The position numbers and the translations under genes were made by a program. Under the pieces are notes generated by a model that was not told the DNA's origin, ran no database searches, and saw only the letters and a list, made by a program, of their open reading frames with translations. A stretch of 64,000 bases of DNA, taken from positions 682,001 through 746,000 of the forward strand of contig NZ_LT906662.1 of the NCBI RefSeq assembly GCF_900205865.1, read 5' to 3'. This document shows, in pieces, positions 1 to 64,000 of this stretch (position 1 is its first letter; the number at the start of each line of letters is the position of its first letter). Source of the stretch: Thermoanaerobacterium sp. RBIITD. GTDB taxonomy: Bacteria > Bacillota > Thermoanaerobacteria > Thermoanaerobacterales > Thermoanaerobacteraceae.

Positions 1-3000
1 TTCCACTATGGTTCGATTTAAATATAAAACTTAACAATGCAAAAGCAGCTCTTGCTAATAGTTTCAATTCCACTATGGTTCGATTTAAATTATTTCTTGT
101 ATTTTCTCTTTGTTTTTCTCATAAGCGTTTCAATTCCACTATGGTTCGATTTAAATTAGGAGCGACAGCGGGTGCAGCGGTGATACCTGTCATGTTTCAA
201 TTCCACTATGGTTCGATTTAAATTGTGCTTTGAGATCTGCCTCAAGTTCTTTCATTGGCGTTTCAATTCCACTATGGTTCGATTTAAATCATGAAATATT
301 GGATCTGCTAAAAGAATATAAAGCAGTTTCAATTCCACTATGGTTCGATTTAAATTTTCTTTGTTTGTTGCTATCTTAATTCCCTTCAGTTGTTTCAATT
401 CCACTATGGTTCGATTTAAATTGACTTTGATAAAAAGGTTACGTCAATAGTAATTGAGTTTCAATTCCACTATGGTTCGATTTAAATTGCCTCTCTGTGC
501 GTTGTCGAATTGAACCAAGCGTAGTTTCAATTCCACTATGGTTCGATTTAAATAGTAAGCACTTGTTTTACGACATCTAAAACAGGTGAGTTTCAATTCC
601 ACTATGGTTCGATTTAAATGAAATATTGTTGTAAAACATACTTCTTCTCACTGCCGTTTCAATTCCACTATGGTTCGATTTAAATTACAAAGTTTGGGTT
701 TTTTTCAATAAATTCTGCAATGTTTCAATTCCACTATGGTTCGATTTAAATGGAAATAGTGACAGGATATCATGTACAGGTTGATATTGTTTCAATTCCA
801 CTATGGTTCGATTTAAATTATTGCTAATGAACTTATTAATGTGTTAGCTGAAAAGTTTCAATTCCACTATGGTTCGATTTAAATTTTATTCCACCCTCCT
901 TCCAGTCAAATTACTTTCAGTTTCAATTCCACTATGGTTCGATTTAAATTCTATCTTCAAAAGAACACGTGTAAGCTTTTAAAAAAGTTTCAATTCCACT
1001 ATGGTTCGATTTAAATCAATCCTGAATTGTTCTATGGTAAATTCATAGAATTGTTTCAATTCCACTATGGTTCGATTTAAATTTGCAAACAAAAACAAGT
1101 GTAGAGGAGGTAAAATAATAGTTTCAATTCCACTATGGTTCGATTTAAATAGAAGAAAATAAAGAAGATGCTTCTAATGTTTTCTCGTTTCAATTCCACT
1201 ATGGTTCGATTTAAATCCAAGACCCGGATTAGCCTTTTGCCACATCCTCCAATGTTTCAATTCCACTATGGTTCGATTTAAATATATTATGGTAAAAAAG
1301 AAAAGGGGAAGAAATATTGGTTTCAATTCCACTATGGTTCGATTTAAATGGTATATGTCATCTAATTCTTCCATTTTTGCACCACGTTTCAATTCCACTA
1401 TGGTTCGATTTAAATTCTTGAGCTTCCGATAAAGACTCTTTTAAAAATCCTCGTTTCAATTCCACTATGGTTCGATTTAAATTGCCTGCTGTGAGAAATT
1501 CCAATAGTAGTAGCTAGGCGTTTCAATTCCACTATGGTTCGATTTAAATTGAGTTTGACAACAAAAATTTCACATATTTAGCAATGTTTCAATTCCACTA
1601 TGGTTCGATTTAAATCTGATATAGCACAGGATACACTAGAAACTGAGACAGGTTTCAATTCCACTATGGTTCGATTTAAATGAAAGAAGAAAATCTAATC
1701 AAATTCATTAGACAGCTGTTTCAATTCCACTATGGTTCGATTTAAATTCATGGTAATATTCATCATATTGCCATAATACAGGTGTTTCAATTCCACTATG
1801 GTTCGATTTAAATGATTCCCTGAAGCTAATTCTCCAGGTGTTGTTACAAGTTTCAATTCCACTATGGTTCGATTTAAATTTAATAGTAATTCTAACAACT
1901 CCATCAATTAGTAGTTGTTTCAATTCCACTATGGTTCGATTTAAATTTTGTTGATGCCTGCGGTGTCGTTGTATTTTGAGCGTTTCAATTCCACTATGGT
2001 TCGATTTAAATCACCAACACAAGACCAACTCTCACAATACCAATTTGGGTTTCAATTCCACTATGGTTCGATTTAAATTAATAGGTCTTGAGAAACTATA
2101 TTATGCGATATTGAGTTTCAATTCCACTATGGTTCGATTTAAATTCTTATTATAGATGGAAAAGAAAGGCGTTTCCATCTCGTTTCAATTCCACTATGGT
2201 TCGATTTAAATAAATGGCAGAACTTGCAATGTCTGTCAAAGAAGCATGTTTCAATTCCACTATGGTTCGATTTAAATTAATACTGCTGCAAATTATGCAA
2301 CTATTACTGATACGTTTCAATTCCACTATGGTTCGATTTAAATTGCTGCTCTTGTCTTTTCAAGTGCTATTTTTATTTCGTTTCAATTCCACTATGGTTC
2401 GATTTAAATTTAAGACTTCGTGATATTCTTGATATTTCTTCTTGAGTTTCAATTCCACTATGGTTCGATTTAAATCGATCTTGAGGATTTTGCTCACATA
2501 ATAAAACGATAGTTTCAATTCCACTATGGTTCGATTTAAATTAAGAGTAAAAGTGGCACTTACTCAATTTGTTAAAAGTTTCAATTCCACTATGGTTCGA
2601 TTTAAATAAATGCCTCAATCACTTGAGACAACTACATTTTACAGTTTCAATTCCACTATGGTTCGATTTAAATGGAAGAAAGCCAACCCAATTGTGATGA
2701 CATACGATGAGTTTCAATTCCACTATGGTTCGATTTAAATATATTTCTTCTTTCTTCAATGCTTAAGTTTTGAGTCGTTTCAATTCCACTATGGTTCGAT
2801 TTAAATAATGTAATTGAACCACTGAAAACACGAATGTGTCGTGTTTCAATTCCACTATGGTTCGATTTAAATTCCCTCGATTTTGCTATCCATTGCTGAA
2901 AATTGTTCGTTTCAATTCCACTATGGTTCGATTTAAATTGCTACAAGAGATGCAGATCGGATACAGTTTCATAACGTTTCAATTCCACTATGGTTCGATT

Positions 3001-5722
3001 TAAATGGTAAAACTGCAGCTTTAAAAGCGGCCTTAAGCGTGGTTTCAATTCCACTATGGTTCGATTTAAATCTGTTCTTTCTCGTCTATAAGAAATTCCA
3101 TCAATATGTTTCAATTCCACTATGGTTCGATTTAAATATTTTAGACCTCCTTTTTTTCTTTGATTGTATCACAAGTTTCAATTCCACTATGGTTCGATTT
3201 AAATCAATTTAATCCAAATAATCAATATTGCGTCTTTGTCGTTTCAATTCCACTATGGTTCGATTTAAATCAGAAAAAGGGAAAAGGAAAGAAATAAAGG
3301 TTTAAAGTTTCAATTCCACTATGGTTCGATTTAAATATTAGGACATGCCATATTGCATGTAGATTTATCTATGTTTCAATTCCACTATGGTTCGATTTAA
3401 ATCAAGCTGTAAGGTGTTTATAGCACAGATCCAGACAGCGTTTCAATTCCACTATGGTTCGATTTAAATTCAGAAGATGTTGGCAATCTTGCGGTACGAA
3501 TATCAAGTTTCAATTCCACTATGGTTCGATTTAAATCTGCCGTTAGGGATAGACGAGCGACAAGTAGCAGAGTTTCAATTCCACTATGGTTCGATTTAAA
3601 TAACCCCCATAGAATTGTTTCCTGCCCAGAAAATTGTGTTTCAATTCCACTATGGTTCGATTTAAATCAAGCTGTAAGGTGTTTATAGCACAGATCCAGA
3701 CAGCGTTTCAATTCCACTATGGTTCGATTTAAATTCAGAAGATGTTGGCAATCTTGCGGTACGAATATCAAGTTTCAATTCCACTATGGTTCGATTTAAA
3801 TTCTCTCCCCTTTCTTCTTCTCATCCACCAGTTTTAAGTTTCAATTCCACTATGGTTCGATTTAAATTGTACCTTGATGAGTATTTCCCCATATTTCAGC
3901 TTCGTTTCAATTCCACTATGGTTCGATTTAAATCTTAAAGCCAAAGCCAATAAGGTCAAACCACCAATAGTTTCAATTCCACTATGGTTCGATTTAAATC
4001 CATCTCTTTCCACGTATAAGCACTCATGTATGGATTGTTTCAATTCCACTATGGTTCGATTTAAATAGGTATTCCTAGAGCTATAGAGATAGCGAGGGAT
4101 AATGTTTCAATTCCACTATGGTTCGATTTAAATCCAAGCGAATGTCAGGATTGGTTAAAAGAAAACAAAGGTTTCAATTCCACTATGGTTCGATTTAAAT
4201 GTAACTCATACAAAATTATTACCATTAACTGAAAAGGTTTCAATTCCACTATGGTTCGATTTAAATAAATCCAAAATATTTTAATGCTTCAACATAACTC
4301 ATGTTTCAATTCCACTATGGTTCGATTTAAATTTCCCAGTTCCATTATCACCAAAAACATTAACATTGGTTTCAATTCCACTATGGTTCGATTTAAATAA
4401 GGCGTCAACGATTATAGCTCGTTATCAATCAATGGGTTTCAATTCCACTATGGTTCGATTTAAATTCAAGCAGTTAAAAACAATTTACCTGATAATGGGA
4501 AGTTTCAATTCCACTATGGTTCGATTTAAATCAGTGGCAGCAAATGTGTTTACTGCATCAGCTACGGAGTTTCAATTCCACTATGGTTCGATTTAAATTA
4601 AGATTGAGTAGAATGTTGATAATGTCCAATCTGTGTTTCAATTCCACTATGGTTCGATTTAAATGCTAGTGATAAATTTATTGGATCTTTTTACGCTAAG
4701 TTTCAATTCCACTATGGTTCGATTTAAATTAAAATTTTCCCGCAATATTTGCATTTTTCAGGTTTGTTTCAATTCCACTATGGTTCGATTTAAATCTACC
4801 TATAAATGTGCATATCAACATTGCCGATTTGGGTTTCAATTCCACTATGGTTCGATTTAAATTTCTCTTTGATAATGAAAAAATTTAAATTTACTATCGT
4901 TTCAATTCCACTATGGTTCGATTTAAATTAAGTAAGGGGGAATATCTTTGTCTATTTTAAAAAGTTTCAATTCCACTATGGTTCGATTTAAATCACTACC
5001 ATTTAGGGTATGTGTTGTCCCAGGGCTTAAGTTTCAATTCCACTATGGTTCGATTTAAATAAGAAAATGGATATACATTTGTAAAACCGAGTGAATGTTT
5101 CAATTCCACTATGGTTCGATTTAAATTAATCCATTTTGTGAATCTTCAATTAATGCAAAGTAGTTTCAATTCCACTATGGTTCGATTTAAATGCTTTTGA
5201 AAATGGGGTTCCGATGAGTGAACATCCTTGTTTCAATTCCACTATGGTTCGATTTAAATAGTTGCCTGACGCAAATCCTTGTTGTACTGCTCAAGGTTTC
5301 AATTCCACTATGGTTCGATTTAAATGGTACAAAGGGCGGGACATAACCGACCAAATACCAAAGTTTCAATTCCACTATGGTTCGATTTAAATCTAAACTT
5401 TGCACTTTTCATCATCGTTTCATACTGTGTTTCAATTCCACTATGGTTCGATTTAAATTTAATATTTTATGATTTTGAAGTTTTTAAATATGATGTTTCA
5501 ATTCCACTATGGTTCGATTTAAATGTTATTTTCAAATTAAATACCCACAGAAAAAATCTGGTTTCAATTCCACTATGGTTCGATTTAAATTTCCCTTCGA
5601 AGCCCTAAATATATTGCCAAAGATATGTTTCAATTCCACTATGGTTCGATTTAAATCAACAATGTTACCTGTTACACTTTGAGGATATACAAGTTTCAAT
5701 TCCACTATGGTTCGATTTAAAT
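1..5722 (-). CRISPR. CRISPR array, subtype I-B repeat, 87 repeats / 86 spacers, clipped at window start
   Basis: A 30-bp repeat, in plus-strand reading beginning GTTTCAATTCC and ending CGATTTAAAT, recurs about every 66-67 bp. I counted 87 copies; the first is cut by the window edge (23 bases, 1-23) and the last is 5693-5722. All copies I read are identical. The 86 spacers are 35-38 bp, mostly 36 or 37. On the minus strand the repeat ends in ATTGAAAC, the usual 8-nt 5' handle of I-B crRNAs (family knowledge), so I place crRNA transcription on the minus strand, with the leader at 5723 and up and the newest spacers near 5692. Two adjacent spacers occur twice (3403-3506 and 3668-3771). The array continues upstream of this window. 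Confidence 0.99.
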
Positions 5723-5761
5723 CCAAAAAATTTGCATAATATTACACACGTCCTTGTCTAT

Positions 5762-5791
5762 ATTTTACCATAACAATAAAACATTTATCAA
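5762..5791 (-). promoter_or_regulatory. Candidate pre-crRNA promoter
   Basis: On the minus strand, TTGATA (5786-5791) and TAAAAT (5762-5767) are separated by 18 nt, close to sigma-A consensus. Transcription would begin near 5755, about 33 nt before the first repeat at 5722. The call rests on sequence only. Confidence 0.5.
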
Positions 5792-5882
5792 TATCTTAAT
5801 TATTTGATACATGTTGAATAAATATACCATTTCCTCTTTCATATAACATCTAATATATATTGTAATCGTCATTATCAAATAA

Positions 5883-5934
5883 ATTTCTCGTCGACATTCC
5901 GGATATTTTACATTGGGAGACCTCGACGAGAAAT
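5883..5934 (-). repeat. 12-bp perfect inverted repeat in CRISPR leader
   Basis: The arms ATTTCTCGTCGA (5883-5894) and TCGACGAGAAAT (5923-5934) are perfect complements around a 28-nt loop. The element sits between the cas6 stop and the candidate array promoter. Its G+C-containing CGTCGA core stands out in an AT-rich leader. It could be a transcript hairpin or a binding site for an adaptation or host factor. Confidence 0.7.
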
Positions 5935-5945
5935 GAAACGTAATA

Positions 5946-6701
5946 TTATGCATTAATAATTTCTATCATCCCAAAACCTGCACTATTTTTTTCGCCAATT
6001 CCACAGTTATAAGCAACTTTAATTAATTCCTTATTCCCTGACATTATGAATGGTGCCATATAGCCCTTTACAGGAATATTTTTAAAATTAATTAATTTAC
6101 CCTTTGGATGTTTACTAATATATTCTTGATCAAATTCTATATTAATACTTAGATTATCCGGTAGTGTATTATTTAATACAAAATATTTTTCTATAATATT
6201 ACTTTTTATATTATCTACAAATGCTTCATCATTTATCGATAGATTCCAAGGCACTTTCTTTCCATTTTTCATTTTAGCTGTAGATGAAATAACCGGTGAA
6301 AGGCATATAAATTTATTTACCTCTTTAAAATCAGGTTCTTTTAATGTTTCTACTAGCTTTATCTCAAATTTATAATCCTGTATTATCAAATAACTCTCAT
6401 TTACAAGTTGTTTTACAAAATTAACTAAAAATTCAGCTTTTGGAGATGATATAAATAAATATGTGTTATCCATGAATTTTATATTTTCACGATCTACTTG
6501 AACATTTTTGCACCTCAATTGTGAAAATGTAAATAATTTAAATATCTTGCTACCATATTTATATCCTTCTTCATGAAGTTTTTCTGCATATTCTAAATTA
6601 GAATTCTTTAATATATGATAAATCCAAGATGATATAAAATAATTATAGTTTAAATTTAGTGACTTATCTTTTTCGGGTAGCAATGTTAATTTTATACGCA
6701 T
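5946..6701 (-). CDS. cas6: Cas6 CRISPR endoribonuclease
   Basis: Cas6 cuts the pre-crRNA within each repeat and leaves the 8-nt 5' handle. The 251-residue length suits the family. The C-terminus carries the glycine-rich G-loop (GIGEKNSAGFG, about residues 237-247) typical of Cas6 RAMP proteins. It is the last cas gene, after cas2 with an 18-nt gap, and directly before the leader. In many I-B loci cas6 comes first, so this order is a variant. An N-terminal catalytic histidine cannot be assigned by eye. Confidence 0.93.
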   Translation of the reverse strand: MRIKLTLLPEKDKSLNLNYNYFISSWIYHILKNSNLEYAEKLHEEGYKYGSKIFKLFTFSQLRCKNVQVDRENIKFMDNTYLFISSPKAEFLVNFVKQLVNESYLIIQDYKFEIKLVETLKEPDFKEVNKFICLSPVISSTAKMKNGKKVPWNLSINDEAFVDNIKSNIIEKYFVLNNTLPDNLSINIEFDQEYISKHPKGKLINFKNIPVKGYMAPFIMSGNKELIKVAYNCGIGEKNSAGFGMIEIINA

Positions 6702-6719
6702 ATATATCCCTCACAATAT

Positions 6720-6983
6720 TTATAGTATATTAACGATTGGATTTTTCTCAAGCCCTAAGACTTTTTTCGTCAACCATTTTTCGGAACTTGCTGTATATAT
6801 CATTACAGAATCATTTTCTAAATCAAGGTTTGATTTTATCCACAATTCGATTCTATTCAACTGGGCGTCCGTTAGCTCTCCTTCAAAAACTGAATTCTGT
6901 ACCCAATTTAAATATGTTTTTAAATATTTATTGATTTTAGTCACTTTCTTTTCTTCAACATCATAAACTAAAAGTACATACAT
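6720..6983 (-). CDS. cas2: Cas2 adaptation protein
   Basis: Cas2 is the dimeric core of the Cas1-Cas2 spacer integrase. The protein is 87 residues, the normal length. The N-terminal strand MYVLLVYDV carries the conserved aspartate (Asp8) of the ferredoxin-like fold, followed by an NWVQNSVFEGEL segment typical of the family. The gene starts 1 nt after the cas1 stop, so the two are almost certainly translated from one message. Confidence 0.96.
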   Translation of the reverse strand: MYVLLVYDVEEKKVTKINKYLKTYLNWVQNSVFEGELTDAQLNRIELWIKSNLDLENDSVMIYTASSEKWLTKKVLGLEKNPIVNIL

Positions 6984-6984
6984 T

Positions 6985-7974
6985 TTACCACCACATTTTT
7001 AACCCTTCATATTTTTCTTCATCCAAAATATGTTTCATTAGCTTGTAACATTCTATGCGGATTAACCTACGGTAACTTACACTTCTGTTAAGTTTTGGAT
7101 GTTTTATTATTGTATTTAGCTTTTCGTCATATTCTCTTTCAAATATCCTTCTACCATTATCATTTAAATAGCACATATTTAGATCTTCGTCAAAATGGTT
7201 CTTTTTTATCATTCCTTGATTTATAAGAGAAAAAATAATACGATCTACTATTATCGGCTTAAAAACCTCACTTATATCAAGACACAATGAAAAACGTCTC
7301 TCACCTGGCTCATGCAGATAACTTACTGTTGGATTTAACTGTGTATTATATATCTCTGATAAAACTGTTGTATACATAAGGGAATTACCAAATGATATAA
7401 GAGCATTTATCGGGTTATCAGGAGGATTCATAATTCTATTTTTAAAATCATATTCACCATTCGTGATAATCTTGAATGTTTTATAATATGTATTTCTAAT
7501 CCTTCCTTCAACACCCATTAATTCCTTAACATCACGTACTATATCTATATTCTCCCTTTCCTTTTCGATAGATGTCACATATTCATCAAGTCCATCTTTT
7601 CTATTAGAATAATACTTTACATTTTTTAATATATTGTGTGATGCTGTTCTTATAAATTCTTTTGCAATTTTTAATCTCTCATCCATATCTTTATATTTTT
7701 CTACTTGCTTAACAAGCAAAAAGCCGGATGGAAGATATTCCCTGGGATAAAAGCTGCCTGTATAAAAGCCATAATAATTAAATAGATGTACTGTTATTTT
7801 ATTCTGCGCTAAAAAATTGATTGCTTTTGAATTCATATCTATTTCACCAAATAGATATATTTCTTCTGTATTTTGTACAGGTATTGGTTTATTGCCCGCT
7901 TCACTTTCAAAATTGATTGTATTGTCTTTACGACTCAATCTACCATTGCTATTTATATAAATAATCTTTTTCAT
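6985..7974 (-). CDS. cas1: Cas1 CRISPR integrase
   Basis: Cas1 is the metal-dependent integrase that inserts new spacers at the leader end of the array. The product has 329 residues from the ATG at 7974, which follows GGAGGGTGACG. The open frame extends 23 codons further upstream, but that part overlaps the end of cas4 and is not Cas1-like. The conserved metal ligands are visible as Glu156 (GVEGRIRN), His221 (YLHEPGERR) and the LDISEVF segment (Asp233/Glu236). The gene lies 10 nt after cas4 and 1 nt before cas2, forming the usual adaptation block. Confidence 0.97.
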   Translation of the reverse strand: MKKIIYINSNGRLSRKDNTINFESEAGNKPIPVQNTEEIYLFGEIDMNSKAINFLAQNKITVHLFNYYGFYTGSFYPREYLPSGFLLVKQVEKYKDMDERLKIAKEFIRTASHNILKNVKYYSNRKDGLDEYVTSIEKERENIDIVRDVKELMGVEGRIRNTYYKTFKIITNGEYDFKNRIMNPPDNPINALISFGNSLMYTTVLSEIYNTQLNPTVSYLHEPGERRFSLCLDISEVFKPIIVDRIIFSLINQGMIKKNHFDEDLNMCYLNDNGRRIFEREYDEKLNTIIKHPKLNRSVSYRRLIRIECYKLMKHILDEEKYEGLKMWW

Positions 7975-7984
7975 CGTCACCCTC

Positions 7985-8473
7985 CTAACAAAAGCACAGT
8001 TCAAAATAACTGCATTTCGAACATGCTTTGATTCTATTAACATTTGGAGGTTTATCCATAATTTTTATTACATTTATTTTTGTTATTATTTCTTTTATTT
8101 GCTTCTCATCTTCTTCGGATAAACAAACCTCTTCTTTTGTATGATTGTCCATATAATGAATTATTCCTGTCACACCATCTACCCCTTTATTTTTAAGATA
8201 ATATATATAATACAAAATCTGATATCTTGTTGCATTCTCCATTGCTTTGCTTTTTTTTGTTTCATTTATTTGAAATTTCTTATTTATAAAATCGAGCATT
8301 ACCATGCCATCTATTAATACTTCTTTGTGCTCTCTTTCGAAACTGTATTCATGTATGGCTTTCCCAATGTCAACATAATTTGAATTCTGTTCCATGGTAA
8401 TTCCGTGTGTATATAGCCATAGTTTTCTTATGCAGACTAAATAATAATTTATTTCAGTACCTGTAATATTCAT
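7985..8473 (-). CDS. cas4: Cas4 RecB-like nuclease with Fe-S cysteines
   Basis: Cas4 trims prespacers and helps select the PAM during adaptation. The 162-residue protein shows RecB-nuclease motifs: a GKAIHE segment, an aspartate in LIDGMVMLDF, an E-x-K (ETK) motif and a Q-x3-Y (QILYY) helix. One cysteine near residue 14 and a C-terminal cluster (CSKCSYFELCFC) would bind the Fe-S cluster. It lies between cas3 and cas1. Confidence 0.95.
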   Translation of the reverse strand: MNITGTEINYYLVCIRKLWLYTHGITMEQNSNYVDIGKAIHEYSFEREHKEVLIDGMVMLDFINKKFQINETKKSKAMENATRYQILYYIYYLKNKGVDGVTGIIHYMDNHTKEEVCLSEEDEKQIKEIITKINVIKIMDKPPNVNRIKACSKCSYFELCFC

Positions 8474-8482
8474 GATATCACC

Positions 8483-10696
8483 TTATAGAAAATTTGAACC
8501 ATCGCTTTCTAATAAGCCGAGTTCATCATCATAGTCACACATTACCTCATAAACATCATCGTCTATTTTATCAGTCAAGCCCTTCTTTGATAGAGAAATA
8601 AACTTACCTTCCGAAATGCTCAAAATATAGCCCATTGCATCATAATATTTCTTTTCTTTTACCAAATTGAGATATAAATCTTTAAACCTAGTAGGAACTA
8701 CTTCTCTATTATCAAAGAGTGAATAAAAATCTTCTTTAACTTGCTTATTATCTATAAAAGGAACTAAATTCTTTATTACATTTTCAAAGCTTTTTCTCGC
8801 TTGATTAAATTCTTCTAAATCACGTTCATCATAACCATTTTTATATACTTCATTAACAAGCTCTTGAATTGATTGTTCATCTAAAACGTCGCATTCGCCA
8901 AGTAATTTTATAGTATTGTTTAAAATCTGTTGATTTTTATAGATAAATTTATCAGCTTCCGATCCTTCACTAAATATATATATATTGCTTATCCCTTTTT
9001 CTCCCTTTCTGTTTACCCTTCCAAATCTTTGTATAAGAGCATCTATAGGAGCCGGTTCAGTAAATAAAACATCATAATCTATATCTAATGATACTTCTAC
9101 AGCCTGTGTCCCAACAAGTATATTTACATCCTTTAATATGTTTTCTACTTTTTCTCTATCTAATAGGATTAATCTGCTATGAAGAAGCGCCCTACTTTGG
9201 CTATAATTTTTTAATTTACTATAAATGTTTTGCGCATTCTTGACGGTATTACAAACAATTAATATTTTTCTATTTCTTTTTTTAATCTCGTCTATAATTA
9301 TGTCAATATTATCAAATATATTGCCTTTAATTATATTAATTCTATGTCTTTTTATCTTCCTTAGTTCTCCTGTATCTACGACAATTTCTGTATCAATGTT
9401 TAATTCGTTTTTAAACATGTTTTTTATAAAATCTGGTAGAGTTGCAGACATAATAAAAACTTCTGCAGAATAATTTTCTTTTAAATATTTTAAAATATCA
9501 ATCAATAATGCAGTTGTATGAGGATCATATGCATGTATCTCATCGAGAATAAATAAACCTTCTGTCATTTCACCAATGTGTTGTTCATATCCTTTTACAC
9601 CAAAAAAGTACTTTAGTATTTGAAACGGTGTCAAAACTTTATATGGTTTATAAAGTTTTTTTGCTAAGCTTTGTACATTTTTAACATATTTCTTTACAGA
9701 AACATAGTCCTCACTTAATTTGCTAAATTCTTTATAGAGGAAATATGATGATTTGCCATGTAATAATGCTACTTTACCATCGCCAATAGTATTAACAAAT
9801 CTTTTATACATAGCATTAATACTAGCTGTATATGGCAAAACATAAAAAACTCTTTTACCTTTTATGCTATTTTGATTAAAATCACTCCATAATAATGAAG
9901 CTTCTGTTTTCCCATATCCTGTAGGTGCAATTAAAATAGCAGACCCTTTTGTTGTCATGGCTTCATATTGAACCTCTTTATATTGTTTAAAATTATATAT
10001 AGACTTCATATCATTTACTGCTAATATAATATGATCGTATGAAGCAGATGATAGATGATCACAAGTTGTCAAAAACCCTTTTAACAACATCCTATTTTTT
10101 ACATCTTCAACTTTTTTATTTTCATAGTCATTTAAATAATCAACAACCGTATATTTATAGGCATCAATAAGCATATCTAAGGAAACTTCTTTTAATATGA
10201 TATCATGATAATATCCAAGATATTCATAACTCCAATCTTTTAATTGATTTAACATAAATTGGAGATAACTAAAATTTTTATCTAATTCTTTTAATTTATT
10301 TAAATAATTTTCTTGGCCTGTCGGGGATATGGTTGAATAATTCTCTTGTAATTCAAATAAATCTCTATGATGTGTTATAATCGCAAGTGCAATATTCTTT
10401 TTCACATTTTCAGGGTATTTAAGGCATGAAATAAAGCCTGCTGATAATATTTCATGCCTATAACCCCATTTCTCGCCCGTCATCAGCATCTTTTGAAAAC
10501 CAACCGCTGCCTTACCGAAGTCATGTAAAAATATTGATATAAATAGATTTTCATAAAACTTTTCATTATCTACAATTTTGGGTATCTCAGGGAAAGCATT
10601 TCTAACGCTTTTAAATACATTTAAAGCACGTTTCGTATGTTCTATTAAAGTTTCTCCTCCATTTTCTATTCCCTTTGCAAGTATTTTTCTACCCAT
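8483..10696 (-). CDS. cas3: Cas3 HD nuclease-helicase
   Basis: Cas3 unwinds and degrades target DNA after Cascade recognition. From the ATG at 10696 it has 737 residues. An N-terminal HD nuclease is shown by His20 and LHDFGK (His58-Asp59). Superfamily 2 helicase motifs follow: APTGYGKTE near residue 257, DEIH near 383, SATLP and QRFGRVNRKG near 555. The start at 10696 is preferred because GGGGAG precedes it by about 9 nt; an ATG further upstream (10750) would overlap cas5 deeply. With the chosen start the genes overlap by 8 nt, the same overlap as cas8b1-cas7. Confidence 0.96.
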   Translation of the reverse strand: MGRKILAKGIENGGETLIEHTKRALNVFKSVRNAFPEIPKIVDNEKFYENLFISIFLHDFGKAAVGFQKMLMTGEKWGYRHEILSAGFISCLKYPENVKKNIALAIITHHRDLFELQENYSTISPTGQENYLNKLKELDKNFSYLQFMLNQLKDWSYEYLGYYHDIILKEVSLDMLIDAYKYTVVDYLNDYENKKVEDVKNRMLLKGFLTTCDHLSSASYDHIILAVNDMKSIYNFKQYKEVQYEAMTTKGSAILIAPTGYGKTEASLLWSDFNQNSIKGKRVFYVLPYTASINAMYKRFVNTIGDGKVALLHGKSSYFLYKEFSKLSEDYVSVKKYVKNVQSLAKKLYKPYKVLTPFQILKYFFGVKGYEQHIGEMTEGLFILDEIHAYDPHTTALLIDILKYLKENYSAEVFIMSATLPDFIKNMFKNELNIDTEIVVDTGELRKIKRHRINIIKGNIFDNIDIIIDEIKKRNRKILIVCNTVKNAQNIYSKLKNYSQSRALLHSRLILLDREKVENILKDVNILVGTQAVEVSLDIDYDVLFTEPAPIDALIQRFGRVNRKGEKGISNIYIFSEGSEADKFIYKNQQILNNTIKLLGECDVLDEQSIQELVNEVYKNGYDERDLEEFNQARKSFENVIKNLVPFIDNKQVKEDFYSLFDNREVVPTRFKDLYLNLVKEKKYYDAMGYILSISEGKFISLSKKGLTDKIDDDVYEVMCDYDDELGLLESDGSNFL

Positions 10697-11315
10697 GTAT
10701 AAATACTCCCCAATCCATTTCTTCATCATAAAGAAAATTATCGCCTTCATATTCTATAAAATCCTCTAATACATAAAATGGTTTTACACCCACTGCTTCT
10801 CGTGGAATATCATTTGTAAAATATGTTGGTAATGCTTGCAGTGGTCCCCATACCCCTTCTTCACCAAACGGTACAACACATTTACCTACTCTTATTTTGT
10901 TTTTATTTTTATGCAATTCAATCGTCTCTATTTTATCAACCATAACAAGGTCTGAGCTCCTACCAAGCAATAAAGGATAAACAGGTTTTTTAAAGTAATT
11001 TTCAAAATCCAAATTTGTCAGATATATGTAAAGATCTGGATTATATAAAAACTCTCTTTTACATACATTCGATACTACTCCTTTTTTACTTGATAGCATA
11101 TATATTGTCTCTAAATCAGTAGATTTTGCTTCACTTTTCATAACATATCCTGCCGCAGTATCATCAGGTGTAGTATATTCTCCCCTTGCTGATGATAATA
11201 AACCATATATTGTTGATAATGGTGGTACAGGTAATGTTGGTTGATATCCTGTTATAAACATCGGATATCTAAATGAAGCTGTCCAACCTTTAATGTGCAC
11301 TCTTAAGACTTTCAT
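10689..11315 (-). CDS. cas5: Cas5 (Cas5t/Cas5b), Cascade subunit
   Basis: Cas5 caps the 5' handle of the crRNA in the I-B Cascade complex. The 208-residue protein starts with the Cas5 RAMP signature (VHIKGWTASFRYP), followed by a proline-rich loop (LPVPPLSTIYGLLSSA). The ATG at 11315 is chosen because GAGGTG lies 6 nt upstream; a GTG at 11324 sits inside that Shine-Dalgarno and overlaps the cas7 stop. The stop overlaps the start of cas3 by 8 nt. Confidence 0.93.
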   Translation of the reverse strand: MKVLRVHIKGWTASFRYPMFITGYQPTLPVPPLSTIYGLLSSARGEYTTPDDTAAGYVMKSEAKSTDLETIYMLSSKKGVVSNVCKREFLYNPDLYIYLTNLDFENYFKKPVYPLLLGRSSDLVMVDKIETIELHKNKNKIRVGKCVVPFGEEGVWGPLQALPTYFTNDIPREAVGVKPFYVLEDFIEYEGDNFLYDEEMDWGVFIHG

Positions 11316-11320
11316 CTGTA

Positions 11321-12334
11321 TCACCTCGTATAGAAATCCCTAATAATCTCCATAAAGTCAGATACAGCTTTATTAATTGATTGTAATTTTACACTAAATT
11401 TAAATCCTTGTTCACTATTGAGGCTTTTACATAATTCATCTAATTCATTATTATACTCATCTAAGAAGCCTTCTCTTTTACTAATAAATATATCTGAAAT
11501 TATATTATCTTTATAGTCGAGTATAACCTCTTTTATTGCTTTAACATTTATATGTGCTTCACCTTGTACATCTTCAACTATATTCATAAAAATATTATTG
11601 CCACAATTAAGTATAGCTAACACTAAGAACTTCGGTGAGACATCAGTCAAATGGCTTGTCTGTTTAGCGCCGCCATAGAGGTATGGTAAAACACCTATAA
11701 GCTCACTGGCTCTTTTTGCTCTAACATCTGCCGGCAATACGACATCATCATTTTTGTCAATCGAGCAACCAGCTTCTTCCCATTTATCTTTATATAAATC
11801 TGTTATATTCATGTATCCTGTCTTATTTACCTTGCTAAACTTTCCAACCGCATCTAAATCAAGAGAAAATATTCCCTTCAAAACTGTTGAATAAAATTGA
11901 TGCTCATATGGAACTGGATCACCTTCATGTCTTGCCATAACACCAAAGTCATTTACAATATTGACAGGTGCTACAGATATCAATGGAGAACATTTAAACG
12001 GGGAAAGCCTTGTCAATGTGCCTCCTTCTTTTTTGCCTTGAGCTTTCATATATCCAAAAACATCATCATCAGGATAATTAAATGGGTCAGCATTTGTAAA
12101 TGCTATCTTTGCTTGCCTTTCAATTGGTGATAATTGCCAATCAAAAATATTTTGTAAAGAATCTCTGAACCAATATCTTACTGCTTGTCCTGAAACATAA
12201 ACATATTCACCTCTTCCCCTTCTAATCTTTTTCACAGCTACTGTATTTTCAGTTTTTGAACCTATATCAGTACCAGCATTATTTAAAGCTGATGCAGGTG
12301 CATCTACTAACATAAATCCATTAACATTATTCAT
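11321..12334 (-). CDS. cas7: Cas7 (Cst2/DevR family), Cascade backbone
   Basis: Cas7 forms the filament that coats the spacer part of the crRNA. The 337-residue protein begins with a RAMP strand (NGFMLVDAPASALNNAG) and continues with SKTENTVAVKKIRRGRGEYVYVSGQAVRY written in two parts: a basic loop, then the GQAVRYWFRDSL helix typical of Cst2/DevR proteins. AGGAGG lies 9 nt before the ATG at 12334. The start overlaps the cas8b1 stop by 8 nt, suggesting coupled translation of the subunits. Confidence 0.95.
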   Translation of the reverse strand: MNNVNGFMLVDAPASALNNAGTDIGSKTENTVAVKKIRRGRGEYVYVSGQAVRYWFRDSLQNIFDWQLSPIERQAKIAFTNADPFNYPDDDVFGYMKAQGKKEGGTLTRLSPFKCSPLISVAPVNIVNDFGVMARHEGDPVPYEHQFYSTVLKGIFSLDLDAVGKFSKVNKTGYMNITDLYKDKWEEAGCSIDKNDDVVLPADVRAKRASELIGVLPYLYGGAKQTSHLTDVSPKFLVLAILNCGNNIFMNIVEDVQGEAHINVKAIKEVILDYKDNIISDIFISKREGFLDEYNNELDELCKSLNSEQGFKFSVKLQSINKAVSDFMEIIRDFYTR

Positions 12335-13700
12335 AGATTATATCCTCCTCTTCATTATCAATATTCTCCTCTTCGTCTGAAACTTCTATTTCTTTTGATT
12401 CTATAAGCCATTTATGAAGCTTTTCATATAATCTAAAAATTATTAAATCTTGGGTCTCTTTCCACGATAAGCTCTCATCTGGAAAAAGATAATTTTCGTA
12501 ATCATCAAGTGTAAATAGCGGCTCTTCAAATCCTTCTGCTATCCTGTCTTTTATCACATACCTCAAAACATTTCTAAAATCACTATATGTTTTCGCATTT
12601 TCAATCTGAGTTAACCTTTTAACCTTATTTTTTGATTTTATTAAAAGAGCTATCTCGTCGCCTACCTTTTTTATAGCATCAAGCCTCTTTTGGTCCATGT
12701 CTCTAACCCCTTTCATATAATATTCAAGGAGGCTCCAGCCAACATAAACATTTCTTTCACCGTAATCAATAAAGTATTTTAATATTGAATTTCCTCTTAA
12801 AAGCCTCTCATAAATATCATTTTTAAGATTCTTATATTCTTCTTCATTATCTAAATTGATTTTTTTTGTGACAATATAACTTCTCTTAATGACCCTTTTC
12901 CAGTTATCTTTTTCTTCATGTTGCAATACATATGCAAGAAACCTAAAAATTTTATCTGGCATATCATAAATAGAAAGATTATCAATTGGCGGCTGATTAT
13001 AATTTGTAAAATGATACATTCTTATACTTGTTTTATCATCTTGCCAATTCCTTCTATCATATGTCAATATAATATCAGATGCTAAATGAAATAAAGCATT
13101 TACAGTATTAAAAAATCCTTCATCCATACATCCAGTATAATTTTTCGATGCCTTTTGATCCTCTACTGAGTTTTTACATCTGTTGGCATATATTCTTAAA
13201 AAATCGCTATTATTAGACTGCAGGCAAACTAAATTACCACATTTATAAAAAACAAGTGGTGCAAATTGTATTGCAAGAACACAAGCCGGGCAATAATCGG
13301 CACCTTCTTTCCCATATGAAAAGAAGTTAATAAAATCGCTAGATCCAGTTAAGGGAATCTGTGTTTTTGTATATGGTTTATTAGAACTTCTTCTACCACA
13401 CGCTATACAATTACCATCTGTATCAATGGGAACTATATCATCAATTAATTCATCTAAAAATTTTTTATATGCATCCTTTTTATCTTTTATACTTGGATTT
13501 GTAATCTTGCTATTGGGAAAAATAGAGAACATAATTTTATTCCAATTTTTCTCTAAATATAGCTCTGTAATTTCATTAGCCAAATTTTTTACATCGTCAA
13601 TATCTATATCTTCTGGCTTATCTTTATTGGACCATACAAGCAAAGCTGTTATCCCTGCATCAACAAATGGATTCCCCGTATATGTAAATATGTTATTCAT
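12327..13700 (-). CDS. cas8b: Cas8b1/Cst1, Cascade large subunit (CXXC-CXXC family)
   Basis: Cas8 is the large Cascade subunit that reads the PAM. The 457-residue protein carries the two CXXC pairs that define the Cst1 family: Cys98/Cys101 (CIACGRR) and Cys137/Cys140 (YCPAC), likely a zinc ribbon. The C-terminus is acidic. The ATG at 13700 follows GGGGAGGTGAGAAGG at good spacing; a GTG three codons upstream lies inside the Shine-Dalgarno. This is the first gene of the cas operon and sets the subtype as I-B (older name Tneap). Confidence 0.93.
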   Translation of the reverse strand: MNNIFTYTGNPFVDAGITALLVWSNKDKPEDIDIDDVKNLANEITELYLEKNWNKIMFSIFPNSKITNPSIKDKKDAYKKFLDELIDDIVPIDTDGNCIACGRRSSNKPYTKTQIPLTGSSDFINFFSYGKEGADYCPACVLAIQFAPLVFYKCGNLVCLQSNNSDFLRIYANRCKNSVEDQKASKNYTGCMDEGFFNTVNALFHLASDIILTYDRRNWQDDKTSIRMYHFTNYNQPPIDNLSIYDMPDKIFRFLAYVLQHEEKDNWKRVIKRSYIVTKKINLDNEEEYKNLKNDIYERLLRGNSILKYFIDYGERNVYVGWSLLEYYMKGVRDMDQKRLDAIKKVGDEIALLIKSKNKVKRLTQIENAKTYSDFRNVLRYVIKDRIAEGFEEPLFTLDDYENYLFPDESLSWKETQDLIIFRLYEKLHKWLIESKEIEVSDEEENIDNEEEDIIYE

Positions 13701-13733
13701 CCTTCTCACCTCCCCATAATTTCATTTTCTTTA

Positions 13734-13764
13734 ATTATAATCTATAATGAGGACATAGTATGTC
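13734..13764 (-). promoter_or_regulatory. Candidate cas operon promoter element and palindrome
   Basis: Upstream of cas8b1 on the minus strand there is a TATAAT (13734-13739) about 34 nt before the start codon. Just upstream lies a perfect palindrome, GACATAGTATGTC (13752-13764), covering the place where a -35 should be. No good -35 hexamer is seen. The palindrome may be an operator for cas expression; this is inference. Confidence 0.4.
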
Positions 13765-13864
13765 ATTAAATAATGTATTCTATAAAAATTTCTATTTTCC
13801 TCTATAATTTATTACATAATATAACAAAATTCTAAAAATTATTTTGAAGTGAAATAAATATAAG

Positions 13865-13891
13865 AGATTCTTCGCTTCGCCCAAAATGACA
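13865..13891 (+). repeat. Degenerate interspersed 27-bp element, copy 1
   Basis: This 27-nt stretch (AGATTCTTCGCTTCG, then CCCAAAATGACA) matches 57272-57298 at 21 of 27 positions, all six differences being transitions. Related AGATTCTTCGCT...CAGAATGACA elements are scattered through intergenic DNA of many low-GC bacteria. It lies in the divergent gap between the cas and pan operons. Confidence 0.5.
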
Positions 13892-13965
13892 AATGATAAT
13901 GTACTAATTTGAATTATTATTTAAAGATTAGTTTATTACATTAACTCAGTATGATACAAATTTAC

Positions 13966-13994
13966 TTGACATTACCAATTTGCAATGTTATTTT
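13966..13994 (+). promoter_or_regulatory. Candidate pan operon promoter
   Basis: TTGACA (13966-13971), a perfect -35, is followed after 17 nt by TATTTT (13989-13994) as a weaker -10. Transcription would start near 14001, leaving a leader of about 160 nt before the first gene. Confidence 0.55.
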
Positions 13995-14004
13995 ATTTAT
14001 GATG

Positions 14005-14136
14005 GTATCCATATGGAGCCATACATAAGCATTGAAATTTTAATAGTTATGCCTCGCCAGGATCATATGACCGGGACGGGAGATAAAAATTGGTGTATTA
14101 TGCCTTCCGTACGGAGGGTTTTTTTTATTATCTCCC
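14005..14136 (+). promoter_or_regulatory. Structured 5' leader of pantothenate operon (possible pan motif)
   Basis: The leader holds a hairpin around the palindrome TCCATATGGA (about 14010-14030), a G+C-rich hairpin with unpaired purines (about 14053-14083, loop ATCATATGA), and a terminator. GGGAGATAA (14078-14086), partly inside the second hairpin, can instead pair perfectly with TTATCTCCC (14128-14136) just past the terminator. Two small hairpins with bulged bases in front of pan genes recall the published pan RNA motif. I cannot confirm the match without a covariance model. Confidence 0.5.
14103..14126 (+). terminator. Intrinsic terminator in pan leader
   Basis: Stem CCTTCC / GGAGGG with a GTAC loop is followed by eight T. 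It lies before the first pan gene, so it would act as an attenuator. Confidence 0.8.
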
Positions 14137-14160
14137 AATTATAGAAGGGAGTTGATAGTA

Positions 14161-15018
14161 TTGTCGGTTGGATTTATCGGGGCAGGTAAGGTTGGCACAG
14201 GCCTTGGTATTTTATTATCAAATGCTTTAATACAAGTCTCAGGATATTTAAGTCGCAATATTAATTCATCCATTAAAGCTTCATCATTAACAAATTCAAA
14301 AGCTTTTTTAAAGTATGAAGACATCATTAATGCGTCAGATATGATTATAATCAGTACGAAAGATGACAGTATAAGCGATATTGTACAAAAAATTTTAAAG
14401 TATAAGCATTTAATAGATGGTAAAATTTTTGCACACTTGAGTGGTTCAATTCCTATTGATGTCTTAAAACCACTTAAAGAATATGGATCACATATAATGG
14501 TTTTGCATCCTGTGCAAACATGCCCATCAATTGAGGCTGCAGTTTCATTATTGCCTAAAAGCTATTTCACTATTGAAGGGGATAATTATGCCGCTAAAGC
14601 CGGTATAACTTTAGTTGAATCAATAGGCGGCAGTCCAATAATGATTGAAAAAGTGAATAAGGCACTTTATCATGCGGCATGTGTTGTAGCATCAAATTAT
14701 CTTGTGACATTAGTAAAATCAGCAAATGAATTACTAAAAGCTTCTGGATTCCCTGTAGAAAAATATCCCGATCTACTTATACCATTGATAAACGGAACTT
14801 TGAAAAATATCAAAGAAAAGGGGTGTGAAGCATCACTATCAGGGCCAATTGCAAGGTGCGATATAGAAACAGTAAAAAAACACGTAGTAAATATAAAAGA
14901 TAGTGAGCTTTTAAATCTTTATAAGGTTCTTGGGAAAATGGCAATAAATCATTTTATGAAATCTGGCAATGGTAAAAACAAAAATATGATTAAAATGGAG
15001 GAGATTTTAAATGAATGA
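14161..15018 (+). CDS. Rossmann-fold/DUF2520 protein, probable ketopantoate-reductase-like enzyme
   Basis: The 285-residue protein begins with a dinucleotide-binding motif (GFIGAGKVGTGLG) and has a C-terminal helical half with LHPVQTCPS, matching the Rossmann-like plus DUF2520 family. Such genes often sit in clostridial pan operons, where they may stand in for PanE (NADPH reduction of 2-dehydropantoate); this role is inference. The TTG at 14161 is preferred because AAGGGAG lies 9 nt upstream; a TTG at 14152 directly abuts that site. The stop overlaps panB by 8 nt. Confidence 0.8.
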   Translation: MSVGFIGAGKVGTGLGILLSNALIQVSGYLSRNINSSIKASSLTNSKAFLKYEDIINASDMIIISTKDDSISDIVQKILKYKHLIDGKIFAHLSGSIPIDVLKPLKEYGSHIMVLHPVQTCPSIEAAVSLLPKSYFTIEGDNYAAKAGITLVESIGGSPIMIEKVNKALYHAACVVASNYLVTLVKSANELLKASGFPVEKYPDLLIPLINGTLKNIKEKGCEASLSGPIARCDIETVKKHVVNIKDSELLNLYKVLGKMAINHFMKSGNGKNKNMIKMEEILNE

Positions 15019-15835
15019 TAAAGTTACTGTGTCAACTTTAAGAAAATATAAAGCAGAAGGAAAAAAAATAACCGCTTTGACAGCATATGATTATCCAACT
15101 GCGAAGATTCTCGACGAATGCGGTGTAGATATGCTATTAGTTGGTGACTCCCTCGGCATGGTAGTTTTAGGCTATGATAGCACTATCCCTGTTACAATGG
15201 AGGATATGGTACATCATACGAAGGCTGTTACAAGGGCAACCCAAAGAGCTTTTGTCATAGCAGATATGCCTTTCATGTCATACAACATTTCGAAAGAAAA
15301 TGCACTAAGAAATGCAGCAAGGCTTATCGCTGAAGGTGGTGCACAATCTATAAAACTCGAAGGTGGGATAGAAGTAGCAGAGACAGTAATAGCAATTGTC
15401 AGTGCGGGTATACCTGTTGTAGGCCATATCGGGCTTACACCGCAATCCATAAATCAGCTCGGCGGTTATAAGGTTCAAGGTAGAGATGAAGAAAAAGCTT
15501 CGAAATTAAAAAAAGATGCAAAATCACTCGAAGATGCTGGTATTTGCGCTCTTGTACTGGAATGTGTACCAATGGAACTTGCAAAAGATATTACTGAAAG
15601 TATCTCAATCCCGACAATTGGAATTGGTGCAGGCCCCTATTGTGATGGGCAGATACTTGTAACACACGATATGTTGGGTTTTACACAAGGTCATAGGCCG
15701 AAATTTGTAAAACAGTATGCTAATATAGATAAAATAATCAGAGATTCTGTTAATAATTATATTTCTGATATTCAGAATTATTTATTCCCGACTATAGAAA
15801 ATTCATTTACTTTGAGAAAGAAGGATTCAAAATGA
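15011..15835 (+). CDS. panB: 3-methyl-2-oxobutanoate hydroxymethyltransferase
   Basis: PanB transfers a hydroxymethyl group from methylene-tetrahydrofolate to 2-oxoisovalerate, making ketopantoate. The 274-residue length is typical. Visible family motifs are ALTAYDYPTAK, the metal-binding VGDSLGMV, SIKLEGG and IPTIGIGAGPYCDGQILV. GGAGGAG precedes the ATG inside the end of the preceding gene. The stop overlaps panC by 4 nt, so all four genes form one operon. Confidence 0.97.
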   Translation: MNDKVTVSTLRKYKAEGKKITALTAYDYPTAKILDECGVDMLLVGDSLGMVVLGYDSTIPVTMEDMVHHTKAVTRATQRAFVIADMPFMSYNISKENALRNAARLIAEGGAQSIKLEGGIEVAETVIAIVSAGIPVVGHIGLTPQSINQLGGYKVQGRDEEKASKLKKDAKSLEDAGICALVLECVPMELAKDITESISIPTIGIGAGPYCDGQILVTHDMLGFTQGHRPKFVKQYANIDKIIRDSVNNYISDIQNYLFPTIENSFTLRKKDSK

Positions 15836-16683
15836 TAGTTGTTGATAAGATTGATGATGTGAGGAAAATAGTAAAGAAGCAAAAATCACAGGGTATGTCG
15901 ATCGGCCTCGTCCCAACTATGGGATATCTGCATGAAGGTCATCTTTCATTGGTCAAAAAAGCGAAGGAGAATTCAGATTTTGTATGTGCAAGTATATTTG
16001 TAAATCCGATACAATTTGGACCAAATGAAGATTATGATAAATATCCAAGAGACGTCAAAAGAGATGTTAAACTTTTGGAAGAGAATGGCTGTGACCTCGT
16101 CTTTATACCATCGGTTGAAGAAATGTATCCGAATGAAAGACTTACAACAGTAAGTGTAAGTAAAATCACAAACAAACTATGCGGTGCATATAGACCAGGT
16201 CACTTTGTTGGTGTATGCACTGTCGTGACAAAGCTTTTTAATATTTTCACACCAGACATTGCAGTTTTTGGTCAGAAAGATGCACAGCAGGTTGCAGTAA
16301 TTAAAAAGATGGTTGATGATTTAAATATTCCTGTAAAAATAATCAAAGCACCTATTGTCAGGGAAAAAGATGGTCTCGCATTAAGCTCAAGAAATATTTA
16401 TTTAGATGCTGATGAAAGAAAAGCCGCATTAGTTTTAAGTAAGTCGTTAAAAGAAGCAAAGATTATGCTCGAAAAAGGTGAAAAAAATGCTTCGCTAATA
16501 ATTAATATTGTCAAGGAAGTATTAAAACAAGAGCCATTATGTGAAATTCAATATGTATCATGTGTACATCCAGATACACTTGAGGATTTGACAACAATAG
16601 ATGATAGAGCACTTATTGCATTAGCATGTTATATAGGTAAAACAAGATTAATCGATAATCTACTATGGGGTGAGGATATCTAA
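15832..16683 (+). CDS. panC: Pantothenate synthetase (pantoate--beta-alanine ligase)
   Basis: PanC joins pantoate and beta-alanine with ATP through a pantoyl-adenylate. The 283-residue protein carries the nucleotidyltransferase motif HEGH (His34-His37, within [15 protein letters not shown]), [18 protein letters not shown], and the KMSKS-like GLALSSRN loop. It overlaps panB by 4 nt and panD by 1 nt. Confidence 0.98.
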
Positions 16684-17033
16684 TGCAGAGATTCATGATG
16701 AAGTCAAAAATTCATAGAGCAACAGTCAAAGATGCAAATCTTAATTATATGGGATCTATCACAATAGATAAAAAGCTTATGGAACTTGCTGATATATTGC
16801 CAGGCGAAAAAGTACAAATCGTAAATAACAACAATGGTGCAAGATTTGAAACATATGTTATAGAAGGTGAAGAAAACTCAGGCATGATATGTTTAAATGG
16901 CGCCGCTGCAAGATTATGTATCCCAGGTGACACGATCATTATTATTTCATACGCAATTATGGAGGATAATGATGCAAGGAATTATAAGCCGAAAATTGTC
17001 TTTGTTGATGAAAATAATAATCCAAAAGAATAA
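16683..17033 (+). CDS. panD: Aspartate 1-decarboxylase proenzyme
   Basis: PanD makes beta-alanine from aspartate. It is synthesised as a proenzyme that cleaves itself between Gly24 and Ser25 (YMGSITID is visible) to make the pyruvoyl cofactor. The protein is 116 residues. The start codon overlaps the panC stop (TAATG), a one-base coupling. It is the last gene of the pan operon and is followed by a strong terminator. Confidence 0.98.
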
Positions 17034-17057
17034 AAGACAAAATCCATTTTATATGAA

Positions 17058-17084
17058 GGTTCGATAAATCGAACCCTTTTTTAT
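17058..17084 (+). terminator. Terminator of pan operon
   Basis: Stem GGTTCGA / TCGAACC with a TAAA loop is followed by CTTTTTTTATTTG, 24 nt past the panD stop. Confidence 0.85.
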
Positions 17085-17166
17085 TTGTTTAATTGATTAA
17101 ACACTTACAATCAGGATTGCTTATTAAACCTAAAAGTCTTAACATTAAAATCCTTTTGATAAATCA

Positions 17167-17348
17167 TCAATCTAGTTTAATACTCGCTCTCTTTCGCTGC
17201 TTTCCAGTGCTATCATCAATAGATAAACCCGGTTTATTTAAATTGACTTGCTTTATCCAATCCAAGACATAATCATGTCTGTCGATTATTGTTCCGTATG
17301 GCACAAATATAACCAATGATATTTTTAAAATAATATAAATTTCTTCAT
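17167..17348 (-). pseudogene. Small frameshifted gene remnant, unknown product
   Basis: An ATG at 17348 with AGGTGGG upstream opens a frame that stops after seven codons at a T/A-rich run. Adding one T there would restore a frame of about 60 codons to 17167, reading a hydrophobic start (MKKFILF then KISLVIFVPYG) followed by IIDRHDYVLDWIKQVNLN and a basic tail. I do not recognise the product. It is the only protein-like signal in the roughly 400-nt gap between panD and tyrS, and it may be chance. Confidence 0.3.
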
Positions 17349-17444
17349 TAACCCACCTTTTTTTCTCCCCATGTTTATCATTATATAATATTATGTATAA
17401 TTTTACTAATTAATTAATTATTAAATTTTTTAATAAAATAAAGT

Positions 17445-17467
17445 AAGCATACAAATATTGTATGCTT
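17445..17467 (-). terminator. Terminator after tyrS
   Basis: Stem AAGCATACAA / TTGTATGCTT with an ATA loop lies 11 nt past the tyrS stop. On the minus strand it is followed by a T-rich stretch (ACTTTATTTTATT). Confidence 0.65.
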
Positions 17468-17477
17468 AATAATAAAT

Positions 17478-18695
17478 TTATTCTACTATTATTTTGTTAT
17501 AAGATTTTTTACCCTTTCTAACAAGCATATAGCCATTTTTAAATAAATCCTCCGTAATTAAAGTATCTATATCATTAATGTTGACATCATTGACATAAAG
17601 CCCGCCCTGTTTTATAAGCCTTCTCCCCTCACTCTTTGAAGGAATTATATTTGTCTTAACAAGTACATCAAGTAAGTTTGTATTAATCATGTCGTGAGGA
17701 ATTTTTAATGTTGGGACATTGCTCAAATCTCCACTTTTCTCAAATAAAGCTTCTGCCGCCTTTTGTGCCTTATTTGCTTCATCCTCTCCATGTACAAGCT
17801 TTGTTACTTCATATGCCAATACTTTCTTTGCTTCATTTATTTCTTTATCCTTTAGGGAACCAAGCCTCCTTACTTCATCCATTGGCAAAAATGTAAGCAA
17901 TGAAAGGCACTTCTCAACATCGGAATCATCTACATTTCGCCAGTATTGATAGAAATCGTACGGTGGCGTCTTTTCAGGGTCAAGCCAAATTGCTCCTTTT
18001 TCAGTTTTCCCCATTTTCTTGCCCTCGCTTGTAGTAAGCAAAGTAAATGTCATACCATATGCTTGTTTACCTTCTTTTCTCCTTACGAGGTCAACACCAG
18101 CTAAAATATTTGACCATTGGTCATCTCCACCCATTTCAAGAATGCAGTCGTATTTCTGGTTTAACATTAGAAAATCATATGCCTGCATGAGCATATAATT
18201 AAATTCTAAGAATGATAGTCCTCTCTCAAGTCTTGTCTTAAAACACTCCGCTGTCAGCATCTTATTTACAGAAAAATGTATACCTATATCTCTTAAAAAT
18301 TCTACATAATTTAGGTTCAATAGCCAATCAGCGTTATTTGCAAGGATTGCCTTCCCACCACTAAAGTCTATAAAGCGGCTCATCTGCTTTTTAAATGATT
18401 CAGCATTGTGTGAAATCTCTTCCTTTGTAAGCATCTTCCTCATATCTGTCTTTCCTGTTGGGTCGCCCACCATTGCAGTGCCACCGCCAATTAATACAAT
18501 TGGCCTATGACCGGCTCTTTGCATATGCGCCATCACCATTAGCTGCAGAAAATGTCCGACATGTAGACTATCTGCTGTCGGATCAAATCCAATATAGAAT
18601 GTTACCTTCTTTTTATCAAGTAATTCTTTTATTTCATCCTCGTGTGTCATCTGCTCAATAAAATTTCTTTCTTTAAGTATATCAAATACTGACAT
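17478..18695 (-). CDS. tyrS: Tyrosyl-tRNA synthetase
   Basis: This class I synthetase charges tRNA-Tyr. The 405-residue protein shows the HIGH-type motif HVGH (residues 45-48), the tyrosine-binding GDDQWSNI segment, a KMSKS variant KMGKT near residue 230, and a C-terminal S4-like RNA-binding domain ([17 protein letters not shown]). GGAGG precedes the ATG. The gap to the upstream HD gene is only 57 nt, so there is no room for a T-box leader, unlike many Firmicute tyrS genes. Confidence 0.97.
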
Positions 18696-18752
18696 TAAAT
18701 GACCTCCTGTTTTTTTCTTTCTATTTTATCAAAGATTACAAATAAATTAAAG

Positions 18753-19343
18753 TTATCTCTCTATATACCCCTTTTTAATTGAATCTTCTAATATTTCATT
18801 TATAAATTTCCATAATTCCGGCGCTATTTCACTTACAATTTTATTTCTTTCAAGTACTTGGTAGCTCTTAACACCGTGTTCTTTCCATGAATGGCCCTTC
18901 GTATAATAATTATGTAATATTGGCTGAATTCTATCAAGTGCAGACGCATATTTAGCATCCGGTGTTTTACGTTCCTCAAACTCTTCCCACAAGGCTCTTA
19001 TCTCTTTCGCCTGATCATCTGGCAATATATTGAATATCCTATCAGCGGCTTTTTTCTCCCTGTCAGACTTATCGAGGTATCCTTTTTCGTCGTACACAAA
19101 TGTATCACCTGCATCAATCTCAACTATATCATGTACCATTACCATTTTGATGACATGACATACATCTACCTTTTCATTTGTATACTCTGATAGAAGCATT
19201 GCCATCATAGCAAGATGCCAAGAATGTTCCGCATCATTCTCATGCCTTGAACCATCCATCAATAGTGTTTGTCTAAAAACTTGTTTTATTTTATCAATTT
19301 CTACTATGAATTCTATCTGTTTTTTTAATCTATCGCTATCCAT
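18753..19343 (-). CDS. HD-domain hydrolase (YfbR/COG1896-like, putative 5'-nucleotidase)
   Basis: The 196-residue protein has metal-binding HD-domain motifs: RHENDAEHSWHLAMMA, then MVMVHDIVEIDAGDTF, and a late ALDRIQP aspartate. This pattern matches the COG1896 HD hydrolases, which include YfbR-type deoxynucleoside 5'-monophosphatases. The substrate is not certain. It lies 57 nt before tyrS on the same strand. Confidence 0.8.
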   Translation of the reverse strand: MDSDRLKKQIEFIVEIDKIKQVFRQTLLMDGSRHENDAEHSWHLAMMAMLLSEYTNEKVDVCHVIKMVMVHDIVEIDAGDTFVYDEKGYLDKSDREKKAADRIFNILPDDQAKEIRALWEEFEERKTPDAKYASALDRIQPILHNYYTKGHSWKEHGVKSYQVLERNKIVSEIAPELWKFINEILEDSIKKGYIER

Positions 19344-19385
19344 TGTATTACCCCTTTTTGTTAGTTATATGAATATTATATCACT

Positions 19386-19422
19386 AAAAAAAAGAAAACA
19401 CATATCAAATCGATATGTGTTT
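19386..19422 (-). terminator. Terminator after aconitase
   Basis: Stem AAACACATATC / GATATGTGTTT (19396-19422) is followed on the minus strand by TCTTTTTTTT. It ends the citrate synthase-aconitase operon. Confidence 0.85.
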
Positions 19423-19462
19423 CTTGAATCAATTCAAACAAGGTACCTGTTCCTTTATTTGA

Positions 19463-21400
19463 TCAAAAATTTTTTATATTACTTTTTTCCTTTTTCTTTA
19501 CATAATTTATAAGTCCGCCTTCAAGCAATATTTCTCTATTTCTATCTGTCACATCTAGATCCACTTTAAATGTATAGCCTTTAGTTTCATTTAAAACGGT
19601 GATCTTATCCTTTGACATAACCTGTTTTATTACATTGTCAATCCTAAGCACGTCACCTTGCTCTATCTTGTCATAATCATCAGCATTTACAAATGTCAAT
19701 GGAAGTATACCACTATTGATAAGATTTGCCTTGTGGATCCTTGCAAATGACTTAGCAATAACAGCCTTGACACCAAGTTGGAGCGGTGCTAATGCTGCAT
19801 GTTCACGGCTGGAACCCTGTCCGTAATTATTACCACCAACGATGATTCCACCACCATACTCAACCGCCCTTTTTGAAAATTCAGGATCGATTGTTTCGAA
19901 GCAATGTTTCGATAGTTCGGGGATGTTTGATCTCAATGGCAATAATTTAGCATTTGAAGGCATTATATGATCTGTCGTTATGTCATCACCGACTTTTATC
20001 AAGACTCTTTTTTCTATATCACTAAGTGGTGCATTTAGTGGGAAAGGTTTTATATTTGGTCCCCTCACGACTTCAAATTCGTCTGAATCTTTTGGAGGCT
20101 TTATTATCATATTATCATTAACAATAAATTTTTCAGGCATTTCTATCTTTACCTCTTCCCCTAATTCCCGAGGATCGATTAGATATCCTGATAATGCAGA
20201 TGCTGCTGCAACTTCTGGGCTAACAAGATACACCTTAGCAGATTTTGTACCACATCTACCGTAAAAATTCCTATTAAATGTTCTAAGTGATACAGCATTT
20301 GTTGCTGGTGCCTGACCCATACCTATACATGGTCCACATGCACATTCTAATATTCTGGCGCCAGCTGAAATCAAGTCAGATAGTGCACCATTTTTTGCAA
20401 GCATATTTAAAACCTGCCTTGAACCAGGCGATACTACAAGGCTTACACCTTCTGCTATCAGTCTTCCCTTTAAAATAGATGCAACTTTCATCATATCTGT
20501 ATAAGAGGAATTTGTGCAGGAACCTATAGCGACTTGATCTACTTTTACTTTACCGGCGTCTTTTACCTTTACGACATTATCAGGGCTATGTGGTAGTGCT
20601 ACCATAGGTTCAAGCTCATCGAGGTTTATTTCAACAACTCCATCATATTCTGCGTCACTATCTGCAAAAATTGCCTCAAAGTCGTCTTCCCTTTGTTGCG
20701 CCTTAAGAAATTCGTAAGTTTTGAAATCTGAAGGAAAAATAGATGTTGTTGCGCCGAGTTCAGCTCCCATGTTTGTGATTGTAGCTCTTTCAGGCACAGA
20801 TAGTGTAGCAACACCATCACCCGAATATTCGAATATCTTACCAACTCCACCTTTAACGGTCAGCCTTCTCAATAATTCTAATATTATGTCTTTTGCAGAT
20901 ACCCATGGTTTAAGCTTTCCAGTTAACTTTACATTTATAATCTCAGGCATTATAATTCTATATGGTTCACCTGCCATGGCAAGTGCAACATCGAGGCCAC
21001 CTGCACCAATTGCCAACATGCCGATACCGCCGCCTGTTGGTGTATGGCTGTCAGAGCCTAAAAGAGTCTTTCCGGGTTTCCCAAACCTTTCGAGATGTAC
21101 TTGATGACATATGCCATTGCCAGGCCTTGAAAAATATATTCCATGTTTTGCTGCAACAGTCTTTATATAATTATGGTCATCAGCATTTTCAAAGCCTTCC
21201 TGCAACATATTGTGGTCAATGTATGCAACAGAAAGTTCTGTTTTTACTTTGTCAACGCCAAGAGCTTCCAACTGAAGATATGCCATTGTACCTGTTGAAT
21301 CCTGTGTCAATGTCTGATCAATTTTAATAGCTATCTCGTTTCCTTTAACCATCTTTCCTTCTACTAAATGTTTGCTTATTATTTTTTGTGCTAAATTCAC
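19463..21400 (-). CDS. acn: Aconitate hydratase
   Basis: Aconitase converts citrate to isocitrate with a 4Fe-4S cluster. The 645-residue protein is of the shorter aconitase/homoaconitase type. Cluster cysteines are visible in GSCTNSS (near residue 299) and CACGPCIGMG (near 353-362). Substrate motifs SDSHTPTGGG and GSSREHAALAP are present. The start is a GTG at 21400 behind AAGGGGG. It follows the citrate synthase-like gene by 23 nt, and isocitrate dehydrogenase is encoded elsewhere in the window, so a citrate route is the simplest reading. Confidence 0.95.
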   Translation of the reverse strand: MNLAQKIISKHLVEGKMVKGNEIAIKIDQTLTQDSTGTMAYLQLEALGVDKVKTELSVAYIDHNMLQEGFENADDHNYIKTVAAKHGIYFSRPGNGICHQVHLERFGKPGKTLLGSDSHTPTGGGIGMLAIGAGGLDVALAMAGEPYRIIMPEIINVKLTGKLKPWVSAKDIILELLRRLTVKGGVGKIFEYSGDGVATLSVPERATITNMGAELGATTSIFPSDFKTYEFLKAQQREDDFEAIFADSDAEYDGVVEINLDELEPMVALPHSPDNVVKVKDAGKVKVDQVAIGSCTNSSYTDMMKVASILKGRLIAEGVSLVVSPGSRQVLNMLAKNGALSDLISAGARILECACGPCIGMGQAPATNAVSLRTFNRNFYGRCGTKSAKVYLVSPEVAAASALSGYLIDPRELGEEVKIEMPEKFIVNDNMIIKPPKDSDEFEVVRGPNIKPFPLNAPLSDIEKRVLIKVGDDITTDHIMPSNAKLLPLRSNIPELSKHCFETIDPEFSKRAVEYGGGIIVGGNNYGQGSSREHAALAPLQLGVKAVIAKSFARIHKANLINSGILPLTFVNADDYDKIEQGDVLRIDNVIKQVMSKDKITVLNETKGYTFKVDLDVTDRNREILLEGGLINYVKKKEKSNIKNF

Positions 21401-21423
21401 TAGTCATCCCCCTTATTCTGTAT

Positions 21424-22575
21424 TTACATAGCTTTTTTTGCAGAAATATGCTCTTCATATAGATATATCAATTCTTTATCAAACAGCGGTCTTTTAAGCT
21501 GTATTGATAGACTTCTGACATACGGTAATAGTTCTTTTGCTTCGTCTTCCGGCAATACCCTTCCATATTCTTTGAATTTATTGACAAGTGCTGCTGTGCC
21601 AGAATGCTTGCCTATGACTATTTGTCTCTCGAGTCCCACTTCATCAGGATCAAATATCTCATATGTGTGAGGGTCTTTTAATGCCCCATCAACATGTATT
21701 CCTGATTCATGTGCAAATACATTTGTGCCAACAATCGCTTTCCACGATGGCAATTGCCTTCCTGATGCAGTTGAAACATACTCTGAAATTTCTCTAAATT
21801 TCCTTGTATCTATTCCAATATCATGTTTATATACATGCTTTAATGCCATTACAACTTCTTCAAGTGCAGCATTTCCTGCTCTTTCACCAAGGCCGTTTAC
21901 AGTGACACCAACAAAATTTGCCCCTGCTTTAAGTCCTGCTAATGCATTTGCAGTTGCCATACCAAAATCATTATGTGTATGCATCTCAATATCTATATCT
22001 ATAGCATCTTTTATTTGTTTTATCATATCATAAGTTTCAAATGGGTCTAAAATTCCGACTGTATCACAGAATCTTAACCTATCGGCACCAGCCTCCTTTG
22101 CACATCTTGCAAATTCAATAAGAAAGCTTGTGTCTGTTCTTGAGGCATCTTCTGCATTTACAGAAATATAAACACCTTCCTTTTTTGCAAAATGTACAGC
22201 ATCTGTCATATGATCTAAAACCCACTGCCTTGAAGTTTTAAGTTTGTGTTCAATATGAATATCTGACGTGGAAATTGAAATTGCAACGGCATCAACACCG
22301 CATTCTAATGATTCTTTTACGTCATTTATAACAGCTCTATTCCATGCCATTATACTCGCATTTAAACCGAGTTTTGCAATTTTTGCAATCGTTTCTTTCT
22401 CGTCACCGCCCATAGTTGGTATCCCAACTTCTAGCTGGTCAACACCTATTTCATCAAGCATCTTTGCAATTCTTATCTTCTCACTATTAGCAAATACAAC
22501 ACCAGCGGTCTGTTCTCCATCTCTTAGCGTCGTATCAACAAGGTATATCTTGCCATCTTCTTTTTTGAATTTCAT
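21424..22575 (-). CDS. Re-citrate synthase / homocitrate synthase-like enzyme
   Basis: The 383-residue protein is a DRE-TIM metallolyase: VDTTLRDGEQTAG at the N-terminus, HTHNDFGMATANALAG with the metal histidines, and NGLGERAGNAALEE. NifV, homocitrate synthase and clostridial Re-citrate synthase share these motifs. Because aconitase follows directly and isocitrate dehydrogenase is nearby, I favour Re-citrate synthase (oxaloacetate plus acetyl-CoA), but homology alone does not decide it. The ATG at 22575 is chosen because GGGGGA lies about 7 nt upstream; an ATG at 22599 has no such site. Confidence 0.85.
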   Translation of the reverse strand: MKFKKEDGKIYLVDTTLRDGEQTAGVVFANSEKIRIAKMLDEIGVDQLEVGIPTMGGDEKETIAKIAKLGLNASIMAWNRAVINDVKESLECGVDAVAISISTSDIHIEHKLKTSRQWVLDHMTDAVHFAKKEGVYISVNAEDASRTDTSFLIEFARCAKEAGADRLRFCDTVGILDPFETYDMIKQIKDAIDIDIEMHTHNDFGMATANALAGLKAGANFVGVTVNGLGERAGNAALEEVVMALKHVYKHDIGIDTRKFREISEYVSTASGRQLPSWKAIVGTNVFAHESGIHVDGALKDPHTYEIFDPDEVGLERQIVIGKHSGTAALVNKFKEYGRVLPEDEAKELLPYVRSLSIQLKRPLFDKELIYLYEEHISAKKAM

Positions 22576-22617
22576 CGAACTTCCCCCTTCATAATTCAAA
22601 AAAAACCTTATGTATAT

Positions 22618-22646
22618 ATTTTATTCATTTAGTTATATAAAGTCAA
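22618..22646 (-). promoter_or_regulatory. Promoter of citrate synthase-aconitase operon
   Basis: TTGACT (22641-22646) and TAAAAT (22618-22623) are separated by 17 nt, a near-consensus sigma-A promoter about 43 nt before the start codon. Confidence 0.7.
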
Positions 22647-22649
22647 TAG

Positions 22650-22683
22650 TTTTTGCAATTTTGTGCTTATAAAATTGCAAAAA
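22650..22683 (-). promoter_or_regulatory. 13-bp inverted repeat abutting the -35, candidate operator
   Basis: Perfect arms TTTTTGCAATTTT (22650-22662) and AAAATTGCAAAAA (22671-22683) flank an 8-nt centre. The element ends 3 nt upstream of the -35, where an activator would bind. It also shares bases with the T-tract of the PRD-remnant terminator. Confidence 0.5.
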
Positions 22684-22712
22684 CCGGATTTCATTAATGA
22701 ACCCGGTTTTTT
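22679..22712 (-). terminator. Terminator after PRD remnant
   Basis: Long stem built from ACCGG...CCGGT and TTCAT...ATGAA, followed on the minus strand by TTTTTG. It begins at the stop of the PRD remnant. Confidence 0.75.
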
Positions 22713-22939
22713 AGACATTGTTTATTAACCTTTGTATATTTATTGCAAGATATCCTATTTCATCTTCTGGTACATCTTTCTCAAGGTAATTTTTTATAAT
22801 TAATGCTACATTTAATGCTATTTTATACGCTTTTTTAAATTTTCTTTTAATTGGTGAAAGTAGCTCATTTGATATCGGCATGTCACTTTCTATTCTATTT
22901 ATTGCAACCAAACTTTTGTAGCTTTCCAATGCCTTTCAT
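22711..22939 (-). pseudogene. Remnant of BglG/LicT-family antiterminator (PRD domain only)
   Basis: An open frame of 72 codons ends with VPEDEIGYLAINIQRL, the signature of a PTS regulation domain (PRD). The preceding segment also fits a PRD (SNELLSPIKRKFKKAYKIALN). Full antiterminators have about 280 residues with an N-terminal RNA-binding domain and two PRDs; both the RNA-binding domain and one PRD are missing. An ATG at 22939 with AGGAGG 8 nt upstream is out of frame with the PRD and stops after 14 codons, so the gene looks broken by deletion. The leader upstream is a typical antiterminator target. Confidence 0.75.
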
Positions 22940-22971
22940 GTAAAATTCCTCCTATTAATTTATTTTGGCAT

Positions 22972-23010
22972 AAAAAAAAGCCGGAAAGGTAAAAATTTAA
23001 CCTCACCGGC
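22972..23010 (-). terminator. Conditional terminator paired with RAT
   Basis: On the minus strand the stem starts at GCCGG and closes with CCGGC (22980-23010, inner AGGT/ACCT pairs), followed by eight T. Its 5' GCC is shared with the end of the RAT hairpin, so the two structures exclude each other. Confidence 0.8.
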
Positions 23011-23037
23011 TCATGCCTGTTTTACCAGTAACACACC
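23008..23037 (-). promoter_or_regulatory. RAT (ribonucleic antiterminator) site of BglG/SacY/LicT type
   Basis: The minus strand reads GGTGT followed by GTTACTGGTAAAACAGGCA and TGAGCC. This closely matches Bacillus RAT elements of the sacB/licS type (invariant GTTACTG...CAGGCA core). Bound antiterminator would hold this hairpin and block the overlapping terminator. It lies about 5 nt from the predicted transcription start. Confidence 0.8.
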
Positions 23038-23048
23038 TTCATATTTAT

Positions 23049-23077
23049 ATAATATCATAATGTGACAAGATTGTAAA
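23049..23077 (-). promoter_or_regulatory. Promoter in front of RAT
   Basis: TTTACA (23072-23077) and TATTAT (23049-23054) are spaced by 17 nt just past the MCP stop, giving a transcript that starts at the RAT. Confidence 0.55.
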
Positions 23078-23081
23078 GCAT

Positions 23082-24734
23082 TTATAGCATCTTTACTGCA
23101 TTTGTAATGATTTGCATATTTGTCTTTTGCTCTTCTGTAAATGTGACCTGATTTTTTACGTAATCTAAATTTTTTGTGTTATTTTCGTCGACTTTATTAA
23201 TCATATCAAGCAACTGTTCTGATGAAGCTAGAAGCTCCTCAACCTGCGCAGATATGTTTTGTGATGCTCCCATAACATTTCTTACGGCCTGCAGTGTTTT
23301 GTCAGAACCTGCGGCTGTTTCACTTGTCACATTTGATATACTGCCTATTATTTGAGATATTTTATCAAATCCATTTTTTACTTCATTAAATATGTCAAGT
23401 ACCTTATTAACTTCGTCTGCAGCCTTCCTTGAATTGTCTATATCATATATAACGCTATCGATAGTTTTTCCAGTGTAGCTAGTTATGTTTTCTATAATTT
23501 CTCCTATTTTCACTACGCTTTCTGTTGATTGTTTTGCAAGTTTTCTTATTTCATCTGCGACAACAGCAAATCCTTTCCCGTATTCACCTGCTCTCGCAGC
23601 TTCAATTGCAGCATTCAATGATAAAAGATTTGTTTGATCCGCAATTTCTGAGATAGCTGATAATATTTCTCTGATTCCTGCCATTTTTTTATCAAGTTCT
23701 TTCAATTCGTTTGAAGTATTCTTTGAACTTTTTAGGCTTTGATTTAGCGTATCTATAAGTTTTCTTACTACATTTCCTTGAACTGCTACATTTTCTTCAA
23801 TTTCGTGAATCTTGTTAATCGCATCGTTCATATTATTTATTAGATTTTCAGATGACTTTGATAGTTCCTCATTTATTTCTGATACATTTACAATTGATGA
23901 TGCTACTTCATTAGCATTTTCGGCAATTGTATTTATGCTGTATGTAAGCTGTTCAACACCATCTCTTGACATCTTAATATTCTCTGTATTTTCCTCAGAC
24001 ATCTTTTTTAGCTCTATAGAAGAATCAAGAACTTTCTTTGAGTGTTCCATTGATTTATTTACTTCGCTATTTATTTGCTTTGATAGCTTTTTAAGTCTTC
24101 TAACTGTTAAGATGGAATAAATAATAATTACAATTACGCAAAATATACTTATACTAACAGATATTTTAAATATTTTGTCATTGCTATCTATCATATCATT
24201 AAACATAGGTAAAAAGCCTTGAGAATATTTATTGCTAAAGTCGCTCATATTATTCTGTATCTGTGATACATAAAAATTTATTTTTACAACTTTATCACTA
24301 TCAACCGTAGAATCGTATTTTTCTGATAGATTATTGACAGAATCTTTTAGGTTATTCATGTTCTCATTGATGTTATCTACATCCTGTTTTAGCAATGGAT
24401 ATATTTTAGTACTCTTAAAATCATCTAAAACATTTTTTATGTTTGAAATATCTGCAATTAGATTATTTAAATCAGCATTTAAAGAGTATTTATTTATTTG
24501 TCCACTTGTATAACTATTTAAATCTGTTAATAGTGTTCCGCTATATTGTGCAAATTGTACCTGTGAATTTGATATATTTAGTATTTCATTAACAACAAAT
24601 CTTCTTAAATTAGCTATATTGTTTTTTGTGTTTAATATACCGACATTAACAGTTATTGATAAGGCTATAATTAAAATACCGATTACTACAAATGCTCTTA
24701 TAAGTTCTCCTCTTAATGTTTTAACCATTTTCAT
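23082..24734 (-). CDS. Methyl-accepting chemotaxis protein
   Basis: This is a membrane chemoreceptor signalling to CheA/CheW. The 550-residue protein has a transmembrane helix near residues 10-30, an extracellular helical sensor to about 193, a second transmembrane helix near 195-213 ([15 protein letters not shown]), a linker, and a cytoplasmic coiled coil. The hairpin tip signature ([20 protein letters not shown]) is fully conserved. No chemotaxis or flagellar gene is adjacent, so the ligand cannot be guessed. It appears to be a single-gene unit. Confidence 0.95.
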
Positions 24735-24801
24735 CCCTCCAATATAAACCTATACAATTCATTTATCGGCAAATATCTGAAAATGTTTAACGGATATTAA
24801 A

Positions 24802-24827
24802 AAATATTCCTCGATGGAGGAATATTT
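24802..24827 (-). terminator. Terminator of nucleoside salvage operon
   Basis: Stem AAATATTCCTC / GAGGAATATTT with a GATG loop, overlapping the pdp stop codon, followed by T-rich sequence on the minus strand. Confidence 0.85.
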
Positions 24828-26121
24828 ACATATATATCAGTTTGGGCCGTTCAACATATTTATCTGTGACAACGATATATTTTTTAATTTCATTTAACGC
24901 CCATTTGAGCTTTTCTTTATCATTTGCATACACCGTTGCGATAGGATCACCTTTTTTTACTATGTCACCTACTTTACCGCCTAGCATAATTCCCACTGAT
25001 AAATCAATCGTATCTTCTTTTTTCTCTCTTCCTGCCCCTAATTTCATTGCAATAAGCCCTAAATCCAATGCTAATAAATCTTTTATATAAATATCTTCAC
25101 CTGCTGTCCATGCTTCAACATATTTCGCCTGTGGGAGAAGGCTAAAATCATCGACGATCCTATCATCACCACCTTGTGATGATAAGAATTCCCTGAATTT
25201 CATTAAAGCCTTTCCACTTGTTAATGCATCATTTAGCATCCTCTTCGCTTCGTCTGAATCTTTTGCAACGCCTGATATCGTAAGCATATCTGATCCAAGT
25301 ACCATACAAACATCAAGTAAGTCTTTCGAACCATGGCCTTTCAGTACCTCGATGGCTTCAATAACCTCAAGAGAATTTCCTATAGCAAGTCCTAATGGCT
25401 CATCCATATTTGTCACATGTGCGACAGTTTTTCTGCCAACTGAGTTTCCTATATCTACCATAAGCTTTGCGAGCTTTTTAGCACTCTCTAAGTCTTTCAT
25501 GAATGCGCCACGGCCTAACTTCACATCAAGAACTATGCCATCAGCACCAGATGCAATTTTTTTGCTCATTATAGAGCTTGCTATAAGCGGTATCGAATCG
25601 ACTGTTGCTGTAACATCTCTTAAGGCATAAAGCTTTTTATCGGCCGGTGTTAAATTGCCGGTCTGCCCTATAATAGCAATTCCATGTTTATTAACATTGT
25701 CAATAAATTCTCTTTCGCTAAGTTCGATTCTCATACCAGGTATAGATTCAAGCTTATCAATAGTACCACCAGTGTGCCCAAGTCCTCTTCCTGACATCTT
25801 TGCAACAGGTGCACCACATGCGGCTACAAGTGGTGCCAGTACAAGTGTCGTTGTATCTGCTACGCCACCTGTCGAATGTTTGTCAACTTTTATTCCCGAA
25901 ATACCTGATAAATCAAGTATGTCACCTGAATGTGCCATTGCCATTGTAAGATTAGATGTCTCCTCAGGATTCATTCCCTTAAAATATATAGCCATCAGAA
26001 GCGCACTCATCTGATAATCTGGAAGGTAATCCTTTGTATATGATGATATAATAAAATCTATTTCATCTTTTGAAAGAGTACCGCCATTTCTCTTCTTCAT
26101 AATAAGGTCATACATTCGCAT
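24826..26121 (-). CDS. pdp: Pyrimidine-nucleoside phosphorylase
   Basis: The enzyme splits thymidine, uridine or deoxyuridine with phosphate to give base and (deoxy)ribose 1-phosphate. The 431-residue protein carries the phosphate-binding KHSTGGVADTTTLVLAPL and the family signature SGRGLGHTGGTIDKLES. It is the last gene of the salvage operon, 15 nt after deoB, whose product uses the sugar phosphate. Confidence 0.96.
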   Translation of the reverse strand: MRMYDLIMKKRNGGTLSKDEIDFIISSYTKDYLPDYQMSALLMAIYFKGMNPEETSNLTMAMAHSGDILDLSGISGIKVDKHSTGGVADTTTLVLAPLVAACGAPVAKMSGRGLGHTGGTIDKLESIPGMRIELSEREFIDNVNKHGIAIIGQTGNLTPADKKLYALRDVTATVDSIPLIASSIMSKKIASGADGIVLDVKLGRGAFMKDLESAKKLAKLMVDIGNSVGRKTVAHVTNMDEPLGLAIGNSLEVIEAIEVLKGHGSKDLLDVCMVLGSDMLTISGVAKDSDEAKRMLNDALTSGKALMKFREFLSSQGGDDRIVDDFSLLPQAKYVEAWTAGEDIYIKDLLALDLGLIAMKLGAGREKKEDTIDLSVGIMLGGKVGDIVKKGDPIATVYANDKEKLKWALNEIKKYIVVTDKYVERPKLIYM

Positions 26122-26136
26122 TTTAAAGCCTCCTAA

Positions 26137-27306
26137 CTATATTGGCAATTCATCAAGAAATGATGTTCCATGTCCAGTACTTTTTACATTGAATATCTCC
26201 GCAACTGTTGCAGCAATATCCGAAAAAGTATCTCTAACACCAAGATTTACACCATGTTTGAATCGCGGACTATATACAAGTAGTGGTACATATTCCCTTG
26301 AATGGTCCGTACTTTTAGTCGTGGGGTCATTGCCATGGTCAGCAGTAATTATTAGTAAATCATCAGCAGTGAGTTTTGATAATATTTCAGGTAATTTATC
26401 ATCAAAGTATTTTAATGCATCTGCATAACCATGCGGATTATTTCTATGTCCATACAACATATCAAAGTCTACAAGATTTGTAAAAATCAGTCCATTTTTC
26501 ACATCATCTATCGCTTTTATAGTTGCAGTTATACCATCTTTGTTATTTGTCGTATGATCCCTGCCCGTTATACCGCATCCAGCAAAAATATCCTCTATTT
26601 TGCCAATTGCAAACACTTCAAATCCAGCTTCTTTTAGAATTTCAAGTATTGTTGGCTTAAATGGTTTTAATGAAAAATCACGTCTATTTTCGGTTCTTGT
26701 AAAATTACCTGGTTTGCCAGTAAAGGGTCTTGCTATAACTCTACCTACTGCATAATCTCCTTTAAGCATTTCCCTTGCAATTGAGCAATAACTATACAAT
26801 TCTTCAAGTGGAATAATTTCTTCATGTGCGGCAATTTGGAATACACTGTCTGCAGATGTATAAACAATCGGTGAACCTGACTTCATATGTTCTTCACCGA
26901 GCTCTTTTATTATTTCAGTGCCTGATGCAGGTTTATTCCCAATAATCTTTCTTCCTATCTTTTCTTCAAAGGACTTTATTATCTCATCTGGAAAGCCGTT
27001 TGGAAAAGTTGGAAATGCCCTTTCAATCCATAATCCTGCAATTTCCCAGTGGCCTGTTGTAGTATCCTTGCCAAAAGAGCACTCCCTCATCTTGCCATAT
27101 CCGCCTATAGCATTTGCATTTGCTTTGACACTCTTAAGTGGTAATATATTACCAAGTCCAAGTCTTTCCATATTAGGTAGATTGACACCTGTTACATCAC
27201 ATATATGCCCAAGTGTATTTGAACCTTCATCACCAAATTTATATGCATCAGGTGCTTCACCTGCACCGACGCTATCAAGTACGATTAATACTACTTTTTT
27301 AAACAT
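26137..27306 (-). CDS. deoB: Phosphopentomutase
   Basis: DeoB interconverts (deoxy)ribose 1- and 5-phosphates, feeding nucleoside sugars into central metabolism. The 389-residue protein is an alkaline-phosphatase-superfamily metalloenzyme: Asp11 in [15 protein letters not shown], the active threonine within [10 protein letters not shown], and TADHGNDPT plus [10 protein letters not shown] with metal ligands. It lies between cdd and pdp. Confidence 0.97.
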
Positions 27307-27367
27307 CTAATCACTCCTCGAATCTTCAATGTAGTTCTATTTCAAATATATGTTTTGCATTTATATA

Positions 27368-27793
27368 TTATTTTTCTTTTGAGTTTGACACTGAACCGTC
27401 ACCTGTTCCGGTTAATGAAAAGGCACCTGGCAGTAAATCCTTTGCTTTTGTTACTATGTAATCACCTTTGAGGTTACCAAGTATAACTGTTAAATCTTCA
27501 CCACCGAGTTCAAATATCACCTGTCTACATGCACCACATGGTGAAACAGGGCCAACTGTATCTGCTATAACTGCTATAGCTTTAAGTTTTGTATCACCAT
27601 TTGAATATGCATTAAATAATGCCGTCCTCTCAGCACAATTCGTAAGCCCATATGAAGAATTTTCGATATTACAGCCTTTATATATATTTCCTTCTTCGGA
27701 AATGACACATGCTCCAACTTTAAAATGGGAGTATGGCACATAAGCCTTCTCCCTCGCCTCTTTCGCCAAATCCAATAATTTTTTATGATCCAT
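27368..27793 (-). CDS. cdd: Cytidine deaminase
   Basis: It deaminates cytidine and deoxycytidine to the uridines that Pdp can cleave. The 141-residue protein is the small tetrameric type. Zinc ligands are Cys53 (NCAERTALF, with catalytic Glu55), Cys86 and Cys89 (PCGACRQV). It follows the GntR regulator by 17 nt. The last residues after the core are a short polar extension. Confidence 0.97.
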   Translation of the reverse strand: MDHKKLLDLAKEAREKAYVPYSHFKVGACVISEEGNIYKGCNIENSSYGLTNCAERTALFNAYSNGDTKLKAIAVIADTVGPVSPCGACRQVIFELGGEDLTVILGNLKGDYIVTKAKDLLPGAFSLTGTGDGSVSNSKEK

Positions 27794-27810
27794 AATAATG
27801 CCTCCTAATA

Positions 27811-28533
27811 TTAATCACGTTTTCTGATTATATAAAAATCAAATTTATCCGCATTGAAATAGTTTGATGAATACAAAATCGGTCTATTGTTGTCATCGTA
27901 ATGAATCTGCTCAAGCAATAATATTGAGCTATTTTCCCCTACATTTAGTTTTTTCTCAATAATAGCATCATGCCTGACAACTTTAATATTCGATATAGCA
28001 TAAGTTATCTTGATATTATGCTCCTTTTCTAGATATGCAAACATCGATTGTTCAAAACCACTAAAATTATCTCTAAGTATTTCAACTGGTAATCTATCTA
28101 TACAATATACTACAGGTATGTCATCCGCTGTCCTTACTCTTTCCACTTTATATATTTCTTCCCCAGTCGCAAGCTTTAGATTTCTCGCTTCACTCTCTAT
28201 GGCTGGCAGCCTATAAAATGTAAAATCTTTTGTTCCTGGCTTCATTCCTTGCCTTTTTATCAGTGCTGTAACGCTGAAAAGCTCTTCAAGCCCGCTTCTA
28301 ATAACTGGCCTCTTGCGAACAAAAGTTCCAACGCCTTGCTGCTTTGCTATCAGTCCTTCATCTTCCATTATTCTCATCGCTTCTCTAAGTGTAGCCCTGC
28401 TTATACCAAATTCCTTTGAAAGACTGGCTTCGGAAGGAAGTTTTATTCCTTCCTTCCACACACCAGTTTTAATCAGCTCTTCCATCTTGTTAAGAGCAAG
28501 TTCATATAGTGGCTTTTTATCTGACATTAACAT
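27811..28533 (-). CDS. GntR-family (HutC/UTRA) transcriptional regulator
   Basis: The 240-residue protein has an N-terminal winged helix (KLPSEASLSKEFGISRATLREAMR) and a C-terminal UTRA ligand domain, as in HutC-type regulators. It sits inside the nucleoside uptake and salvage operon, so it probably senses a nucleoside or sugar phosphate and controls this operon. A 21-bp imperfect inverted repeat at the operon promoter (33214-33234) is a candidate operator. Confidence 0.9.
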   Translation of the reverse strand: MLMSDKKPLYELALNKMEELIKTGVWKEGIKLPSEASLSKEFGISRATLREAMRIMEDEGLIAKQQGVGTFVRKRPVIRSGLEELFSVTALIKRQGMKPGTKDFTFYRLPAIESEARNLKLATGEEIYKVERVRTADDIPVVYCIDRLPVEILRDNFSGFEQSMFAYLEKEHNIKITYAISNIKVVRHDAIIEKKLNVGENSSILLLEQIHYDDNNRPILYSSNYFNADKFDFYIIRKRD

Positions 28534-28541
28534 AAGCTTCC

Positions 28542-29465
28542 TTACTTCTTTGGTGTGTATGGTACACCATCTGCTGCAGGTGCTACACTCTTACCGCCTA
28601 CTCCAACTAATGCCAATACTGTGAGAATATATGGAAGCATCATGATAATGTTTTTTGATATCGCAGTATTTTGAAGCTGCATGCTTAATGCCGTTGCAAA
28701 TCCGAAAAGCAATGCTGCTCCAAATGAACCAAACGGCGTCCATTTGCCAAATATCATTGCAGCAAGTGCAATGTAACCTCTACCACTTGACATATCAGTG
28801 CTAAAACTATTTAATACACCTATTGAGAGGTACGCACCACCTATCGCTGAAAAAAGTCCACTTAAAGCTACGCCAAGATATCTTAGTTTTATGACATTGA
28901 TACCGGCAGTTTCTGCTGCTTCAGGATTCTCTCCAACAGCCCTTATTCTTAAACCCAAATTTGTATGGAATAAGAAATAATTCGCCACAAATATAAGTAT
29001 TATCATAAGATATACAATTATACTATGGCCGCTTAAAACCTGTCCAACAAAGGGAATACTTTTTAGTCCAGGAATATTTATATTTGGTAGCATCGGTGTA
29101 TCTGTAGGTGTTCCGCTAAAACCAAATATAGTGTTTAACAAGTATGCCGTAATACCTGATGCAAAAATATTTATCGCCATGCCAAGAATAACTTGGTCTG
29201 CTGTCAATGATACTGCTGCCCATGCAAAAATAAGGGCGATAATTATACCGACGACAACTGCACCAAATAAGCCAAGCCACGCACTACCTGTTAGATGCGC
29301 AAATAATACTGCAAAAAATGCTGCAATAAGCATTATACCTTCCATTGCTATATTAACAACACCGGATCTTTCTGAAAAAGTACCTCCAAGGGCAGGCAGT
29401 GCGAGTGGTGTTGCCATAGCTAATGTAGCCGACCATAATTGAGGATTTAATAGGATCTCCTTCAT
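28542..29465 (-). CDS. Nucleoside ABC transporter permease (NupQ/YufQ-like)
   Basis: This integral membrane permease has 307 residues of mostly hydrophobic helices, matching the BPD_transp_2 (RbsC/LivH-like) fold. Motifs such as RSGVVNIAMEGIML and LGLRIRAVGENPEAAETAGIN are typical of BMP-associated permeases. It overlaps the preceding permease gene by 4 nt and forms a heterodimer with it by analogy with Bacillus NupPQ. Confidence 0.9.
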   Translation of the reverse strand: MKEILLNPQLWSATLAMATPLALPALGGTFSERSGVVNIAMEGIMLIAAFFAVLFAHLTGSAWLGLFGAVVVGIIIALIFAWAAVSLTADQVILGMAINIFASGITAYLLNTIFGFSGTPTDTPMLPNINIPGLKSIPFVGQVLSGHSIIVYLMIILIFVANYFLFHTNLGLRIRAVGENPEAAETAGINVIKLRYLGVALSGLFSAIGGAYLSIGVLNSFSTDMSSGRGYIALAAMIFGKWTPFGSFGAALLFGFATALSMQLQNTAISKNIIMMLPYILTVLALVGVGGKSVAPAADGVPYTPKK

Positions 29466-30523
29466 GATGCCATCTCCTCCTTTTTAACCTTTTTAAATTT
29501 ACCCTTTAGGATTTCTATTATCTTATCAGCTGCGACAAAGAATATTATTAAACCTGTTATAACGTCTGTAAGCTGTCCGGGAACCTGTGCATTCAATTGC
29601 ATATACTGTGAACCCGTTCCAAGTGCTGCAAATAATAGTGCTGCAAAAATTACACCGATAGGGTTATTTTTTGCAAGCAGAGAAACAACAATTGCGGTAT
29701 AACCATATCCTGATGTAAAGCTATCATAAAGTCTGTGCTGTACACCCATAACTTGAACGGCACCTGCAAGTCCTGCAAATATTCCGCTTAAGCTCAAAGA
29801 GAGTATAATATTAAATGGAACATTCATACCTGCATATTTAGATGCTCGCTGATTAAAACCAACAGCCCTCATCTCATAGCCCCATACTGTTTTATACATA
29901 AGCCAGTATACAAAAAGTGCTGCTATTATGGCTATAAAAATCCCATATGAGAGCTGTGTACCACCAATTAGCGTTGGTAAAACCGCAGATTTTTTAATAA
30001 GCGGTGATTGCGGCACAGAGCCTTTTTGCATCATAGGCCCGAACTCTAATAGATAATGGCTAAAATATATCGCTACATAGCTCATCATCATTGTCGTTAT
30101 TACTTCGTGTGCACCAGTATATGCCTTAGCAAAACCAGGAACAATTCCACCCCAGAGCCCACCTGCAATCATTGCTGCAATAAGTGCAAATGGTATATGG
30201 ATGTACCATGGCAGACCATTAAAATTATATCCAACCCATGTTCCAACTATCGCACCAATCCAATACTGTCCTTCTGCACCAATGTTAAAGAGCCCTGCAT
30301 TAAAAGCAATTGCAACACCAAGGCCCGTTATAATAAGTGGAACAGCATTTGCAAGTGTATTTGCAATATTGTCTATATTTCCAAATGCGCCAATAAATAA
30401 TGATGCATACGCCGTAATAGGATTAAAACCCGTTGCCAACATTATTATAGAACCTATTATGATTGCGATTAATACAGCAAAAGCAGGCATATAAATACTT
30501 TTTAATATATTTTTCATCATCAC
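29462..30523 (-). CDS. Nucleoside ABC transporter permease (NupP/YufP-like)
   Basis: The 353-residue permease is the partner of the downstream one. It shows the BMP-family segments AGLFNIGAEGQYWIGA and WGYEMRAVGFNQRASKYAGM. Overlaps of 4 nt on both sides indicate tight translational coupling with the ATPase and the second permease. Confidence 0.9.
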   Translation of the reverse strand: MMMKNILKSIYMPAFAVLIAIIIGSIIMLATGFNPITAYASLFIGAFGNIDNIANTLANAVPLIITGLGVAIAFNAGLFNIGAEGQYWIGAIVGTWVGYNFNGLPWYIHIPFALIAAMIAGGLWGGIVPGFAKAYTGAHEVITTMMMSYVAIYFSHYLLEFGPMMQKGSVPQSPLIKKSAVLPTLIGGTQLSYGIFIAIIAALFVYWLMYKTVWGYEMRAVGFNQRASKYAGMNVPFNIILSLSLSGIFAGLAGAVQVMGVQHRLYDSFTSGYGYTAIVVSLLAKNNPIGVIFAALLFAALGTGSQYMQLNAQVPGQLTDVITGLIIFFVAADKIIEILKGKFKKVKKEEMAS

Positions 30524-32046
30524 ACCTCCGCTTCTTTTGCTCCAAATTGTGAACCTGCCATGAGTAAGCCAATTCTCTCTCTTGTAGCTGTCTTTCCGTC
30601 AAGAATGTCCATTAATTTACCATTATGGATTACACCAATTCTATCTGATAGTGACATTATCTCTTCTAATTCTAATGAAACGAGTAATATTCCAGAACCT
30701 TCATCTCTCAATTTAAGAAGTCTCTTATGAATATACTCTATAGCGCCGACATCCATACCCCTTGTTGGCTGTACCGCAATTAAAAGCTTTGGATTTGTTC
30801 CAACTTCTCTTGCAAGTATTACTTTTTGCTGGTTACCACCTGATAGATTACCAGCTAAAATCGTGTAATCTGTCGGTCTTATATCAAATTCTTTTATCTT
30901 TTCATCCGCATTTTTAAATACTTTTTTATATTGGATAATACCATTTTTAGAGTATTCATTATTTTTATACTCTTTCATGACTAAATTTTCAGCAACGGAG
31001 AAATTCATTATAAGCCCTTCTTGCTGTCTGTCCTGCGGTATATACGATATTCCGAGCTTGTACCTTTCACGTGTAGGCATTTTCTCTATATTTTTACCAT
31101 TGTATTTTATTATTCCGGATTTTATTGGCCTTAATCCCATTAACGCTTCAATAAGCTCAGTCTGTCCATTGCCATCTATACCTGCAAGTCCAAATATTTC
31201 TCCACTTTTCACGTCAAAACTTACATCTTTAACTTTGTTTACATTCTGCTCACCAGTAACATTTAAGTCTTTTACAGTAAGGACTACATCACCTGGTTTG
31301 TATTCTGTCTTTTCTACTCTTAATACAACTTCCCTGCCAACCATAAGGTTTGCTAATTCCTGTTGAGATGTATCCTTTGTATTCAAAGTTCCAACGGTCT
31401 TTCCTCGTCTCATGACTGTTACTTTATCGGATATCTCCATAACTTCTTCAAGCTTATGACTTATAAATATTATAGATATTCCTTGTTTTTTGAGATTTTT
31501 CATTATCTCAAAAAGTTCTTCTATCTCTTGTGGTGTCAGCATAGCAGTAGGCTCGTCCAAAATTAACAGTTTTGCATTTCTGTAAAATGCTTTTATAATT
31601 TCTACCCTTTGCTGCAACCCAACAGTAAGATCTTTTACCTTTATGTCTGGATCTATATCAAGATGATATTTTTTTGAGATATTTTTAATAAGTTCATTTG
31701 CCTTCTTTTTGTTGTAAGAAATTCCCCCAGGTTCTGCACCTAATACTATATTCTCAGCAACAGTAAGAACGGGTATTAGCATAAAATGCTGATGTACCAT
31801 GCCAATTCCTTTTTCTATTGCCTCATGAGGTCCATTTAAATTTAACACCTCACCATTAAATTTTAATATGCCTGAATCAGGTTTATAAAGTCCATATATA
31901 ACGTTCATTAAAGTAGATTTACCAGCACCGTTTTCGCCAAGTATTGCGTGTATTTCCCCTTTTTCTACTGTCAAATTTACTCCATCATTCGCTCTGACTT
32001 TTGGAAAAATCTTCGTAATATTATTGACTTCAAGTAAAGCACTCAT
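30520..32046 (-). CDS. Nucleoside ABC transporter ATPase (NupO/YufO-like)
   Basis: The 508-residue protein has two fused ABC domains. The first has a complete Walker A (GENGAGKST, residues 37-45) and LDEPTAML. The second has a degenerate Walker A (IDGNGQTE) but a signature LSGGNQQK, as is usual for RbsA-type ATPases. The ATG at 32046 follows AGGAGG; the open frame runs ten codons further upstream through the intergenic hairpin. It powers nucleoside import with the two permeases. Confidence 0.93.
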   Translation of the reverse strand: MSALLEVNNITKIFPKVRANDGVNLTVEKGEIHAILGENGAGKSTLMNVIYGLYKPDSGILKFNGEVLNLNGPHEAIEKGIGMVHQHFMLIPVLTVAENIVLGAEPGGISYNKKKANELIKNISKKYHLDIDPDIKVKDLTVGLQQRVEIIKAFYRNAKLLILDEPTAMLTPQEIEELFEIMKNLKKQGISIIFISHKLEEVMEISDKVTVMRRGKTVGTLNTKDTSQQELANLMVGREVVLRVEKTEYKPGDVVLTVKDLNVTGEQNVNKVKDVSFDVKSGEIFGLAGIDGNGQTELIEALMGLRPIKSGIIKYNGKNIEKMPTRERYKLGISYIPQDRQQEGLIMNFSVAENLVMKEYKNNEYSKNGIIQYKKVFKNADEKIKEFDIRPTDYTILAGNLSGGNQQKVILAREVGTNPKLLIAVQPTRGMDVGAIEYIHKRLLKLRDEGSGILLVSLELEEIMSLSDRIGVIHNGKLMDILDGKTATRERIGLLMAGSQFGAKEAEV

Positions 32047-32060
32047 TAAAATACCTCCTA

Positions 32061-32086
32061 AAAAGGGGCTGAACACTGTCAGCCCC
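32061..32086 (-). terminator. Partial terminator between binding protein and ATPase genes
   Basis: Stem GGGGCTGA / TCAGCCCC with an ACACTG loop is followed on the minus strand by TTTTT and then the ATPase Shine-Dalgarno. It would let more binding protein than transporter be made. Confidence 0.75.
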
Positions 32087-32097
32087 GAAGTTTGCCT

Positions 32098-33153
32098 TTA
32101 TTTTTGTACTTTATCTGAAACTTTTATGCTTCCGTCCTTAATCTGTTTTGCATAATCATTGACTTTATCAATTACTGTTTGTGGTACATCTTTTATTGGC
32201 TTTGCAAATCCAACACCATCATTTGATAAGTCGAAATACACCATACCGCTTTTGAACTTGTTATCAAGTGCACTCTTTATAATATCAAATGTCGCAACAT
32301 CAACTTTCTTAAGTGCTGATGTCATAACAGTTTCAGGTGCTAAATAATTCTGGTCTGCATCGACACCTATTGCAAATATATTCTTTTCTTGTGCCGCCTT
32401 TATAACACCGTCACCTGTTTGTCCAGCAACAGGGAATACTACGTCAGCACCTTGGCTTATCTGTGTTAATGCCATTTGTTTACCTGTTGCAGGATCATCA
32501 AATTTGCCAGTATAACTTACAAGCACTTTAGTATCTGGATTTACTGCTTTAACACCTTGCTGGAAACCTGCTATATAGCTGTCAACCGGTGGTATTTGCA
32601 TTCCTCCAACAACACCTACTACATTTTGATCATTTATTTTAGGATTCTTTTCTTTTTCCATAAGTCCTGCCATAACACCAACTAAGTATCCACATTGCTC
32701 TGTCTTAAATGATGCTGATGCAACATTTGGCCTATCTGTTATATCAGAGTCTATTATCATAAACTTTACATCGGGGAATTGTTGTGAAACCTGTTCAACT
32801 GCGTCTTTCATAAGGAAACCAACTGCTATTATTAGGTTGTATTTCTGCTGTGCAAACTGTGTTAGATTTGTCACATAATCTGTCTGCTGTTTTGACTGTA
32901 TGAAATTTGTCGTAATGCCAAGATCTTTTTTGGCTTTTTCAAGTCCTTGATATGCCAACTGGTTGAAACTGTGGTCATTTATGCCGCCGACATCTGTAAC
33001 AAGTCCTACTTTAAAGTCTTTGTTTTTAGCTGTTTCACTTGTACTCTTTGACTGTGTTGATTCTTGTTTTGTCTTTGCTGTGCAACCTGATAGCAATGAT
33101 AAAGCAAGTACAGTTACAAGAATCAATGAAAGCACTACACGTAACTTTTTCAT
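32098..33153 (-). CDS. BMP-family nucleoside-binding lipoprotein (NupN/PnrA-like)
   Basis: This is the extracellular substrate-binding lipoprotein of the nucleoside ABC transporter. The 351-residue protein has a lipoprotein signal peptide with lipobox LLSGC (Cys24). BMP-family motifs follow: VGLVTDVGGINDHSFNQLAY, VGVVGGMQIPPVDSYIAGF and IFAIGVDADQNY. It is the first gene of the operon. The adjacent phosphorylase, deaminase and phosphopentomutase genes make nucleosides the likely ligand. Confidence 0.94.
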   Translation of the reverse strand: MKKLRVVLSLILVTVLALSLLSGCTAKTKQESTQSKSTSETAKNKDFKVGLVTDVGGINDHSFNQLAYQGLEKAKKDLGITTNFIQSKQQTDYVTNLTQFAQQKYNLIIAVGFLMKDAVEQVSQQFPDVKFMIIDSDITDRPNVASASFKTEQCGYLVGVMAGLMEKEKNPKINDQNVVGVVGGMQIPPVDSYIAGFQQGVKAVNPDTKVLVSYTGKFDDPATGKQMALTQISQGADVVFPVAGQTGDGVIKAAQEKNIFAIGVDADQNYLAPETVMTSALKKVDVATFDIIKSALDNKFKSGMVYFDLSNDGVGFAKPIKDVPQTVIDKVNDYAKQIKDGSIKVSDKVQK

Positions 33154-33213
33154 TGTATAACCTCCTATTATTTGTTATCGTTTTCCATTTTTTAACCCAC
33201 TTAAATAAATTTA

Positions 33214-33265
33214 TTGTTGTCTGACATCTAACAAGATTATAATTCTATCATTATATGAAATACAA
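33214..33265 (-). promoter_or_regulatory. Promoter and candidate GntR operator of nucleoside operon
   Basis: TTGTAT (33260-33265) and a perfect TATAAT (33236-33241) are spaced by 18 nt. A 21-bp imperfect inverted repeat with TTGTT / AACAA ends (33214-33234) covers the predicted start site, where a repressor such as the operon's own GntR protein would bind. Confidence 0.55.
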
Positions 33266-33366
33266 CACCTCCTATGTCTCATATTATGAATATATGTCCT
33301 GTTTTCTATGTATTTCTCTTTTATTCTCAATTTTTTATTGTATTTGTATTTTCATTTGATAATTTA

Positions 33367-33999
33367 TTACCCTTTCATGGAAATATTTAATATTTCCTCT
33401 TTGACCGGTTCATACCTCTTTATAAGGTCCTCACACATTTTTACTGCACTTTTTGTTATATTTTCATCTTTTATATATTGAGCATTGACTTTAACATTAA
33501 TCATGGCACTATGAAGTCCTGCAAAAAGGAGCAGTGCACCAACAGCGGCATCTGATACAGCATTTTGATTTCCATATTGTGCGATAAGTAGTGTCGGTGT
33601 AAATCCTTCACCGCATAATTGTGCCAGTTTTAAAGGTACATTCATAGCATTTATGTAGGCTTTTTGTAAAGTTTCATTTCTAATTGCTTTATTTTCATCA
33701 GTGTCCCTTGGCATCTTAATAGCCTTAATCACGGCTTCATATGCATTTTTGTCATCATCAATCAATTTTATGTATTCATCAAGGAGTCTTTCACATATCT
33801 TTAAGCCATTTTCAATTTCGTCTTTTATATCGCTGTCATATTCATTATAGAAATCTCTTCCTATTGTAAGATTATAAACCATCGATGAAAGTGCTATACC
33901 AAGTCCAGCTGCGACCGCCGCGGCACTTCCACCACCTGGTGCTGGTGTGGCTGATGCTACTTTCCTTAGATAATCATTAAGAGAATCATTTATAAGCAT
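33367..33999 (-). CDS. fchA: Cyclodeaminase/cyclohydrolase family protein (FchA-like)
   Basis: It is related to formimidoyl-tetrahydrofolate cyclodeaminase and methenyl-tetrahydrofolate cyclohydrolase (FchA) of clostridia. The 210-residue helical protein starts with the family motif TPAPGGGSAAAVAAGLG. The ATG at 33999 is preferred: AAGGAGATGG lies 7 nt upstream. It lies downstream of ftcD, so the two probably form the split version of the animal bifunctional FTCD. Which of the two activities it has cannot be told from sequence. Confidence 0.88.
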   Translation of the reverse strand: MLINDSLNDYLRKVASATPAPGGGSAAAVAAGLGIALSSMVYNLTIGRDFYNEYDSDIKDEIENGLKICERLLDEYIKLIDDDKNAYEAVIKAIKMPRDTDENKAIRNETLQKAYINAMNVPLKLAQLCGEGFTPTLLIAQYGNQNAVSDAAVGALLLFAGLHSAMINVKVNAQYIKDENITKSAVKMCEDLIKRYEPVKEEILNISMKG

Positions 34000-34108
34000 A
34001 AAACCATCTCCTTTTTTAATACTCAAATTTATTATAACCTAATTTGTCTATTTATGCCAATTATTCTTTTTTAATTGAAAGTTGATCAACGTACATGACC
34101 CTTGTACA

Positions 34109-35005
34109 TTATTCGTAGATTCTATTTTCTATAACTTTATCATAGGAGAAATTTTCCATCCTTAAATAATACTCTGCAGTATCATAAAGTGCTTTTGCAG
34201 GTATTAAGCCTATCAATTCACTACTAATTACATTTACACCATACCTTGCCGCCTCACTTTTTATTGTTTCAAAGACTCTATATACTGGAGTTTTTGTAAA
34301 GTTTGTTAGATTCATTGAAACCTGAACAATATTTCTTTCTTTTAAATTTACTCCCATTGCTTTTACATACCTGTATCCACCATTAGAAAATCTTACTGCT
34401 TTAGCAATTTTATTTGCGATTTCTATATTATCTGTAGAAAGATTGACATTATATGCAATTAAATAATGTCTTGCACCGACAACAGTTGCACCACTTTTTT
34501 CGTTCATTTCTTGCGGACCGAAATCAGGTATCCACTCGGGTTTTTTTATCTTCTCAAAAAAATGTTCATATTCTCCTCTTCTTATATCCTCGAGCCGCTT
34601 TCTCTCTGGCTTTGTCTGAGCTTCCTCATAAAGATAAACAGGTATTTTAAGCTCTTCACCGATGCGTTTTCCTACCTCTTTAGCTAGCTCAACACATTCA
34701 TCCATTGTCACATTTTTTACAGGAATAAATGGCATAACATCTAAAGCGCCTATCCTTGGATGCTCACCTCTATGTAGCCTCATATCTATTATTTCAGAAG
34801 CTTTTTTAGCAAGATTAAATGCGGCCTCTTTAAGCCCTTCAATATCACCGCAAAATGTTATAACAGATCTATTATGATCCTTATCTGATGAATAATCTAA
34901 CAATTTAACCTCTTTTACTGCTACTACTTCTGCAACAAGTTCCGCTATTTTTTTAGAGTCTCTTCCTTCGCTGATATTTGGTACACATTCAATAATCTTT
35001 TTCAC
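34109..35005 (-). CDS. ftcD: Glutamate formimidoyltransferase
   Basis: It moves the formimino (or formyl) group between glutamate and tetrahydrofolate. The 298-residue protein shows IIECVPNISEGRD, DHNRSVITF, and HRGEHPRIGALDVMPFIPV, the family signatures. The cyclodeaminase-like gene follows 109 nt downstream. No histidine-degradation genes are seen nearby, so a role in folate one-carbon balance is possible. Confidence 0.95.
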   Translation of the reverse strand: MKKIIECVPNISEGRDSKKIAELVAEVVAVKEVKLLDYSSDKDHNRSVITFCGDIEGLKEAAFNLAKKASEIIDMRLHRGEHPRIGALDVMPFIPVKNVTMDECVELAKEVGKRIGEELKIPVYLYEEAQTKPERKRLEDIRRGEYEHFFEKIKKPEWIPDFGPQEMNEKSGATVVGARHYLIAYNVNLSTDNIEIANKIAKAVRFSNGGYRYVKAMGVNLKERNIVQVSMNLTNFTKTPVYRVFETIKSEAARYGVNVISSELIGLIPAKALYDTAEYYLRMENFSYDKVIENRIYE

Positions 35006-35150
35006 TAGTATCCCTCATTCTTAAAATAATTAGTATAAAGCGTGATATACTTCACATTATTGCACAGATTGAAAATGTTCAAGTATTTATGGTAAAACAT
35101 ATCATATAAATAAGATATAATAAATAATGCACTTTTTCAACAAAAAATTA

Positions 35151-35169
35151 AAGAGCCATAAAGGCTCTC
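35151..35169 (-). terminator. Terminator after DNRLRE gene
   Basis: Stem AGAGCC / GGCTCT with a short loop, followed on the minus strand by TTAATTTTTTG, directly at the stop. Confidence 0.75.
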
Positions 35170-36018
35170 TTAAGGTTCTGTCGTTGCTGCATATATTACA
35201 AGATTTGCACTTTGCCCTGGTGTATATGATTTAAATGCTACCCTTGCATATGGCATATGACCGTCTGTATTCATTATTAAATGATCCCCGGGGCCAAAAA
35301 CAGGAACAGAAATAAACGGAAGTATATTATCTATCCAGTCAATACCGTCTGCACTAAGTTGTACAATTACATATGCATTATTGGCTCCACCTATATTTCT
35401 TATTCCAAAAGTTGCTGTTCTCGGACCTAATATTAGTGGAGTAGATCCAGTATAATTATCCGTCGTCATTACATATTCAGGTGGATATACTATGGTTTTC
35501 TCCATCATATAATCTATAACAAGTTGCGGACGATTAGCTGGATTTGCACACTCTTTACTTCTAAAGCCGATAAGTGAAAGTGTCGTTTCCAGGCATATTA
35601 CCGTCACACCATAATTTACAATGGTATTATCTATCCATCCTTTAACTAAGTTTGTTATATCCCATTCGAGATAGGTATTTATTTCATTAGTAATATTTAA
35701 AACGGCATCTGGTGTTGTTGATACCGGCGGCCGGTTATTATAAGCCACTGTACTTTCAGAGAAACTGCTTAAATTGCGATATACTTTAACGGACTTCATT
35801 ATAGCTGGCACATCATTTCTATAAATATACATTCTCAATTTTGCAGAATTTATTGAGCTACTCGCAGGTATTGATGATACATCAAATTGAATAAGACTTC
35901 TATATCTATCATTTATCCCTTGATAAAGCCCTACAAAAAGGGCATCACTCCCTCCAAAATTTGTTGTTGGATAATATTCAGAAATATATGCATCCTGTAC
36001 TGGGGATAGTGAGAGCAT
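35170..36018 (-). CDS. DNRLRE-domain protein with DUF6385-like C-terminus
   Basis: The 282-residue protein has an N-terminal jelly-roll DNRLRE-type domain (DAYISEYYPTTNFGG, LIQFDVSSIP, WDITNLVKGW, RPQLVIDY) to about residue 170, then a second beta-rich domain rich in Gly, Pro and Asn. There is no signal peptide, so it may be an intracellular or spore-surface structural protein; that is inference. It is translated right after a 61-residue protein whose stop lies inside this gene's Shine-Dalgarno region. Confidence 0.8.
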   Translation of the reverse strand: MLSLSPVQDAYISEYYPTTNFGGSDALFVGLYQGINDRYRSLIQFDVSSIPASSSINSAKLRMYIYRNDVPAIMKSVKVYRNLSSFSESTVAYNNRPPVSTTPDAVLNITNEINTYLEWDITNLVKGWIDNTIVNYGVTVICLETTLSLIGFRSKECANPANRPQLVIDYMMEKTIVYPPEYVMTTDNYTGSTPLILGPRTATFGIRNIGGANNAYVIVQLSADGIDWIDNILPFISVPVFGPGDHLIMNTDGHMPYARVAFKSYTPGQSANLVIYAATTEP

Positions 36019-36027
36019 GACACAATA

Positions 36028-36213
36028 TCACCTCTTTACTAATTTTGAAAAACTTTTATTTTCATCATTTAAAGTAGCTAATTTTGACATACTTTTTCCG
36101 GATGTTACTAAATTTACATCACTTATCAAACTACTATTTAAAATGCCTATATCTATTGATGAAATATTTTTATTATTTTTATCATCGGATATTAGATCAG
36201 CATTAACAGACAT
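36028..36213 (-). CDS. Small 61-residue protein, unknown
   Basis: I do not recognise this protein. It is polar, rich in Ser, Asn, Asp and Lys, with no membrane segment. The ATG is preceded by a near-perfect Shine-Dalgarno (AAGGAGATATCA, then ATG), and the TGA stop overlaps the AGAGGTGA site of the DNRLRE gene 9 nt downstream. This arrangement strongly supports a real, co-translated gene. Confidence 0.65.
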   Translation of the reverse strand: MSVNADLISDDKNNKNISSIDIGILNSSLISDVNLVTSGKSMSKLATLNDENKSFSKLVKR

Positions 36214-36284
36214 TGATATCTCCTTCCAAAATATATTTCTTCTATAATATAATATAGATACATAATTTATGTTAATATTATTTC

Positions 36285-36302
36285 ACAAATATTAATATTT
36301 GT
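36285..36302. repeat. Perfect 18-bp palindrome upstream of the 61-aa/DNRLRE operon
   Basis: ACAAATATTAATATTTGT is a perfect palindrome about 70-90 nt upstream of the 61-residue gene. It may be an operator, though pure A/T palindromes arise easily here. Confidence 0.45.
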
Positions 36303-36341
36303 TTTATATCATTATTGCTTTGTATTAGTTTTTTAATTAAT

Positions 36342-36371
36342 AAAAAAAATACGGACCATTAAGATCCGTAT
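36342..36371 (-). terminator. Terminator after DUF4914 gene
   Basis: Stem ATACGGA / TCCGTAT (36349-36371) followed by eight T on the minus strand. Confidence 0.88.
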
Positions 36372-36386
36372 AATATAACCCTATCC

Positions 36387-38258
36387 TTATAATATCTCTA
36401 TATAATCCTCCAGTTTCCCGTCATCAAGACAGCACTCTATAATCTGCCTTCCAAGCTGTGATAAATCCGTTGTTAAATATTTTTTTAGCTCTTTTTTGAA
36501 GAAATCTGTAAGTATTTTTGCTCCTTTATCAAAGGCTTCATCACCGACTTCGGGCTGTAAATTAACCTGTAAGAAGTGTTTTGGCATAAATTCTCCATCT
36601 ATTTTTAATGATTCCAAAGAATACCCGAGCAATGAGCAGCGGGAATGGCTTAACTGGTCAGGTCTAAATTTAGCTCCACCGCGCCTTGATAGATACTCTC
36701 TAGCTATCCATTGTGGCATAAAACCGACCTTATATGCACCAATATGCTGGTTCGGTATTAATACATATTTTGTCGCAGGTGTTTCTACAATTTGATCCAG
36801 TATCAAATTAGCATGTTTTACCATTTTCCCTGTTGCAAATGGCCAATAAGATCCAACACCCTCACTGCTTATTCCTTCTGTATCAATAATACTTGGATTT
36901 GCGTACCCCCTTGGTGCTACAAGTCTCCAAAGCCACGCTATTGAAGGTGGTAAGACATGGAGAATACCCATTATTCCATAAGAAGGGTTTTCCCTTGTAC
37001 ACGGTGGTGTCCTCACACCAAAACTTCTAATATCTATTTCAACGGCATCATTTACTGTATTTTTTATAAAACCTCGTGGCATTATTACCCTTGGATTTGT
37101 ACAAGGCTTGCCAGGACTATCCTCTATGTGATCCCATATGAGACATGTGGAATTTGGCACGCCAACGATATTTAGAAAAACCAATGGTTCTTTAGGATGT
37201 ATGCATAATCTTTCAAGGTCTGGGTTTGAACCATATTCAGTAATGTGGTCAAGCCTTATAAACCAACCTTTTTCAGCATCTTTTACAACTAATTTCTTGC
37301 TATCATTTTGATATGATGGATGGCATAATGCCATATCATCTGTCACAGGCTGTAGTTCACTGTTCTCCTTTAATTCCATATGGTATTTTTCATTTGTGAT
37401 TATGTTTGTACCAAAAAGAATCCTACCATCAAGCTCTCTCGGAAGTTGTTCTGTCATTTCACTTTTTCCACCGCCACTTGCACCTTCATGCATTATAGTC
37501 ATTATATTATCATATGGTGTGATTACTCTGACTGTCGAAGCATGAGCAGTAATCCATCCTTCTCTTTCACCTATATCAAGAAGGACACTGTATACGCCCT
37601 TTTTTGCACTTGGACCTGGATACAAATTATATGAAAAGAGCTCCTGTAAATCATCGCGCCTATTATGAACAACTACTTGTTTCCCATCGAAATGTGTATG
37701 TCTAAAAGGCGGCGCAACAAATATTATTGCAATGGGTTTAAACTCACCTTTAAGCTTTTCTTTAGGTATAAATCCCTGTATATCAGCAAGTGCTAAGACA
37801 AAAAATGCCGCATTCTTCGGGGCAACTACTAATGCCGGATATCCTAAGTTCTCATCACCGGCCATAAATGGCATAATAATCAAATCCTGTTCTCTTAGCC
37901 ATTGGAATGTTTTGTGCCTTAATGGTTCAAAATCTACGCCGAACCTATCTTTATACCTTATCTTATCTGTCTCTTTATCATCCGCTATAACCATACAGTT
38001 CGGTTCACGTCTCCTCATATATGGCTCAGGGTAATTTACAGCATAACCGTTTTTGCATTTTGTAACAGTTGCCTCTACAATTCTGCCATATCCTGGGACA
38101 TCATATGCAACTTCGAATGTGTCATTCTTCCCATATCCTATTGCTAAATTTAATAGTTGCTGTCTACTTTCTGGTATAATAGGATTTTTATCGCCTTTGA
38201 TAATTTCTTCAACATCCTCTGGTAATATGAAATAATCTAAAATACCAGTTTCCATCAT
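36387..38258 (-). CDS. DUF4914 family protein, PEPCK-like nucleotide-binding fold
   Basis: The 622-residue protein belongs to the uncharacterised DUF4914 family. A glycine-rich P-loop (HEGASGGGKSEMTEQ, near residue 290) resembles that of ATP-dependent phosphoenolpyruvate carboxykinase, and FGTNIITNEKYHM and several His/Arg-rich segments follow. The chosen ATG at 38258 lies 6 nt after AAAGGA; the frame remains open upstream, but that part reads like a membrane segment without family resemblance. It is a single-gene unit between two terminators. The reaction is unknown. Confidence 0.8.
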   Translation of the reverse strand: MMETGILDYFILPEDVEEIIKGDKNPIIPESRQQLLNLAIGYGKNDTFEVAYDVPGYGRIVEATVTKCKNGYAVNYPEPYMRRREPNCMVIADDKETDKIRYKDRFGVDFEPLRHKTFQWLREQDLIIMPFMAGDENLGYPALVVAPKNAAFFVLALADIQGFIPKEKLKGEFKPIAIIFVAPPFRHTHFDGKQVVVHNRRDDLQELFSYNLYPGPSAKKGVYSVLLDIGEREGWITAHASTVRVITPYDNIMTIMHEGASGGGKSEMTEQLPRELDGRILFGTNIITNEKYHMELKENSELQPVTDDMALCHPSYQNDSKKLVVKDAEKGWFIRLDHITEYGSNPDLERLCIHPKEPLVFLNIVGVPNSTCLIWDHIEDSPGKPCTNPRVIMPRGFIKNTVNDAVEIDIRSFGVRTPPCTRENPSYGIMGILHVLPPSIAWLWRLVAPRGYANPSIIDTEGISSEGVGSYWPFATGKMVKHANLILDQIVETPATKYVLIPNQHIGAYKVGFMPQWIAREYLSRRGGAKFRPDQLSHSRCSLLGYSLESLKIDGEFMPKHFLQVNLQPEVGDEAFDKGAKILTDFFKKELKKYLTTDLSQLGRQIIECCLDDGKLEDYIEIL

Positions 38259-38338
38259 TTTCATTCCTTTCACAACGCAAAGCGCATAATTTTTTGAAAT
38301 ACGATATATTAATAAAATAGAAAACAAATATTTTATAA

Positions 38339-38379
38339 AAGCCAATATTTATCCATTCTGCTTAGATAAATACTGGCTT
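38339..38379 (-). terminator. Terminator after corA
   Basis: Long stem AAGCCAGTATTTATC / GATAAATATTGGCTT with one mismatch, followed on the minus strand by TTATAAAATA. The roughly 160 nt between it and corA hold nothing recognisable. Confidence 0.65.
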
Positions 38380-38539
38380 ATAAATAACAAAATTTGATAA
38401 ATACTTCATAAAATCCCCCTATGACTAACTTTCAATATAGAAAAAATTCATATGATTTATTTTATCATTTTCAAGTAATAAAGTCAATCCTATTTCGGTG
38501 TTATTTACAATATGAATTTTTTATTTATGCTTTAATTCA

Positions 38540-39511
38540 TCACATCCACTTTTTCACTTTGAATATTATTATTTCAATTAAAACAATTAATCCCATAACG
38601 AAAAGTGCTGCATAGTATCCATAATTCCAATTAAGCTCTGGCATATATTTGAAATTCATGCCGTATATTCCGGTTATAAGTGTAAGTGGCATCATTACGG
38701 TCGTAATTATAGTTAGGACTTTCATCACTTCATTCATCCTATTTGAAATCTGCGACATATAAAGGTCGAGTGTACCAGCTAGCAAATCTTGGTATGTATC
38801 AATCAAATCAAAAATTCTCAAAAGATGATCATACACATCCATAAAATATAGTCTGTTATCTTCTTTAATTATATCAAAATCGTGCCTCAATAAAATATTT
38901 ATAACTTCCCTTTGGGGTGATAAAATTCTCCTCAACTTAAGCATATTTCTTTTAAGGTTTAAAATTTCACTTTGTATTTCCTTTTTTGGATCTTTAAGTA
39001 TTACCTCTTCAATTATGTCAATTCTTTCTCCAAGCTTATCTGTAAGTGGTAAATAATCATCAACAACAGCGTCAAATAGATCATGTAATATAAAATCTAT
39101 TCCTCTTTTAAAGATCACAGTACTTTCTTCAGTCCTTTTAAAAACATTATCAATAATATCGAGATTTTCCCAATGAATAGTTACAATATAATTATATGCA
39201 AGAAAAATGTAAATTTCAGAGTATATAAATCTCTTATTTATATCCCTTCCTTTAAATGCATTAAAAATAATAAAATAATAATTTTTATAATTATCAACTT
39301 TTGAGCGCTGTTGTTTTATAATTGTGTCTTCAATTGCAAGTGGATGAAAATGAAAAACATCAGATAAAATAGATATTTCATCATCAGATGGTTTTTCAAT
39401 GTCAACCCAAATAAGTGTATCATTATTGAGTGAATTTACTATATCATTATATGTATTTTCTTTTTTAATTATATCATCTTTATAAATTAGTGACCTTATC
39501 ATATCACACAC
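38540..39511 (-). CDS. corA: CorA-family magnesium/cobalt transporter
   Basis: CorA is a pentameric divalent-cation channel. The 323-residue protein has the long cytoplasmic alpha/beta domain, then two C-terminal transmembrane helices. The first ends in the selectivity motif YGMNFKYMPELNW (GMN near residues 286-288). The C-terminus KVKKWM stays in the cytoplasm. It is monocistronic; cobalt uptake could serve the cobalamin operon further along, but no link is visible. Confidence 0.95.
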   Translation of the reverse strand: MCDMIRSLIYKDDIIKKENTYNDIVNSLNNDTLIWVDIEKPSDDEISILSDVFHFHPLAIEDTIIKQQRSKVDNYKNYYFIIFNAFKGRDINKRFIYSEIYIFLAYNYIVTIHWENLDIIDNVFKRTEESTVIFKRGIDFILHDLFDAVVDDYLPLTDKLGERIDIIEEVILKDPKKEIQSEILNLKRNMLKLRRILSPQREVINILLRHDFDIIKEDNRLYFMDVYDHLLRIFDLIDTYQDLLAGTLDLYMSQISNRMNEVMKVLTIITTVMMPLTLITGIYGMNFKYMPELNWNYGYYAALFVMGLIVLIEIIIFKVKKWM

Positions 39512-39612
39512 CCTAATATATTAGTTTCTATTACTATATTATATCATTATTTGTAAGGCAAATATCTATCTCATTAAAAAATTTAATAAAAATATTTTTA
39601 TATTTTTAATAT

Positions 39613-39712
39613 CTGTGATATAATTATTCTAGAACTGTTATATAAAGTCTATTGGCATATTATTAAGCATTTTCGAAAGCTGTTATATAAATTGTAAACA
39701 TCTGTTATATAA
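39613..39712 (+). promoter_or_regulatory. Four phased direct repeats upstream of PFOR
   Basis: CTGTTATATAA occurs at 39635, 39680 and 39702, and with one mismatch (CTGTGATATAA) at 39613. Start-to-start distances are 22, 45 and 22 bp, that is two, four and two helical turns. The innermost copy ends just upstream of a promoter with a perfect TATAAT (39738-39743) but a poor -35, as expected for an activated promoter. Confidence 0.65.
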
Positions 39713-39786
39713 CGGTACATAATTTTTTATACTGTATTATAATAAATGCTGTCAATATGCCTATAGAATTATATAAAAAAATATAA

Positions 39787-43329
<3,543 letters not shown>

Positions 43330-43348
43330 TATAAAATATATATTAAAT

Positions 43349-43381
43349 GAGCGAAGAATAATCTTCGCTCATTATTTTTTG
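43349..43381 (+). terminator. Terminator after PFOR
   Basis: Stem GAGCGAAGA / TCTTCGCTC with an ATAA loop, followed by ATTATTTTTTG. Confidence 0.88.
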
Positions 43382-43505
43382 TATTTGAATTTATTTTACT
43401 TTGTCTAATAATTAAAAGCATAGCGTTATTAAAAACAAAATAAAGGATTTTTGTACTTTTTGTAGAATATATAATTAAAATGAGTTTTATCTCGGAGGTT
43501 TCATA

Positions 43506-44042
43506 ATGGGGGATCTCATTAAGTTTGAAACACACAAACATATTTATTATGATTCTTATAAAAGATGTGACTTTTCATCTGTAAGAAAAGACTTAAATTA
43601 TCTTTTAAAAGGTGATTTTGATTATAATATATCATATAAAGCTAAAGCATTAATTGATATTTTTAAAGAAGCTGTAGCAAAAATAAATATGAAAAATAAT
43701 TTAAGAGAGTACATATACATATTGTGTGACAATAAAGCAAATATACTTGATGTAATATCACCGGACAGCTTTATTGACTTTTGTGATTCTATTAATTTAA
43801 AACCAGGTTATAGTTTGAATGAAAAGTATTCCGGAACAAATGCCGTGGCACTTGCACTTATGGAAAAATGTAAAGTTTTTATTAAAAAAGAAGAACATTA
43901 TTGTGCACTTTTCCATAATCTATATTGTATTGCAAATCCTATATTTGGTGACCAAAATAAAATAATTGGTGCATTTGATATATCTTATATATCTGATAAA
44001 AATTATATTTACATGCCTAATTACAAAAATTTTATATGTTAA
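43506..44042 (+). CDS. Stand-alone GAF-domain protein, AcoR-sensor-like
   Basis: The 178-residue protein matches the N-terminal sensory part of AcoR-type sigma-54 activators: KYSGTNAVALAL, then CKVFIKKEEHYCALFHNLYC and ANPIFGDQNKIIGAFDISY. The AAA+ and DNA-binding domains of AcoR are absent, and the frame ends cleanly, so it is either a truncated activator or a free sensor. GGAGG precedes the ATG. It lies alone between PFOR and isocitrate dehydrogenase. Confidence 0.7.
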   Translation: MGDLIKFETHKHIYYDSYKRCDFSSVRKDLNYLLKGDFDYNISYKAKALIDIFKEAVAKINMKNNLREYIYILCDNKANILDVISPDSFIDFCDSINLKPGYSLNEKYSGTNAVALALMEKCKVFIKKEEHYCALFHNLYCIANPIFGDQNKIIGAFDISYISDKNYIYMPNYKNFIC

Positions 44043-44073
44043 TAAAAAGATCCCTCTATATTTTAAAATGGTC

Positions 44074-44102
44074 TTGTTTAACAATGTAAAGTTTTATATA
44101 AT
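44074..44102 (+). promoter_or_regulatory. Promoter of isocitrate dehydrogenase gene
   Basis: TTGTTT (44074-44079) and a perfect TATAAT (44097-44102) are separated by 17 nt, 36 nt before the start codon. The -35 lies within TTGTTTAACAA. Confidence 0.7.
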
Positions 44103-44137
44103 TAATGTTATGAACTATACATTGAGGAGCGAATGAT

Positions 44138-45349
44138 ATGAAGGAAAAAATAAAGATGACAAATCCCATCGTTGAATTAAATGGTGACGAAATGACCAGA
44201 ATTATCTGGAAGATGATTAAAGAAATGCTTATCGAGCCTTTTGTGGAGCTTAAAGCAGAATATTATGATCTAGGTTTAAAAAATAGAGATATAACAGATG
44301 ATCAAGTTACAATTGATGCAGCAAATGCCATAAAAAAATATAAAGTCGGTGTTAAGTGCGCAACAATAACACCTAATGCTCAAAGGATGGAAGAATATAA
44401 GCTTAAAAAGATGTGGAAAAGTCCAAACGGTACCATAAGAGCAATACTTGACGGTACTGTTTTCAGAACACCAATTATAGTAAAAGGAATACGTCCTCTT
44501 GTTGGAAATTGGGTAAAACCTATTACCATCGCGCGTCATGCATATGGTGATATATACAAAGATGTCGAATATCGTGTCGAGAAATCAGCAAAAGCAGAAC
44601 TTGTTATAACATATGAAAATGGCGAAGTAGTAAGGCAGACTGTACATGATTTTAAAGGCCCCGGTGTATTGATGGGAATGCATAATCTTGACGCCTCAAT
44701 AGAAAGCTTCGCAAGAGCATGTTTTAATTATGCCCTAAATCAAAAACACGATTTATGGTTTGCAACAAAAGACACCATATCTAAAACATATGACCATACT
44801 TTTAAGGACATTTTTAATCATATATACGAAAATGAATATAAGGATAAATTTAATGAAGCAGGCATTGAATATTTCTATACATTGATAGATGATGCTGTAG
44901 CAAGAGTCATAAGGTCAGAAGGCGGTATGATATGGGCATGTAAAAATTACGATGGTGATGTAATGTCAGATATGGTAGCGACTGCATTTGGAAGCCTCGC
45001 CATGATGACATCTGTCTTAGTATCTCCTGATGGTAACTATGAATATGAAGCAGCTCATGGCACAGTAACTCGTCATTATTACAAATATCTAAAAGGTGAA
45101 GAAACATCTACAAATCCAATCGCTACTATCTTTGCATGGACCGGAGCACTTAGAAAGCGCGGTGAATTAGATGAAAATAAGTCACTTATAAAGTTTGCTG
45201 AAAAACTTGAGGTAGCTTCACTTAAACCAATAGAAAATGGAATAATGACGAAAGACCTTGCTATGATATCAAATCTACCGAATAAAAAAGCTGTAAATAC
45301 TAAGGAATTTCTAAACGAAATTAAAAATAATCTCGAGAAAATAATATAA
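44138..45349 (+). CDS. icd: NADP-dependent isocitrate dehydrogenase, eukaryotic-type homodimer
   Basis: It oxidises isocitrate to 2-oxoglutarate with NADP. The 403-residue protein is of the type II (eukaryote-like) family: [30 protein letters not shown] with the substrate loop, and [24 protein letters not shown] with NADP-binding residues. With the citrate synthase-like enzyme and aconitase at 19-22 kb it completes the oxidative half-TCA branch toward glutamate. It has its own promoter and terminator. Confidence 0.97.
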
Positions 45350-45360
45350 ATTGCCTTAAA

Positions 45361-45395
45361 AAATGCCCTTAATGAATTAAAGGGCATTTTGTTTT
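45361..45395 (+). terminator. Terminator after icd
   Basis: Stem AAATGCCCTT / AAGGGCATTT followed by TGTTTTG. Confidence 0.85.
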
Positions 45396-45432
45396 GATTT
45401 TTACTATAATCTGTTTATCAGGGGGAATAACG

Positions 45433-46380
45433 TTGGTTTTCTTAAAAGGAATCGAAAGCATATTGCCAATTATAATAATTATTATTGTAGGATATGTACT
45501 CACAATGAAAAAATGGTTTGACGTAAAAACATCTGAATTATTCTCAAAAATTGTAGTAAATATTTCGCTTCCCGCCCTTATGTTTTACAATGTCATGAAC
45601 AATATAAATAAAAATCAGCTTGTTCATATGGGGCTTGGCTTAATTACAGCTTTTCTAAGTATTTTTATATCATACGTAATCGCTCATTTTCTAATAATAA
45701 TTCTAAGATTAGACCGAAAAAAAATAGGTTTATTCTCGGCTATATTTGCTTTTTCAAATACAATTTTTGTTGGGCTACCTGTTAATCAGGCTCTTTTTGG
45801 TGATAAAGCTGTTCCCTATGTCCTACTATATTATGTTGCAAACACGACACTTTTTTGGACTATAGGTTTATATAACATTAGAAGAGATGTTGAAGATATT
45901 AAAGATGGTTTTTCTATTATCGATGCCATTAAAAAGATTATTTCCCCGCCTTTATTGGGTTATTTAATGGGTGTTTTATTTATAGTATTTGGGCTTAAAA
46001 TGCCTCATTTTATTATGGACACTGCTAGATACATTGGTGATATGACGACACCTTTATCGATGCTTTTTATTGGTATATCGATATATTTAACAGATTTAAG
46101 GGATTTTAAGTTGGATAAGACTATGTGGTTTTTATTTCTTGGAAGGTCAATTATAACGCCCTTGATAGCAATTTTAATGCTTCACTTCTTTAATCTAAAT
46201 ATTTTAATGAAAAAAGTATTCGTAATACAAAGTGCACTTCCCGTTATGACACAAATTGCAATTGTATCCCATGCATATAATAACGACCAAAAGTATCCTG
46301 CTATCATGATAGCAATAACGAACCTTTTAAGCTTAATCATTATACCCGCTTATATGTACTTAATAAATATTTTATTTTAA
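45433..46380 (+). CDS. AEC (auxin efflux carrier) family transporter
   Basis: The 315-residue membrane protein has about ten hydrophobic helices and AEC-family motifs (SKIVVNISLPALMFYN, FSNTIFVGLPVNQALFG near one discontinuous helix, and LPVMTQIAIVSHAYNND). Bacterial members export or import organic acids such as malate or malonate. The TTG at 45433 is chosen because GGGGGA lies about 8 nt upstream. Its place after icd suggests a carboxylate substrate, which is inference. Confidence 0.88.
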   Translation: MVFLKGIESILPIIIIIIVGYVLTMKKWFDVKTSELFSKIVVNISLPALMFYNVMNNINKNQLVHMGLGLITAFLSIFISYVIAHFLIIILRLDRKKIGLFSAIFAFSNTIFVGLPVNQALFGDKAVPYVLLYYVANTTLFWTIGLYNIRRDVEDIKDGFSIIDAIKKIISPPLLGYLMGVLFIVFGLKMPHFIMDTARYIGDMTTPLSMLFIGISIYLTDLRDFKLDKTMWFLFLGRSIITPLIAILMLHFFNLNILMKKVFVIQSALPVMTQIAIVSHAYNNDQKYPAIMIAITNLLSLIIIPAYMYLINILF

Positions 46381-46428
46381 GATTTAAAAATTTAAAAAAT
46401 TAAAGATCTTGATATATATACTTAAATT

Positions 46429-46453
46429 AAAAGGGCAGATTTACTACCCTTTT
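46429..46453 (-). terminator. Shared terminator between convergent genes
   Basis: AAAAGGG / CCCTTTT stem with an 11-nt loop between the stops of the AEC gene and the secreted-protein gene. T-runs on both sides are short. Confidence 0.5.
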
Positions 46454-46457
46454 ATAT

Positions 46458-47120
46458 TCATAATGTATTTGCTGTAGTATTAGTAGTATTTGTTGATGTT
46501 CCACTGGAAGTCTTCCCTGATTTATTTTTACTTCCCTTTAAATAATTTAATATATCCTGCTCCTGTTGTGATGTAATTTTATTGTCCTTTACCGCTTGGT
46601 CAAGGGCATTTTTAAATTTCGCATATGAATTTTCATATTTACCAAAATTTTTTAAAAACCCTTTATACATTCTATTAATTTCTGGTGGATATCCATTGCC
46701 ATCCCATTTGTTGACCTTGTCAGTGTAATTCTTAATCAATTCATTTGCCTTATCTTGTGTAAGCTTACCTTCCTGAACTCTTTTGTTTATATCAGTTGTA
46801 AAATCGCTAATTAATTTTTGTTTCTTCTGATCGAGTGTCAAATTGTTAAAGTCTTTGATTTTCTGTTCTACACTGTTGATTTTTGCTATTAAACTGTCCA
46901 TCTTGTCTTTGCTAATTTTGCCTTCATTGTACTTTTCAGTTATTTTTGCTTTGAGATTTTCAAGTCTTGTAATTGGATCAACTTTTGTAGGAGCAGTTTG
47001 TGCTGTGGAGTTATTACCATTTGTTTGCTGTGGTGCAACAGTTTCATCTGCAAAAGCCATTGTAGATAATAACATCACACCCATTACAGCGATTGCCAAT
47101 ATTTTTTTGCCTTTTGACAT
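46458..47120 (-). CDS. Secreted helical protein, unknown function
   Basis: The 220-residue protein has a Sec signal peptide (KKILAIAVMGVMLLSTMAFA, cleavage likely after AFA). The mature part is a Thr/Gln/Asn-rich segment, then charged helices with repeated short motifs of the form KxxxGKIxxDKxxxLIxK (EGKISKDKMDSLI, EGKLTQDKANELI, DNKITSQQEQDIL), and a Ser/Thr-rich tail. Such repeats resemble surface proteins of clostridia. The ATG at 47120 lies 9 nt after AAAGGAGG. Confidence 0.7.
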   Translation of the reverse strand: MSKGKKILAIAVMGVMLLSTMAFADETVAPQQTNGNNSTAQTAPTKVDPITRLENLKAKITEKYNEGKISKDKMDSLIAKINSVEQKIKDFNNLTLDQKKQKLISDFTTDINKRVQEGKLTQDKANELIKNYTDKVNKWDGNGYPPEINRMYKGFLKNFGKYENSYAKFKNALDQAVKDNKITSQQEQDILNYLKGSKNKSGKTSSGTSTNTTNTTANTL

Positions 47121-47295
47121 CAATCATTACCTCCTTTGAAATTGATATTATTATTATATCCACAAGTTGTGTCACAATTTTGTTAGAGTAATTAATAATT
47201 TGTAAAACTTATATATAACCATTCAAGAAAAAATTGCATAATGTTGCTGACTTGTAGAAAAATATATGAAGAAATTAATTTTTAGGAGGAATAGA

Positions 47296-47754
47296 ATGAA
47301 AGCAACAAAAAGATTAATAGCTATTTTTTTAATATCGGTTTTTGCTTTAAGCCTTGTTTCATGTAAGACAAAGTCAAAAACATCCACACAAAAACCTACA
47401 GCTCCAAAAACACCTACAATAGCTTATAAAGATGGTACATATACTGGTGCTGGACCAAAATGGTCAAAAGGAAGTGAAGATGCTACAGTAGTTATTAAAG
47501 GTGGTAAAATAACTAATATTACACTAAGAAGGCTTGATACAAGTGGTAAAGAAATAGATTACAACAAATGGACTGGACAAAAAGATCCTAAGTCAGGCAA
47601 GGTCTTCCCTAATCTAAAAAAATTTAGAGTGGATATGGCAAAAAGGATGATAGATAAACAGACATATAACGTTGATACCATAGCAGGTGCAACAGAATCT
47701 ACAAAAAACTGGAAGATAGCTGTAAAAAATGCGCTTGAAAAAGCGAAGAAATAA
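47296..47754 (+). CDS. FMN-binding domain lipoprotein
   Basis: The 152-residue protein has a lipoprotein signal with lipobox SLVSC (Cys23), a Thr/Pro/Lys linker, and one FMN-binding domain: DGTYTGAGPKW at the start and DTIAGATEST near the end, which resembles the (S/T)GAT site of covalent FMN attachment. Such proteins pass electrons at the outer membrane face or in flavin-based respiration. The ATG at 47296 lies 7 nt after AGGAGG. The VIT1-family gene follows 103 nt downstream. Confidence 0.85.
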   Translation: MKATKRLIAIFLISVFALSLVSCKTKSKTSTQKPTAPKTPTIAYKDGTYTGAGPKWSKGSEDATVVIKGGKITNITLRRLDTSGKEIDYNKWTGQKDPKSGKVFPNLKKFRVDMAKRMIDKQTYNVDTIAGATESTKNWKIAVKNALEKAKK

Positions 47755-47857
47755 AATATGGAAAAGTGCACATATAGTCCCTATAAAAGTAGGGGCTTTT
47801 CATTGTAAATTTTCAATATATATTATAAAATTAATATATATGAAGGGAGTGAAAATA

Positions 47858-48943
47858 ATGGATGCTTTATCAAAAGCAAAGAAATTTTATAAAGATGAAT
47901 TTGAATCAAAGCAACTTTATTCATATTTGGCAAAAGTTGAAACTAATCCGGAAATTAAAGAAACTTTTAATGAGTTGACAAAGATTGAAGCAAAACATGC
48001 AAAGTTTTGGTATATGTTTTTAAATGAAAGAGGTATAAATGTAAGTGCAATATTACATAATCATAGACTATGGATTTATAAAATATTGAGAATGTTACTT
48101 GGAAACCGATTATTTATAACAATTTTGGAAATGAAGGAATCAAATAGCACCGATGAATATTATAATTATTATAATGATCCAATTTTGACTGAAAAGGAGC
48201 GGAATTATCTATCACAAATAATAGAAGACGAATTAGAACATGAAAAAAACTTTGGTAAGCAAAAAGGGAATTCCGACTTTGGTAATATACGTGATTTTAT
48301 ACTTGGCATGAACGATGGCCTTGTTGAAATACTTGGTACAGTAACAGGTCTTACTGCGGTATATCCAAAGAGCTCATTGGCTGTTGGAACATCTGGCCTT
48401 GTTGTCGGCATTGCCGGTGCACTATCAATGGCAATAGGCGCATATACATCTGTAAGATCCCAAAGACAAGTTAATGAAGGTATTAAAAACAAAATGGAAC
48501 TTTTATTTAATGTTTCAAAGGACAGAGCAAAGGAAGAATTATTAAGTAAATTAAATGATTCTGGCATACCCAATGATATTAGTAAGGAAGTCGTAGAAAA
48601 ATTAGGTGATAATAAAGATGCAATGACAAATCTTCTTGTAGAAGATGTTAAAGAAAATGAAATAAAATCAGCATTATATACAGGTATAGCATACCTTGTA
48701 GGACTTGTATTCCCTGTTATACCATACTTTTTTGTAGCATCTTCATCCCTTGTTGCGCTTGTATTTTCTGTAATTTTTGCGGCTATTGCTTTATCAATTG
48801 TAGGTACTGTTGTCTCAATTGCATCTGAAAGCCTTTCTATAAAAAGTAAAATAATTGAAATGGTTGTAACTGGTCTTGGTGCTGCTGCACTTTCATATTT
48901 ATTCGGCAAATTAGTTCAGCTAATTTTCGGCATTCAAGCATAA
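47858..48943 (+). CDS. Ferritin-like/VIT1 family putative iron or manganese transporter
   Basis: The 361-residue protein joins an N-terminal rubrerythrin-like four-helix part (KQLYSYLAK, KIEAKHAKFWY, EDELEHEKNFG, to about residue 135) to a VIT1/CCC1 membrane domain (RDFILGMNDGLVEILGTVTGLTA in two parts, GALSMAIGAYTSVRSQ, and three C-terminal helices). Members export ferrous iron or manganese. The ATG at 47858 is chosen because GAAGGGAG lies just upstream; no family resemblance exists before it. Confidence 0.9.
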   Translation: MDALSKAKKFYKDEFESKQLYSYLAKVETNPEIKETFNELTKIEAKHAKFWYMFLNERGINVSAILHNHRLWIYKILRMLLGNRLFITILEMKESNSTDEYYNYYNDPILTEKERNYLSQIIEDELEHEKNFGKQKGNSDFGNIRDFILGMNDGLVEILGTVTGLTAVYPKSSLAVGTSGLVVGIAGALSMAIGAYTSVRSQRQVNEGIKNKMELLFNVSKDRAKEELLSKLNDSGIPNDISKEVVEKLGDNKDAMTNLLVEDVKENEIKSALYTGIAYLVGLVFPVIPYFFVASSSLVALVFSVIFAAIALSIVGTVVSIASESLSIKSKIIEMVVTGLGAAALSYLFGKLVQLIFGIQA

Positions 48944-48964
48944 AATGGCGTTTACCGCCATTTT
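48942..48964. terminator. Bidirectional terminator
   Basis: Stem AAAATGGCG / CGCCATTTT with a five-base loop serves both the VIT1 gene (plus) and the membrane protein gene (minus). Confidence 0.85.
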
Positions 48965-49475
48965 ATTTTACCTTTCTTTTTACATGTTTGTAGTAATACG
49001 ATATAAATATTGTAAAAACATAATCATAAAATAGAAATAAAAATTGCAATGTTAATAAAAATACTATAATAGGATACTTAGTAACGTATAATCTCATCAT
49101 AAAAAAATTGCTAAAAATATTATATGTAGTAAATAAGTCAATATTGAAAAACAAGAGTTTTAAAATGATTTCTATATATTTGGTTTTACTTTTTTGTTCT
49201 ATAAATGATTTTATTAGTCCATAACATCCAAATAACAATATATAAAATGCAGCTATAAATTTATTTGGTAATAACAATACTGTAAGAACAGATGTAACAA
49301 TATAAAATATAAATCCAGTTCCCATATTGCTTTCAATTACAATAGTGGCAACTACAAAAGATGAAAGAGCAAGCAAAAAGAATCTGCTCGTCGGTAAAAC
49401 AGATGCAATGTAGAGTATAATCAAATTTATTGCGGCTAATATACCACCAAGAGCAATGGATCTTGTCTTCGCCAT
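48963..49475 (-). CDS. Hydrophobic membrane protein, unknown (J-protein cluster)
   Basis: The 170-residue protein has about five transmembrane segments and a basic C-terminus (YYYKHVKRKVK). The start (KTRSIALGGILAAINLIILYIASVLPT) resembles ECF-type S components, but substrate motifs are not recognisable. It lies 12 nt after the J-domain gene, so it probably belongs to the same operon. Confidence 0.7.
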   Translation of the reverse strand: MAKTRSIALGGILAAINLIILYIASVLPTSRFFLLALSSFVVATIVIESNMGTGFIFYIVTSVLTVLLLPNKFIAAFYILLFGCYGLIKSFIEQKSKTKYIEIILKLLFFNIDLFTTYNIFSNFFMMRLYVTKYPIIVFLLTLQFLFLFYDYVFTIFISYYYKHVKRKVK

Positions 49476-49487
49476 AAATTCATCTCC

Positions 49488-50102
49488 TTAAAAACATCTG
49501 CATATATCTCCGCCCATACATTCACAGCATGTATCACAGGCCCATAAAGTAAATAGTGCCTGACAACAATCATCACGGTCTGTCCTTCTATAGACATCCC
49601 CTTGGTAAGCACCTCTTTGCATTTCCATATTATTTAACGCTTCACGATACTCAACATTATTTGGTTCCATATTTACAGCTGTTCTAAAGTTATTATAAGC
49701 CTCTCCAAATCTGCCTCTACGATAGTTTATATGACCATAAAGATAATACCACCGAGCACTTCTATTCCTTATATTATTCAATATGTTTTCAGCAGTATAA
49801 ATATCATTTCGATTCAAGGCATTAATTACCTCGTAATACATGCTTTCATCATCACTATATGCACTTTCACTATTATTATAACTTCTTCCATATCCGTTAT
49901 TACTGTTGGTACTTGTATTTCCTTCCATAATCGCTTTATATGCATCATTTATCTCTCTTAATTTTTCTTCTGCAAGGTCTCTTAGAGGGTTATCACCATA
50001 TTGGTCTGGATGATATTTTTTAACAAGTTCTCTATACGCTTTTTTTACTTCCTCAATTGAAGCTCCTTCTTTTAATCCTAATACTTCATATGGGTTTTGC
50101 AT
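49488..50102 (-). CDS. J-domain/TPR protein with cysteine-rich tail
   Basis: The 204-residue protein begins with a J domain (NPYEVLGLKEGASIEEVKKAY, HPD at KKYHPDQYG), a DnaK co-chaperone module. After a Ser/Asn-rich linker come two TPR-like helix pairs (WYYLYGHINYRRGRFGEAYN, then NNVEYREALNNME). The last 25 residues hold eight cysteines (DDCCQAL, ACDTCCECMGG, CRCF). It overlaps the DUF5685 gene by 25 nt. This J-TPR-Cys form with DUF5685 occurs in other clostridia by my recollection; the client is unknown. Confidence 0.88.
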   Translation of the reverse strand: MQNPYEVLGLKEGASIEEVKKAYRELVKKYHPDQYGDNPLRDLAEEKLREINDAYKAIMEGNTSTNSNNGYGRSYNNSESAYSDDESMYYEVINALNRNDIYTAENILNNIRNRSARWYYLYGHINYRRGRFGEAYNNFRTAVNMEPNNVEYREALNNMEMQRGAYQGDVYRRTDRDDCCQALFTLWACDTCCECMGGDICRCF

Positions 50103-50962
50103 GATTTTTCTCCTTCCACTATTCTTCTAAATTCTATAAATAAACCTATTTTAAATATATTTTCTATTATTCCGATATTCTTCTTGAATTTTATTCTTTC
50201 ATATATATTAGCAATATTTGACAATGTAAAAGTAAGATTAAAATTAGTCCAATCATCAATTTCTTTCTTAATATTATAATCCATCCCGTTATAGTTAAAT
50301 TGCAAAACAAATGGATTATAATTTGATCTTTTTATATCCTCCTCCATATCGTTATAAGCATCGATTATATATATAAATCTTCCAAGATGATATGCAATTT
50401 CTTTGATATTTTTAGCACTATCTTTATCTACGTCCAAATAATCATAAGCAAAAACTTCTTTTAAAATATTTGCAAATGGTTCTGCTGCAATATCTACTTT
50501 ATCACATTTTTCATTTTCAAGCTTGCAAAGGTCATCAAGATATTTCTTTATAATTTGGGCCTTGTAGGGATATCTTCTATAAGACTTTATATATTGCCTT
50601 CGAAATAAAGCTTCCATTGCCCCGCTTAAAATATTTTTATTATCTTTTTTCATGTCTACAAATTTATAATAAACAAGTATTGAATTCATATCTGCAGCAT
50701 ATTGGATAAATGGATTATTTTTTATTATAGGCTTCTTTTTAAAAGGATTTGCAATGCACCCTTCCACAGCCATATTAATCTTTTCATTTGACAAGCCTGA
50801 TAAAAAAATAGCAAGATATGTAAGCTCATAATTTAATGTAAAACGGCTTATCTCACCATATCTTTTACCTATCTCTTTGCATAATCCGCAATAATACGCT
50901 CTAAAAATATCATAATCTTTAATCTTCAACTCTGGTTTGTACGGTTTTATATATCCAAACAT
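50078..50962 (-). CDS. DUF5685 family protein
   Basis: The 294-residue, mainly helical protein has an N-terminal CxxC (YYCGLCKEIGKRYG), a further cysteine in EGCIANPFKKKP, and IYIIDAYNDMEEDIKRSNYNPF, where the D-x2-x-D-x2-x-D pattern recalls the Asp-rich helices of prenyl-transferring or terpene-like folds. No function is established. It is the first gene of the J-protein operon. Confidence 0.8.
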   Translation of the reverse strand: MFGYIKPYKPELKIKDYDIFRAYYCGLCKEIGKRYGEISRFTLNYELTYLAIFLSGLSNEKINMAVEGCIANPFKKKPIIKNNPFIQYAADMNSILVYYKFVDMKKDNKNILSGAMEALFRRQYIKSYRRYPYKAQIIKKYLDDLCKLENEKCDKVDIAAEPFANILKEVFAYDYLDVDKDSAKNIKEIAYHLGRFIYIIDAYNDMEEDIKRSNYNPFVLQFNYNGMDYNIKKEIDDWTNFNLTFTLSNIANIYERIKFKKNIGIIENIFKIGLFIEFRRIVEGEKSCKTHMKY

Positions 50963-50985
50963 TTAATCTTCCCTTTAAAAAATAA

Positions 50986-51007
50986 TCCTGATACTATTGT
51001 ATCAGGA
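50986..51007 (-). terminator. Terminator after queT
   Basis: Stem TCCTGATAC / GTATCAGGA followed on the minus strand by TTATTTTTTAAAG. Confidence 0.88.
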
Positions 51008-51047
51008 TAAAATCCATATTTCAAATTAAATTATTTTTGAGTTTATA

Positions 51048-51539
51048 TTAACTTAAATACTCTTTCAATTTTTCATTTTTATCAATAAATAAAAGGATCG
51101 GTAAACCCAATACATAACATGCGATTAGTTCACCTAATCCTACCCAAAGCATAGAGGCTATTAGCGGCAATTTTAAAACAATATTCAATTCAATACCTAT
51201 AACAATAGCATTTATTATTACAGGCGGTAGCGGTGCTAAATAACGCTTAAACTTTAATTTTGACCTTCCTATATAATAGGTTATTATTGCAGCTATTAAA
51301 GTTGCTAAGGATCCAAAAACAATGTCAAGAATCCCATTGCCTCCGACAAGATTAGCTATTATACAGCCTACAAATAATCCCAGAATGGAATATGCAGAGA
51401 AAAACGGTAGAATTGTGAGTGCTTCCGCTACTCTGACTTGAATTTGACCATAACTGATTGGAGCAAGAGCTATAGTTACAACAGCATATATTGCAGCAAT
51501 TAGTGCTCCAAAAACAATTTTTTTAGTGCTTTTATTCAT
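51048..51539 (-). CDS. queT: QueT, ECF transporter S component for queuosine precursor
   Basis: QueT binds preQ1 or a related 7-deazaguanine and works with a shared ECF energy module for uptake. The 163-residue protein has about five to six hydrophobic helices and QueT motifs (ISYGQIQVRVAEALTILPFF, GCIIANLVGGNGILDIVFGSLATL in two parts). The energising ECF genes are not in the window. A preQ1-I riboswitch lies directly before the start codon, which supports the substrate. Confidence 0.93.
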   Translation of the reverse strand: MNKSTKKIVFGALIAAIYAVVTIALAPISYGQIQVRVAEALTILPFFSAYSILGLFVGCIIANLVGGNGILDIVFGSLATLIAAIITYYIGRSKLKFKRYLAPLPPVIINAIVIGIELNIVLKLPLIASMLWVGLGELIACYVLGLPILLFIDKNEKLKEYLS

Positions 51540-51546
51540 TTTATAT

Positions 51547-51592
51547 CTCCTCCGTAGTTTTGTTTATAGACAGGATTTTGCGAACTGTCTTT
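51547..51592 (-). promoter_or_regulatory. preQ1-I riboswitch, translational
   Basis: On the minus strand: AGACAG, loop TTCGCAAAATC, CTGTCT (stem P1, 51568-51590), then the A-rich tail ATAAACAAAACTA (51555-51567), then GGAGGAG (51547-51553). This matches the preQ1-I aptamer architecture (P1, C-rich loop, A-tail pseudoknot), with the tail touching the Shine-Dalgarno. No terminator is present, so ligand binding should hide the ribosome site. Confidence 0.85.
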
Positions 51593-51784
51593 CTATTCCA
51601 TTATAAAGTTAATTTATAAATAGGTCAATAAAAGATTTTTATTTTATTTAATAATGATATAATATGTTATAACAATAATTGCAGCTGCACTAATAAAAAA
51701 AGAAGGTATTTAAAAATCTGCCCTTAGATACCTTAAATATGTTATAATATTCGTAGCCTTTTGATTCAAAATAAGGTTTTGTTG

Positions 51785-51928
51785 ATGCACCTTAACTCTA
51801 GAGAAGCTTTTAGGAATATTTTGGATTCTATTATAAAATTATATGTTAGTAATAATTCACCTAAAATAAGTATAGCACACTTTACGGAATATTTAGACAG
51901 CCACAAAACAAAGGCAAAAAGTCAATAA
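51785..51928 (+). CDS. Possible 47-residue small protein
   Basis: An ATG at 51785 with a weak AAGG 8 nt upstream opens 47 codons (MHLNSREAFRNILDSIIK, then a polar half). A TATAAT lies about 45 nt upstream, and a hairpin with a good plus-strand T-tract begins exactly at its stop. No homologue is recognised. The rest of this 430-nt gap (51540-51967) holds only the riboswitch and AT-rich sequence. Confidence 0.35.
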   Translation: MHLNSREAFRNILDSIIKLYVSNNSPKISIAHFTEYLDSHKTKAKSQ

Positions 51929-51957
51929 AGCATACCATATTTCAGGTATGCTTTTTA
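51928..51957. terminator. Terminator between 47-aa ORF and ugpB
   Basis: Stem AAGCATACC / GGTATGCTT with an 8-nt loop. The plus side has TTTTTATTTT; the minus side is weaker (TTTATTG). Confidence 0.75.
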
Positions 51958-51967
51958 TTTTACTTTT

Positions 51968-53341
51968 TTATTTTGCTACAGTCTTGTTGTAATTATCAAG
52001 TGCGCTATTGATGCTCTTTTCTGCATCATCAAGGGCTTGTTTTGGTGTTGCCTGGTTATTTAAGACCTTTTCTATATTCTTCTCTATTGTCTGCCTTGCT
52101 TCAGGGTATACGCCTATTAATGCACCTTGTGTTGCTGTGTTTATTGGTGTTGAATGAAGCTGGTCAATAGCTGTTTTAAATTGTGGATATTTTTCAAGGT
52201 GTGTCTTCATTTCAGGCAAATCATAAGCTTCCTTTGTCACAGGGAAATATCCTGTATTTTCATTCCAAAATACCTGTTCTTTCGGAGATACCATAAATTT
52301 AACGAATTCCCATGCAGCTTTTTGGTATTCATCTGATTTATTATTTAGTATCCACAATGAGGCACCACCTATTACTACTCCACCATCTTTATTATCATTT
52401 AGTGCAGGTAAATATGCTGTACCAACTTCAAATTTGCTACCAGCACCGTCTAATATTGATTTTAATGATGCTGTTGACTCTATTATCATTGCTGTACGGC
52501 CTGCAATAAATGCATTCTTTGTATCATCTGTTTTCCTTCCGAAATTACCTGCGACACCTTCATCAACAAGCTTTTTCCACCAGTTGATAATATTTAAGCC
52601 AGCATCATTATTAAATGCTACAGCTGTTGCTGCTTTATCTCTGCCATTGCCATTGTTCGCATACAATGCACCCTGTTTTGCCATAAATTGTTCAAAGAAC
52701 CAACCGTATATTGCCATTGAATATCCATATTGTATAACTTTGCCTGATGCATCTTTTTTCAAAAGTTTCTTTCCATATTCTTCTATTTCCTTGAAATTCT
52801 TAGGAGGTTTATTAGGGTCTAGTCCGGCTTCTTTAAATGCATTTTTATTGTAATACAATATTGGCGTTGATGAATTAAATGGCATTGAATATAATTTATT
52901 ATCAACTGTATAGTATTTTAAAAGGTTTGGCTCAAGTTTAGATGTATCAAATTTGTCCTCGTCAATAAATTTCTGCACAGGTGTTGCCCATTTACTGTCA
53001 ATCATAAATTTCGTGCCTATATCATATACCTGCATAATATCTGGACCTGCTTTTGACTGCTCAGATGTCTTCAATTTGTTTAATGCATCATCATATGTTC
53101 CTTGATACTGTGCCGTAACTTTGATATTTGGATGTGATTGATTAAAGTCCTCCACCATCTTATTTATTGCTTCTCCGCCTTTACCACCCATAGCATGCCA
53201 GAATGTAAGCTCTATAACTTTGTTTTCGTTTGGCTTTTCATTAGATGTTGTTGCCTGTTTTGTACCATTTGTACATGCTGTCGCTGATAATAATACACTT
53301 CCAATTAATGCAATAGATAAAATTCTCTTAAGTCTTTTCAT
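51968..53341 (-). CDS. ugpB: Glycerol-3-phosphate (UgpB-like) ABC substrate-binding lipoprotein
   Basis: The 457-residue lipoprotein has lipobox SATAC (Cys23) and a family 1 solute-binding fold. ELTFWHAMGGKGGEAINKMV is very close to the N-terminus of UgpB proteins, and VVIGGASLWIL follows later. The permease genes lie upstream and glpP heads the operon, so sn-glycerol 3-phosphate or glycerophosphodiesters are the likely ligands. No ATPase gene is present; such systems often share a MsmK/UgpC-type ATPase from elsewhere. Confidence 0.85.
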   Translation of the reverse strand: MKRLKRILSIALIGSVLLSATACTNGTKQATTSNEKPNENKVIELTFWHAMGGKGGEAINKMVEDFNQSHPNIKVTAQYQGTYDDALNKLKTSEQSKAGPDIMQVYDIGTKFMIDSKWATPVQKFIDEDKFDTSKLEPNLLKYYTVDNKLYSMPFNSSTPILYYNKNAFKEAGLDPNKPPKNFKEIEEYGKKLLKKDASGKVIQYGYSMAIYGWFFEQFMAKQGALYANNGNGRDKAATAVAFNNDAGLNIINWWKKLVDEGVAGNFGRKTDDTKNAFIAGRTAMIIESTASLKSILDGAGSKFEVGTAYLPALNDNKDGGVVIGGASLWILNNKSDEYQKAAWEFVKFMVSPKEQVFWNENTGYFPVTKEAYDLPEMKTHLEKYPQFKTAIDQLHSTPINTATQGALIGVYPEARQTIEKNIEKVLNNQATPKQALDDAEKSINSALDNYNKTVAK

Positions 53342-53366
53342 TTTTTACATCCTTTCTCTTAATATT

Positions 53367-54200
53367 TTAACCTTTCAATGCTCCGGCATTTAAGCCCTCT
53401 ATAAGCTGCTTTTGTCCAAATATAAATGTTATTATTGATGGAAGTAAGATCATGATTACGCCTGCCATAATAAGTCCAAATGATTGTGAATCAGACCATT
53501 GTAGCATGCTTATGCCTATCTGTACTGTCCTCATGTTGTCTGTATTAGTTATTAAGATTGGCCACATGTATTGATTCCATGTCATCAAAAAAGAATATAC
53601 AGCTAAAGATCCGATTGCCGGCCTTGAAAGGGGCATTACCACTTTTATCAAAAATTCAAATCTTTTGCAGCCATCAAGCTGTGCTGCTTCATAATAATCC
53701 TTTGGTATAGTTAAATAAAACTGCCTTAATAAAAATATTCCCAAGGCTGAGCTTAGATATGGTATAATAAGCCCTGCATATGTATTTAACCAGTTTAATT
53801 GCCGTATAGTAAGGTAATTTGCTATTATTATGGCCTCTCCGGGAATCATCATAGTTGATAGAAATATCGCAAAAATTATATTCTTTCCTTTAAATTCGTA
53901 AAATGCAAATGCATATGCTGCAAGGCTCGATGTCAATATCTGTCCTATGGTGACAATTGCCGAAACTATAAAGCTATTTAGTATAAATCGTAGTATCGGA
54001 ACAGAATTAAGTGCTTCAATGTAGTTTCCCAAATACAGTGAATGTGGTATTAATTTTGGAGGATATTGAAATGCCTCACTGGCAGGCATCAAACTTATTG
54101 ACAAAGCATATATAATAGGAAAAATCACGATAATGGCTAAAATAATATTAACTAAATAAAGTGAAATTCTCCTTATTAACCACTTCATATAATCTGTCAT
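53367..54200 (-). CDS. ugpE: ABC transporter permease, UgpE-like
   Basis: The 277-residue permease has six predicted transmembrane helices and the EAA loop EAAQLDGCKRFEFLIKVVMP that contacts the ATPase. It matches carbohydrate/UgpE-type (MalG-like) permeases. It overlaps ugpA by 4 nt and precedes ugpB by 25 nt. Confidence 0.88.
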   Translation of the reverse strand: MTDYMKWLIRRISLYLVNIILAIIVIFPIIYALSISLMPASEAFQYPPKLIPHSLYLGNYIEALNSVPILRFILNSFIVSAIVTIGQILTSSLAAYAFAFYEFKGKNIIFAIFLSTMMIPGEAIIIANYLTIRQLNWLNTYAGLIIPYLSSALGIFLLRQFYLTIPKDYYEAAQLDGCKRFEFLIKVVMPLSRPAIGSLAVYSFLMTWNQYMWPILITNTDNMRTVQIGISMLQWSDSQSFGLIMAGVIMILLPSIITFIFGQKQLIEGLNAGALKG

Positions 54201-55138
54201 TTGTAAAACACCTTCTTTTCACCAGATATAAATTGCAACAATGTAAATATTAAAAGCAGTATAAAAAGGATTATCGATTCTGCCGCTGCACTGCCAAATC
54301 TGAAATTAAAGAATGCATCTCTATATATTGAATAAACCATGACATTTGTAGAATTAACAGGGCCGCCTTGTGTCATAATATTGATCACGCCAAATTCCTG
54401 GAAAGTATTTATTATATTAATAACAAGAAGGAAAAATAGTGTAGGTGAAAGCATCGGTATGGTTATTTTAATCTGCTGTACAAAAATATTTGCCCCATCT
54501 ATCTCGGCACTTTCATAAAGTTCTCTTGATATACCTTGCAGTCCTCCAAGCATAAATATGAAGTTGATGCCTATATTTAGCCATACATTTACTATTGATA
54601 CAGTGATCATGCCGTAATTTGCATCTGTAAGCCATCCGATTCCATGAATGCCGAAAAAACTAAGTATGTAATTAATAAATCCTATGCTAGGATTAAATAA
54701 AAGCATCCATATAACTGCAGCTGATGCTGATGATATTGCAATTGGCAATGCATATAATGTCCTAAATACTCCAATACCTCTTAGTTTTGCATTGGCAAAG
54801 ATAGATAGTATAAACGCGATAATCATTGCAAATGGCACTGTCATAACCACAAATTTCAACGTCACATAGATACTGTTTAGGTAATCAGTTGATTTAAACA
54901 TATCTATGTAATTTTTTACCCCCACAAATTGGCTCAAATAACCCTGTGGATCTGTCAAAAATAAGCTGATATAAATAGTCTTTAAAAATGGATAAAATAC
55001 AAATGCTGCGAAAATTATAGTAGACGGAAGAAGATATAGATATGGCTCAATACTATTTTTAAATCTTATAATATTACCTTTTATTTTGCTATCATCTAAA
55101 GTTTTACCATATTTTGTAATTGTCTCTGACCTCTCCAT
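54197..55138 (-). CDS. ugpA: ABC transporter permease, UgpA-like
   Basis: The 313-residue permease has six transmembrane helices and the EAA loop ESAEIDGANIFVQQIKITIP. It is the MalF/UgpA-type partner. The ATG at 55138 is chosen because GAGGAGGTGTCACA precedes it; the start lies inside the last 43 nt of glpP, so translation is coupled. Confidence 0.88.
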   Translation of the reverse strand: MERSETITKYGKTLDDSKIKGNIIRFKNSIEPYLYLLPSTIIFAAFVFYPFLKTIYISLFLTDPQGYLSQFVGVKNYIDMFKSTDYLNSIYVTLKFVVMTVPFAMIIAFILSIFANAKLRGIGVFRTLYALPIAISSASAAVIWMLLFNPSIGFINYILSFFGIHGIGWLTDANYGMITVSIVNVWLNIGINFIFMLGGLQGISRELYESAEIDGANIFVQQIKITIPMLSPTLFFLLVINIINTFQEFGVINIMTQGGPVNSTNVMVYSIYRDAFFNFRFGSAAAESIILFILLLIFTLLQFISGEKKVFYK

Positions 55139-55737
55139 TGTGACACCTCCTCTAACATTTTTGATATATTTATGTCCCACAATTTTGGATTACCTGTTGA
55201 TACTGCAATTGCACCACTTATTAAAGCATTTATCATGTGTTCACTTGTTTTAATTAGTCCACCGCTTATTACAGGCTCTTTTGCATTTTTAGTGAATTCA
55301 CTAATTACATCAGGCATTAATGCCGGCATAAGTTCTATAAAATCTGGCTGTGTTTCTTTAGAAATTTCTATTGTTTTTTTAAATGCGTCTGTATCTATCA
55401 TAAAACACCTCTGAATTGTCAGCATGTCAAGTTTTTTTGCAAGCTTTATGAGATTATTTTTAGTAGTAATAATGCCGTCTGGTTTAACATAATTTGCAAC
55501 AAATTCCAGTCCTTCTTTGTCAAAGCTTATGCCACCTATTTTTTCTATATGAACAAAGACAAACATATCATAAGATTTATACAAATCTACATATCTCTTT
55601 ATAACACCGATATTTCCAGTAAGTAAAAATACACCGCTTAAGTTTTTATTAATTGCTTTTTCAATATGCTTTTCTTCTTTGACAGCGGCAATCAATTTAT
55701 GGCATATCAGTTTTTTTATAAACTCATCCTTCTTCAA
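55096..55737 (-). CDS. glpP: Glycerol-3-phosphate responsive antiterminator GlpP
   Basis: GlpP binds glycerol 3-phosphate and prevents termination in leader RNAs of glp operons. The 213-residue TIM-barrel protein shows HKLIAAVKEEKHIEKAI, GVFLLTGNI, FVHIEKIGGIS, KPDGIITTKNNLIKLAKKL, and VISGGLIK near the C-terminus. The start is placed at a TTG (55737) 7 nt after AGGAGG; the longer open frame from 55842 lacks family similarity. The last residues extend beyond the usual GlpP end and overlap ugpA. Confidence 0.9.
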   Translation of the reverse strand: MKKDEFIKKLICHKLIAAVKEEKHIEKAINKNLSGVFLLTGNIGVIKRYVDLYKSYDMFVFVHIEKIGGISFDKEGLEFVANYVKPDGIITTKNNLIKLAKKLDMLTIQRCFMIDTDAFKKTIEISKETQPDFIELMPALMPDVISEFTKNAKEPVISGGLIKTSEHMINALISGAIAVSTGNPKLWDINISKMLEEVSQWRGQRQLQNMVKL

Positions 55738-55868
55738 AATCCTGCCTCCTATATATCTTGTGTATTCCTTTTGGATTCTTCCATTATAAATATTTATTAT
55801 GGCTTTATAAATATCATAATCAAACATATTAAGAAGGCGCATATCGCACTTTTATCGTTTTTGGCAAC

Positions 55869-55933
55869 AAAAAAGAAACCTTAATAAGACCAACAATTTT
55901 TCTATGAAATTGTTAATCCCATTAACGGTTTCT
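55869..55933 (-). terminator. Leader attenuator hairpin before glpP
   Basis: On the minus strand AGAAACC...TTAAT pairs with ATTAA...GGTTTCT, enclosing an inner AACAATTT / AAAATTGTT hairpin, followed by TTTTTT. It lies between the Pho-box promoter and glpP. It is the expected target for GlpP-mediated antitermination. Confidence 0.75.
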
Positions 55934-55975
55934 CTTTATCTCCAACCAAAAATTTATATCTACTTGTCATTTTTA

Positions 55976-56029
55976 ATAATACAAAAGAAATGTTATGTGG
56001 ATATTAAGTATATGTTAAGTTTATGTTAA
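55976..56029 (-). promoter_or_regulatory. Pho box (four PhoP half-sites) and promoter of glpP-ugp operon
   Basis: On the minus strand TTAACA, TTAACA, TTAATA and ATAACA start exactly 11 bp apart (plus-strand blocks 56024-56029, 56013-56018, 56002-56007, 55991-55996). This is the arrangement of Gram-positive PhoP binding sites (TTAACA repeats, 11-bp period). A -10 TATTAT (55976-55981) lies 9 nt downstream, so the repeats cover about -22 to -60. Confidence 0.75.
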
Positions 56030-56068
56030 TTCTAATTAATATATTAAAGCTCCTTTTGTCTTTTTCAA

Positions 56069-56401
56069 TTATATCTTTAATATAATATAATATGTTTTTA
56101 AATAAACATTATACAAATTGAGAATATTAAATGCAAAGTCCAATAAAAGTTTTATAGCCTCACTCCCGTAACCTTTATTCCAATAATCTTTGTTTCCTAT
56201 GAATATACCCAATTCAGCTATACCATTTATATGGTCTGCACTGTTTAACCATATATTTCTAATTAAGCAATTATTACTTAAATCTATTGTTGCAAAAATC
56301 AGTTCATTTGAAAGTTTTTGAATTATCTCCCTTTCTTTTGCAGGCGTTATCAATTTTGATGCTAATATTAAGCCTGATGCGACCTCCATGTCATTTAACA
56401 T
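56069..56401 (-). pseudogene. Truncated GNAT acetyltransferase (RimJ/RimL-like)
   Basis: The 110-codon frame contains the acetyl-CoA-binding core of a RimJ/RimL-type GNAT (GIAELGIFIGNKDYWNKGYG, SEAIKLLLDFAFNILNL). Family members have about 170-180 residues. Here the N-terminal strand-helix part is missing, with a stop just upstream, and the C-terminus breaks off at YLKTYY where an N-K-R-A helix should follow. There is no clear Shine-Dalgarno. I read it as a decayed gene. Confidence 0.7.
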
Positions 56402-56432
56402 TTTTACATTGGATGTAAAAAGAATTCAGTAT

Positions 56433-56467
56433 AAAAAAGAGTCTATAGAAAAATTAGACTCTTTTTT
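56433..56467 (-). terminator. Terminator after cobS
   Basis: Stem AAAAAAGAGTCTA / TAGACTCTTTTTT with a 9-nt loop, at the cobS stop; works on either strand. Confidence 0.88.
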
Positions 56468-57215
56468 ATTTTAAAAGAAAAATTGATATAAGAACAATAA
56501 GTTCGGTAAATTCATTTACTGCACCCAATGTATCGCCTGTCATACCACCTATGCGAAGGCATATGTATTTTGTTGTCAAATAAGACACAACCATTGATAT
56601 TATAAGAATCTTTAAAAATAACAGATACTGCATTAAAAAATATCCTGCAATAAGTACAAAGATAAGTCCGATTATAAATTCTCTTAGTTTCACCTTTCCG
56701 ATAATAAAACCTCCGAGGCCTTCACCGCCCCTCGCAGATTTTGATGTGAATGCCGCAATCAATATACCAAACCGTCCTAACATAGGCATGACAATAAGAG
56801 TCGGTATTATAATATTTGCATCGATTTTTGATAAGAATAAAATCTTTAATAATACGAGAAATATTGTAGCAAGGACTCCATTTGTGCCAAGCCTCGAGTC
56901 CCTCATTATTTCAAGCATTCTTTCCTTTGTTTTATTGCTGAATAATCCGTCAAATGTATCCGCAAACCCATCAATATGTAATGCACCTATCAAGGTATAC
57001 GATAATGCTACAATAAAAGTCATAACTATTTCCCGGGGAAATATATTTCTTGCTAAATAATAAAATGCAGAAAGTATTAATCCGATTAAAATCCCTATAG
57101 GTGGAAAATATATTGTTCCTTTTGAAAAGTCTCCTTCTTTTACATCGATGATTATTGGTATTGGAATTCTCGTCATAAATTGAATATTCAATATTAGCCT
57201 TTTTAGTTCTCTCAT
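56466..57215 (-). CDS. cobS: Adenosylcobinamide-GDP ribazoletransferase (cobalamin synthase)
   Basis: CobS joins adenosylcobinamide-GDP with alpha-ribazole (or its phosphate) in the membrane, the last ring-assembly step. The 249-residue protein has several transmembrane helices and the family motifs FMTRIPIP, GALHIDGFADTFDGLFS with the Asp-rich metal site, and MRDSRLGTNGV. It is the last gene of the cob operon; 91 nt separate it from cobU. Confidence 0.96.
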   Translation of the reverse strand: MRELKRLILNIQFMTRIPIPIIIDVKEGDFSKGTIYFPPIGILIGLILSAFYYLARNIFPREIVMTFIVALSYTLIGALHIDGFADTFDGLFSNKTKERMLEIMRDSRLGTNGVLATIFLVLLKILFLSKIDANIIIPTLIVMPMLGRFGILIAAFTSKSARGGEGLGGFIIGKVKLREFIIGLIFVLIAGYFLMQYLLFLKILIISMVVSYLTTKYICLRIGGMTGDTLGAVNEFTELIVLISIFLLK

Positions 57216-57271
57216 ATTTAAGATTCCTTTCTGTTATAAAAAGATACTTAATGATATTCCTATAGGGTCTA

Positions 57272-57298
57272 AGATTTTTTACTTCGTTCAGAATGACA
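57272..57298 (+). repeat. Degenerate interspersed 27-bp element, copy 2
   Basis: AGATTTTTTACTTCG then TTCAGAATGACA matches the element at 13865-13891 in 21 of 27 positions. It lies in the cobU-cobS gap, the only sizeable gap in the cob operon. Confidence 0.5.
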
Positions 57299-57306
57299 GA
57301 AAAAAA

Positions 57307-57861
57307 CTATCCTTTTATTTTAAGTGGTATCCCAGATACCATAAAATATACTATATCTGCAGCACTCGCTACTTTTTTGTTCATCCTTCCCGCTATATCC
57401 CTGAAAATTCTGCCAAGTTTATACTCTGGAACTAATCCCATACCGATTTCATTTGTCACAATTATTACGTCACCATTATATGATTTTGCAGAATCTATCA
57501 TTTTATCGACTTCTATCCCAACTTTTCTCTCTATATCATCGATGTCATCAATGCTCATATTATCCCACGCCATATCAACTTCAAGTAAATGATTAGATAT
57601 CATAATAGTCAGACAATCAAGGAGTATAACTTTTTTATCTGATTTTGCAATAATATCATGAATTCCTTTATATGCTTCGACGGTCTCCCATTCGGAGGGT
57701 CTTCTTTCTCTGTGTCTTTTTACTCTGTCTTTCATTTCATCATCAAATGGTATTGACGTAGCTATATATAAAACGCTATGTACCCCTTTTTTTAAGGCAA
57801 TATCTTCTGCAAGCTCGCTTTTACCGGACCTTGCCCCACCTGTCACCATTATTATAGGCAT
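57307..57861 (-). CDS. cobU: Adenosylcobinamide kinase / guanylyltransferase
   Basis: CobU phosphorylates adenosylcobinamide and then attaches GMP. The 184-residue protein starts with the P-loop VTGGARSGKSELAE and has the guanylylated histidine region VKRHRERRPSEWETVE and the VTNEIGMGLVPE motif. It overlaps cobD by 10 nt. Confidence 0.97.
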   Translation of the reverse strand: MPIIMVTGGARSGKSELAEDIALKKGVHSVLYIATSIPFDDEMKDRVKRHRERRPSEWETVEAYKGIHDIIAKSDKKVILLDCLTIMISNHLLEVDMAWDNMSIDDIDDIERKVGIEVDKMIDSAKSYNGDVIIVTNEIGMGLVPEYKLGRIFRDIAGRMNKKVASAADIVYFMVSGIPLKIKG

Positions 57862-58916
57862 ATTGTTTCCTCCAGTGCTTTTATAAGTTTTAAGTTGTCT
57901 TCATGTTTTTTAACAGCAACTCTAAAATATTTTTCATCAAGATATCTAAAATTGGAAGCATCTCTTATTAATATCCCTCTATTTAAAAGTTTTTCTTTTA
58001 ATTCGTGTACAGTACCCTTTTTTAGCTTAACTAGTATAAAATTAACCATTGTGTCATAGACATGTAGATTTCTATTTTTCTTAAGTTCATTTAACATATA
58101 TTTAATTTCTTCATTGACATATTGCCTTGACCTTTCAATAAATTCTTTATCATTGAATATTGCCCTTCCTATTATATCAGCAAAAGCATTTACTGTCCAA
58201 GGTTCCTTATGTTTATCAAGATTATCAATTATTTTTTTACTACCTAAGCCATAGCCAAGCCTGATACCCGGCATTCCAAAAAATTTTGTTGCCGCTCTTA
58301 CAATAAAGAGATTGTCAAAATCATCAATAAAAGGGAGTGATTCATATTGATGAAAATCTTTAATGAACTCTATAAACGCTTCATCTATCATTACGGGAAT
58401 ATTCAATTTATATGCCTTAAATATCAGTTCTTTTATTTTGTTTGTATTAAGGGCTTGTCCAGTAGGATTATTAGGGTTTCCCAATATGACAGCGTCAGAA
58501 TCATTAAGCATATCAATTAATCTTTCAATATCAATTCTAAATCCGTTCTTCTCCTCAATTTTATATAATATAGGCTCTCCACCTGATAGCACGACTGCCC
58601 TTTCATATTCTGAAAAAGCTGGTGACGGTATAACAGGTCTTTTAATTGAAAATGCTCTTACAAAAAGATGTATAAGCTCTGCGGCACCATTTCCGACTAT
58701 AATATTATTAGTATCACATCCAGTGTATTCAGATATTGCCCTTTTTAGCCCTACATAATTTATATCAGGATATTTTGACAAAGATGTAATGTCAATGGCG
58801 TCCTTTGCACATTCTGGCATACCGAGCGGATTTATATTGGAACTAAAGTCAATTATTTTTTTATTATACATATATATATTACCGCCATGTTCATACTGTT
58901 CCATGGAATTTTCCAT
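57852..58916 (-). CDS. cobD: Threonine-phosphate decarboxylase
   Basis: This PLP enzyme makes (R)-1-aminopropan-2-ol phosphate, the linker of the nucleotide loop. The 354-residue class I aminotransferase-fold protein shows HGGNIY, FSSNINPLGMP, GNGAAELI, LGNPNNPTGQ and the PLP lysine in RAATKFFGMPGIRLGYG. The start is uncertain: the ATG at 58916 is very close to GAAGGGA, and the ATG at 58904 lies about 12 nt after it. Gene naming follows the Salmonella CobD. Confidence 0.94.
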   Translation of the reverse strand: MENSMEQYEHGGNIYMYNKKIIDFSSNINPLGMPECAKDAIDITSLSKYPDINYVGLKRAISEYTGCDTNNIIVGNGAAELIHLFVRAFSIKRPVIPSPAFSEYERAVVLSGGEPILYKIEEKNGFRIDIERLIDMLNDSDAVILGNPNNPTGQALNTNKIKELIFKAYKLNIPVMIDEAFIEFIKDFHQYESLPFIDDFDNLFIVRAATKFFGMPGIRLGYGLGSKKIIDNLDKHKEPWTVNAFADIIGRAIFNDKEFIERSRQYVNEEIKYMLNELKKNRNLHVYDTMVNFILVKLKKGTVHELKEKLLNRGILIRDASNFRYLDEKYFRVAVKKHEDNLKLIKALEETICL

Positions 58917-58943
58917 TCCCTTCTCTATTATAATAAGAGTTGT

Positions 58944-59675
58944 TTACGCAAGTTTTCCTATATGAGTGAATGGCTTATCTGTAAGCTTTTGAATCTTTCT
59001 AGCATCTTCATCGTTATATACAACAATACAGCATGTTGATGGGCCACCAGATTTTAAAACGTCGAGGTCTTCCGGGTATTCCTCAATTATATTTAACCCA
59101 GATATTTTTTTTAAAACCTCAAGCTCATATTTTATTCCCTTTGAACCAACAGGTATTGCTTCAACAATTTCATCACATTTTGATATCATTATATAATCCT
59201 TCAATTCAAGTAAATCTTTCATAGTCAAGACTTCAATTCCTACACGTGGATAACCTAAAAGCCCAACTTTCATACCTGATTTAACTTTTTTAATTTTAAG
59301 TTTTTCTATTGGTATTTTTGCAATTACGGTTATACCAACACCTGTCATAGACGTTTCAAAATTTTCTTCAGTGCTACCTGTCAGCATAACATCACCGAGC
59401 CCATTTTCCTCAAGTTCACTTTTGATGCCTTTTATTATTTTTTCACCTGTCGGATTCATTTCTACTGAAAGTGTATCAGATATAATAATCGGCTTTGCCC
59501 CAACACATAATGCTTCAGAAAGGGCCACTTTTATTACGGATCTTCCGACAGATTCTTCATCATCTTTTAGTCTGTCCTCCGGCTTATTTCCAATAGCTCC
59601 AAGGCTGTCACATGATACAACATATACATCTTTTTCTTCATATATAATTACTATGTCCCTGTATCTTTCAATCAT
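58944..59675 (-). CDS. cblS: Probable alpha-ribazole kinase (AIR synthase-like)
   Basis: The 243-residue protein has the AIR-synthase/PurM-like ATP fold: YVVSCDSLGAIG, then VGRSVIKVALSEALCVGAKPIIISD, and GLLGYPRVG. In Listeria and Geobacillus a PurM-like kinase, CblS, phosphorylates alpha-ribazole and is encoded beside its transporter CblT. The same pairing occurs here, inside a cobalamin operon that lacks cobT in the visible part. The assignment rests on fold and context. Confidence 0.75.
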   Translation of the reverse strand: MIERYRDIVIIYEEKDVYVVSCDSLGAIGNKPEDRLKDDEESVGRSVIKVALSEALCVGAKPIIISDTLSVEMNPTGEKIIKGIKSELEENGLGDVMLTGSTEENFETSMTGVGITVIAKIPIEKLKIKKVKSGMKVGLLGYPRVGIEVLTMKDLLELKDYIMISKCDEIVEAIPVGSKGIKYELEVLKKISGLNIIEEYPEDLDVLKSGGPSTCCIVVYNDEDARKIQKLTDKPFTHIGKLA

Positions 59676-59687
59676 GGCAGTACCTCA

Positions 59688-60173
59688 TCATTTCTTTAAT
59701 ATTGGTGCAATAACTTTATACAATAATGCTGCTAAAAGTACATTAGCAAAAGATGCAATAGTTAGTGGAAATACCATCTGAGTAAAATATCCCCAACCAA
59801 ATTCCGGTACAAAAATAAGTGTTGCTACAGGTCCATTTAATATGGTTCCAACTATTACAGCTACATAGATATTGAACTTTTTATATGTCAGCGAATAGAA
59901 ATACGCGTAAACTGCCATTGATACAGCTATTATAAGGTGGTTTGGAAGGCCTAGTGGAAATCCCGATGTCAATGCTGTAAAAAGATGTCCTATGGATATA
60001 ACTATAGCGCCTATATAGCCGCCGAAATAAAGTGATGCGAAATATCCTGGAAGTGAATCAAATGCGACAGTATTATATATTTTTATAAGAGCTCCTACCG
60101 CACTCATGGCTATAAGCATTGCGACAAGTGTTAATGTCTTGACATTTTTTAATGATGTTGATTTTCCATTCAT
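59688..60173 (-). CDS. cblT: Probable alpha-ribazole ECF transporter S component
   Basis: The 161-residue membrane protein has about five helices and an ECF S-component N-terminus (LKNVKTLTLVAMLIAMSAVG). By analogy with CblT of Listeria and Geobacillus it imports alpha-ribazole for the adjacent kinase. The ATG at 60173 lies 8 nt after GGAGG and overlaps the cbiB stop as ATGA. An alternative is a cobalt or cobalamin-precursor S component. Confidence 0.75.
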   Translation of the reverse strand: MNGKSTSLKNVKTLTLVAMLIAMSAVGALIKIYNTVAFDSLPGYFASLYFGGYIGAIVISIGHLFTALTSGFPLGLPNHLIIAVSMAVYAYFYSLTYKKFNIYVAVIVGTILNGPVATLIFVPEFGWGYFTQMVFPLTIASFANVLLAALLYKVIAPILKK

Positions 60174-61129
60174 AATATATACCTCCAATTAATTATTAAT
60201 ATCTTTATTATGAAAAACATTATAAGTCCCAAAAATGATGTTACATACATTAATTTTATGCTGTCTTTTATGTGCTCTATCTCTATTTCATTTTCACCAT
60301 CCCCGAGTTGTAGTTTTATCTCTGGTTTGCCAAAATAGTAATTAAGCCCACCAAGTTTAATATTTAAAACACCTGCCATTGCAGCTTCACCATGGGCACT
60401 ATTGGGGCTTTCATGTTTCAGTCTGTCCCTTTTTAGAATCTTTAAGCCATTTTTATAGTCATAACCAGCAAAAAATGATGCCATGACTACCAATAAACCG
60501 GTTATCCTAGCTGGTATAAAATTCAAAATATCGTCGAGCTTAGCAGATGCAAAGCCTATATTTATATATTTCTCATTTTTATACCCAACCATGGAGTCAA
60601 GGGTACTTGCAGCTTTATATGCCAATGCGAGTGGTGCTCCACCTATAAACGCATAGAAAAGTGGTGCAATTATCCCATCTGAGATATTTTCAGCAACTGT
60701 CTCTATAACCCCTCTTGATATCTCTTTCGCATTTAATTTTTCTGTATCACGGCTCACAATATATGAAAGCTTTTTTCTTGCTTCCATTAAATTGCCATCC
60801 AATAAATGTTCATAAACCTTATTCGCCGATTTTGCTAGGTCTTTTGTTGCAAGGCATGTATAAATCAGGATAACATTAATTATATATTTTAAATATGTAC
60901 TAATTAAGTTTGAAAGATATAACAATAAATATGCAGTCAAAAATGTAGTTAATACCGTAATCCCGCAAAGGAAAAATCCCGCCGTCTTTTCAGCTTTATC
61001 ACTCTTTGCAATATTTCTTAATTTAGTATCAAGGTATTCTATCGTTTTTCCGATCAATCTAACCGGATGTGGATACCACTCTGGATCACCAATAATCAAA
61101 TCAATAATATACGCAAATACAACATCCAT
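60170..61129 (-). CDS. cbiB: Adenosylcobinamide-phosphate synthase
   Basis: CbiB attaches aminopropanol phosphate to adenosylcobyric acid. The 319-residue membrane protein has DLIIGDPEWYPHPVRLIGKTI at the start, SRDTEKLNAKEISRGVIETVAENISDG split over helices, and SPNSAHGEAAMAGVL near 245, all family signatures. It overlaps cbiP by 1 nt and cblT by 4 nt. Confidence 0.96.
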   Translation of the reverse strand: MDVVFAYIIDLIIGDPEWYPHPVRLIGKTIEYLDTKLRNIAKSDKAEKTAGFFLCGITVLTTFLTAYLLLYLSNLISTYLKYIINVILIYTCLATKDLAKSANKVYEHLLDGNLMEARKKLSYIVSRDTEKLNAKEISRGVIETVAENISDGIIAPLFYAFIGGAPLALAYKAASTLDSMVGYKNEKYINIGFASAKLDDILNFIPARITGLLVVMASFFAGYDYKNGLKILKRDRLKHESPNSAHGEAAMAGVLNIKLGGLNYYFGKPEIKLQLGDGENEIEIEHIKDSIKLMYVTSFLGLIMFFIIKILIINWRYIL

Positions 61130-62646
61130 CAGTCTCTGTAACCTTCCATTATTTCATAGATTCTTTTTAAATCAATGCTTCTTCTTACAATGTCTGCAAG
61201 TCTGTCATATTCTCTTTCTTTAAATTGTCTATAATCTTCTACATAATCAATTTGTGATAACCCTTTGTACTTCCTTATCATATTTATAAATGCCTTAGTG
61301 AAATCACTGTTTTCAAAGATTCCGTGAATATATGTTCCAAATACTTTTCCATCTTCACTTACACAGCCATCATCAATATCAACCTTTTTACCATTTCTAT
61401 CTGTCATATGGCATAAAGGCTTATCTTTCACAACTGTCTTACCCATATGTATCTCATAACCACTTATGGGCAATCCTTTTAAAGGTCTTAGTATTTCGGG
61501 CAGTTCATTAGATATATTAGCTTTAACCTGTGTTGTAGTCTTTTTATCCTCTATAACTGTTTGCATATCTAAAAGACCAATTCCATCTGTCTCGCTTATA
61601 GGACCTTCTATCATATGTGGATCAAGTATTGTCCTTCCCAACATCTGGTATCCACCGCATATACCGACTATAAAAGAACCCTGTCTCCTTAATTTGAATA
61701 TTTCTTCTACAAATCCATTGCTCTTTAGAGTTTTTAAATCTCCAATTGTATTTTTGGAACCTGGTATTATCAAAACATCGCATTTTCCTATTTTTTCACC
61801 CTTATTGATATACCTTAATCTTACATCAGGTATTTTTTCGAGGGGCTCAAAATCAGTGAAATTTGATGTATGCGGGAGATTTATTACCGCAATATCGATT
61901 GACCCATTTTTACCACATCTATAGAATCTATCTGTTGCGCCATCTTCTTCATTAATTATAACATCCATGTGTGGAACAACTCCCAACACTTTTTTGTGTA
62001 TTATGTCTTCAAGCATCGTGATACCAGGGTTTAATACTTCGATATCCCCTCTAAATTTGTTTATAATTACGCCTTCTATACGCTTTTTTTCGTCATCATT
62101 TAAAAGGAGCAAAGTACCTGCTATAGATGCAAATACACCGCCTTTGTCTATATCGCCTACTAAAAGAACAGGTGCATTTACAAGCTCTGCCATACCCATA
62201 TTTACAATGTCTCTATCGCGAAGATTTATTTCCGCTGGGCTTCCAGCACCTTCGATTACAATTATGTCACGCCCTTCACTCAGTTTATAAAAATCTTCTT
62301 TTATCATACTTAGAAGCTCTGGTTTAAACTTCTGGTATTCCTGTGCAGACATATTTTCATAGACCTTACCCCTTAATATTACTTGACAGTTTTTATCAGA
62401 GCTTGGCTTTAATAAAACAGGATTCATCAGGACAGTCGGTTTTAAACCTGCTGCTTCAGCCTGTGCAACCTGTGCCCTTCCCATTTCAAGCCCTTCTTCT
62501 GTTATGAAGGAATTAAGAGCCATATTCTGTGATTTAAATGGCGCAACAGTATATCCATCTTGTTTAAAAATTCGGCATAATGCAGTAACCAGAAGGCTCT
62601 TTCCTACAGATGATCCAGTTCCTTGTAACATTATTTTTAACGGCAT
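61129..62646 (-). CDS. cbiP: Cobyric acid synthase
   Basis: CbiP amidates four side chains of adenosylcobyrinic a,c-diamide with glutamine and ATP. The 505-residue protein has the N-terminal synthetase P-loop ([19 protein letters not shown]), [10 protein letters not shown], and a C-terminal class I amidotransferase domain with the nucleophile Cys in [11 protein letters not shown] and HGIFEN. The ATG at 62646 is favoured by spacing from AGGGGAT; an ATG two codons upstream is also possible. It overlaps the end of cbiA. Confidence 0.96.
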
Positions 62647-64000
62647 TTGCATACATCCCCTGTTATGAAATTATTGCAGTTAATTATAAATCTTTTGGCA
62701 GCATCAGGATATGTATATAAATTGATATGAACATATGTAGCAAGGCAATTCTTATAAACATATCCACATGGCCAGCTCTCATTTCTTTTTGGTTTATGCA
62801 CAATGTACGAAAAATTCCTTACATAGCCTTCCAATTTGGAATAGTGAAATTCATGACCTCTTATCATATCATCTTTTTTAAAAAGCACATTATCACTTAA
62901 TACTTCTGCTTCAACATATCCAAAGTGATTTAATCTTTTTGTCATAACCGTATATGCATCATATATTCCAACCATATCGTATGTATTCCCCTCGAGGTCT
63001 TTGATGCTCTTTGTAAGATACATCAAGCCTCCACATTCAGCATATACCGGCATCCCCTTCTCAATCGCATTTTTTATGGAAGAAATCATTTTCTTATTTA
63101 AACTAAGTTTTTCTGTAAACATCTCGGGAAAGCCTCCGCCAATGTATATACCGGATATACCAACCGGAAGATTGCTATCATATAACAAGCTAAAAGGAAC
63201 TAATTCTGCTCCCATCTTTTTTAATATCTCCAAGCTATCCTGGTAATAAAAATTAAATGCTTCATCATGTGCAAAAGCTATCCTTACTTTATCTTTTGCG
63301 TTAACATATAAGTTACCATTATCCACTTCATCATCTAATTCTATATTACAAGAGTCAAGAATTCCTTCTACATCTATATATTTCTCAATGTACGTATAAA
63401 GTCTATCAAATTTTTCATTAAGGCCTTTCATTTCACATGTTGGAACTAATCCAAGGTGTCTTTCGGGTAGACTTAATTCAACATCAGATGGCAAATATCC
63501 AAAAACCTCTATGCCCAGGTCTCTTTTAATACATTCTTTTAAAAGTCTATAATGGTCCTCGCCACCAGCTTTATTGAGTATTACCCCTTTTATGTTGACA
63601 TCTTTATCGTAATTAATATATCCCATTACCATAGCTGAAACGCTTGCAGCCATTTCAGATGCATCGACAACAAGTATTACAGGTACATTTAGAAGCCTTG
63701 CAACATCACCGCTACTACCCTTTTTAGTTGTATCAATGCCGTCATACAACCCCATCACGCCTTCGATAATAGAAACATCACCCATTTTTGTATACTTTGC
63801 AAACAATTCTTTTAAATTTTTTACACCAAGCATATAAAGATCGAGATTGCAGGAGTAATTTCCTGTCGCAAATCTATGATATGATGTATCTATATAGTCA
63901 GGACCAACTTTAAATGGCATTACATTAAACTTTTTTGAAAGGTAACCCATTATACCAAGGCTGATTGTTGTTTTACCGACACCGGAATTAGTACCAGCTA
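62637..64000 (-). CDS. cbiA: Cobyrinic acid a,c-diamide synthase, 5' end outside window
   Basis: CbiA amidates the a and c side chains of cobyrinic acid. The frame is open to the window edge: bases 63951-64000 encode [17 protein letters not shown], the P-loop, so only a few N-terminal residues are missing. [21 protein letters not shown], and the class I amidotransferase Cys in [12 protein letters not shown] follow. It is the first visible gene of the cob operon; any cobalamin riboswitch would lie beyond 64000. Confidence 0.95.

Follow-up and report, generated by a model that had tools for sequence, protein, structure and literature searches.

The ugp locus of the thermophile Thermoanaerobacterium sp. 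RBIITD carries a Pho box of the PhoP type and an attenuator of the GlpP type one behind the other. The best explanation of this anatomy, and in our view a probable one, is a two-step serial control in which PhoP would initiate transcription and GlpP would permit its elongation, in other words an AND gate. Within the window (the whole stretch of 64 kb that was analysed), all parts of the locus are read from the minus strand, in the order half-sites, -10, leader with its terminator, and glpP-ugpA-ugpE-ugpB. The sequence-only reading had already named the two regulatory parts and suggested the AND gate; for each part, an internal control and conservation in relatives now lend support.

In Bacillota, the PhoP box is made of direct TT(A/C/T)A(C/T)A half-sites with an 11-bp period, upstream of the -10. 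This consensus is that of Bacillus PhoP, independent of the present data, and was not fitted to them. Upstream of glpP, four TTAACA-like half-sites (TTAACA, TTAACA, TTAATA and ATAACA, 56029-55991, minus strand) indeed follow each other with an exact 11-bp period before a -10, just as had been read from the letters; this -10-like hexamer, TATTAT (55981-55976, minus strand), lies 9 bp past the last of them. The ugp promoter has this -10 and no good -35. The strict pattern TTAAYA(N5)x3 followed by WTAAYA has a single match in the 64 kb, and none in 100 dinucleotide shuffles. The same half-site array is present in the upstream regions of pstS and pstC of this genome, whose pst locus also encodes a histidine kinase of the PnpS type, which scores above cut-off, and a regulator resembling PhoB/YycF, and a weaker array is found upstream of a 5'-nucleotidase-like gene. 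Pho boxes have likewise been described as 11-nt direct repeats (PMC4415409).

The half-sites are conserved in relatives, a point on which the sequence-only reading had made its proposal depend. Across 14 divergent upstream regions (<70% identical), enrichment at period 11 reached z 14.8 for three half-sites and z 15.5 for four when compared to shuffles, and did not exceed z 3.1 at any other period between 7 and 16; the distance from the array to the -10 is also maintained in most relatives. Eleven leaders of canonical GlpP targets gave z 0.0 at period 11 against simple shuffles, and the array is therefore a property of the ugp-type operons. A loose Pho pattern allowing 2 mismatches showed no or barely any genome-wide excess over its reversed control, so that strong arrays alone are informative and the loose counts were not used. 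From its pattern and its sharing with the undisputed Pho genes pstS and pstC, we assign the array to the PhoP-type Pho boxes and predict that PhoP binds it. Further TTAACA arrays with the 11-bp period lie near a metallophosphatase-like gene, an FtsX-like gene and the gene of a large secreted protein (G000:C1:1108958-1109007 and 1120638-1122485, minus strand), which are possible extra Pho targets.

The second part is an intrinsic terminator, a long hairpin with a T-run (TTTTTT) at 55937-55869 on the minus strand, before glpP at the head of the ugp operon, and here too the earlier description holds. Its folding energy is -37.1 kcal/mol versus -16.0 kcal/mol for shuffles (z -7.3), and none of 200 shuffles was as good. 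RNAalifold returned no consensus pairs on a wide leader alignment because loop lengths differ, and arm pairing was therefore tested by script: of 18 divergent leaders, 17 have terminator arms that pair better than shuffles (p <=0.015), and as many as five types of standard pair occur at a single position. Just upstream, and overlapping the 5' arm of the terminator through its AACC, lies a GlpP-type leader element (GACAAGTAGATA...GGTTGGAGATAAAGAGAAACC, 55968-55927, minus strand). The leaders of glpD, glpA, glpK and glpF share with it the core GG(T/C)..GGAGA-N3-5-GGAGA..(A/G)CC, whose final bases form the first terminator arm and which can be abbreviated as GGT.GGAGA...GGAGA.ACC. An Rfam scan matched no family at the GlpP leader in the window; elsewhere in the window it detected a pan motif (RF01749, 48.2 bits, 13999-14083, plus strand).

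A leader model built from the eight closest leaders matched strongly just once in each of ten genomes of the family. In the nine that have a ugp-type glpP, the match precedes this gene or, in G004, lies in its vicinity. In this Thermoanaerobacter genome (L228 from 1501; C1:419290-422004), about 2.7 kb containing genes for a TIM-barrel-like protein and an ABC solute-binding protein separate the Pho box and leader from glpP, which retains a mere 3' leader remnant. The tenth genome, G019, a Thermoanaerobacterium relative, has lost the glpP-ugp operon and keeps an orphan Pho box and GlpP leader (L237:4397-4560, minus strand), which has begun to drift and now precedes an alcohol-dehydrogenase-like gene. 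A wider model also matched leaders in the neighbourhood of canonical glpP genes, namely those of glpD, glpK, glpF, glpA and a glycerophosphodiesterase-like gene, and in the genome under study the glpA operon shows the core on inspection, with its own terminator (GGCGGAGAAAATGAGAGCC). Since core and terminator recur at canonical GlpP targets, we consider the ugp leader a true GlpP-type leader, which predicts that read-through is controlled by GlpP.

It could be argued that the operon responds to phosphate alone, the hairpin serving either to terminate something located upstream or as an attenuator that is passive and independent of GlpP. A short GNAT-like ORF (110 aa, possibly truncated, 56401-56069, minus strand) does lie directly upstream of the Pho box on the same strand, and the leader element does not fold stably by itself. 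However, in relatives the hairpin likewise sits between the promoter and glpP, and the leader core is that of canonical GlpP target leaders; we thus hold a phosphate-only control to be very improbable. Farther upstream of the ugp locus are ORFs resembling a cobalamin biosynthesis cluster (63950-56466, minus strand).

In the RAT-type antiterminators of BglG, LicT and SacY, a short hairpin in the leader overlaps the terminator's 5' arm and is stabilised by the protein. In most leaders, the GG../..CC ends of the GlpP core are complementary, and in some they covary (GGTT/AACC, GGTC/GACC, TATGGC/GCCATA and TATGGT/ACCATA), a pattern that fits the hypothesis of a short antiterminator stem GGTT/AACC, exclusive with the terminator. 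On folding, this stem is not stable alone in the ugp leaders, and a stable antiterminator hairpin there is unsupported, whereas one is plausible in glpA leaders (-6.2 and -4.2 kcal/mol). Unlike the RAT-type proteins, GlpP belongs to an unrelated family, and the short stem of the ugp leaders is hypothetical. In genome G000, a canonical GlpP paralogue is found with glpF-glpK-glpA (L318:393-962 and 3444-3515, plus strand), and in its glpA leader the GlpP core comes with a stem of 6 bp (TATGGC/GCCATA).

The product of the first gene is an antiterminator of the G3P_antiterm family (PF04309, 200.9 bits versus a cut-off of 27). Its ORF had been opened at ATG 55842, which has no clear ribosome site, and the stretch from there to TTG 55737 is unconserved. 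GlpP of relatives starts (ATG/TTG)-K/R-K-[DE]..., the equivalent here being TTG 55737 behind AGGAGG. The true start is therefore probably this TTG (glpP, 55737-55096, minus strand) and the longer ORF too long, which places an untranslated leader of about 230 nt before the gene. In the window and two close relatives, 100-130 extra bases separate the terminator from glpP. This gap could harbour a second promoter (TTTATA-17-TATAAT, 55811-55783, 10 of 12 consensus positions matched), which would bypass the gate and provide OR logic or a basal supply of glpP and ugp. Nevertheless, a promoter scan gave 57 versus 56.3 in shuffles, no better than chance, and the gap is just 20-70 bases in most relatives. 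We rejected this promoter as a candidate and find such a bypass unlikely.

Behind glpP come a ugpA-like permease (55138-54197), a ugpE-like permease (54200-53367) and a ugpB-like substrate-binding protein (53341-51968), all on the minus strand and assigned by profile matches. Their top NCBIfam matches are PRK10561, PRK10973 and PRK10974, respectively; the Ugp models rank best, although all three proteins fall below the curated cut-offs of the E. coli Ugp equivalogs. The transporter is thus described as a ugp-type ABC transporter with UgpA, UgpE and UgpB homologues, and its substrate is a prediction from this homology.

The layout is not confined to this genome. A locus search with a very specific ugp-type GlpP peptide returned Thermoanaerobacteraceae only, and the wider spread comes from genome searches. 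In a 398-genome sample of the phylum, from which part of the GlpP loci were retrieved, one further glpP-ugp locus was found outside the family (L133), and a search with its GlpP within its own class uncovered dozens, in the order glpP-(HAD phosphatase)-ugpC-ugpA... In the resulting locus table, for which the Bacilli were drawn with a ugp-type query and are biased towards the glpP-ugp arrangement, 46 of 47 loci with the leader are ugp-linked, 5 are ugp-linked without a detected leader and 70 have neither. Recurrence of the layout in many distantly related Bacillota shows that it is a real, conserved design, and the pairing of PhoP-type and GlpP-type elements is common among the glpP-headed ugp operons of the sampled Bacillota.

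The GlpP proteins of these operons form a distinct group. Among 81 representatives placed in a tree, those of the ugp type make up one clade of 26 with support 100/100; most members carry both Pho box and leader, the leader being present in 22 of the 26 and, on inspection, also in L185. The clade is marked by HxE[KR], versus mostly HxD[LFM] in canonical GlpP, and the GlpP of the window reads HIEK at this site. It is related to the solved structures 3kts and 1vkf. Given this alteration of a conserved site, the ugp-type GlpP may respond to a ligand different from glycerol 3-phosphate, such as a glycerophosphodiester that has been imported or a product of it, in which case the second input of the gate would differ. 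The presence of a canonical GlpP paralogue in the same genome, and of a GDPD-like gene at the end of the operon in some Bacilli (top match glycerophosphodiester phosphodiesterase, below cut-off), would also accord with a changed ligand. However, most other conserved GlpP motifs are retained, the leader cores of ugp-type and canonical targets are nearly identical, and two members of the clade, L185 and L200, keep HVDL. We regard a different ligand as a reasonable minority view. Conversely, the canonical paralogue could act on the ugp leader too. More speculatively, and with rather low confidence, one may imagine a distinct GlpP subfamily that co-evolved with the Pho-box promoter and leader in Bacillota ugp operons as a dedicated phosphate-scavenging gate, its ligand preference changed to a glycerophosphodiester-derived signal instead of glycerol 3-phosphate, and insulated from the cell's canonical GlpP.

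The system is mostly explained by known parts. In B. subtilis, GlpP with glycerol 3-phosphate disrupts a terminator located directly downstream of the promoter, and glpT and glpQ are among the targets that it activates (PMC9604022), while GlpQ is induced by phosphate starvation via PhoPR (PMC6232261). PhoP and GlpP thus act there on the same operon, a precedent for dual control. The earlier suggestion that the pairing is unusual requires qualification, given this glpTQ case and the frequency of the pairing in the sampled glpP-ugp operons. B. subtilis GlpP serves several operons of glycerol metabolism (glpTQ, glpD and glpFK), whereas the GlpP of the divergent clade is encoded here within the very operon that it is predicted to control, that of a ugp-type ABC transporter. 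The E. coli ugpBAECQ operon encodes the same type of transporter and is a member of the Pho regulon with PHO boxes; however, its phosphate (PhoB) and carbon (CRP) inputs arrive via two separate promoters (PMC4415409), in contrast to the one promoter followed by an attenuator found here. In B. licheniformis, ugpE and ugpB change in a phosphate experiment, and no leader was found described in that report (PMC12676729). Searches of the open-licence literature likewise turned up no glpP-ugp operon carrying a Pho box, and a dedicated, autogenous and phylum-wide ugp version of PhoP/GlpP control appears undescribed in the literature searched.

In the serial control that we favour, a PhoP-type response regulator would bind the 11-bp repeats under phosphate starvation and initiate transcription. 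The transcript would meet the intrinsic terminator about 35-100 nt in and end there by default, unless GlpP loaded with glycerol 3-phosphate bound the leader element and blocked formation of the terminator. With glpP placed first after the terminator that its own product would control, read-through would yield more GlpP, a positive feedback. The output would be high expression only when a shortage of phosphate coincides with a supply of glycerol phosphate. We infer this logic, as well as the binding of both regulators and the nature of the ligand, from the anatomy of the locus.

The comparison of leaders has provided a core motif for GlpP leaders, and the split of the GlpP family into two clades makes their specificity comparable. 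The recurrence of the layout across Bacillota offers many natural variants for testing. The locus would be a clean example from nature of promoter-level control followed in series by attenuation of the RNA, by which an organophosphate importer may be made only when phosphate is lacking and its substrate is present.
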